37,666 nt of DNA from an uncultured Desulfobulbaceae bacterium (GTDB lineage Bacteria; Desulfobacterota; Desulfobulbia; Desulfobulbales; Desulfocapsaceae). The notes under the pieces were generated by a model. It ran no database searches and was not told the origin of the DNA. It worked only from the letters and a program-made list of their open reading frames with translations. The translations under genes were made by a program, and so were the position numbers. Shown here piece by piece: positions 1 through 37,666 of the stretch (its first letter is position 1; every line of letters begins with the position of its first letter). The stretch spans positions 1-37,666 of the forward strand of contig CAMZKN010000020.1 of the NCBI GenBank assembly GCA_947311315.1, given 5' to 3'.

Positions 1-131
1 GTAGATTCGCAGTGGGCTTGCTCAAAGGTAAAAACGTAAAAAATATCACTCAAAAAATGCGCAAGCTCAGCTTTGACGTACGAGCAGTTTTAGATCACTT
101 AAAAAGGACGAAAAATTCCTGTGCCAATTGA
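1..131 (+). CDS. C-terminal fragment of an unidentified protein (5' end outside window)
   Basis: An open frame enters from the left edge (codons in register with position 3) and stops at TGA 129-131, giving about 42 residues. The tail is basic and helical, with an LSFDVRAVLDHLKRTKNS-like ending. That style of ending occurs at the C-terminus of some transposases, but the fragment is too short to name a family. No start or ribosome-binding site is in view. It could be the end of an insertion-sequence gene, which would fit the otherwise gene-poor, irregular DNA that follows, or simply an ordinary gene. The transposase reading is an inference only. Confidence 0.4.
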   Translation, partial: RFAVGLLKGKNVKNITQKMRKLSFDVRAVLDHLKRTKNSCAN

Positions 132-697
132 AAGAGTTGGCGGTTAGCATTAATTTACCCTGGGAATCGCCCCCCCTCCCAAAAAAAATAATCATTCCCA
201 TCAGGCTGGAACACATATTGCCGGATGGGCCAGTCTTTTTTTTGCTGCAGGTTCTCTGGTTCTAGGTGACATTGTATAAATCCGAAGGGGGGTGGGATGT
301 TGCCGGTCAGTCTCCATCTTGCCCTTGGTGGAAGTTTTGAGGAGTTGCCTGAGTAATAAATGTCTAGATGCTGAAAAACAGCAGTGAAAAAAGGTGGTAG
401 TCTCCGTCCAGAGATGAACAATTTTGAAGCCTAGCGCTATCTGCACTCAATCGAGACGCTTGCTGAATTTAACCATAGGCATATTTCAGATATTACTAGG
501 ATTAAATTTTGAAATCAACGAAGAGTTAGAAGAAAGTCTGGTCGTATATTGTCAGTTGTTTTTAGTGGTTTGCGAGATTAAGGGATTGTACTGGGGTGGG
601 GGGGGTACTGAATTATGAATAACTATTTATGAACAGTCTCCTGATAAGAGTATTGGGGGGAGGGGGCCTCGGTTGAGGTTTTTTTAAAAAAGAGAAA
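132..697. other. Non-coding stretch with G/C homopolymer tracts
   Basis: I see no convincing gene in these ~570 bases; the short frames here lack ribosome-binding sites and protein-like composition. The stretch has C-rich and G-rich runs: C7 near 170, G6TG3 near 286, G4TG8 at 593-605 and G6AG5 near 654. It ends in a purine-rich block that carries the ribosome-binding site of the next gene. A small CCTC-GGTT-GAGG hairpin followed by seven T (667-685) lies just before that site. Its stem is only four pairs, so I do not call it a terminator. The region may be remnant mobile-element DNA plus the promoter region of the outer-membrane protein gene. Confidence 0.4.
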
Positions 698-709
698 GAG
701 GAGAAGATT

Positions 710-1945
710 GTGAACAAAAAGCTTTTGATTTTAATAGGAGTGGGAACACTGTTTGTTACTTTAACAGCCGCTCACGCCAAAACAACTTTGATGCAAATTG
801 GCCGTAGTCCATTTTATCAGCCACCTTTGACGACAAGCGAAACTCTACTGACAATGGTTCAAACCCGGGAGAAAGATGTGAAGACTGGGTTTGAAAAAGC
901 GGGGATGGTTGAATTATTTAAGCCTTTTATGGCGCAGATTGCTAACACACAGATAGATACAGTTAAGTTTCACAAGGGAGACACGTTTAAATGGATGCTC
1001 TTTAAGAAAAAAGGTTTAGGAGTAGTTCGGGTAGCAAGAGACGTCACCTGGGGTAATGAAGAGCCTTTTACAGGTTTTAGATTTAGTATTGAGAATGGGG
1101 GGAAGGTGTTTATGTTCGCTGTTCCTCTTGGCTGTGGAAATATCGCCTTTGTTGGAGTGAAATCTCCTGTGGCTCCTGTGGCTCCTGTGGCGCCAGTTTC
1201 CGCACCTAAGCCGGTTGCTGTATCTAATAAAGATCCTGAATGCAAGATGGTTGTCTCCTCAACAGAAGAATTTTGTGGTGAACAAATTACTGTAGATGCG
1301 AGTAGCTCGGTTGATCCGGATGGAGAAATAATAGGGATGACTATTGGTGTGATTGATGCGCAGGGAAATGTTGTCACTGAAACAAAGGTTAAAGACGGTG
1401 CATTGATCGGCTATATACCTATGCCTTGTGGAGCCACTACCATCAAGACAACTGTAACCGATAACAGTGGTGCCAGTACAACCTCTGCCGCATGTAATGT
1501 TGCCGTAAACGGCACAAACAGAGTTCGTTTGGTCGCTGATCTTGGCTATTACAATATGCCGGATCCTGGAAATTATCTCTTTGGTCGAATTGGTATGGAG
1601 TATAAGTTTTCTGAGAATTGGGGAATGCTTGCAATGGTTGGAGCTGCACCACAAATTGAAGGTTTTGACGGTGTTTCGGCGTTTTTGATTGACGTGCTCG
1701 GTGAATATTCCTATTCCAGATATTTTGTTAATTTAGGTGTCGGTGGGTGGTTGACCGATGGTGATCAGGATCTTGAAACTGAAAATAGCCAGCTTGATTT
1801 CATTGTTGGTGTTGGTGCGAGGGTATATGGTGAACCACAAGACTTTAACACTTCACTGTTCCTTGAAGTTCGTGCAGCATTTGATGAATTTGATCATTTT
1901 GTCGATTATGGGCGATTTGGTTTTGGCGTGCGGTTTCGATTTTAG
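710..1945 (+). CDS. Secreted outer-membrane beta-barrel protein with PKD-like domain (hypothetical)
   Basis: The 411-residue protein starts at GTG behind an AAGAGGAG-type ribosome-binding site. Residues 1-23 form a clear signal peptide (Lys-Lys, hydrophobic core, cleavage after AHA). An N-terminal domain of unknown type follows, then a Pro-Val-Ala linker (about 152-168) encoded by a short tandem repeat. Next comes a PKD/Ig-like domain (about 176-268, with a VDASSSVDPDGEI motif and paired cysteines). The last ~140 residues alternate aromatic and polar residues like an eight-strand OmpA-type barrel and end in phenylalanine, as expected for BAM-dependent outer-membrane proteins. I do not recognise a named family. 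The layout suggests a surface or periplasm-bridging protein. It stands alone, followed by an oppositely oriented tRNA. Confidence 0.75.
   Translation: MNKKLLILIGVGTLFVTLTAAHAKTTLMQIGRSPFYQPPLTTSETLLTMVQTREKDVKTGFEKAGMVELFKPFMAQIANTQIDTVKFHKGDTFKWMLFKKKGLGVVRVARDVTWGNEEPFTGFRFSIENGGKVFMFAVPLGCGNIAFVGVKSPVAPVAPVAPVSAPKPVAVSNKDPECKMVVSSTEEFCGEQITVDASSSVDPDGEIIGMTIGVIDAQGNVVTETKVKDGALIGYIPMPCGATTIKTTVTDNSGASTTSAACNVAVNGTNRVRLVADLGYYNMPDPGNYLFGRIGMEYKFSENWGMLAMVGAAPQIEGFDGVSAFLIDVLGEYSYSRYFVNLGVGGWLTDGDQDLETENSQLDFIVGVGARVYGEPQDFNTSLFLEVRAAFDEFDHFVDYGRFGFGVRFRF
1164..1190 (+). repeat. Three tandem copies of a 9-bp repeat in the linker
   Basis: CTCCTGTGG occurs three times in direct tandem and encodes a (Pro-Val-Ala)n linker between the N-terminal and PKD-like domains. 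The unit is a multiple of three, so slippage would change linker length without shifting the frame. Confidence 0.8.
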
Positions 1946-1995
1946 TGTTTAAAAAAAACAAGTAGATACTGCCACGTCAGTTATTTGCGTGGTGC

Positions 1996-2031
1996 AAAAA
2001 AAGGGGTTGCATGCTTTAAGCTCGCAACCCC
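1996..2031 (-). terminator. Rho-independent terminator of the tRNA-Arg gene
   Basis: On the minus strand an 8-bp perfect stem (GGGGTTGC/GCAACCCC, 2003-2031) is followed by seven T. It lies 11 bp beyond the tRNA 3' end, so it most likely ends tRNA transcription. The plus-strand side lacks a T-run and would not terminate the outer-membrane protein gene efficiently. Confidence 0.8.
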
Positions 2032-2042
2032 TTCAACGTTTC

Positions 2043-2119
2043 TGGTACACCCGGAGGGATTCGAACCCCCGACACCCAGGTTCGAAGCCTGGTGCTCTAT
2101 CCAGCTGAGCTACGAGTGC
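2043..2119 (-). tRNA. tRNA-Arg (anticodon TCG)
   Basis: The minus strand folds into a 77-nt cloverleaf. The acceptor arm GCACTCG pairs with CGGGTGT (with G-U pairs), the D-arm contains AGCTCAGCTGGATAGAGC, the anticodon loop is CTTCGAA with anticodon TCG, and the T-arm carries GGTTCGAATCC. The 3' CCA is encoded. It reads CGA arginine codons, and by wobble possibly other CGN codons. It lies downstream of and codirectional with the dGTPase gene and has its own terminator. Confidence 0.95.
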
Positions 2120-2176
2120 ATATTGTGGAAGCAATGGATACCATGTTCATAAAATGAGGTCAATGTTTTTACGCAG

Positions 2177-2193
2177 CCACTTCTGTGCAGTGG
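2177..2193 (+). terminator. Weak hairpin with T-tract downstream of dgt
   Basis: CCACT-TCTGTGC-AGTGG is followed on the plus strand by ACATTTTTTT. It could end plus-strand read-through before it reaches the dgt gene antisense. The five-pair stem and the spacer before the T-run make this uncertain. Confidence 0.3.
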
Positions 2194-2208
2194 ACATTTT
2201 TTTCGAAA

Positions 2209-3411
2209 TTATTTCTTCACCGGAACCTGACAGCCTATGTTTTTAGCTTGTTTAAGGAAATAATCATCGGTCATTCCTGCTATAAAATCGCGTACTTTTT
2301 CTTCCGGTAAATAATGCTGCTGATGGGGGAGTGTCATATCTGCCATCAAATCAACTTCTTGAGGTAGTACTTCGGGTGATGTCTTTAAACAATTCAGATA
2401 AAAGTCGAACAATTTTCTGTAGCAATTGCGGATAAGTGGTGTTTTACTTTTTGTTTCCGGAGCGAGGTATATATATTTGTAGTTAAATGCTTTTAACTGT
2501 TGGAGTGATGCTGAAATATGTTCGCTGAAGCCTATCAAGGAATTACCTGGGGAGGTCGTATCACTGTTGTTAATGAGGTCTGTGACAAGAGTATAGACAA
2601 TGGTACCGTTAGAGTCACCGAGTGTTTCCCTGCATGAAAGAGGGATGTCGGCCCGCTGAATAAGGTTCAGGATTATTGCATCTTCAATGTCCTTGCCTAT
2701 GTATGCGACGGTATCGGCTAACCTGACGACGCATCCTTCGAGTGTAGCCGGAAGGAGATCGGTTTTTTGTTTACGCTCCTTTTCTGACTGCTTATGATCG
2801 AACTCCTGAAAGGTTGTAAGTGGTTCAGGGCTGAGGCTGCGGGAGTGGATTTCACCATCGTGGCAGAGAATGCCATCGAGAACCTGCAGGGTGAGATTCC
2901 AGCCTTTTCCTTTGCGCTCAAGGTTGTCGAGGAAGCGAACTGACATGATATTGTGCTGGAACGGAGGAAGGCCGTGTTCGACACAGAGCTCCGAGAGGAA
3001 TTTTTCTCCGTCATGACCAAATGGAGGGTGGCCGATATCGTGGCCAAGTGCAATTGCCTCAATGAGATCTTCATTGAGATGCAAAAACCGGCCAATTGTT
3101 CTGGCAATCCTGGATACCAGCTGTACGTGGAGTACTCTGTGGGTGATATGATCGTTGGAGATCAGTGAAAAAACCTGCGTCTTGTCAATATATCTGGTAT
3201 AGGCCCGGGAGTGGAGAATGCGGTCAGCATCAAGGGCAAATTGCTGTCGATATCCTGTTTTTTGCTCCGGTTTTCTTCGCACTCCCATGTGGCTTGGAGT
3301 CGCAGAGGGGGCCAGGCGATGCACTTCTTCTCTATTGAGTTCTTCCAGTTTCTGAAGAAGCAGGTGAGATGGAGTGTTAGCTGGTAATTCAGGTTGTTTC
3401 AAAATCATCAC
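2209..3411 (-). CDS. dgt: dGTPase-like deoxynucleotide triphosphohydrolase (HD domain)
   Basis: The family hydrolyses dNTPs to deoxynucleosides and triphosphate in the cytoplasm and so shapes the dNTP pool. The 400-residue protein has the family N-terminal YRQQFALDADRILHSRAYTR region (about 54-73) and the split HD metal site: HRVLH at 91-95 and GHDIGHPPFGHDGE at 123-136, with His124/Asp125 as the metal pair. Length is typical of the shorter bacterial dGTPase-like (type 2) proteins. The start is uncertain. GTG at 3411 and ATG at 3408 are adjacent and both lie very close to an AGGAG sequence. Substrate specificity cannot be read from the sequence. Confidence 0.9.
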   Translation of the reverse strand: MMILKQPELPANTPSHLLLQKLEELNREEVHRLAPSATPSHMGVRRKPEQKTGYRQQFALDADRILHSRAYTRYIDKTQVFSLISNDHITHRVLHVQLVSRIARTIGRFLHLNEDLIEAIALGHDIGHPPFGHDGEKFLSELCVEHGLPPFQHNIMSVRFLDNLERKGKGWNLTLQVLDGILCHDGEIHSRSLSPEPLTTFQEFDHKQSEKERKQKTDLLPATLEGCVVRLADTVAYIGKDIEDAIILNLIQRADIPLSCRETLGDSNGTIVYTLVTDLINNSDTTSPGNSLIGFSEHISASLQQLKAFNYKYIYLAPETKSKTPLIRNCYRKLFDFYLNCLKTSPEVLPQEVDLMADMTLPHQQHYLPEEKVRDFIAGMTDDYFLKQAKNIGCQVPVKK

Positions 3412-3534
3412 TCCTAGTGCTTAAGGAAAGTGGTTCTATCTGGAATATATGTTTAAAGGGCGTGGATATGCAATGAGAAATAAGGTATATTGATCGTCTT
3501 TTATACCATGTTTTTTATTTTAAAAGGAGTTGTT

Positions 3535-3762
3535 ATGAAAATATCCATTGAATATTGCACAAAGTGAAACTATGAACCACGTGCTTCCAGTCTGGGGGAC
3601 GAATTGAAAAAAGAGAGCAATGCCGATGTGGAACTTATTCCGTCTTCGGGAGGAGTTTTTGAAGTTGTGGTTGAAGGGAAACTGATTTTTTCAAAAAAGA
3701 GTCTGAATCGATTTCCAGAAGATGGAGAAGTTGTTCATCTGATCTCAACAGACCAACCTTGA
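3535..3762 (+). CDS. SelW/Rdx-family selenoprotein (in-frame TGA = selenocysteine)
   Basis: A standard translation stops at codon 11 (TGA 3565-3567). Reading it as selenocysteine gives a 75-residue protein beginning MKISIEYCTKU, followed by a typical Rdx body (LGDELKKE, ELIPSSGGVFEVVVEGKLIF, SKKS..RFPEDGEVV) and a TGA stop at 3760. The redox motif is Cys8-Thr-Lys-Sec11, the CxxU of SelW-like thioredoxin-fold proteins, which act as cytoplasmic thiol oxidoreductases of poorly defined substrate. An AAGGAG site sits six bases before ATG. A hairpin suited to a bacterial SECIS lies 17 nt past the TGA. The gene converges on the DtxR gene 14 bp away. The downstream frame stays protein-like for 64 codons, which argues against a pseudogene. 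Confidence 0.93.
3584..3598 (+). promoter_or_regulatory. Candidate bacterial SECIS hairpin
   Basis: CTTCCA-GTC-TGGGGG can form a six-pair stem (two G-U pairs) with a GTC loop, starting 17 nt after the selenocysteine TGA. Bacterial SECIS apical stems sit about this far downstream, inside the coding region, and carry a G/U-containing loop that binds SelB. The assignment rests on position and shape. Confidence 0.6.
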
Positions 3763-3776
3763 ACAAGCCGTACTCT

Positions 3777-4283
3777 TTAATCAGTTGTCTGAGATGTGTC
3801 AAAACAGTGGGAGACACATGTATTGCAATTGTCCACTTGTTTCCCCCGTTTGCAGTAATCGGCAAATCCTTTGATCATTTCAGTGCCGCCACGGGGGCAT
3901 ATTTTCATAAATTCCGTGAAGCTGATCATGCGGGAGATTATATCGGGAGGTGCTGCATGTTCGATTTTGCAGGCACCCTCTTCTGCAATCTTATCGTCAA
4001 TGGCGAGGACTTCTATAAAAAAATGTTTGAGTGCATTGTGACGAAATATCACATCTTCGGCGACCACTTTGCCATTTTTTGTCAAAGTAATTGCCTCGTA
4101 AGGTGCATAGTTAATTAGACCTTTTTTAGACAGAGCGCGGAGGGCTTCAGTGACTGATGCCCGGCTGACACTGAGGCGTGCCGCAATTTCTTTACTCCTT
4201 GCGACCAGTTTTTCTTCAACAATGTGATATATAGCCTCGATATAATCTTCAAGGCTTGCGCTCAGGGATGTTTTTTCTTTCAT
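3777..4283 (-). CDS. DtxR-family iron-dependent transcriptional repressor with cysteine-rich tail
   Basis: The 168-residue protein has the winged-helix DNA-binding domain of DtxR/MntR regulators (LEDYIEAIY start, SRASVTEALRALSKKGLI recognition region at about 40-57). The metal-binding dimerisation domain follows. Ligand positions can be matched: Asp13, Glu16, His82 (RHNALKHFF), Cys105, Glu108 and His109 (ACKIEH). Cys105 matches the Cys102 ligand of DtxR rather than the glutamate of MntR, so iron sensing is the better guess. There is no SH3-like third domain. Instead residues 129-160 hold five cysteines (CP, C, CxxC, C), which could bind a metal or cluster. Targets are unknown. It is divergent from recN and convergent with the selenoprotein gene. 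Confidence 0.85.
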   Translation of the reverse strand: MKEKTSLSASLEDYIEAIYHIVEEKLVARSKEIAARLSVSRASVTEALRALSKKGLINYAPYEAITLTKNGKVVAEDVIFRHNALKHFFIEVLAIDDKIAEEGACKIEHAAPPDIISRMISFTEFMKICPRGGTEMIKGFADYCKRGKQVDNCNTCVSHCFDTSQTTD

Positions 4284-4420
4284 ATTGAACTATGACAAAA
4301 TTATGAGTATTGAACGTCTGGCATCAAGACAGTTGCAGCCAGGTAAACTCCATGTTTCACCTATCCTGACCAGAATTAAACCTACCGTCCTTTTGTCGGA
4401 GAGTCAAGTAAGGACTTATT

Positions 4421-4432
4421 CTTGTGAACAAG
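4421..4432 (+). promoter_or_regulatory. Perfect 12-bp palindrome upstream of recN
   Basis: CTTGTGAACAAG (CTTGT-GA-ACAAG) ends 13 bp before the recN ATG. recN is SOS-controlled in many bacteria, so this could be a LexA-type operator, but I cannot match it to a consensus for this group. The same region lacks a clear Shine-Dalgarno sequence for recN. Confidence 0.3.
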
Positions 4433-4445
4433 TTGGCAAAAACAA

Positions 4446-6134
4446 ATGTTAAGTGAACTGCGAATAAAAAACCTGGCCCTTATTGAAAACCTTCATCTTC
4501 AATTTGATCAGGGAAATAACTGCGGGCTCGTCGTTATGACCGGTGAAACCGGAGCAGGTAAATCCATTATGTTGAGAGCGATACATCTGCTTTCGGGAGG
4601 TCGGGGCTCTTCAACCTGGATACGTAACGGGGCTGATGCGTGTCAGGTGGAAGCTTTATTTGAATTGAATTCAGAACACGACAATTTGTTGAATAAATTG
4701 GAAGATTGCGGCTTTGGCCGGGATGCTTCAGTTGTCATTAAACGAATAATAAGTGATTCCGGGAGAAGTAGACAGTATGTAAATGGTTCCCTGGCAACTG
4801 CCAAAACGGTGGCGGAATTAACCTCTGATATGCTGAATATTGCGAGTCAGCATGATCATCAACAACTCCTACAGGCGAGTTTGCATCTCGATTTTATCGA
4901 TACTCTGGGTGATCTTTGGTCGCAGCGACATGTCTTGTCTGATATTTTCAGAAGCTGGCAGCAGAAAAAGGCAGAGCTTGCAGAGTTGAGGAAACAGGAA
5001 CAGGAAAAGGAGCAACGGCGGGATTTTATTAAGTTTCAGGTTGATGAAATCAGGGATGCTGCACCTGAACCCGGGGAAGACACGCTCCTGTCCACAGAAA
5101 AAAAGCGGTTGAAGAATGGTGAGGTTCTTATCAAGCTCAGTCAGGAGAGTTATCGCTTATTGAATTATGACCTTGCCGCAGGCCTGACTCAGTTGCGGCA
5201 AAATCTTGGGCAACTCAGCTCTCTTGACTCGGATATTACACAACTTGCTGAAGATATAAGCGGGTTCACATTTCTTGCCGAAGATTATGCAAGGGAACTC
5301 AGGGTCTATAAAGATTCCCTGGGAACTGATCCTTTCAGGCTTGATCAAGTGAATGAACGTCTTGACCTTTTGCAACAGCTTAAGCGTAAGTATGGGGATT
5401 CACTTGAGCAGATTCTAGAGTTTGCAGCAAATGGAGAGGTTGAGCTTCGTCATCTGGATAATATGGATAAGGAGATTGCAGCTTTGCAGTATGAGGTTGA
5501 GGCCATCGAAAAAAAGATGTCTGCTCTTGCTGAAAAACTCTCACAAAAAAGGATAAAAACCGGGCAGAAAATGGAAAAAGCAATGGCATCTGAGCTTTCC
5601 TCCCTTGCTTTTGCAGAGGCCAGGTTTGTTGTGAAATGGCAGGTTGTGGAGCATATTCCGGAAAACATGAAAATAAGTGGTTGGGATAAAGGTGAGTTTT
5701 TCTTTTCGGCAAATCCTGGTGAAGAGGCTCGGCCCCTTGTAAAGGTTGCCTCCGGTGGGGAGCTATCACGCCTTATGCTGGCGATGAAATGTTTACTGGC
5801 CAGAAAAGATATGGTGGAGACCGTTATTTTTGACGAAGTTGATGCGGGGATTGGTGGTGAAGCTGCGGAAGCGGTTGCCAGAAAAATTCAGGAATTGGCT
5901 ATGCACCATCAGGTGTTTTGCATAACCCATCTTCCTCAGATTGCCGCCCGCGGCACCCTTCATTTTCAAGTATCCAAGACGGTTAACGGGGGACGGACAC
6001 AAACAGCAGTTGTACCACTGTCGTCGCAACTGAGAGTAGAGGAAATGGTGCGGATGTTGGCGGGTGATTCAGCAACTGAGCAGACCCGGGCATGGGCCGA
6101 AGAACTTCTGGCTAAAGGCGGTGCCAGCGCATGA
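4446..6134 (+). CDS. recN: DNA repair protein RecN
   Basis: An SMC-like ATPase that acts in recombinational repair of double-strand breaks. The 562-residue length is normal. Walker A GETGAGKS is at 33-40, with two long coiled-coil segments between about 150 and 360. The ABC signature (VASGGELSRLMLAMK), Walker B (VIFDEVDAGIGG) and the D/H-loop region (ITHLPQIAARG) all lie in the C-terminal third. The start is the first ATG and matches the family N-terminus (LSELRIKNLALIENL). Its stop overlaps the start of the next gene by four bases (ATGA), implying translational coupling with a tRNA-modification-like protein. A palindrome just upstream is a possible damage-response operator. Confidence 0.97.
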   Translation: MLSELRIKNLALIENLHLQFDQGNNCGLVVMTGETGAGKSIMLRAIHLLSGGRGSSTWIRNGADACQVEALFELNSEHDNLLNKLEDCGFGRDASVVIKRIISDSGRSRQYVNGSLATAKTVAELTSDMLNIASQHDHQQLLQASLHLDFIDTLGDLWSQRHVLSDIFRSWQQKKAELAELRKQEQEKEQRRDFIKFQVDEIRDAAPEPGEDTLLSTEKKRLKNGEVLIKLSQESYRLLNYDLAAGLTQLRQNLGQLSSLDSDITQLAEDISGFTFLAEDYARELRVYKDSLGTDPFRLDQVNERLDLLQQLKRKYGDSLEQILEFAANGEVELRHLDNMDKEIAALQYEVEAIEKKMSALAEKLSQKRIKTGQKMEKAMASELSSLAFAEARFVVKWQVVEHIPENMKISGWDKGEFFFSANPGEEARPLVKVASGGELSRLMLAMKCLLARKDMVETVIFDEVDAGIGGEAAEAVARKIQELAMHHQVFCITHLPQIAARGTLHFQVSKTVNGGRTQTAVVPLSSQLRVEEMVRMLAGDSATEQTRAWAEELLAKGGASA

Positions 6135-7180
6135 AACAGATACAAGCTTTGTCATTGTTTTCCGGTGGACTCGACTCCATTCTCGCTACTCGTCTCATAA
6201 TGGAGCAGGGGATCGAAGTTTTAGCCATTCAATTTGTCACGCCTTTTTTTAACTATACAATTCTTGAGGATATTGAAGGGCACCGTCAGAAGATGATGGA
6301 GAAATATGGCATACATGTGCAGGTTGTCGACATAAGTAAAGGGTATCTGCAGTTGCTGCATAATCCTGCACATGGGTTTGGCAAAAATTTCAACCCTTGT
6401 ATCGATTGTAAAATAATGATGTTTACCAGGGCAAAAGCGATGCTTAATGAGTATGGCGCATCATTTCTTATCTCCGGTGAAGTTCTGGGGCAGAGACCAA
6501 TGTCCCAGCGTCGTGATACCATGAACGTGGTGGAAAGAGACTCCGGTACCCGGACGATCCTTCTTCGTCCTCTTTGCGCGCAATTGATGCAGGAAACAGA
6601 GGTGGAAAAGCAGGGGCTTGTTGATCGTAGCAAGTTGCTGAAAATGACCGGCAGAAGTCGCACTCCACAGCTTGCACTTGCGGCTCAATATGGAATTACC
6701 GATTTTCCTGCTCCTGCCGGTGGTTGCATCCTCGCTGACCCGATACTCAGCAGGCGCATTAAATCAATGTATGCTGCCGATTCCAAGACACCGCATGCCG
6801 AAATTACGGTGATAGACATTCGATCCCTGTTGTTTGGCAGACAATTTATGCTCCCCGGTGGAGGCTGGTTGATTCTCGGTCGTGATGAACAGGAGAATAT
6901 TCGTTTGACAACTCTTGCTCAGGAGGAAGATGCCGTTTTGCTAATGGAGGATTGGCCGGGGCCAACCGCTGTGGTGAAAAAAATTAATAAGTACCAATCA
7001 AATGGAACGGAGCTGGAGAGGGATTTGCGTTATGCGGCCGGGCTGGTTGTGCGTTATGGCCGGAAGCAACCTGAAAGAAAAAATACTGGCGAAGTGAGCT
7101 GTACTCTGGCCGGTGAAAAACGACTCATTTGTGTGGAAGCTCTTCAGGATGAGGTGTATGCGGAGTGGAATGTTCAGTAA
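6131..7180 (+). CDS. ThiI/MnmA-like PP-loop sulfurtransferase with NFACT-R-like C-terminus
   Basis: The 349-residue protein begins with a PP-loop ATP-binding motif SGGLDS (11-16), as in tRNA 2-/4-thiouridylases that adenylate a base before sulfur transfer. Cys90 and Cys93 (NPCIDC) and Cys199 (AGGCIL) are candidate sulfur-carrying residues. There is no THUMP or rhodanese domain, so it is not canonical ThiI. Residues about 240-284 (GGGWLILGRDEQEN...DWPGPTAVVKK) resemble the NFACT-R RNA-binding module, which suggests an RNA substrate. The gene overlaps recN by four bases. Exact substrate (s4U8, s2U34 or another) is not determinable here. The PP-loop assignment is firm; the NFACT-R match is from pattern memory. 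Confidence 0.8.
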   Translation: MKQIQALSLFSGGLDSILATRLIMEQGIEVLAIQFVTPFFNYTILEDIEGHRQKMMEKYGIHVQVVDISKGYLQLLHNPAHGFGKNFNPCIDCKIMMFTRAKAMLNEYGASFLISGEVLGQRPMSQRRDTMNVVERDSGTRTILLRPLCAQLMQETEVEKQGLVDRSKLLKMTGRSRTPQLALAAQYGITDFPAPAGGCILADPILSRRIKSMYAADSKTPHAEITVIDIRSLLFGRQFMLPGGGWLILGRDEQENIRLTTLAQEEDAVLLMEDWPGPTAVVKKINKYQSNGTELERDLRYAAGLVVRYGRKQPERKNTGEVSCTLAGEKRLICVEALQDEVYAEWNVQ

Positions 7181-7196
7181 GAGACTCCCAGGCCGG

Positions 7197-8147
7197 TTAT
7201 GTCTCAAAGAGCCGATCCACTGCCCTGAGGTAATTTTGAGTTGATCTGCATTTAAGTATTTTTTTCAGTCCCTTTTCCTGTCCGGGAAAGGACGCAATAA
7301 GATAGAGCCAGAGGTGTTTGAAACGGCCGAGGAGGTGTCCGGGGCCGGCAAGTCGCTTTTGGTATCTGCGGTACAGGTGTTCATGAAAAGCCAGTAATCT
7401 CTCTTTTCTTTTCTCTTCACTCTGTAAAGGCAATCCTTTTATTGTCTCGGCGAGAAAAGGATTGCCGATACCGCCTCTACCAAGCATCCAGCGCTGAATC
7501 GTTGGAAAACGCAAGGCAAGCATTGTAAAAGATTCAATGTCATTTATGTCGCCATTATACACCAGGGTATGGTCGGTGAGGGGCTGACAAGCTGCAAATC
7601 CTTCGGTATCAGTTGTGCCTTTGTACAATTGTTTGCCAAGACGCGCGTGAATGATGATTTCTTTGAGTCGAAAATGGTGAAGTTCCGGCAAAAGTGTTCT
7701 GAGTTCCGATGTGTCGTTGAAACCCAGTCGTGTTTTTATGGAAAGTTCAATGTCCAGGTCTTTGGTGATTGTTGAGAGAATATCGAGTATTATTTCAGGA
7801 TAGGGCAGTAACCCGGAACCTCTTTTCTTGCGAGTTACCATTGGGGCGGGGCAGCCGATATTCCAGTTGATGTGTGTATAACCAAGCTTGGTCAGTCTGC
7901 CCGCCAAAACGAGGAAATCCTGCGGGTTGGTGTGGAGTAACTGGGGCACGAGAGGGCGGCCGCCGTTGTTTTCAGGGAGCACGTCCACAAGCATTTTATC
8001 GCTATAAAGTGCTTGTCTTTGTGGATTGATAAAGGGTGCCACTGCAGCGTCGAAACCACTGAAATGTTCATAAAAAGTCTCCCTGAAGAGTGCATCGGTG
8101 AGACCACGTATTGGCGCCAGATAGAGGTATGGTTGCTTGTCAGTCAT
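7197..8147 (-). CDS. tRNA-dihydrouridine synthase family protein
   Basis: An FMN-dependent reductase that converts uridine to dihydrouridine in tRNA D- or anticodon-adjacent loops. The family opening APIRGLTDALFR lies near the N-terminus. NWNIGCPAPMVTRKKRG carries the catalytic Cys of the NxGCP motif. SIKTRLGF, VYNGDI and MLGRGGIGNPF mark the flavin-binding barrel. I start at ATG 8147 (MTDKQPYLYLAP) because the longer frame to 8249 adds a 34-residue low-complexity N-terminus that has no match in the family. The protein is about 316 residues. Several motifs deviate mildly from DusA/B/C, so the target position is not assigned. It is divergent from cca and convergent with the PP-loop gene 16 bp away. 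Confidence 0.88.
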   Translation of the reverse strand: MTDKQPYLYLAPIRGLTDALFRETFYEHFSGFDAAVAPFINPQRQALYSDKMLVDVLPENNGGRPLVPQLLHTNPQDFLVLAGRLTKLGYTHINWNIGCPAPMVTRKKRGSGLLPYPEIILDILSTITKDLDIELSIKTRLGFNDTSELRTLLPELHHFRLKEIIIHARLGKQLYKGTTDTEGFAACQPLTDHTLVYNGDINDIESFTMLALRFPTIQRWMLGRGGIGNPFLAETIKGLPLQSEEKRKERLLAFHEHLYRRYQKRLAGPGHLLGRFKHLWLYLIASFPGQEKGLKKILKCRSTQNYLRAVDRLFET

Positions 8148-8280
8148 AGGCTGTTTTGCTGCAGGTGGATGATGTGCTGTTTTTCTGGTTGTGGTATAAT
8201 GGTTATTAAGGCGTTTATACGCATTGTCGGGGGGGGCCTGATTCTGCACGTTGGTTGAAGTATAAGAAAAAGTTAAGGAA

Positions 8281-9783
8281 ATGAAAAGAGCACATTCTCT
8301 AAAAGCTGAAAAAATAGAGCAGCTTAAAAAAAACTATCCTGGGAACCTCTTTCCCGCACTTGTGGAAATAGCGGAAACATACGACGGACATCTGTATCTG
8401 GTGGGTGGATCCGTTCGCGACTGCCTCCTTGGTGTGCATTCAAATGATCTGGATATTGCCGTACCCCATAGCGCGATTGATTGTGCAAAAACAATTATAC
8501 GAAAACTGAGCTGTGGTACTTTTGTTGATATAAGCGGCCCGGATGATGAGGGAGGGCGTGTCGTTGTAGCGGGTGTGCAGGTAGATGTTGCTGAGTACAG
8601 AGGTGGGGCTCAGAATATCTGTGAAGATCTGCGATATCGTGATTTCAGCTGTAACGCCATGGCTATCCCTGTGCAGCAGTTGGCAGGGGAGCATCTTTCT
8701 CTCGAGCTGATCGACCCGATGTCCGGTTTGGAGGATCTGGAAAATGGCGTGGTTAAGCACTGCCCTGGAGCCTTTACTTCCGACCCTGTGAGGATGCTGC
8801 GGGGATATAGACTTTGTGCAGTGTTTGGTTTTACTATGGATGATGCAACCACCAGCGCTGTTGAGCAACATGCGCCATTGATTAATAACGTTGCTGTTGA
8901 GCGAATTGGTAGTGAAATGAAGTATATTTTTGAATCGCCCCGAACAACTCAAACAATCAGGGCAATGGGTGCAACTGGCCTCTTGGGTGCATTGCTGCCC
9001 GAACTGTACGCAGGTGATGGGGTTGAACAACCTGGGTTTCATCACCTGGATGTGTTGGGGCACTGTTTCCTGACTCTTGAGATGATGGAAAAAATTAGTG
9101 CTGATCCGGCCAGTTTTTTTCATGGTGATGCTGTTGCAGCTATTGAACAATATCTCAGCAGAGAAGGTGTCGTGCGATGTTTGAAATGGGCGGCATTGAT
9201 GCACGATATCGGCAAACCGGAAACAAAAAAGATTAGAGAAGACAAGGGAGGGCGGGCGACTTTTTATAATCACGACGAAGTGGGAGTGGCCATTTTTAAT
9301 CGCCTTGCCGAAAGATTGCGATGGAGCAGAGCTGATACGAGGTTGACGGGGGCGTTGATCGGTATGCATATGCACCCCTTTCATCTTTGTAATGTACAGC
9401 GTGAAGAACCGCTTTCAAAAAGAGCAGCATTAAAATTGTGTCATCGGGCAGGCGGAGATCTTCTCGGCCTGTTTCTTCTTGCCATGTCAGATAGTCTTGC
9501 GGGCAGTGGCGAGATGAAGCCTGAGGGGATGGAAGAAGAGCTGGAAGTACTTTTGCATACAGTTTTACGTATTTATGAAGAAAATATTAAGCCGGTTCTC
9601 TCGAGCCCTCGTCTTTTGACCGGTGGTGATCTTATTGCAGAATTTGGAATTGAACCAGGCCCGCTGTTTTCCGTACTGTTAAGTGAGTTGGAAATTGCAC
9701 AGGTTGAGGGCATAGTTGTAGATAGGGAGTCGGCTCTATCCTGGGTTAAAATGTTTATGGAAGAAAATCAGACGGGTGATTGA
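8281..9783 (+). CDS. cca: CCA tRNA nucleotidyltransferase / poly(A) polymerase family with HD domain
   Basis: A class II nucleotidyltransferase that repairs or adds CCA at tRNA 3' ends. The GGSVRD signature is at 42-47 and the catalytic DLD at 56-58. A further acidic VDVAEYR lies at 101-107 and the DLRYRDFSCNAMAI motif at 116-129. The RNA-binding head follows (SDPVRMLRGYR, 168-177). Residues about 300-380 contain an HD phosphohydrolase domain (MHDIGKPETKK with His308/Asp309; NHDEVG at 330-335), as in E. coli Cca-type proteins. At 500 residues it is somewhat longer than most. CCA-adding versus A-adding or poly(A) polymerase specificity is not resolvable here. The window's tRNA-Arg already encodes CCA, so a repair role is reasonable. 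Confidence 0.9.
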   Translation: MKRAHSLKAEKIEQLKKNYPGNLFPALVEIAETYDGHLYLVGGSVRDCLLGVHSNDLDIAVPHSAIDCAKTIIRKLSCGTFVDISGPDDEGGRVVVAGVQVDVAEYRGGAQNICEDLRYRDFSCNAMAIPVQQLAGEHLSLELIDPMSGLEDLENGVVKHCPGAFTSDPVRMLRGYRLCAVFGFTMDDATTSAVEQHAPLINNVAVERIGSEMKYIFESPRTTQTIRAMGATGLLGALLPELYAGDGVEQPGFHHLDVLGHCFLTLEMMEKISADPASFFHGDAVAAIEQYLSREGVVRCLKWAALMHDIGKPETKKIREDKGGRATFYNHDEVGVAIFNRLAERLRWSRADTRLTGALIGMHMHPFHLCNVQREEPLSKRAALKLCHRAGGDLLGLFLLAMSDSLAGSGEMKPEGMEEELEVLLHTVLRIYEENIKPVLSSPRLLTGGDLIAEFGIEPGPLFSVLLSELEIAQVEGIVVDRESALSWVKMFMEENQTGD

Positions 9784-9856
9784 CCAAAGAGCCTTGTTTA
9801 ATGGAAAGAGAGCTGCAACTATTCAGCTTGTCAAAGAAGTACAAATGGACTAAAAC

Positions 9857-10471
9857 GTGCGTAAAATAAACGATTTTTATTCAAGGAAGGCGAAAAAGGA
9901 GAAATATCCGGCGCGTTCCATATATAAACTTGAGGAAGTACAGCAAAAGTATAAGTTCCTGCGACGTGGAAATAGCGTGCTTGATCTTGGTTGCTATCCT
10001 GGTAGCTGGTCGCTGTATGCCTCTGAGGTAGTTGGGCCAAAAGGTATTGTGGTCGGGGTTGACCTGCAGCAGGCGGACCAAACAGCCCGGCCTGACGGGG
10101 CACCAATCCATTGGCTGTGCCAGGATATAATGGAGCCGGAACTTCTACCATTGGTGCGAAAATTTCGTCCGGCATTTAAAGTGATTGTGTCTGACCTGGC
10201 GCCTAATACCACAGGAAACAGATGGGTTGATTCCCAAAGATCACTGGAATTGGTTCGAAAAACACTGGCGCTTGCAGAACAACTTTTGCTGGATAAAGGA
10301 CACTATATCTGCAAGGTTTTTCAGGGAGAGGATTTTCCGGAGTTTGTCTCTCAGGTTAAAGCCAGGTTTGGTATGGCAAAAGTACTTAAGCCCCAGAGTT
10401 CACGTATTGAAAGCAGGGAAGTTTTTGTTTTGGGAATGGATTATAAAAAACCCGTTTCTAAGAAGAAATGA
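9857..10471 (+). CDS. rlmE: 23S rRNA 2'-O-methyltransferase RlmE (FtsJ/RrmJ)
   Basis: Transfers a methyl group from SAM to the 2'-O of U2552 in 23S rRNA during late 50S assembly. The 204-residue protein has the SAM-binding motif VLDLGCYPGSWS (41-52). The catalytic K-D-K-E set appears as Lys24 (RSIYKLEE), Asp113 (SDLAPNTTG), Lys153 (KVFQGED) and a Glu in the C-terminal SRIESREVFVLG. It starts at GTG 9857; the nearby ATG at 9845 runs straight into a stop. No strong ribosome-binding site is visible. A palindromic element begins three bases after its stop. Confidence 0.95.
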   Translation: MRKINDFYSRKAKKEKYPARSIYKLEEVQQKYKFLRRGNSVLDLGCYPGSWSLYASEVVGPKGIVVGVDLQQADQTARPDGAPIHWLCQDIMEPELLPLVRKFRPAFKVIVSDLAPNTTGNRWVDSQRSLELVRKTLALAEQLLLDKGHYICKVFQGEDFPEFVSQVKARFGMAKVLKPQSSRIESREVFVLGMDYKKPVSKKK

Positions 10472-10473
10472 GA

Positions 10474-10634
10474 GTAACTATTCAGCATACGGCAAAAAAG
10501 ATCGTAAAAGCACGATATTTATGACACCGCTTCGCTGTTGTTCATCAGTGCCTTACATGTCCATAAGCACTCCGGTCTGACCTGTATGCTGGGCGGAGTG
10601 ATCGTGGGCAGGTGAGGCACTGATGAACAGTTAC
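10474..10634. repeat. Palindromic MITE/REP-like intergenic element
   Basis: The 161-bp block fills most of the rlmE-yebC gap. Its ends are imperfect inverted repeats: GTAACTATTCAGCA at the left and, reading inward from the right, GTAACTGTTCATCA (12 of 14 identical). Inside lies a second inverted repeat, 10538-10556 against 10612-10630, matching at 17 of 19 positions, with a CACTCCG/CGGAGTG pair near its centre. There is no open reading frame of note. This could be a non-autonomous mobile element or a strong RNA hairpin that attenuates yebC transcription. A structurally similar element lies between mraY and murD. Confidence 0.65.
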
Positions 10635-10662
10635 CAAATGATAAACGAAAAATAGGTGTGTT

Positions 10663-11412
10663 ATGTCAGGACATTCAAAATGGTCAACAATTAAAAGAAA
10701 AAAAGGTGCCAATGACGCAAAGCGTGGCAAAATTTTCACCCGGCTGATTAAGGAAATTACCGTGGCAGCACGATCGGGCGGAGGCGATCCTGAAGGTAAT
10801 CCACGTCTACGTTCGGCAATTTCCAATGCCAAGTCTGAAAATATGCCAAAGGACAATATTGCCAGGGCAGTCAAGAAAGGAACCGGAGAAATTGCCGGTG
10901 AGGTCTATGATGAGATCATGTATGAAGGCTATGGGCCCGGCGGTGTTGCTGTCCTCGTTGAGTGTTTAACGGATAACCGCAATAGAACGGTTGCTGATGT
11001 GCGTCACTATTTTGCCAAAAGTAATGGTAATCTTGGTGAGTCCGGTTGTGTCTCCTGGATGTTTGACAAAAAAGGTCTTATTCAGGTTGATAAAGAAGGA
11101 GTCAGTGAAGATGAGCTGATGGATCAGGCCCTCGAGGCGGGAGCGGAAGATGTTGTTGACGAGGAAACGGAATTTCATGTTCTCACCGCCGCTGAAGAAT
11201 TTGACGATGTTCGCAGTGCGCTCGAAGAAGCTGGAGTAACCTTTCTGGAAGCTTCGGTAACGATGATCCCCCAGAATACCGTTGAAGTGACGGATGAAAA
11301 AATTGCCCGTTCTCTTATAAAACTGATGGATAGTCTAGAAGACCATGATGATGTACAGAATGTTTCGGCGAATTTTGATATTGATGATGCACTTATGGAG
11401 CAATTATCCTGA
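10663..11412 (+). CDS. yebC: YebC/PmpR family protein
   Basis: The 249-residue protein matches the family from its first residues ([23 protein letters not shown]) to its acidic C-terminal domains. Members are cytoplasmic proteins described either as DNA-binding regulators or as ribosome-associated factors that help translate difficult motifs; sequence alone does not decide which. It sits directly before ruvC (15 bp), an arrangement seen in many bacteria. The [21 protein letters not shown] segment (about 93-113) is characteristic. A weak AGGTGTGTT sequence precedes the ATG. Confidence 0.96.
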
Positions 11413-11427
11413 TACATCGGTACGTTC

Positions 11428-11910
11428 GTGAGAATTTTAGGTATTGATCCGGGCAGCAGAATAACCGGATATGGCATTATAGATGAGAGTGCCGGGAAAT
11501 TGCAATTTGTTGCCTGTGGGGTTATCCGGACAACACCTGATTACCCCTTTTCCCATAGGGTGAATGAAATTTTCGATGGTATTAATGAAGTCATTCATAT
11601 TCACGAACCTGTTGTGGCGGCCGTAGAAGATCTGTTTTTAGCTGCCAACCCCCGTTCAGCATTGAAGCTTGGTCAGGCTCGGGGGGCAGCTGTCGTAGCC
11701 GCCACCCAAAATGGCCTTGCAACCCATGACTATTCTCCCCGAACAGTTAAACAGGCGGTAGCCGGTTATGGTCAGGCCGAAAAAGAGCAGGTGCAGCACA
11801 TGGTCAAAGTTTTACTCGCATTGTCAGGTTCACCGAGTTCTGACGCAGCTGATGCTCTTGCTGTAGCTATATGTCATGCCAATCAGTTTCAAATTATTAC
11901 TTCTAGTTAA
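11428..11910 (+). CDS. ruvC: Holliday junction endonuclease RuvC
   Basis: Resolves Holliday junctions made during recombination and fork repair, as a dimer with RuvAB. The 160-residue length is usual. Catalytic acids are present: Asp7 (GIDPGSR), Glu67 (AVEDLF), Asp139 and Asp142 (SSDAADALAVAICH). The start is GTG at 11428, since the mature motif begins at residue 3. It is followed six bases later by ruvA, and ruvA overlaps ruvB, so the three are one transcription unit with yebC upstream and panB downstream. Confidence 0.97.
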   Translation: MRILGIDPGSRITGYGIIDESAGKLQFVACGVIRTTPDYPFSHRVNEIFDGINEVIHIHEPVVAAVEDLFLAANPRSALKLGQARGAAVVAATQNGLATHDYSPRTVKQAVAGYGQAEKEQVQHMVKVLLALSGSPSSDAADALAVAICHANQFQIITSS

Positions 11911-11916
11911 GGGAAT

Positions 11917-12540
11917 ATGATAGCAACATTAACAGGAAAAGTGTTGTCCAAAGGGATGGATAAGGCGGTGGTGGATGTGGCCGGTGTCGGCTATGAAGTT
12001 TTCCTCTCAACCGATGGTGTTGTCCGAATGGTTGAGAGGGGTGAGGATGTTTTTTTGTACATTCATACGAATGTTCGGGAGGATGCCATTACTTTGTACG
12101 GCTTTCTCGAGGAACAGGAAAAAGAGCTTTTTCTTACCCTTAAAACCGTATCCGGAATTGGTCCTAAACTCGCGCTTTCCATGCTTTCCGGCATGAGTGT
12201 AGGCGAAATCTGCCAGGCGATTATCAATGGAGATATAAAACGACTCACCACCCTGCAGGGGGTTGGCAAAAAAACAGCAGAACGTATCTGTGTCGATCTT
12301 AAAGAGAAGGTGGCCCACCTCAGTTTTGATGCAGCGTCTGCGTCTGGCACTAACGTTTCCCCGATGGTCACACCCGGTTCGGTGGCCAGTGATACTCTTT
12401 CTGCTCTTACAAATCTTGGATACCCTGACCAGATTGCCCGAAATGCTCTGGGAACGGTTAAAAAAGAAATGGGCGAATTACTTTATAACGAATTGAGCCT
12501 TGAAGAGCTTATTCGAAATGCCTTAAGGATACTGGCATGA
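11917..12540 (+). CDS. ruvA: Holliday junction branch migration protein RuvA
   Basis: Binds four-way junctions as a tetramer and loads the RuvB motor. The 207-residue protein shows an N-terminal OB-fold ([10 protein letters not shown]...VGYEVFLS), the tandem helix-hairpin-helix DNA-binding motifs in the middle ([13 protein letters not shown] and [12 protein letters not shown]), and after a flexible linker the RuvB-binding domain III ([11 protein letters not shown]...). The stop overlaps the ruvB start by four bases (ATGA). Confidence 0.97.
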
Positions 12541-13592
12541 ATATCGAAGAAGATATAGGTGTTGACAGCCGCCTCGTCTCTCCTGATCGCGATCCTGTAG
12601 AACCTATAAGTGATACTTCGCTGCGGCCGCGTCGGTTGGTTGAATATATTGGCCAGGAACAGGTGAAAAACAGTCTTTCTATTTTTATTCAGGCGGCCAG
12701 GGGCAGGGGAGAGCCTTTGGATCATGTCTTGTTTCACGGTTTTCCCGGCCTTGGCAAGACAACACTTTCTTATATTATTGCCAATGAGATGGGGGCCGGA
12801 TTTAAGGCAACTTCAGGGCCTGTTATCGAAAAGCAGGGTGACCTTGCTGCGATATTGACCAGTTTACAGGAGGGGGATGTCCTCTTTATTGATGAAATTC
12901 ACAGATTGAACCATACCGTTGAAGAGATCTTATACCCGGCAATGGAAGATTTTCAGATCGACCTTATTATTGGTCAGGGGCCGGGGGCGAGATCTGTGAA
13001 GATGGATCTGCCGAAATTTACTCTTGTTGGTGCAACAACGCGAACAGGTCTTCTCACTCCTCCATTGCGGGATCGTTTTGGTGTTGTATTACGGCTTGAT
13101 TTCTATTCTCCTGAAGAGCTTGTTACGATTGTTCAACGGTCTGGTAGAATTCTTGGTATGAATATTGATAATTCCGGGGCTCTGGAGCTTGGTCGGCGCT
13201 CGAGGGGTACTCCGAGGATTGCCAACAGACTGTTGAGGAGAGTGCGGGATTTTGCAGAAGTTGGTGGCCATACTGTGGTCGATACCGAGGTGGCAAATAA
13301 AGCGCTTATTCTTTTAGGGGTCGATCAGTTTGGTCTCGATGAGATGGATAGAAGAATTATGTTGACCATTATTGATAAATTCCAGGGTGGGCCGATTGGT
13401 CTCGACACTCTGGCAACAGTAGTTTGTGAGGAAAAAAACACGCTTGAAGATGTTTATGAACCGTTCCTGATTCAGTCGGGTTTTTTGCAGAGGACGCCCC
13501 GGGGGCGAGTTGCAACTGTTGGTGCGTATGAACATTTTCAAAAAAAAATTCCCCGACAGATTACCATGCAACAATCTCTTTTTGATGAATAA
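12537..13592 (+). CDS. ruvB: Holliday junction branch migration ATPase RuvB
   Basis: An AAA+ hexameric motor that drives branch migration. The 351-residue protein has Walker A GFPGLGKT (68-75), Walker [11 protein letters not shown], sensor [21 protein letters not shown] with the arginine finger region, and the C-terminal winged-helix domain ending RTPRGRVAT. The second Walker A residue is Phe where many RuvB proteins have Pro (GPPGLGKTT); the Gly/Lys/Thr core is intact, so ATPase function is expected. The N-terminus (about 20 residues before [13 protein letters not shown]) is variable in the family. Confidence 0.97.
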
Positions 13593-13604
13593 AAAGGTGA
13601 ATAC

Positions 13605-14435
13605 ATGAGGAAAACACTGGCCGAGATTAAAGCGATGAAAGCGCAGGGGAAAAAGATTTCCATGCTCACAGCTTATGACGCCTCAATGTCGCGTATGTTG
13701 AGCAGTTGTGATGTGGATGTCCTGCTTGTTGGAGATTCTCTTGGTATGGTGATGCTCGGTTACGATTCCACCGTACCGGTGACAATGGATGAGATGCTCC
13801 ATCATGCAAAAGCGGTTCGCCGTGGTGCTCCTGAAGCGTTTATTCTCGGTGATATGCCTTTTGGTGCCTACCATACCGGCAGGAGTGACGCCATTGCCAA
13901 TGGGGTTCGTTTTTTAAAAGAGGGCGGTTGCGATGGAGTAAAACTCGAAGGTGGCGTGGAAATGTGCGGCGTTGTGCGGGCCATGGTCGATGTGGGTGTT
14001 CCGGTTATGGGTCACATAGGCCTTACTCCCCAGACGGCCAGCCAGCTCGGCGGATATAAAGTGCAGGGTAAGGGGCTTGATGACGCTCGCAAACTTCTTG
14101 TGGAGGCAAGGGCGCTGGAAGAAGCTGGAGCCTTTGGTCTACTGATTGAATGTATTCCTGATAAACTGGCTCAGGTTATCACAGAAACAATAAACATTCC
14201 AACCGTCGGCATTGGTGCAGGGATTCACTGCGATGGACAGGTACTGGTGACCCACGATCTACTCGGGATGTTTGATAAATTCACACCAAAGTTTGTAAAA
14301 AAATACGCCGATCTTTCACTCGGCATCAAGCAGGGTGTTCAGCAGTTTGCTTCTGAGGTAAAGGAAGGAAGCTACCCGGCAATCGAACATAGTTTTACAA
14401 GTGAAGTTGATTACCGTGATCTACTGAACGAATAA
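13605..14435 (+). CDS. panB: 3-methyl-2-oxobutanoate hydroxymethyltransferase (ketopantoate hydroxymethyltransferase)
   Basis: First committed step of pantothenate/CoA synthesis: transfers a hydroxymethyl group from methylene-tetrahydrofolate to 2-ketoisovalerate. The 276-residue TIM-barrel protein matches PanB throughout: SMLTAYDASMSRML, LLVGDSLGMVMLGYDSTVPV (metal and substrate loop), GDMPFGAYH, VKLEGG, GHIGLTPQ and IGIGAG-like VGIGAGIHCDGQVLV. It follows ruvB by 12 bp and is closed by a terminator, so it is probably cotranscribed with the ruv genes. panC and panD are not nearby. Confidence 0.97.
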   Translation: MRKTLAEIKAMKAQGKKISMLTAYDASMSRMLSSCDVDVLLVGDSLGMVMLGYDSTVPVTMDEMLHHAKAVRRGAPEAFILGDMPFGAYHTGRSDAIANGVRFLKEGGCDGVKLEGGVEMCGVVRAMVDVGVPVMGHIGLTPQTASQLGGYKVQGKGLDDARKLLVEARALEEAGAFGLLIECIPDKLAQVITETINIPTVGIGAGIHCDGQVLVTHDLLGMFDKFTPKFVKKYADLSLGIKQGVQQFASEVKEGSYPAIEHSFTSEVDYRDLLNE

Positions 14436-14474
14436 TCTCCGCATTTTCAATTCCAGTACCGGGAACGTTGTAAA

Positions 14475-14507
14475 AGGGCAATCGAATGTATTTCGATTAC
14501 CCTTTTT
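14475..14507 (+). terminator. Rho-independent terminator after panB
   Basis: AGGGCAATCGAA and TTCGATTACCCT form a 12-bp stem with one mismatch and a five-base loop, followed by TTTT. It separates the yebC-ruv-panB unit from the dcw cluster. Confidence 0.85.
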
Positions 14508-14510
14508 GTG

Positions 14511-14786
14511 TTATTGCTATTGGAATCCTTTCTGTTTTTTTCTTACCACTTTACACCACCCGCTATTTTTTTTGAAAATCAAGTGCTTGAGCAATTTTCA
14601 TATTGAACGTATTGAAAATACACTATTACTTCTGTTTTCTGGGGAAGTAGTTTGTTGGGTGCCCTGGTCATGTTTTTTGTGACATCTTCTACATATGGTG
14701 TGTCTGTGGCTTCGTTGATACTTCATGTTGTGTTGTTTGTGATTCGTATGCCTTCGTTATCGTATTGAAGTTTGGTAACTTTTTGC
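14511..14786. other. T-rich intergenic region with distal inverted MraZ-type box pair
   Basis: No gene is visible in these ~275 bases. The one clear structure is CCACTTTACACCAC at 14546-14559, the exact reverse complement of GTGGTGTAAAGTGG at 14825-14838 inside the MraZ box array. On the minus strand it reads as two boxes in the same 10-bp register. It could be a remote operator allowing looping, or part of an inverted-repeat element; see findings. Confidence 0.6.
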
Positions 14787-14814
14787 TTGACATATCGTTG
14801 GTATTTGAGATAAA
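14787..14814 (+). promoter_or_regulatory. Sigma-70-type promoter of the dcw cluster
   Basis: A perfect -35 TTGACA (14787-14792), a 16-bp spacer and GATAAA (14809-14814) as the -10 element (4 of 6 matches). Transcription would start near 14821, exactly where the MraZ-type boxes begin, so bound MraZ would block initiation or early elongation. Confidence 0.65.
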
Positions 14815-14820
14815 AGGAAG

Positions 14821-14880
14821 TCTAGTGGTGTAAAGTGGGGAGTAGGGGAGGATGAGGGTTTAAAGTAGGTTGTGGGGGAG
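14821..14880 (+). promoter_or_regulatory. MraZ-type operator: six boxes in 10-bp register
   Basis: Splitting the 60 bases into tens gives boxes at the last six positions of each unit: GTGGTG, GTGGGG, GGGGAG, AGGGTT, GTAGGT and GGGGAG. MraZ proteins are known to bind direct repeats of TGGG-like boxes at 10-bp spacing upstream of their own gene. Here there are up to six units rather than the three reported in E. coli; units 4 and 5 are degenerate. The sixth unit also provides the GGGGAGG ribosome-binding site of mraZ, so repression could act on both transcription and the initiation region. Confidence 0.75.
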
Positions 14881-14885
14881 GTTCA

Positions 14886-15341
14886 GTGATCCAAAGTAGA
14901 TTCCGGAGCAGAACAGAGCACACATTGGATGCGAAGGGGAGATTGAATTTCCCCAGCCGTTTCCGTGAAGTGCTTCGTCAAAATGGCTCGGAAGTACTGA
15001 TGATCGCTCCCTGGAACAGTCATCTTCGTGCGTATCCCGTGGCAGAATGGGAAGCATTGGAAACCAAACTGCTGACCCAGGGCGGAGAACAACCTGGAAT
15101 CGCCAGTTTTGTTCGTTACGTTGTTGGTGGTGTTGCTGAATGTAATCTTGATAAACAGGGACGAATATTGCTGCCAGCTGATTTACGGTCAGATGCTGGC
15201 CTGACAAAAGAAGTGATTCTTACGGGTATGCTTGACTGGGTGGAAATATGGGATAAAGAAGCTTCACTTGCCGAGATACAAACGACTCGTGGGAATTTTG
15301 AAAGCCACAATGCAAGCCTTGCCAAGTTGGGGATTTTGTAG
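14886..15341 (+). CDS. mraZ: Transcriptional regulator MraZ
   Basis: The conserved first gene of dcw clusters, an AbrB/SpoVT-fold DNA-binding protein that forms ring oligomers and represses its own operon. The 151-residue protein has the two duplicated motifs [14 protein letters not shown] (about 14-27) and [13 protein letters not shown] (about 92-104). The GTG start at 14886 follows GGGGAGG by a few bases and gives the expected N-terminus. The last base of its stop codon is the first base of the rsmH GTG, so the two are translationally coupled. A strong multi-box operator lies immediately upstream. Confidence 0.96.
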
Positions 15342-16240
15342 TGGGCACGGAAGCGGATAATGGGCAAATTCATATCCCGGTGCTTCTCCGTGAATGTATT
15401 GAATTTTTGGCTCCCCATGCTGGGGGCGTTTATGTGGACGGCACCTTAGGTTTGGGAGGACATACCCGGGAGATTTTGTCGCAGTCGGCTCCTGATGGAC
15501 GGGTCGTAGCTTTTGAATGGGATGAAAATGCACTGTATCACAATCAGGGAACTTTACGGGAATATAGAGAGCGATTAACGATTATTCGTCGTAATTTTGC
15601 CGAGATCGACGAGGGTTTGAAAGAAGCAGAAGTGGAAAAGATAGATGGCCTAATGATTGATGTTGGTCTTTCATCGCTACAGCTTGATTATGGTGAAAGG
15701 GGGTTCAGTTTCCAGCGGGATGCAGCACTTGATATGAGGATGGACAGCAGGAACGAAGTCTCTGCACAGTCAATTTTGGCCTCTGCCACTGAACAGGAAC
15801 TTGCGGATATCTTTTTCTATTATGGAGGAGAGAAGCAGGCCCGACCTATAGCCTTAGCCATTGTTGAAAACAGAAAAAAGGAAAGAATAGAGACGACAAA
15901 ACAACTGGTCTTGATTGTTGCCCATGCGATCCCAAAACGGTTTCATCCCAAAAAAATACATGTGGCAACGAAGGTTTTTCAGGCTCTGAGAATTGCAGTT
16001 AATACAGAGTTGGAAAACTTATCCAGGATAATCGATAACGGGGTGAAATACCTTAAACCAGGTGCCAGGTTTTGTGTCATTTCGTTTCATTCACTGGAGG
16101 ATAAAATTGTGAAACGAAAGTTCAAAAACAATGAACAACTGGAAGTTATTACTACGAAACCAGTAGTCCCGGGACTTGAGGAAGTTGCAGCAAATTCGAG
16201 AGCTAGAAGCGCCCGTTTAAGGGTCGCTGAAAAACGATAA
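15341..16240 (+). CDS. rsmH: 16S rRNA (cytosine-1402-N4)-methyltransferase RsmH (MraW)
   Basis: Methylates N4 of C1402 in the 16S rRNA decoding centre. The 299-residue protein shows HIPVLLRECIEFL near the start, the SAM-binding VYVDGTLGLGGHTREIL, DVGLSSLQLDYGERGFSF, and the C-terminal FCVISFHSLEDKIVKRKF and RSARLRVAEKR motifs. Its GTG start overlaps the mraZ stop by one base. This is the conserved second position of the dcw cluster. Confidence 0.97.
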   Translation: MGTEADNGQIHIPVLLRECIEFLAPHAGGVYVDGTLGLGGHTREILSQSAPDGRVVAFEWDENALYHNQGTLREYRERLTIIRRNFAEIDEGLKEAEVEKIDGLMIDVGLSSLQLDYGERGFSFQRDAALDMRMDSRNEVSAQSILASATEQELADIFFYYGGEKQARPIALAIVENRKKERIETTKQLVLIVAHAIPKRFHPKKIHVATKVFQALRIAVNTELENLSRIIDNGVKYLKPGARFCVISFHSLEDKIVKRKFKNNEQLEVITTKPVVPGLEEVAANSRARSARLRVAEKR

Positions 16241-16262
16241 CAGATACGGGGGGAGGGGCGAA

Positions 16263-16655
16263 ATGGATTATCAAAATTCAACTCAATTGTATATCCGACC
16301 AGCAATTAATATAGGTGTACGTCAGCAGCAGAGAAGACACAAACTTGTTTTTCCGGGTGGTGTGGCTTTGTGGCGTAGAACTGGCTGGATCTTGTTGCTC
16401 CTAATACCATTTGTGCTATTAATTAATACTTTTTTAGTTTCCAGTTTACAAAATGTTGATAAGTCGATTGAAGAAGTAAATATCAAGCGATATGAACTTA
16501 TAGACCAAAAGATAGGGCTTCTTGCGAAAAGAGCAGGAATGCTTGCACCAGCACATATAGAGAATACGGCATCGGCAAAATTATCATTGTATCTACCAGT
16601 GAAAAGACAGGTTGGTCATTTTAACCGCAGGACAGGAACCTTCAATTATCTCTAG
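16263..16655 (+). CDS. ftsL: FtsL-like small division protein
   Basis: The 130-residue protein occupies the ftsL position between rsmH and ftsI. It has a basic cytoplasmic N-terminus (about 1-40), one membrane segment (41-60, WILLLLIPFVLLINTFLVSS), then a short periplasmic helix likely to form a coiled coil (about 62-90) and a ~40-residue tail. That is the bitopic FtsL plan; FtsL sequences are poorly conserved, so the name rests on topology and context. FtsL normally forms a complex with FtsB and FtsQ that activates FtsW-FtsI, which makes its presence beside a degenerate FtsI noteworthy. A GGGGGAGGGG ribosome-binding site precedes the ATG. Confidence 0.75.
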   Translation: MDYQNSTQLYIRPAINIGVRQQQRRHKLVFPGGVALWRRTGWILLLLIPFVLLINTFLVSSLQNVDKSIEEVNIKRYELIDQKIGLLAKRAGMLAPAHIENTASAKLSLYLPVKRQVGHFNRRTGTFNYL

Positions 16656-16725
16656 TGTTAGTACCTTAGAAATCTTATTCCCATAGGTACTTATTTCGAA
16701 CCATTCTCGTTTATCGGGGTTAGGC

Positions 16726-18561
16726 ATGGCAAAGCAAACCCGCCTGGGAGCACAAAAACAAAAAACAGGCAGGCGGGTTGTTGTCTTTATACTCATTATT
16801 GTTGCAACCAGTGTTGCTTGGTACCTCGATAAAGAATATGAAATTGTAAAATATTTAAAGGAGATTCAAACTACTTTAACCGGTAGTATATCCGATATAA
16901 ATCCTGTGCGGGGAACTGTTTATGATAGAAATCTTAAACAACTTGCCGTAACCATGGAGAGGGTTTCAGTATATGTCAGAACCAGAGAAATTAGATCAAT
17001 TCCCGAGACTGTTCAGTTGCTGGGTTCTGTTTTGTCTCTGGACGAACAAAAATTGCAGGATCAATTGGAGAGTGGCCCTCTTCGGATTTGGATAGCAGAG
17101 GATATCACTCAACAACAGGAAGTTCTTCTTAAAGAAAAAAAGATGCCTGGCGTTTATCTGCAGAAAAACCAACGGCGTTTTTATCCTAATGGCTTTCATG
17201 CGGCTCATATTATTGGGTATGTCGAGAATAATATAGGTCTTGCTGGAGTTGAATACTACTTTGATCGCCTGTTGGCAAACAGGCAGGTAGAACGAAATTC
17301 AGAGAAACATTCGGCTGATCTCACTGATCTGGCTTTGACAATCGATTTAAAGATACAAGTCATCCTCGAGGATTTGGTTAATAAAATCGGTGCAGCGTAT
17401 GGTGCTGTCAGGGTTGCATCATACATTATGGATAGCAGGACGGGTGAAGTTGTAGCCGGGGCTCAGCTGCCAGGGTTTGACCCTAATTCTTTCACTGGAT
17501 ATTCTAAAAAAGTTCTTGAGAATTTTTTTCTCGTACCACTTCTGATACCGGACAAATTTCGTCTCTTTTTGAGAGATGCAGCGTTACTCAATGCGAATAA
17601 ACAGGCTGGTATAGCATACACTTCATGGAGCCTCAGTCCGCAAGATCTCAATCTTGGTGGCCAGTTGCGCCTGTGGGAAAAGCTTGATTTGAATAAAAGA
17701 CTGGAACTTGATTTTGGGTCTTTTGAATCAGAGGCAGATACGTGGAAAAACCGGGAAGTGCGCGTCCTTCCGGAAAAACAGCTGTTTGGTCTGGCGCCGG
17801 AGTATGCAACTCCTCTTAATCTTCTCACTGCATTTGCTTTTCTTTTGAATGGTGGTAGGCCTGTTCATCCCTTTGTCGTAAAAAAAGAAGCTACCGATGG
17901 GGTCAAACGGGATACTTTGCCCCAGGATGAACAATACGATTTGAACAGGTTTTTTGGTAGTCAGGCAAATAAAACAACGTCGGGTTCAGAGTATTTTCAA
18001 GATGAGATTCAGGTTTATACTTCGCCTTCGAATCAAATATCAAAATACACAATGATGTTTACTAGAATTCCGGCTGGAACGAGTGAACTGTTCATGTTGA
18101 CAGTAGCAGAAAGCATATTGACAGGGCCACATAAAAAGGGAGAGAAAACAATGATACCAATGGAACAGATCGTTGATAAAAGAATTGAGCGGATCTCAGT
18201 GTTGCAGCAGGTCGCAAAAAGCGTAGCGGATGTGGTTGAACCTGAACTCAGAGGTGAGGCAAATTATCCCCTGAAGGAAGATGTGATAGCGAGCTATTTT
18301 GGTGAAGACCCTCATAGAGAAAATACCATTCAACTCTTTGGGGTTATGCCGGATTTGCAGGGGTTGAGTTTGAGGAAAAGTTTGCGTATGTTACAAGGTG
18401 TTCGTATTAAAATCACCTTCAGAGGAACAGGAAAGGTAGTTCTTCAAACGCCAAACCCAGGGACACCATTGCGAAATATCAGTGAGTGTGAATTGATTTT
18501 GGAAAGATCGGAAGATATGGAATTTGAAAAAATCTCCCATGATCTTACTAAAGAAAATTAA
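16726..18561 (+). CDS. ftsI: FtsI/PBP3 homologue lacking transpeptidase catalytic motifs, with PASTA domain
   Basis: The 611-residue protein sits at the ftsI locus and keeps class B PBP architecture: basic N-terminus, membrane anchor (17-34), pedestal domain with RGTVYDRNLKQLAVT (62-76) and YPNGFHAAHIIGYVENN (153-169), a transpeptidase-like fold beginning YIMDSRTGEVVAGAQLPGFDPN (233-254), and a C-terminal PASTA-like domain (about 535-592). The active-site motifs are gone. Where FtsI has EPGSTFK there is IPDKFR (274-279), so the nucleophilic Ser and the general-base Lys are absent. The SxN position reads TSWSLS (about 299-304), and KTGT is replaced by KTTSG (416-420). The frame is intact with no stop or frameshift, pointing to a maintained pseudoenzyme rather than decay. 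Confidence 0.88.
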   Translation: MAKQTRLGAQKQKTGRRVVVFILIIVATSVAWYLDKEYEIVKYLKEIQTTLTGSISDINPVRGTVYDRNLKQLAVTMERVSVYVRTREIRSIPETVQLLGSVLSLDEQKLQDQLESGPLRIWIAEDITQQQEVLLKEKKMPGVYLQKNQRRFYPNGFHAAHIIGYVENNIGLAGVEYYFDRLLANRQVERNSEKHSADLTDLALTIDLKIQVILEDLVNKIGAAYGAVRVASYIMDSRTGEVVAGAQLPGFDPNSFTGYSKKVLENFFLVPLLIPDKFRLFLRDAALLNANKQAGIAYTSWSLSPQDLNLGGQLRLWEKLDLNKRLELDFGSFESEADTWKNREVRVLPEKQLFGLAPEYATPLNLLTAFAFLLNGGRPVHPFVVKKEATDGVKRDTLPQDEQYDLNRFFGSQANKTTSGSEYFQDEIQVYTSPSNQISKYTMMFTRIPAGTSELFMLTVAESILTGPHKKGEKTMIPMEQIVDKRIERISVLQQVAKSVADVVEPELRGEANYPLKEDVIASYFGEDPHRENTIQLFGVMPDLQGLSLRKSLRMLQGVRIKITFRGTGKVVLQTPNPGTPLRNISECELILERSEDMEFEKISHDLTKEN

Positions 18562-18591
18562 AATACGTTTTTATTTTTAACAGATTTCACT

Positions 18592-21500
18592 ATGGCTTCT
18601 ATGACCGTATCAAAATCATTAGTATCGCTCCTTACTGAATTGGATTTCCATGTAATTGGCGGCGACTTGCATCAGTCTCTTGAAAAGTTCCGTGTGAAAA
18701 GTATTACTTCTGATTCAAGAGATGTTGAGCAAGGCAGCCTCTTTGTAGCAATAAAAGGTGTGGAAAATGATGGTCATATCTTTATAGAGCAGGCGGTTGA
18801 AAAAGGTTGCAGAGCTATCATTTGTGAAAAAGAACCTTTAAACATCGAAACATTGACGGATGCAGGTGTCGTCGTTTTGGGAGTACCGGATACGCAGTCA
18901 GCGTATGCATCGATTGCAGCATGTTTTTATGGCAAACCAGCAGAAAATCTTTTCATGATTGGAGTGACTGGCACTAATGGTAAAACCACGGTGACATATC
19001 TTCTGGAACAGGTTTTAATTGAAGCTGGATTGTCTGTTGGAGTAATTGGCACAATTAACAATAGATACACAACTACAGATGGTTTCAGTAAAATTTTACC
19101 GACGCGATTTACTACACCTGAGGCACGTATTCTTCAAAAAACCCTACGTGAAATGGTTGATGCCGGTGTGGAATATGTCGTGATGGAGGTTTCGTCCCAC
19201 GCACTTGCCCAGTCAAGAGTTGGAGATATACGGTTCGATGGTGCTGTTTTCACAAATCTTTCAAGAGATCACCTTGATTATCATCGAGATATGGAAGACT
19301 ATTTTCATGCAAAGTCTCTGATGTTTTCCAGATTTTTAAAAGAAAAGGGTTTTGCCGTTCTGCCGGTACTTCCAGTCGGTGATGATTCTGATTCATGGCT
19401 GAAGAAATTATATACTTTGTGTCAAAAGCGGTCTGTGCATGTGAAAAGCTGGGGAGAGGGTGAACGTGCAGATATTCAGTTAAAGAATTTTTCGACGTCA
19501 CTGAGACATACTGAAGTTGATGTTCAAATATTAAGAGAAAAGTTCTGTATTCAATCATCGCTTGCCGGTCGATTTAATATTGATAATATTCTGACTGTGG
19601 TTGGAGTTTGTGAGTGTATGCAACTCTCAATTTCTACGGTTGTACAGTCTCTGTCACATGCGACAGGTGCTCCGGGAAGACTTGAGAGAGTATCTGGTAT
19701 TGCATCCGATGCACAACTGCCTGTGGTTCTTGTCGATTACGCCCATACGCCTGACGCTCTCGAAAAAGTATTGACGACAGTATCGGAACTTCCCCATAAC
19801 CACCTGTTTTGTGTATTTGGTTGTGGTGGTGACAGAGATAGCGGAAAGAGGGCAGTTATGGGTGAAATCGCTGGGAAATTTTGCGATGTCGCTGTGATAA
19901 CAGATGACAATCCCCGAACAGAGAATCCAGATGCTATTGTAACAGAAATTGTCACTGGCCTTAAACGTACGAAGATGGAATTGCAGAGTGAGGCTTGGTT
20001 TTTCCAAAGAAAGGATAATGAATGTGGTGGGCTTGTCATTCGCGATCGTAAAAAAGCAATTGAAAGTACGATAAAAGCTGCAAAAGCTGACGATATAGTC
20101 GTTATCGCCGGGAAAGGCCATGAGCCGTATCAACTGACATTACAAGGAAAGAGATTTTTCGATGACAGACTTGTCGCAGGCAGTGTGTTATGCTCCTGGA
20201 CTGTTGGTCTCATTGCTGAAGCGGTTGAAGGAAAGTGCTCCGGGAATTTTTACAAGGGGGAACTCCTTGGATCTGTTTCCACAGATAGCAGGATTGCAGG
20301 TGATCGAACTGTTTTTATTGCGCTGAGAGGAGAAAACTATGATGCGCATAAATTTGCTGTCCAGGCAGTGGAAAATGGTGCCTGTTGCCTTATAGTTGAA
20401 CGTGAGGTTAAATTACCACCGGGCAGTCAGGTCAGCCAGATTGTAGTGGCTAATACATTAAAAGCCCTTGGTGATTTGGCTGCTTATCGGCGAAAGTTGA
20501 TAGGGGTAAGAACCAAATTGCCGGTAATTGGAATTACAGGCAGTTGTGGCAAGACTACTGTGAAGGAAATGGTGGCATCTATTTTTGAAAAAATGTACCC
20601 CGCCGGATCGGATCATCCAGATGATTGTATTTTAAAAACACAGGGCAACTTTAATAACCTTATAGGACTGCCGTTATCTCTATTGCCTCTTGATGTACAA
20701 CATAAAGTGGCTGTACTGGAAATGGGCATGAATCAACCCGGAGAGTTGCAGCGTCTTGGAGAAATTTCAGATCCTGATATCAGTTGTATTGTCAACATAC
20801 ATGGTGCTCATTTAGAGGGTTTTCACTCAATTGAAGGTGTCGCGAGAGCTAAAGAGGAATTGTTCGCCTCTACTAAGAAAACAGGAACACTTGTCGTTAA
20901 TCTTGATGACGCAAGGGTTCTTGCACTTACAGAAAAATATTCACATAAAAAAGTAACCTATACCGTCTCGCCTGCTAATACAATCAGCGCTGATCTGTGG
21001 GTTTCTGAACTATGCCTGAATAAAGGTGGCGCGTCTTTTGCGCTTCACACACATGAGGAAAGGATAGATATCCAACTTAATATTCCAGGGGAGCACAATG
21101 TGTCCAATGCATTGGCGGCCGCAGCTATAGCAATGGCAGCAGGTGCCTGTCTGCAGGATATTTCAGTGGGGCTTGCGGAATGTCAACCGCACGACAAGCG
21201 GATGGAGATAGTGACGGCTGAAGCCGGATACAGAGTCATAAACGATACGTACAATGCAAATCCGGCTTCAGTGGCTGCAGGTCTGAAAACTTTGAAACAG
21301 ATGGCAGGCAGAACTTCGGTTGCGATAGTTGGTGATATGCTCGAGTTAGGTGATTCCTCAAAAGAGGCTCATCTTTCAATAGGAACACTACTTGCTGAGC
21401 TTGGTGTTGATTATGTTGGTGTGGTGGGTGAGTTTAAAGAAGACGTATTGAAAGGCGCTGTGTCAAATGGGTTTAACGAGAAAAACATACATGTTTTTGA

Positions 21501-21633
21501 GAATAAAGAGCACGCTGTAGATTGGATGAAAAAATTTGCCGAGCGAAAAATGTTTGGACAGGATGATGTCGTTCTGGTAAAGGCGTCCCGGGGCTTACGT
21601 TTTGAGACTATTGTTGAAGGATTAATGGACTAA
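18592..21633 (+). CDS. murE-murF: MurE-MurF fusion: UDP-MurNAc-tripeptide synthetase / D-Ala-D-Ala-adding ligase
   Basis: One uninterrupted 1013-residue frame encodes two complete Mur ligases. Residues 1 to about 533 are MurE: SDSRDVEQGSLFVAIKG, ATP site GVTGTNGKTT (124-133), SSHALAQSRV, and DDNPRTENP with DNPR at 439-442, the signature for meso-diaminopimelate as the added amino acid. Residues about 535-1013 are MurF: STDSRIAGDRTVFIALRG, ATP site GITGSCGKTT (647-656), EMGMNQPGEL and NDTYNANPAS. The product would perform two consecutive cytoplasmic steps, making the tripeptide and then the pentapeptide. ATG 18592 and ATG 18601 are both possible; neither has a clear ribosome-binding site. MurE-MurF fusions are known elsewhere, for example in Bordetella. 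Confidence 0.96.
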   Translation: MASMTVSKSLVSLLTELDFHVIGGDLHQSLEKFRVKSITSDSRDVEQGSLFVAIKGVENDGHIFIEQAVEKGCRAIICEKEPLNIETLTDAGVVVLGVPDTQSAYASIAACFYGKPAENLFMIGVTGTNGKTTVTYLLEQVLIEAGLSVGVIGTINNRYTTTDGFSKILPTRFTTPEARILQKTLREMVDAGVEYVVMEVSSHALAQSRVGDIRFDGAVFTNLSRDHLDYHRDMEDYFHAKSLMFSRFLKEKGFAVLPVLPVGDDSDSWLKKLYTLCQKRSVHVKSWGEGERADIQLKNFSTSLRHTEVDVQILREKFCIQSSLAGRFNIDNILTVVGVCECMQLSISTVVQSLSHATGAPGRLERVSGIASDAQLPVVLVDYAHTPDALEKVLTTVSELPHNHLFCVFGCGGDRDSGKRAVMGEIAGKFCDVAVITDDNPRTENPDAIVTEIVTGLKRTKMELQSEAWFFQRKDNECGGLVIRDRKKAIESTIKAAKADDIVVIAGKGHEPYQLTLQGKRFFDDRLVAGSVLCSWTVGLIAEAVEGKCSGNFYKGELLGSVSTDSRIAGDRTVFIALRGENYDAHKFAVQAVENGACCLIVEREVKLPPGSQVSQIVVANTLKALGDLAAYRRKLIGVRTKLPVIGITGSCGKTTVKEMVASIFEKMYPAGSDHPDDCILKTQGNFNNLIGLPLSLLPLDVQHKVAVLEMGMNQPGELQRLGEISDPDISCIVNIHGAHLEGFHSIEGVARAKEELFASTKKTGTLVVNLDDARVLALTEKYSHKKVTYTVSPANTISADLWVSELCLNKGGASFALHTHEERIDIQLNIPGEHNVSNALAAAAIAMAAGACLQDISVGLAECQPHDKRMEIVTAEAGYRVINDTYNANPASVAAGLKTLKQMAGRTSVAIVGDMLELGDSSKEAHLSIGTLLAELGVDYVGVVGEFKEDVLKGAVSNGFNEKNIHVFENKEHAVDWMKKFAERKMFGQDDVVLVKASRGLRFETIVEGLMD

Positions 21634-21699
21634 CGCATGATCATAGTCTGACTTTCTCGTATTTTTGTATTACTAATTTTTAAAGTGAGTTCGAACCTT

Positions 21700-22779
21700 A
21701 TGTTGTATCACTTTCTCTATCCTTTGCACACTGCTTTTTCCGGGTTTAATGTTTTCCGATATATAACTTTTCGTTCCATTGGTGGTGCAGTTACAGCATT
21801 TTTGGTTGTTTTATTCTTAGGACCACTTTTTATTCGGACAATGCGGTATTTCCAAATTGGTCAGGTTGTAAGAGATGATGGCCCGGAAACGCATCTGTCT
21901 AAACAGGGCGTGCCTACCATGGGTGGAGTGTTGATTCTAGCCGCTATAACTTCAGGTACTGTGTTGTGGGCTCGGCTGGATAATTCCCTGGTGTGGATGG
22001 GATTGTTTGTCACTCTTTTCTATGGGGGAATAGGAGCGATAGATGACTACAGGAAAATTAAGAAAAAGAATTCAAAAGGGTTAAGTGCAAAAGGTAAACT
22101 AATCCTGCAGGTTTGCGGAGCTGCTGTTGTAGGAGCATTTATCTTGTTACATCCTGGTTTCGATGGTCACTTAAGTTTACCGTTTTTTAAAAATTTCCAA
22201 CCTGATCTTGGTTGGTTTTATATTATTTTTGCCATCATTGTTATTGTTGGATCTTCAAATGCAGTAAATCTTACCGATGGTCTGGATGGCCTTGCGGCAG
22301 GCCCTATTGTGGTGACCGCCGCAGTGTATTTGGTGTTTTCTTATCTGGCTGGTCACGTTGTTCTTGCCGATTATCTGCAACTGCCCTATGTCGCTGGTAG
22401 TGGTGAATTGGCTATTTTCTGTGGCACAATATTTGGGGCCTGTCTCGGATTCATGTGGTTTAACGCCTATCCTGCACAGATGTTTATGGGTGATGTCGGA
22501 TCTTTGGCTTTGGGTGGTGCGCTCGGTTCTATTGCAATAATTATCAAACAGGAATTTCTACTGGCGATTGTTGGCGGAATCTTTGTTATGGAGGCATTGT
22601 CTGTGATAATGCAGGTTGGCTACTTTAAAATGACGCATGGTAAGCGGATTTTTCTCATGGCTCCATTTCACCATCATTTTGAGAAAAAGGGGTGGCATGA
22701 GTCTAAAGTTGTGGTCAGGTTTTGGATTGTTTCCATTATACTTGGTCTTTTTGCTCTTGCAACCTTGAAACTGAGATGA
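21700..22779 (+). CDS. mraY: Phospho-MurNAc-pentapeptide translocase MraY
   Basis: An integral membrane enzyme that attaches phospho-MurNAc-pentapeptide to undecaprenyl phosphate, forming lipid I. I start at ATG 21700 (MLYHFLYPLH), giving 359 residues, almost the E. coli length; a GTG at 21685 would add five residues. About ten hydrophobic segments are visible. Hallmarks are FNVFRYITFRSIGG, QVVRDDGPETHLSKQGVPTMGG, IDDYRK (catalytic Asp pair), NLTDGLDGLA, MFMGDVGSLALGG and the HHHFEKKGW loop. It is the only polytopic membrane protein in the cluster. Confidence 0.97.
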   Translation: MLYHFLYPLHTAFSGFNVFRYITFRSIGGAVTAFLVVLFLGPLFIRTMRYFQIGQVVRDDGPETHLSKQGVPTMGGVLILAAITSGTVLWARLDNSLVWMGLFVTLFYGGIGAIDDYRKIKKKNSKGLSAKGKLILQVCGAAVVGAFILLHPGFDGHLSLPFFKNFQPDLGWFYIIFAIIVIVGSSNAVNLTDGLDGLAAGPIVVTAAVYLVFSYLAGHVVLADYLQLPYVAGSGELAIFCGTIFGACLGFMWFNAYPAQMFMGDVGSLALGGALGSIAIIIKQEFLLAIVGGIFVMEALSVIMQVGYFKMTHGKRIFLMAPFHHHFEKKGWHESKVVVRFWIVSIILGLFALATLKLR

Positions 22780-22789
22780 AAAAAACCAG

Positions 22790-22897
22790 GTAACTGCCCA
22801 CAGATCCCCCATCTTCGCACGGTCACATTTACCGGTATAGGGGTGCTATAACGGGCAAATGTGCCTGCACGAATATGAAGCACCTGTGAGCAGTTAC
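22790..22897. repeat. Palindromic element between mraY and murD
   Basis: The 108-bp block begins GTAACTGCCCACAG and ends with the reverse complement of GTAACTGCTCACAG (13 of 14 identical). An inner, less perfect inverted repeat pairs the TCACATTTACCGG region with the GGGCAAATGTGCC region. It shares the GTAACT...AGTTAC termini and size class with the rlmE-yebC element. It may be a non-autonomous mobile element or a transcription/processing hairpin inside the dcw operon. Confidence 0.6.
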
Positions 22898-22955
22898 AGT
22901 TCAGAGGTAATAAAAAACATAGAGTTATGACCACCGTGAGTAATTAAAAAAACAG

Positions 22956-24296
22956 ATGATATCTTCAGGTCAGAAAATTGCGGTTCTGGGGCTTGGCGTT
23001 TCAGGGCGGGCAGCGGTAAAGTACGCATTACTGTGCGGGGCTGAAGTCAGAGTCTCAGATGTACGGCCCGAAAAACAATTTCTTGAACAGGAAGGTTCTT
23101 TTCTGACGGCAACAGATGTTGAATGGGAAGCGGGTTGTCACACAGTCTCGTTTTTGAGATGGGCTGAAATCGTAATTGTCAGCCCTGGAATTAATACTGA
23201 AAAACCATTGTTTAAAGATTTAAAAAATGAAGGGATCCAGGTTGCAGGTGAGCTTGCAATAGCAGCTGGTTGTATCAATGTACCCGTTGTTGCGGTAACC
23301 GGAACCAATGGAAAAACGACTGTGACAACGCTGATCGGCAAATTGCTGGAGGGTGCAGGGAAAAAGGTTTTTGTTGGCGGCAATATTGGCACACCACTCT
23401 TTGAATATCTGTGCACTCCCGGAGATGTTGAATATGTTGTTGCTGAGGTGTCGAGCTTTCAGCTGGAGTGTTGTGGCAATTTTTCTCCTGATATTGCAGT
23501 GTTGGTCAATGTGACGCCTGATCATCTTGACCGACATTTAAATATGGAGAAATATTTCCAGGCAAAGAAGCAGCTTTTTCGCAATCTTGGCAAGGGGAAA
23601 ATTGCTATAATAAACTTGGATGACAGTCTCTGCAGACAACTGCAATGCCCTCCGGGGACGGGGTTACTCTCTTTTGGCAGGGAAAACTGTACAGCATCAT
23701 TACATGTGGATTCTGTCATTGTGTCCCTTAAGGGTAAAACAGAAATATTTGATCTTCGAGAAACAACTTTTGCTGGAAAAATCGGTGTACAAAATTGTGC
23801 TGCTGCAATTCTCGCGGCATCTTCACTTGGTTGTTCTGCAGAGCAAATAAGGAAGGTTATTAATGGTTTTAAGCCTCTGCCACATCGTCTGCAATTTGTA
23901 ATAAGAAAAAATGGTATTTCTTATTTTAACGATTCAAAAGCCACGAATACCGGGGCTGTAATTGCGGCGCTTGAACATTTTGACAATTCAGTTGTACTTA
24001 TTGTTGGTGGTCGTGACAAAGGTGATGACTACCGATTGCTCCGGGCAGGCATTGAAAATAAAGTTACCCAGGTTGTTACCATTGGAGAGGCAGCTGGCCT
24101 TCTGGAAGATGCTCTTTCTGATATTGTTGAGGTTGTTCGGGCAGAGACGATGAAGGAAGCTGTATATAAGGCGACACAGAGTTGTGATAAAGGTACAGTC
24201 CTTCTATCCCCGGCCTGCGCCAGTTTTGATATGTTCAAAAGTTATGGTCACCGGGGTGAGGAGTTTGTACGTGAGGTTCTGGATCTTTGCGGATAA
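22956..24296 (+). CDS. murD: UDP-N-acetylmuramoyl-L-alanine:D-glutamate ligase MurD
   Basis: Adds D-Glu to UDP-MurNAc-L-Ala in the cytoplasm. The 446-residue protein has the N-terminal nucleotide-binding fold (AVLGLGVSGRAAVKYAL), the ATP site AVTGTNGKTTVTTLIGK, AEVSSFQLE, VNVTPDHLDRH, and the C-terminal FNDSKATNTGAV and LLSPACASFDMFKSYGHRGEEF motifs typical of MurD. In most dcw clusters ftsW lies directly downstream; here murG follows after only 21 bp. Confidence 0.97.
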   Translation: MISSGQKIAVLGLGVSGRAAVKYALLCGAEVRVSDVRPEKQFLEQEGSFLTATDVEWEAGCHTVSFLRWAEIVIVSPGINTEKPLFKDLKNEGIQVAGELAIAAGCINVPVVAVTGTNGKTTVTTLIGKLLEGAGKKVFVGGNIGTPLFEYLCTPGDVEYVVAEVSSFQLECCGNFSPDIAVLVNVTPDHLDRHLNMEKYFQAKKQLFRNLGKGKIAIINLDDSLCRQLQCPPGTGLLSFGRENCTASLHVDSVIVSLKGKTEIFDLRETTFAGKIGVQNCAAAILAASSLGCSAEQIRKVINGFKPLPHRLQFVIRKNGISYFNDSKATNTGAVIAALEHFDNSVVLIVGGRDKGDDYRLLRAGIENKVTQVVTIGEAAGLLEDALSDIVEVVRAETMKEAVYKATQSCDKGTVLLSPACASFDMFKSYGHRGEEFVREVLDLCG

Positions 24297-24317
24297 AAAA
24301 GCATCGGAGTTAGTGAA

Positions 24318-25436
24318 TTGGGTAAGGCAAATAAAAGAATTCGAATACTGTTCACCGGCGGAGGCACCGGTGGTCATCTGTTTCCTGCAGTGGCGACAGC
24401 ACAGGCCTTCAAAGAAAAATTTCCAGGCTGCAGCATATTCTTTGTAGGCACAAAACGGAAAGTTGATGAACGTAGTCTTGCCGCCTACGGTTTTGAGTTT
24501 GAAAACATTCGCTGTTATGGTTTGAAAGGTAAAAATCCTATTGAGTTGTTGAAGGCTCTTTGTATTTTACCTTTGTCATATGTTCAGGCTTTAAAAATCA
24601 TTCGTGGGTTTCGGCCTGATATTATTGTTGGCGTCGGTGGTTATGTGACGGGGCCTGTTGTTGCGGCCGGAAAAAGTCTTGGGATTCCTTCAGTTATTCA
24701 TGAACAGAATTCGGTGCCAGGTCTGGCCAATCGAAAGCTGGGGCAACTTGTAGACAGAGTATGTCTGTCACTGCCTGATAGTGGGGATGCATTTCCCGCG
24801 GAGAAAATCGTCTATACCGGTAATCCGGTACGAAAAAACATTCTTGAACTGGCAGCTTTTGTTCCCCCAGAACACACCGGGAAAAAAACAATTCTTGTCC
24901 TTGGAGGAAGTCAGGGTGCACACGGAGTTAATCGTCTGGTCATTGAAGCGTTGACATCTTTATCTGGTCAGGTATTGTCAGGAATCAGAGTGATTCACCA
25001 AACCGGGGAAGCGGACGTGGAAATGGTGGAAAAAGCATATAAAACAAAGGACATTGAAGCGGAGGTTCGTCCTTTTTTTAAGCAGATGCATGATGTGTAT
25101 GGTCAGGCGGATCTTCTTGTCTCAAGAGCGGGTGCCACAACTCTGTCTGAGCTTGCGGTTCTTGGCAAACCCGCTTTGCTGGTTCCTTATCCCTTTGCTG
25201 CAGACAACCATCAGGAAAAAAACAGTGACTATTATGTGGCCGGTGGTGGAGCACGAAAATATAATGAAAAAGAAGTAACAGGTAAAGAACTTGCCAGTGA
25301 GATTGTGCAGTTAATTGTTGACGAGGAAAAATTGAAAAATATGGGAAATGCAATGCGGCAGCTTGCTTTTCCCGATGCGGCCGAAAAGATCGTGGCATGT
25401 TGCCTGCAACTGGTTCGACCTGTTAATGGAAAATAA
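24318..25436 (+). CDS. murG: UDP-GlcNAc:lipid I N-acetylglucosaminyltransferase MurG
   Basis: A peripheral inner-membrane glycosyltransferase that converts lipid I to lipid II. The 372-residue protein shows FTGGGTGGHLFPAVATAQAF (glycine loop), DIIVGVGGYVTGPVV, VIHEQNSVPGLANRKLG, LGGSQGAHGVN and the UDP-GlcNAc site RAGATTLSELAVLGKPALLVP with DNHQEKN. It uses a TTG start (24318) with GGAG about nine bases upstream; no in-frame ATG precedes the conserved region. Its stop and the murC ATG share one base. Confidence 0.97.
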   Translation: MGKANKRIRILFTGGGTGGHLFPAVATAQAFKEKFPGCSIFFVGTKRKVDERSLAAYGFEFENIRCYGLKGKNPIELLKALCILPLSYVQALKIIRGFRPDIIVGVGGYVTGPVVAAGKSLGIPSVIHEQNSVPGLANRKLGQLVDRVCLSLPDSGDAFPAEKIVYTGNPVRKNILELAAFVPPEHTGKKTILVLGGSQGAHGVNRLVIEALTSLSGQVLSGIRVIHQTGEADVEMVEKAYKTKDIEAEVRPFFKQMHDVYGQADLLVSRAGATTLSELAVLGKPALLVPYPFAADNHQEKNSDYYVAGGGARKYNEKEVTGKELASEIVQLIVDEEKLKNMGNAMRQLAFPDAAEKIVACCLQLVRPVNGK

Positions 25437-26806
25437 TGTATAGAAGAACGAAACATATTCATTTTGTCGGAATTGGTGGCATCGGTATGAGTGGCATTGC
25501 CGAATTGCTCCTTAATTTAGGGTATAAGGTCTCGGGCTCTGATTTAAGCGATTCATCTATTACGGAAAAATTGTCCAGGCTTGGCGGAATAATTTACAAA
25601 GGCCATAAAAGTGATTGGGCGGAAGGTGCTGATGTTGTCGTTACTTCGTCTGCTATATCAAAGACCAACCCGGAAGTTGTCTGGGCAAGGGAGACAAATA
25701 TTCCGGTTATTATGCGCGCTGAAATGCTTGCAGAACTGATGCGGCTGAAAAAATATGGTATTGCCATTGCGGGAAGTCACGGTAAGACATCGACCACCTC
25801 TATGGTGAGCTGGATGCTTGCCAATGCCGGTCTTGATCCGACTATCGTCATTGGTGGTAAGGTTGATGCCCTTGGCGGGAATGCCAAACTGGGTGAGAGT
25901 GATTTCCTAGTGGCGGAAGCTGATGAAAGTGATGGATCGTTTTTGAAATTGTCGCCGGTGCTTGAAGTTATAACCAATATAGATCTGGAACATCTTGATT
26001 ATTATCGTGATCTGGAACACATAAAAGAGACTTTTCTTGAGTTTATCGATAAAATTCCATTTTATGGTGCAGCGATTGTCTGTCTTGATGATGCTAATAT
26101 CGCGGATATTCTCCCTGCAATACAAAAAAGAACGATAACCTACGGCATGACACCCCAGGCTGACATATGGGCCGACAGCGTCGTCGGTCAGGAAGGTCGT
26201 GTTTCTTTCAGAGTGAAACAGGGACCAAATGTACTGGGCACCTTGGATATTGCCCCTCCCGGTCTACATAACGTTTATAACGCCTTGGCGGCAATCTGCG
26301 TTGGTCTTGAGCTAAAACTTTCCTTTGAAAAGATTAAAAGTGGACTGCAGACCTATGCTGGGGTTCAGCGGCGTATGCAAAAAAAAGGTGAGATTGCAGG
26401 AATTACTGTTGTTGATGACTATGGGCATCATCCAACTGAAATCAGGGCAACACTGGGAGCTATAAAAGATGCATGGCCGGATAAACGTCTGGTGGTACTT
26501 TTTCAGCCCCATAGATACTCTCGTACTGAGGGGCTTTTCAAGGAATTTCAAACCTGTTTTCATAAGGCTGATTATCTTATTATGACAGATATTTATGCGG
26601 CAAGTGAAACACCGATTCCCGGGGTCTCCGGTGAATCATTGCTTGAGGCGACAAAAAAACATGGCCAAAAACACACACATTTTATCAAAAACGTCGAAAC
26701 GATGGCAGATGAACTGTTCCCCATGTTGAAGGCAAATGATCTTGTTTTAACGCTGGGAGCAGGTAATATTGTCAGGGTTGGAGAAGATCTACTGGCAAAA
26801 TTATAA
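25436..26806 (+). CDS. murC: UDP-N-acetylmuramate:L-alanine ligase MurC
   Basis: First amino-acid addition in peptidoglycan precursor synthesis. The 456-residue protein begins with the Rossmann motif HFVGIGGIGMSGIAELL, followed by SGSDLSDS, the ATP site IAGSHGKTSTTSMV, AEADESDGSF, NIDLEHLDYY and the C-terminal DDYGHHPTEIRATL and FQPHRYSRT motifs. It overlaps the murG stop by one base, and murB follows after 16 bp. Confidence 0.97.
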   Translation: MYRRTKHIHFVGIGGIGMSGIAELLLNLGYKVSGSDLSDSSITEKLSRLGGIIYKGHKSDWAEGADVVVTSSAISKTNPEVVWARETNIPVIMRAEMLAELMRLKKYGIAIAGSHGKTSTTSMVSWMLANAGLDPTIVIGGKVDALGGNAKLGESDFLVAEADESDGSFLKLSPVLEVITNIDLEHLDYYRDLEHIKETFLEFIDKIPFYGAAIVCLDDANIADILPAIQKRTITYGMTPQADIWADSVVGQEGRVSFRVKQGPNVLGTLDIAPPGLHNVYNALAAICVGLELKLSFEKIKSGLQTYAGVQRRMQKKGEIAGITVVDDYGHHPTEIRATLGAIKDAWPDKRLVVLFQPHRYSRTEGLFKEFQTCFHKADYLIMTDIYAASETPIPGVSGESLLEATKKHGQKHTHFIKNVETMADELFPMLKANDLVLTLGAGNIVRVGEDLLAKL

Positions 26807-26822
26807 TCCTTGAGAGAGCTGT

Positions 26823-27746
26823 ATGGAACCGGGCGTAAAAGAAAAACTTTCAGGAATGTTTCCAGGGAAGATACAATGGAATTGCAGCTTGAAAGAGTAT
26901 ACCACTTTTTCAATAGGCGGGCGGGCACAGGCTCTGGTGAAGGTGACGGATCGCAATGAGTTGCAAAAATTGCTTTGTTTTGTTGATGCTAAAGGTCTTT
27001 TATGGAGAGTTATCGGTCGCGGTTCAAACCTCCTTATAAGTGACAATGGTTTTCCTGGAATTATTATTGTTTTGCAGGGAGATTTTTCACGGTTTACAAA
27101 AAATGTGGTTGAAGAGAGCAAAGATGTGGTTATTCGGGTTGGAGCAGGCTGCAGCCTTGGTCGTCTCCTTAAAAACTGTGTAGATAGCGGCTTTTCTGGG
27201 CTGGAATTTACTGTTGGTATTCCCGGAACAGTAGGTGGTGCCCTGGTTATGAATGCTGGCGCCGGTGGAGAAGAGCTGGGTACAGTTGCCGGAAGCGTGA
27301 CCCTTATGACACAAAATGGTATAGTTGAGCTGGGGAAAAATGAACTTGATTTTACCTATAGATCGTGGCGTGGTTTTGATAAATTCAGGCCAAAATCAGT
27401 AATTATTGAGTCTGAATTTTTTTTAAAGAAGGGTGATGTTCGGCAGATAAAAGCATCGTGTCAGGATTTGTCCGAGCGACGAAAGCGAACACAACCTCTT
27501 GAGTATGCTAATGCCGGCTCGTTTTTTAAAAATCCTGTAGGTGATAGTGCTGGCAGGTTGATTGAGGCAAGTGGTTGTAAAGGTATGAACGTTGGTGGTG
27601 CTGCCGTTTCTGATAAGCATGCCAATTTTTTAGTCAATTGTGGTAATGCTACGGCATCTGATGTGCTGGGGCTGATGAGAAAAGTTCAGAGAAAGGTGAG
27701 AATAAACAGTGGAATACGATTGATTCCTGAAGTTCATTTTCTCTAA
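26823..27746 (+). CDS. murB: UDP-N-acetylenolpyruvoylglucosamine reductase MurB
   Basis: An FAD-dependent enzyme that reduces enolpyruvyl-UDP-GlcNAc to UDP-MurNAc. The 307-residue protein shows the flavin-binding TTFSIGGRAQALVKV, GRGSNLLISDNGF, VGIPGTVGGALVMNAGAGG, and the catalytic Ser region YANAGSFFKNP with a C-terminal Glu in LIPEVHFL. The length and YANAGSFFKNP context suggest the shorter, type II form. No ddl gene follows it, unlike many proteobacterial dcw clusters. Confidence 0.96.
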   Translation: MEPGVKEKLSGMFPGKIQWNCSLKEYTTFSIGGRAQALVKVTDRNELQKLLCFVDAKGLLWRVIGRGSNLLISDNGFPGIIIVLQGDFSRFTKNVVEESKDVVIRVGAGCSLGRLLKNCVDSGFSGLEFTVGIPGTVGGALVMNAGAGGEELGTVAGSVTLMTQNGIVELGKNELDFTYRSWRGFDKFRPKSVIIESEFFLKKGDVRQIKASCQDLSERRKRTQPLEYANAGSFFKNPVGDSAGRLIEASGCKGMNVGGAAVSDKHANFLVNCGNATASDVLGLMRKVQRKVRINSGIRLIPEVHFL

Positions 27747-27769
27747 TATCGGTAAGCTGAAAATATGAT

Positions 27770-28771
27770 ATGCTGATCACTACACTTAAAAAACTGTTTG
27801 TTAAGTCTTCCAGAAGAAAGGTTGGTAGTTCCTACCTTAGTGCTGACTTCTCCAGTTGCAATATTCCTGGTAAAAAACGCCAGTCTTCTGATGATAAAAC
27901 CAGCATTTTACGCCTGCAGCAGTGGTTGGCTTCCAGAAAAAGAAAAAAAGAGAATGGTTACAGGGGAAGCAGACCCCACAGTCGACAATTCTTGAGGTTT
28001 GGAGGCTTGTTTTTTGTTGGTTGTTGTCTGCTGTTGTTTTTTGTGGCAGGAGGCGGTGCTGGGCTTCAAAAGAAACTTCAATCTCTTTCGTTTTTCAAGG
28101 TAAATGAGGTTGTTCTTTCCGGGGGAAGTATAGTCTCACAGGTTGCAGTACGAAATGCAGCGGCTATTGTTCTGCACCAAAGAAGTCTTATAGGTCTTGA
28201 CTGTGCAGCAATTGAAAAAAGAATAGGTGCCGTCGATTGGGTTTCAACTGCAAAAGTCACACGAAACTGGCCTTCGACGATAGAGATTACAGTAAAAGAA
28301 GATGTTCCTGTTGCGCTTTTACATATCAAGGGTGCAAGGGAAGCGACAGAGTTGTATTATATTGACAGGAAGGGCAAAGTATTTTTACCTGTTGAACCTG
28401 GTGACGATATTGATTTTCCTGTTATTACCGGCTGGTTTGACATTAAAAATTCGGAAACTAAAGAGCAGGCTCTCTCCGAAGTGCTCATTTTTTTGAGGAA
28501 ACTTCGTGTCAATAATCCGCATCTGCCCACTCAGTCAGTATCTGAGATACACGTAAACCAGAATGGAGAAATGGTAGTGTATCTTGTGGAATATCCATTC
28601 CCTATTTTCTTTGGAAATGGTAACACTAAAACAAAATATGCCCGTTTAGTTCAGGTACTAAAAGCACTCTATAAAAAGAAAAGAGGCAAAGAGCTGATCT
28701 CCCGGGTGGAATATATTCAAATGAATTATCTGAATGACAAGGTACTCGTTGCACAGAGTGGATCGGGATAA
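27770..28771 (+). CDS. ftsQ: Cell division protein FtsQ
   Basis: A bitopic protein that links early and late divisome proteins through FtsL/FtsB. The 333-residue protein has an unusually long, basic cytoplasmic N-terminus (about 1-76), one membrane helix (about 77-98), then a POTRA domain (about 106-176: FFKVNEVVLSGGSIVS to WPSTIEITVKEDVPVALL), followed by the FtsQ-type beta domain. The order murB-ftsQ-ftsA-ftsZ supports the name. An alternative start downstream would shorten the tail, but no better ribosome-binding site is seen. Confidence 0.9.
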   Translation: MLITTLKKLFVKSSRRKVGSSYLSADFSSCNIPGKKRQSSDDKTSILRLQQWLASRKRKKENGYRGSRPHSRQFLRFGGLFFVGCCLLLFFVAGGGAGLQKKLQSLSFFKVNEVVLSGGSIVSQVAVRNAAAIVLHQRSLIGLDCAAIEKRIGAVDWVSTAKVTRNWPSTIEITVKEDVPVALLHIKGAREATELYYIDRKGKVFLPVEPGDDIDFPVITGWFDIKNSETKEQALSEVLIFLRKLRVNNPHLPTQSVSEIHVNQNGEMVVYLVEYPFPIFFGNGNTKTKYARLVQVLKALYKKKRGKELISRVEYIQMNYLNDKVLVAQSGSG

Positions 28772-28777
28772 CAACGA

Positions 28778-30064
28778 ATGGATGATAATAAGAAACCAGT
28801 GATGAGCAGTAAAACTGAATCAACAGAATTAATAGCAGTTGACGATGAGAATCAAGTTCCTGGAGAACTGATTATTGGGCTTGATATAGGCACAACAAAG
28901 ATTTGTTGTGTTGTCGGAGAGTTGTTTGATAACAGAATTGAGGTAATTGGTGTTGGCACGGTGCCGTCCCTTGGTTTGAAAAAGGGTATTGTTGTCAATA
29001 TCGAAAGCACAGTTACCTCGATTCGGCAGGCTATGGCAAAAGCTGAAGAGGAAGCCGGTTGCGACCTCAGTTCAGTGTATGTTTATGTTGGGATAGCGGG
29101 CAACCACATTAAAGGATTCAATAGTCCTGGTATTCTCGCTATAAACAACCGGGAAATCAAACAGGTGGATATTGATGCCGTAATCGATGCCGCACGAACT
29201 GTTAAGATATCTGAAAATCAGCGAATAATTCATGTAATGCCTCAGGAGTACATGGTTGATGATCATACCGGAATCCAAAACCCTGTTGGTATGACCGGTG
29301 TTCGACTGGTCACAAATGTTCACATTGTGACTGCTGATATTGGTGCAGTTCATAATCTTGTGACCTGTTGCAATAAGGCCGGATTGGAAGTGGCTGAACT
29401 TGTTTTGGAGTCGATAGCATCAGCACATGCCGTGCTGAGCAAAGATGAAATGGAGCTGGGAGTGGCTCTTATTGATATAGGTGGAGGTACCACCGATCTT
29501 GCTGTCTTTTATGACGGTACAATAAGACACACATGTGAAATTGGCCTCGGGGGACACAACCTGACCAATGATCTTTCAGTTGGTCTGCGTACACCGTTGC
29601 AGGAGGCGGAACGTCTTAAGGAGGATTATGGTGGAGCTATTTCCTCTATTATTAAGCCTAATTTAGTTGTTGAAGTACCTACCGTCGGGGATAGGGAGCC
29701 ACGAAAAGTAACGCAGAAAGTACTTGTGGATATTCTGGAAGCGAGAATAATTGAAATACTGGAAATGATGGCGCGGGAACTTGTGATTTCTGGACAAAAG
29801 AATAAAATTAATGGTGGGATTGTTATTACCGGTGGGACGGCATTACTTGCAAATCTTGTGGATCTTGCAGAACAGATTTTTGATTTGCCTGTGCGCATCG
29901 GTTATCCTTCTGGTATTTCGGGAAAAATAGATGAGTTGCATAATCCACGTTGCACGACTGCTGTGGGGCTTGTAATGTTTGGCAGGAATAATCAAAATAT
30001 CAACGGCGGTCATGAGTCAGGAGTAGTGGGCAGGGTTCGGGAATGGATGAAGAAAATTATGTAA
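28778..30064 (+). CDS. ftsA: Cell division protein FtsA
   Basis: Actin-like membrane tether for FtsZ. The 428-residue protein shows phosphate-binding LIIGLDIGTTKICCVVGE, the SHS2/1C insert region, VLIDIGGGTTDLAVF-like IDIGGGTTDLAVFYDG, GIVITGGTALLANL and a C-terminal amphipathic helix (VGRVREWMKKIM) suited to membrane binding. It follows ftsQ by six bases and precedes ftsZ, as expected. Confidence 0.97.
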   Translation: MDDNKKPVMSSKTESTELIAVDDENQVPGELIIGLDIGTTKICCVVGELFDNRIEVIGVGTVPSLGLKKGIVVNIESTVTSIRQAMAKAEEEAGCDLSSVYVYVGIAGNHIKGFNSPGILAINNREIKQVDIDAVIDAARTVKISENQRIIHVMPQEYMVDDHTGIQNPVGMTGVRLVTNVHIVTADIGAVHNLVTCCNKAGLEVAELVLESIASAHAVLSKDEMELGVALIDIGGGTTDLAVFYDGTIRHTCEIGLGGHNLTNDLSVGLRTPLQEAERLKEDYGGAISSIIKPNLVVEVPTVGDREPRKVTQKVLVDILEARIIEILEMMARELVISGQKNKINGGIVITGGTALLANLVDLAEQIFDLPVRIGYPSGISGKIDELHNPRCTTAVGLVMFGRNNQNINGGHESGVVGRVREWMKKIM

Positions 30065-30108
30065 ATCTTCCGATTTTTTGGTTTCAGCGTTTTATGCAAG
30101 GTGCTATA

Positions 30109-30123
30109 TTATCATGTTGATAA
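30109..30123 (+). promoter_or_regulatory. Short palindrome upstream of ftsZ
   Basis: TTATCA-TGT-TGATAA lies in the 118-bp ftsA-ftsZ gap, the widest gap between the two neighbouring genes of this part of the cluster. It may be an operator or overlap a promoter dedicated to ftsZ. The assignment is positional only. Confidence 0.3.
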
Positions 30124-30182
30124 CATTTATGATATCTCCGCCATTGCCGGTGGATTTTTAAATAAGCGATCAGGGGGTATAT

Positions 30183-31400
30183 ATGCCGTTTAGGATGGCA
30201 GAATCAGAAGCTGTTGCAGTTGTTAAGGTCATAGGTGTTGGTGGTGGCGGCGGGAATGCCATTAATACAATGGTGGCTAATTGTCTTCAGGGAGTAGAAT
30301 TCGTTGCAGCTAATACAGACAAACAGGCACTGAATCAATCCAAAGCGGACATTTGTCTGCAGCTTGGTCCGAGTATTACCAAAGGGCTTGGTGCCGGCGC
30401 TGATCCTGAGACGGGTAATATGGCTGCAATGGAATCCGTGGAAGAGATCAGGGAGATTCTTAAAGGCAGCGATATGGTTTTTGTCACTGCAGGTCTTGGT
30501 GGTGGAACAGGAACCGGGGCGGCACCGGTAGTTGCCAAAGTAAGTAAAGAAATGGGCGCTTTGACGGTTGCAGTGGTCACAAGGCCATTTAGTTTTGAAG
30601 GAAAATTCAGAGCAAAAAATGCTGATAGTGGCTGGGCTGAACTACAGAAATATTCTGATACCATTATTACCGTTCCCAATGATCGACTTTTGTCTATTAT
30701 GCAGAAAAACAGTAAGTTGTCTGATATGCTGGCCATGGCCGATACTGTTTTACTGCAGGCTGTCAAAGGTATTACTGATCTTATTAACGTTCCCGGGTTG
30801 ATAAATGCTGACTTTGCCGATTTGCGTACTGTGATGCGAGAAGTAGGACCCGCAGTTATGGGTGCTGGTGTTGCAGTCGGCGAAAACAGAGCAGGAGAAG
30901 CAGCCAGAAAAGCAATTGATAATCAGTTACTTGAAGATTTTGGTATTGATGGTGCGCGCGGACTGCTTATTAATATTTCTGCATCTGAAGAGAGTTTCAC
31001 CATGTCAGAATTTATGGAAGCTTCCGCTCTGATTCAGGAAAAAGTTGATGATGACGCCAAAATTGTTATTGGCGCACTCTATGATGATGCTCTTGGTGAT
31101 GAACTGCATGTTACCGTCATTGCTACCGGAGTAGGCGGAATGCTCGATAAGAAAGAGACAATTAATCCGGTTGAGGACCATATGAAGAAACCGGTTGCCA
31201 TAGATCCAGAAAGAGTCACCAAAGGGGCACCTGCTTCACCGAACAGGCAGCCAAAGGTCAGCCGTCTTCCCGGCTCTAACTTTGAGACTCTTGATAATAT
31301 GGGATCTTCTAGTGTTCCTGAAGGTGGCGGTGAGCATTCCTCTCATTGGAATGATGATTATCTGGAGACGCCAACCTATCTTCGTAAAAAGGCCAATTGA
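30183..31400 (+). CDS. ftsZ: Cell division GTPase FtsZ
   Basis: The tubulin homologue that forms the Z-ring. The 405-residue protein has KVIGVGGGGGNAINTM (near the N-terminus), ANTDKQALNQS, tubulin signature GLGGGTGTGAAPVVA, NADFADLRTVM with the T7-loop catalytic acid, and a variable linker ending in the conserved tail peptide DDYLETPTYLRKKAN that binds FtsA and other partners. AGGGGG is a strong ribosome-binding site. All GTPase and polymerisation motifs look intact, so Z-ring formation should be normal despite the altered FtsI locus. Confidence 0.98.
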   Translation: MPFRMAESEAVAVVKVIGVGGGGGNAINTMVANCLQGVEFVAANTDKQALNQSKADICLQLGPSITKGLGAGADPETGNMAAMESVEEIREILKGSDMVFVTAGLGGGTGTGAAPVVAKVSKEMGALTVAVVTRPFSFEGKFRAKNADSGWAELQKYSDTIITVPNDRLLSIMQKNSKLSDMLAMADTVLLQAVKGITDLINVPGLINADFADLRTVMREVGPAVMGAGVAVGENRAGEAARKAIDNQLLEDFGIDGARGLLINISASEESFTMSEFMEASALIQEKVDDDAKIVIGALYDDALGDELHVTVIATGVGGMLDKKETINPVEDHMKKPVAIDPERVTKGAPASPNRQPKVSRLPGSNFETLDNMGSSSVPEGGGEHSSHWNDDYLETPTYLRKKAN

Positions 31401-31482
31401 CTCCAGGAGCTTGTCTGAGAAAGCATTTTATCCAAAAACCTCGATTTAAGCAAAAATGTCTATTCTCGGTCAATCTCCTCGT

Positions 31483-31516
31483 GCACCTTGCAAAAAAAGG
31501 TTGTTTTGCAAGGTGC
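31483..31516. other. Perfect 13-bp inverted repeat between ftsZ and the kinase gene
   Basis: GCACCTTGCAAAA and its exact reverse complement TTTTGCAAGGTGC are separated by eight bases. There is no T-run after the hairpin, so it is not a classic rho-independent terminator; it could be an attenuator, RNA-processing site or operator. A frame beginning at TTG 31488 would run through it, which is one reason I place the kinase start further downstream. Confidence 0.65.
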
Positions 31517-31550
31517 CTCTATTCTGGTTGCCTGTTCTGGAGAGTGTGTT

Positions 31551-33014
31551 GTGTCTAAAGAAGAAGTCATGCATCCGGTGAAAAAAAACGTTCAAAAGGA
31601 ACAGTTGGAGGCCGGACTCAAACCGTTTCTCCTGGTTAAATATTTCAGTTTTTCCAGCCTTGCTGTAATTCTTGTTTTTACTCTACTCCTTTCCTGGATC
31701 ATATCCGAAAATGCGCGAAAAATAATGCTGCAGCAAAATGAAGAGTATTCTCTTTTGCTTGCCGAAAATATCAATCAGCAGGTTTTTAGACGATTTGTTT
31801 TGCCGGCAGTTATCCGGTATGGAGGTATTGCCTTGCGCAAACCGGAACAGTTTGAGCTACTCGATAGTGTTATAAAAGGTGTTACCCAGGGGCTTAAAAT
31901 TGATTCGGTTACTATCTATGATTCAAGCATGAATATCGTCTCCTATTCAACCCTGCATGATCGCATTGGTAAAAAAGATCTTGGAGGTCCCGAATACTAT
32001 AAGGCAATCGGGGGAAACCCAAACTCGAGACTTACCTATAGTGGTTCGGTTTTCAGCCTGTTGCATCTTACCCATGAAATACGGTGTAATTTGAAGACTT
32101 ATATTCCTTTCAGACAGGTTTTGCAGGGTGGCAAGGAGGGTGATCTGATAATGGGTGTCATTGAAATTGAGAAAGATCTTTCGAGAAATTATTCCAATAT
32201 TATTCGTCTGCAGGGACGTATTATCATAGTATCCAGTGTGCTTATGGCCATTTTGTTTCTGGTACTTCGTTCTATTGTTTCAAGAGGCAGCATTATCATT
32301 GAAAGAAGGGCAGTAGAGCGCTTAAAGCTTGAAGAAAAACTCAATCAGGCCGAAAGGCTGGCTCACCTTGGTACAATGGTCGCGACTGTCAGTCATGAGA
32401 TCAAAAGCCCCCTTGGTATAGTGAGAAGTACAGCCGAAATATTGGAAAAGCGGATTAGGAAAATTGCTCCAGGAAATGAACATCTTGCAAAAATAGTGGT
32501 TGATGAGACGATTCGCTTGAATAATATTGTTGTGGAGTTTCTCGATTTTGCCCGTCCTTTAAAACCGAATCTTGCTCTATGCAGTGTCAATGACAGCGTG
32601 AGAAAAGTTTTGGATTTTCTTTCTTCTGAATTAAAAAACAAAAACATTGAACTGGTAATGGATCTTGCTCCCGGACTCAACCGCTGTAATCTTGACCAGG
32701 AGCTTTTTTACAGGGCATTGTTTAATATTATTGTCAATGCGATCCAGGCGATTGATAAAGAAGGCCGTTTGCAGATTAGTACTATGAAGTCGGCAAATAA
32801 GGGAATTGATATTGTCATTAAAGATAGTGGCGGTGGGATATCCGAGGATATGATACATCAAATATTCCAACCCTTTTTCACAAATAAAAATAAAGGTACC
32901 GGGCTTGGCCTGGCGATAGTGAAAAATATCATAGACAGCCATGGAGCAGATATAGAAGTTGAGAGTAAGATTGGTGAGGGAACTACTTTTAAGGTAACTT
33001 TGCCACCGCGTTAG
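31551..33014 (+). CDS. Membrane sensor histidine kinase
   Basis: Of about 487 residues from GTG 31551, which has GGAG at a suitable distance; the longest frame (TTG 31488) would cross a perfect hairpin. Two membrane helices (about 32-51 and 222-241) bracket a ~170-residue periplasmic sensor domain of unrecognised, possibly Cache-like type. The cytoplasmic part has the HisKA dimerisation helix with phospho-acceptor His282 in SHEIKSPL, then the HATPase domain: N-box NIIVNAIQAI, G1 DSGGGI, F-box FQPFFTNKNK and G2 GTGLGLAI. No response regulator is adjacent in the usual sense; the nearest receiver domain is in the HEAT-repeat protein two genes downstream. Signal and partner are unknown. Confidence 0.9.
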   Translation: MSKEEVMHPVKKNVQKEQLEAGLKPFLLVKYFSFSSLAVILVFTLLLSWIISENARKIMLQQNEEYSLLLAENINQQVFRRFVLPAVIRYGGIALRKPEQFELLDSVIKGVTQGLKIDSVTIYDSSMNIVSYSTLHDRIGKKDLGGPEYYKAIGGNPNSRLTYSGSVFSLLHLTHEIRCNLKTYIPFRQVLQGGKEGDLIMGVIEIEKDLSRNYSNIIRLQGRIIIVSSVLMAILFLVLRSIVSRGSIIIERRAVERLKLEEKLNQAERLAHLGTMVATVSHEIKSPLGIVRSTAEILEKRIRKIAPGNEHLAKIVVDETIRLNNIVVEFLDFARPLKPNLALCSVNDSVRKVLDFLSSELKNKNIELVMDLAPGLNRCNLDQELFYRALFNIIVNAIQAIDKEGRLQISTMKSANKGIDIVIKDSGGGISEDMIHQIFQPFFTNKNKGTGLGLAIVKNIIDSHGADIEVESKIGEGTTFKVTLPPR

Positions 33015-33068
33015 GATCTTACTCAATACTTATCGTCGAAAACATAAATTGATTCAGTTGGGGAGAAA

Positions 33069-34817
33069 ATGGGTAAAAAGATTGTGATTATAGGTGGAGT
33101 TGCGGCAGGGCCAAAAGCCGCATGTAGAGTAAAACGTCTTCTGGTGGATGCAGATGTTACAGTTATTGATAAGGACAGTCTGATTTCTTATGGGGGCTGT
33201 GGTATTCCATACTACGTTTCCGGGGATGTTTCGGATGAAAAAGAATTACGATCAACAAGTTTTCATATGGTTAGAGACGAATATTTTTTTGAAAAAGTCA
33301 AAGGTGTAAAAACACTTGTTTCCACGAAGGCTCTTTCTATTGATAGAGGAAAAAAAGAAGTACATTCTGAGCATCAGGAGACTGGTGAGAAAGCGGTTCT
33401 CAAATATGATACTCTGCTGATAGCAACAGGTAGCACACCTGTTATTTTACCGATTCCAGGAAATGATGCGGATGGTGTGTTTACCATAAGTGATTTGCAT
33501 AAAGCCATTGAGATAAAAGATCGTATTGCCAAGGGCAAAGTTGGCAAGGCCGTGGTGATTGGCGGCGGCGCAATCGGTATCGAAATGGCAGAAGCCCTCA
33601 CCGATTTATGGGGCATCGAAACTGCTCTTGTTGAATTCGCAGACCAACTCTTACCACGTATCATTGACTGGCCTTTAGCTACCATTCTTGAAAAACATTT
33701 ACGTGATAATAAGATAGATGTTTTTCTAGGTGAAGGAGCTGAAGAGATTGTAACAAAAGATGGTCGTGTGGTAGCAGTAAAGACGGGAAAACGCACCATT
33801 GAAACTGATCTTGTCATTATGGCGGTTGGTATTAGACCTCAGTCAGGAGTGGCCAGAAAAGCTGGACTCCTGGTCTCTGAGTCTGGAGCAATTGTAGTGA
33901 ACGAGAGACTGCAGACATCTGATCCGGATATTTATGCAGCCGGGGACTGTGTTGAGATTACCCATCTTGTCTCGGGTAAAAAATTTGTCGCTCCGTTTGG
34001 TAGTATGGCAAATAAAGAAGGGCGAGTCGTTGCTGATAATATGGCTGGAATTCCAACCGTTTTCAAAGGAGGGGTTGGCAGTTTTATTCTTAAGGCCTTT
34101 GAGTTGTCAATCGGTTCTGTTGGACTGAGTCTGGAGGTTGCAAAAGCCGAAGGATTCGATGCTGATTTTTCTCTTTCTTCACCTTCTGACAGAGCTCATT
34201 TCTTTCCGGGACAGGAAATTTTCTGTCTGGAATTGATTTTTGACCGGCGGACTCGAAAAATTCTCGGTTTTCAGGGGACAGGTCCTTTAAACGATGCCTT
34301 GTCTACCCGCATTGACAGTGCTGCCGTCGCTTTGTGCGCCTGTGCCACTATAGATGAATTTGCTAATGTAGAGATGGCGTATTCCCCCCCATTCTCATCA
34401 GCCATTGATCCTCTTAATGCAGCCGGATATATTGCGGACAATCTCTGTGCCGACAGGATGAGGCAAATTCCAATGGAAGAATTTTATCGTTGGATGGAAG
34501 ATCCTTCATTGCACTCTGACTGGTTGGTACTTGATGTCCGGCATGAGCAGCAGTCCCAGCCACTGGTTGAGCAATTTGGTGAAGAAATCTGGTTTCCATT
34601 GCCCCAGGATCAGATGCATGAACGCTATACTGAAATACCTAAGGACAAGATGTTGATACTGTTTTGTAATGCAGGATCACGTGCGTTTGAGATACAGGTG
34701 TTTCTTGATTATTCCGGCTATCGCAATACCGCTGTTCTTCCAGGTGGTTTCAATGTAATAAAGAGAATGGGTGCTTCATGGTTGTCAGAGGGCCCTCAAA
34801 ATAATTTCTCTTATTAG
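33069..34817 (+). CDS. FAD-dependent CoA-disulfide/polysulfide reductase with C-terminal rhodanese domain
   Basis: The 582-residue flavoprotein belongs to the NADH oxidase/CoA-disulfide reductase group. FAD-binding VIIGGVAAGPKAACR is at 6-20, and redox Cys44 lies in SYGGCGIPYYVSG, the single cysteine that forms a mixed disulfide with CoA in this family. The NAD-binding VVIGGGAIGIEMAEAL (162-177) and the second FAD motif IYAAGDCVE (288-296) follow. Residues about 465-575 form a rhodanese domain with Cys533 in LFCNAGSR. Such fusions reduce polysulfide, persulfide or CoA-persulfide with NAD(P)H, which fits sulfur-based anaerobic metabolism. Substrate in this organism is not decided by sequence. 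Confidence 0.92.
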   Translation: MGKKIVIIGGVAAGPKAACRVKRLLVDADVTVIDKDSLISYGGCGIPYYVSGDVSDEKELRSTSFHMVRDEYFFEKVKGVKTLVSTKALSIDRGKKEVHSEHQETGEKAVLKYDTLLIATGSTPVILPIPGNDADGVFTISDLHKAIEIKDRIAKGKVGKAVVIGGGAIGIEMAEALTDLWGIETALVEFADQLLPRIIDWPLATILEKHLRDNKIDVFLGEGAEEIVTKDGRVVAVKTGKRTIETDLVIMAVGIRPQSGVARKAGLLVSESGAIVVNERLQTSDPDIYAAGDCVEITHLVSGKKFVAPFGSMANKEGRVVADNMAGIPTVFKGGVGSFILKAFELSIGSVGLSLEVAKAEGFDADFSLSSPSDRAHFFPGQEIFCLELIFDRRTRKILGFQGTGPLNDALSTRIDSAAVALCACATIDEFANVEMAYSPPFSSAIDPLNAAGYIADNLCADRMRQIPMEEFYRWMEDPSLHSDWLVLDVRHEQQSQPLVEQFGEEIWFPLPQDQMHERYTEIPKDKMLILFCNAGSRAFEIQVFLDYSGYRNTAVLPGGFNVIKRMGASWLSEGPQNNFSY

Positions 34818-34874
34818 AAAAACCACTTTTTCCTATGATATGATAAACAATCTCATTAAATGGGGGAGAGCTTA

Positions 34875-34919
34875 ATGTCACAGGTAGTAGAATGTTTGCA
34901 ATGGAGAAATTATGACTGA
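34875..34919 (+). CDS. Possible 14-codon leader ORF overlapping the HEAT-receiver gene
   Basis: ATG 34875 follows GGGGGAGAG at good spacing and opens a frame encoding MSQVVECLQWRNYD, ending at TGA 34917-34919. That stop lies inside the first codons of the next gene (ATG 34912), so ribosomes finishing the leader could reinitiate on it. The downstream ATG has its own GGAG site. The leader is too short to judge by composition; it may be fortuitous. Confidence 0.4.
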   Translation: MSQVVECLQWRNYD

Positions 34920-36534
34920 TGTGAATCCGCAACACATGATCGAAGAGATACAGGATAATATTAAAACCGGAGATGCACTGAAAGCCCAGCTGGTTTTGTC
35001 CCATATGGGAGCTGTGGATCATAAGACACGAAATAAACTAATTTATCTTCTGTCTCGATCCGAAATGGATTTTGCGGTTCCGCTTTTCATTTATCTGCTG
35101 ACGGAACATGCGGAAGTTGCGGATGAGATGCCTATTATCCGCGAGACTCTGTTTTCCATTCTTCTTGCCTTTCCTGAAAAACTCGTAGATTTTCTTTCTG
35201 CTCCTAATATTCCTGATAAAACCGAGATCATAAAGATTGTTGGAGAATTACGCTTTGAAGAGGCAACTCCGGTCTTGCTTGATCTTGTAGCAGCGTCTGA
35301 AGATGAGTCTCAGATTCTTCTCATTATTGAAAATCTCGGGCTTATCGCTGATCCTGAATCTATCAATACCTTGACTGATTATCTTTACGCTGCAAATAGA
35401 GACCTTATTGTTGCCGCCGTACAGTCGCTCGGGCAGGTTGGTACTCCGACAGCAATGCACAGACTCGCCGAACGTATGGGTACGGATAATGAAATTGATT
35501 TTATGATTCTTTCGATTTTTTCTGAAGTTCAGGATCAAATTTCTCTCGAAAAACTCAACGACACCATCCGTTCTCATTATGCCCATATGCGCACCTATGC
35601 TAAATCAGAGTTGGTGCGTATCGGTCCCAAAGTTGTGCCTGTCTTGATTGAAAATCTTTTGCATGATGATCCTGATTTTCTGATTCATACATTAAATGTG
35701 CTAGGTGATATCGGCGACGAATCTGCAATTGTTCCCATACGAAAATTACTGACTAACGAGCCTAAAAGTGCCAATGTCCGGTTTGCTGCATATGAGGCGC
35801 TTGCATTGCTGCCTTTAAAAAAAGGTGCGTACACACTCACCGCGGGCCTTACCGACCCGGAAGATCATGTTTGTGTTGCTGCAGCACGAGCGATTGATAA
35901 GAATTTTTCACCGATTTTAGGGGCAGGCATAAAAAACCTGTTACGTGGACCTGAAGAAGAGGCAAGGCATATTACTAAAATCATAGTAAATGCGCAGGTG
36001 GATAATGTTTTTTTAAACCTTGCCGCTGATGAAGTTTTTCAGGAGCTTTCCCTCATTTACCTCCCACATACGCATAATGACATACGAACGCATTATCATA
36101 AGCTCCTGGTTGAGGCCGGGGAAAATGCTTTTGCTAACAAATTGACTGGTGATGAGGATCAGGCAGTTCGGCCAAAGATTGTTGCAGTGGATGATTCGAG
36201 GATGATCTTGAATATCTACAAGGCGACATTGCATGAATTGGGTTTTGAGCCGGTTCTTTTTGAGTTCCCGGCTACAGCAATTGAGTGGTTATACACAGAA
36301 AAGCCATTGATGGTTCTTACTGATCTTAATATGCCGGATATAACAGGTATTCAGCTCACAGAGAAGATCCGGGAGAAGTACACCTCAAAATTGTTGCCAA
36401 TCATTATGGTTACCACTCAAAATGAATCCAAGGATAATGAATCGGCTATGGCAGCAGGCGTGAATTCCATCCTGAATAAGCCGTTTAATGCGAAAACTCT
36501 TGGTGCGGCTATTGAGGATGTCTTGAATCCGTAA
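34912..36534 (+). CDS. HEAT-repeat protein with C-terminal receiver (CheY-like) domain
   Basis: Residues 1 to about 410 of 540 are a chain of paired helices of HEAT/PBS-lyase type (units such as FEEATPVLLDLVAASED, DPESINTLTDYL, DESAIVPIRKLL), a scaffold usually used for protein-protein contacts. Residues about 418-540 are a receiver domain: acidic pair in IVAVDDSRM, phospho-acceptor Asp471 in LTDLNMPD, the switch Thr in MVTTQ and the conserved Lys in ILNKPF. There is no DNA-binding or enzymatic output domain, so phosphorylation probably alters partner binding. The orphan kinase two genes upstream is a possible phosphodonor; this is inference. The 3' end overlaps the convergent PHP gene by 26 bp. 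Confidence 0.9.
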   Translation: MTDVNPQHMIEEIQDNIKTGDALKAQLVLSHMGAVDHKTRNKLIYLLSRSEMDFAVPLFIYLLTEHAEVADEMPIIRETLFSILLAFPEKLVDFLSAPNIPDKTEIIKIVGELRFEEATPVLLDLVAASEDESQILLIIENLGLIADPESINTLTDYLYAANRDLIVAAVQSLGQVGTPTAMHRLAERMGTDNEIDFMILSIFSEVQDQISLEKLNDTIRSHYAHMRTYAKSELVRIGPKVVPVLIENLLHDDPDFLIHTLNVLGDIGDESAIVPIRKLLTNEPKSANVRFAAYEALALLPLKKGAYTLTAGLTDPEDHVCVAAARAIDKNFSPILGAGIKNLLRGPEEEARHITKIIVNAQVDNVFLNLAADEVFQELSLIYLPHTHNDIRTHYHKLLVEAGENAFANKLTGDEDQAVRPKIVAVDDSRMILNIYKATLHELGFEPVLFEFPATAIEWLYTEKPLMVLTDLNMPDITGIQLTEKIREKYTSKLLPIIMVTTQNESKDNESAMAAGVNSILNKPFNAKTLGAAIEDVLNP

Positions 36535-37324
36535 AGATATCTGTAGATTCAAAATAGTTGCCAACGTCTTTGGGATGATGGGCATCTGAACTGAGCACCA
36601 TTGGAATATTTATGGCACGGGCCATTTTTCTGATTGTTGAATGCGGGAAAGGTTCGTTGCGGATTGCAATTCCACTGGTGTTGATTTCCATACACATATT
36701 TTCTTCTTTTACAGCCCGTAAAAGTATATCAATCTTATTTTGATGATTTTCGTGTAGTGGTGTTATTCCGGGAAGAAAGCGCAGTGCACCGTCCATGTGG
36801 CAGAGCATGGTGCCGGGCAATCGTTGGACAGCTTCAGTGAGCAGAGACAGGTAATCATCAAATACCACGTCAATGTCAAAGGTCGCAGCAAGTTTGAGGT
36901 TTTCAGGTGATCGGCTGAACATGTTGAGATATTGATCGCTCGCACCAATTTTCAGAAAGTGACAGGAGATTCCGATTTCATCCCATTTGCGATTCTTCAA
37001 TCGTTTGATGATTGTCTGCACTTGCTCAGGATTATACCCACACTCCACGCCCAGTCCAATGTCAATGTCTTTGCTGTATTTTTCCTGCAGGCGTTTCCCT
37101 TCAGTGAAGTAATTATCAAATTCTTCATCGGTCAGCCACGTCTTTTTCTGACTTGAAACTCCCTCTTCCATATGTTCAAGGAAGATAATCCTGTTTAATC
37201 CCTTGTTGATACCGGAAAGGACATACTCCTCCATTGTTCCTACAGCATGATTACATAAACTCGTATGTATATGGTGGTCAGTAAGGCGATCTAAAGAGGG
37301 TTTGTCTGCAGGTGTTTGTGTCAA
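36509..37324 (-). CDS. PHP-domain phosphoesterase (HisK-type histidinol-phosphatase-like)
   Basis: The 271-residue protein has the PHP metal-site motifs in order: DHHIHTSLCNHA (HxH, 16-27), FLEHMEE with Glu50/His51, GVECGY, ISCHFL, LCHMDGALRF, MEINTSG and the closing SSDAHHP. This set fits a polymerase-and-histidinol-phosphatase fold that hydrolyses phosphate monoesters with two or three metals. Histidinol phosphatase is the nearest named activity, but PHP enzymes vary and no histidine genes are nearby. The start is TTG at 37324 with an AAAGG sequence upstream, nine bases after the stop of a small codirectional gene. The 3' end runs 26 bp into the HEAT-receiver gene on the other strand. Confidence 0.85.
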   Translation of the reverse strand: MTQTPADKPSLDRLTDHHIHTSLCNHAVGTMEEYVLSGINKGLNRIIFLEHMEEGVSSQKKTWLTDEEFDNYFTEGKRLQEKYSKDIDIGLGVECGYNPEQVQTIIKRLKNRKWDEIGISCHFLKIGASDQYLNMFSRSPENLKLAATFDIDVVFDDYLSLLTEAVQRLPGTMLCHMDGALRFLPGITPLHENHQNKIDILLRAVKEENMCMEINTSGIAIRNEPFPHSTIRKMARAINIPMVLSSDAHHPKDVGNYFESTDIFTDSRHPQ

Positions 37325-37333
37325 CAGAAACCT

Positions 37334-37528
37334 TTAAGCATTTCCCTTTGGGAAAAAATGGAGAATACCATCGATATCGGAGGTGTCACAGATATGGCCG
37401 AGGTCGAGGTCAAGATCGAGGTATTCTTCGATGCCATCAATTTTCAGTGAGAGTGCAGGGCCGTCAGGGAGATGATAAATAACAGTGTTAACGTCTGAGA
37501 GATCAACAGGTTGATAAAACAATTTCAT
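37334..37528 (-). CDS. Small hypothetical protein upstream of the PHP gene
   Basis: A 64-residue acidic protein with no signal peptide or membrane segment. An AAGGATT ribosome-binding sequence lies before its ATG, and its stop is nine bases from the PHP-gene start, so the two are probably cotranscribed. The sequence (IYHLPDGPALSLKIDGIEEY, then an alternating Asp-Leu run) does not match a family I recognise. Confidence 0.6.
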   Translation of the reverse strand: MKLFYQPVDLSDVNTVIYHLPDGPALSLKIDGIEEYLDLDLDLGHICDTSDIDGILHFFPKGNA

Positions 37529-37595
37529 TCTTTAATAATCCTTGTCATGGTGTTACACTGCGCTTAACCCCAGTAATGAGACCACAAGTCTGAGT

Positions 37596-37609
37596 GGAAT
37601 TTGTATTCC
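37596..37609 (+). promoter_or_regulatory. Short inverted repeat in divergent intergenic region
   Basis: GGAAT-TTGT-ATTCC lies between the small minus-strand gene and the plus-strand gene that starts at 37636. It could be a regulator-binding site; evidence is symmetry and location only. Confidence 0.25.
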
Positions 37610-37635
37610 TAAAATGGTATTAAAGAGGGATGCAA

Positions 37636-37666
37636 ATGAAAAGAAAAAGAAGAGCATTTTCGGACA
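37636..37666 (+). CDS. Start of a CDS truncated by the window edge
   Basis: ATG 37636 follows AGAGGGA at five to six bases and opens a basic reading frame (MKRKRRAFSD...) that continues past the window. Too little is visible to name it. Confidence 0.55.
   Translation, partial: MKRKRRAFSD

Follow-up and report, generated by a model that had tools for sequence, protein, structure and literature searches.

A probable FtsI pseudoenzyme in the dcw cluster of an uncultured Desulfobulbaceae bacterium that appears to lack FtsW

The window analyzed here is a 37,666-nt stretch of DNA from an uncultured Desulfobulbaceae bacterium, placed by its named relatives within the Desulfobulbales, near Desulforhopalus, Desulfopila and Desulfocapsa. 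It contains a complete dcw cluster comprising mraZ, mraW, an ftsL-like gene, ftsI, murE-murF, mraY, murD, murG, murC, murB, ftsQ, ftsA and ftsZ. The genes and the features of the ftsI product, which we refer to as pseudo-FtsI, are as follows.

14886..15341, + strand: mraZ (Pfam)
15341..16240, + strand: mraW (rsmH) (Pfam)
16263..16655, + strand: FtsL-like short protein, 130 aa, with one hydrophobic stretch (assigned by position and shape only; no Pfam match)
16726..18561, + strand: pseudo-FtsI, 611 aa, built like a class B PBP but with no catalytic transpeptidase site
16765..16839, + strand: pseudo-FtsI N-terminal membrane helix, residues 14-38 (helix in the model; hydrophobic sequence)
16897..17295, + strand: pseudo-FtsI pedestal domain (PBP_dimer), residues 58-190, with strong conservation
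17338..18225, + strand: pseudo-FtsI degenerate transpeptidase-like domain, residues 205-500 (fold match; no PF00905 match)
17545..17565, + strand: pseudo-FtsI lost SxxK nucleophile site, I274-L280, IPDKFRL
17620..17637, + strand: pseudo-FtsI TSWSLS, residues 299-304, a conserved WS motif adjoining the deleted SxN segment
17971..18021, + strand: pseudo-FtsI K416-T432, strand before the expected KTG, which falls in an alignment gap
18343..18501, + strand: pseudo-FtsI C-terminal PASTA domain, residues 540-592, the most conserved part
18592..21633, + strand: MurE-MurF fusion, 1013 aa (NCBIfam PRK11929)
21685..22779, + strand: mraY (Pfam)
22956..24296, + strand: murD (Pfam)
24297..24317, + strand: murD-murG junction, 21 bp, the usual place of ftsW, which is absent
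24318..25436, + strand: murG (Pfam)
25436..26806, + strand: Mur ligase, murC by position (Pfam)
26823..27746, + strand: murB (Pfam)
27770..28771, + strand: ftsQ, weak match (NCBIfam E 2e-5, below the cut-off)
28778..30064, + strand: ftsA (NCBIfam)
30183..31400, + strand: ftsZ (NCBIfam)

A MurE-MurF fusion (~980-1050 aa) was also seen in the Desulfobulbales genome G156 and in families f66, f76, f86, f91 and f108; murE and murF are separate genes in families f100 and f28.

The ftsI open reading frame starts with ATG and encodes 611 aa without an internal stop. A Pfam scan of the product matched PBP_dimer (residues 58-169) and PASTA (540-586) and gave no match to the Transpeptidase domain PF00905, and NCBIfam PBP models cover the protein mainly up to about residue 260. 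Its AlphaFold model (mean pLDDT 80) matched SpoVD (7rcz), P. aeruginosa PBP3 and the FtsI of the FtsWIQBL complex (8bh1) with Z scores of ~30 over residues 58-496. The gene thus meets the criteria for FtsI membership with respect to its position in the ftsL-murE slot and to its N-terminal transmembrane helix, pedestal and transpeptidase-like fold, and fails those that require the catalytic SxxK, SxN and KTG motifs and a cognate FtsW.

When the protein was aligned with active relatives, their PGSTFK corresponded to P275-D-K-F-R-L280, placing K277 at the position of the serine and L280 at that of the lysine. In an alternative register anchored on the invariant R279, the two positions are taken by D276 and R279. 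Neither register provides a Ser or a Ser-x-x-Lys at the nucleophile site, the segment containing SSN is mostly deleted, and the KTGT position is an alignment gap right after the strand formed by residues 422-432. The original prediction, that the FtsI at this locus is a transpeptidase pseudoenzyme, therefore held on conservation, selection and the structure model, as did its view that the FtsI-type fold and a PASTA-like tail are kept (Pfam PBP_dimer and PASTA; the structural matches above). The loss of the SxxK site, which had been read as IPDKFR (274-279), was confirmed with a refined register. Two motif readings failed: TSWSLS, taken as the SxN site, is part of a WS motif whose conservation is specific to the family, and KTTSG (416-420), taken as KTGT, precedes the true place of that motif. 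The prediction had named an alternative Ser and Lys as a result that would refute it, and none was found. Thus, the window FtsI is almost certainly a catalytically inactive pseudoenzyme, although this conclusion, with regard to both activity and beta-lactam binding, is inferred from sequence alone.

The catalytic motifs were missing in all 52 aligned FtsI homologues of the Desulfobulbales and in 61 named loci of the order (L101-L160 and L168), two sets that overlap in genomes; every Desulfobulbales dcw locus that we looked at encodes an FtsI without them. Elsewhere in the order, other families have PGAINR, PGGIGR or PGELTR at the nucleophile site, such that the scaffold of the loop is kept and the Ser-x-x-Lys is lost. 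The same search recovered PGSTFK, SSN and KTGT in the FtsI of outgroup deltaproteobacteria and in Geobacillus SpoVD. Because the loss recurs across the Desulfobulbales, chance or sequencing error can be ruled out as its cause, and no frame error was found. In one genome, G028, the FtsI frame is split into two ORFs (L069:4405-5697). All dead forms cluster together in the FtsI tree with a support of 1.00 but on long branches, while in the dcw tree an ftsW-positive lineage (L163, L166 and L177) lies next to the ftsW-less family f28. Between these two trees, we cannot decide whether FtsI was inactivated once or several times.

ftsW was found neither in the dcw cluster of the window nor elsewhere in the window genome, whose single SEDS gene is rodA, located directly downstream of mreBCD and PBP2. 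Our script scored 137 dcw loci as having an inactive FtsI; three of them (L221, L223 and L224) were removed because the wrong ORF had been picked and FtsI was intact, and none of the remaining 134, in which some genomes are counted twice, contained a SEDS gene. In outgroup dcw loci that extended far enough, ftsW was found save where the cluster was interrupted. At the genome level, 53 of 57 genomes (the window genome and relatives, from 15 families) had a SEDS match, one each, and three of the four without a match were less than 90% complete; the usual number across the phylum is two per genome. The absence of FtsW is therefore very likely. The rodA of one of the 53, G046, lies in two frames (L248:6656-7788) that break at a C homopolymer, and the split may represent a sequencing error, phase variation or a real loss; given the possibility of sequencing error, it was not used as evidence. 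In families f35 and f65, the murD-murG interval where ftsW would lie holds a multi-pass membrane protein of ~260 aa (L229:7085-7879, L230:7107-7892, L232:6692-7483, L233:8551-9336 and L237:5651-6436). We rejected it as an FtsW for lack of detectable similarity, and the single representative scanned had no Pfam match.

Alternatively, an unrecognized FtsI or FtsW could be encoded outside the dcw cluster, given that the window genome assembly is a draft of 230 contigs, 96% complete. However, relatives with complete single-contig genomes likewise carry a single SEDS gene (in G046, the two-frame rodA), their full-domain PF00905 match is PBP2, a PBP_dimer search of G046 gave no further class B PBP, and the absence is repeated across the Desulfobulbales. 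A second class B FtsI, which the original prediction had proposed searching for, was not found in the window genome. We consider this explanation all but excluded.

ftsW is likewise missing from the dcw clusters of other one-SEDS families in the phylum, whose ftsI-slot gene becomes progressively shorter, from 513-643 aa in f66, f76, f91, f100, f108, f86 and f28 to 451-455 aa in f75, 410 aa in f40, 324 aa in f39 and ~250-345 aa in f35 and f65. In these last two, what can be recognized is a membrane helix and a PASTA-like end. Families f39 and f75 may correspond to Thermodesulfobacterium and Thermodesulfatator. Even the shortest genes remain between ftsL and murE, and these were assigned to FtsI by position and PASTA only. 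The FtsI of f28 (L211:2798-4729) matches the transpeptidase profile (E 9e-29) and has YELGELAGF in place of YEPGSTFK, with both the Ser and the Lys lost, and likely represents an early stage of inactivation. The loss of ftsW, the order-wide occurrence of dead FtsI and this series were not part of the original prediction.

We then considered whether the dead FtsI is maintained by selection. For nine close pairs, dN/dS was 0.12-0.29 for ftsI and 0.10-0.29 for the dead domain alone, near the 0.12-0.21 of the neighboring murEF, which shows that the gene is under purifying selection. Mean pairwise identity for the pedestal, the transpeptidase-like domain and PASTA was 0.44, 0.29 and 0.52, respectively, in the dead set, versus 0.36, 0.41 and 0.36 in the active set. 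The active set is small and of different divergence, so that domains rather than absolute identities should be compared; on this basis, the pedestal and PASTA have taken over from the transpeptidase domain as the constrained parts of the dead FtsI. One could argue that the protein is a functionless, decaying relic, as the ftsI-slot gene is down to ~250 aa in some families and the frame is split in G028. Yet dN/dS resembles that of the adjoining murEF, the frame is intact in nearly all genomes, the pedestal and PASTA contain invariant residues and the shortest versions still occupy the ftsL-murE slot, which makes this explanation very unlikely. We infer that the dead FtsI is very likely kept for a non-catalytic function; the suggestion that it may persist as a non-catalytic part of the divisome was thus supported by conservation, selection and the structure model.

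If FtsW is gone and FtsI is dead, another enzyme must make the division wall. A PF00905 search of the window genome returned three proteins and no others, namely PBP2 and class A PBPs of 621 and 1116 aa, with SxxK and KTG motifs. The transpeptidase region of the 1116-aa protein (L094:1671-5021) is interrupted by a long insert, and class A PBPs of ~1100-1180 aa were found again in many Desulfobulbales genomes. A class A PBP was present in 80 of 80 genomes tested, and in several ftsW-less families it is the only one, at ~660-730 aa; all control genomes with FtsW have one as well, so its presence does not discriminate. PBP2-RodA was found in every well-assembled genome checked. We dropped G156, which seemed to lack SEDS, PBP2 and MreB, as an argument for class A septation, since the neighboring hemH is also missing and an assembly gap is likely.

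Known systems offer partial parallels. The window FtsI shares its dcw position, membrane anchor, pedestal and transpeptidase-like fold with FtsI/PBP3 of P. aeruginosa and E. coli in FtsWIQBL, but lacks SxxK, SxN, KTG and an FtsW partner and has a PASTA domain. Its top structural and profile matches are class B PBPs of the SpoVD/PBP1 type (C. difficile SpoVD, 7rcz; S. aureus PBP1, which aligns through the PASTA region too); unlike the window protein, these have transpeptidase activity and pair with a SEDS protein. In B. subtilis, PBP2B supports division even when catalytically inactive (PMC5656894), and its S309A form resembles the window FtsI as an inactive FtsI orthologue serving as a structural part, although it is a laboratory mutant whose missing activity is supplied by PBP3. 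In C. difficile, septum synthesis falls to the class A PBP1 and elongation to RodA-PBP2, and PBP3 aids division non-catalytically (PMC10693644, PMC12539705). Both this divisome and that of the window genome lack a canonical FtsW/FtsI pair and have RodA-PBP2 and a class A PBP; C. difficile differs in belonging to the Bacillota, in keeping SpoVE/SpoVD for sporulation and in that its PBP3 retains a catalytic activity dispensable for its division role. Two criteria for SEDS-independent septation of the C. difficile type, namely no canonical active FtsW-FtsI pair and a class A PBP, are satisfied here, whereas septal synthesis driven by the class A PBP is inferred by analogy.

Our main reading, to which we assign a probability of roughly 0.6 and which rests on analogy without experiment, is that FtsI is kept as a non-catalytic divisome subunit while a class A PBP makes the septal wall. 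Pseudo-FtsI would be a membrane-anchored structural and regulatory subunit whose membrane helix and pedestal, by analogy, dock on FtsL/FtsQ/FtsB and whose PASTA domain may act as a sensor of nascent wall or of other partners in the periplasm. Septal peptidoglycan would be polymerized and cross-linked by a class A PBP that pseudo-FtsI recruits or activates, and PBP2-RodA with MreBCD would carry out elongation. The main rival, which remains possible, is that a single RodA-PBP2 pair builds both lateral and septal wall by switching between MreB and FtsZ complexes, with pseudo-FtsI as a divisome adaptor. One SEDS protein and one active class B PBP are left in the window genome and rodA-PBP2 is kept across the Desulfobulbales, both of which are consistent with this idea, whereas the location of the pair with mreBCD in the window genome argues against it. 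No result presented here separates the two as septal synthase, and the class A PBP is favored by analogy. It is also conceivable that a class A PBP makes only the glycan and that L,D-transpeptidases or stand-alone transpeptidases do most of the septal cross-linking. This would fit the loss of FtsI activity and is among the options raised for C. difficile (PMC12539705), but the class A PBPs possess transpeptidase motifs of their own and we find it unlikely. Of the two sources of cross-linking first suggested, another PBP or L,D-transpeptidases, the former is thus favored in the shape of a class A PBP and the latter is a minor rival.

FtsW-FtsI has been called nearly universal for walled bacteria (PMC10693644). 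ftsW had already been noted as absent in two Electrothrix and two Desulfobulbus genomes, with FtsI treated as a normal divisome member; with respect to ftsW, this work places cable bacteria in the affected group (PMC7873302). The dcw cluster of Thermodesulfobacteria has also been described as having lost ftsW (PMC8871954). We found no earlier report of a dead or shrinking FtsI in the literature searched. We infer that division in the Desulfobulbales, and it appears in several related lineages as well, proceeds without the usual FtsW-FtsI wall-building pair. A bolder reading, for and against which we would give even odds, is that SEDS-driven septation was given up by Gram-negative lineages of the Desulfobacterota, including all Desulfobulbales and, it appears, Thermodesulfobacteria and further classes, and that FtsI lost catalysis together with FtsW and then shrank in the direction of a PASTA protein, anchored in the membrane, that regulates a divisome based on a class A PBP. 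A whole Gram-negative order in this state, together with related families in which FtsI grades from degenerate to truncated, would make testable both the non-catalytic role of FtsI and the question of which enzyme can stand in for FtsW-FtsI.
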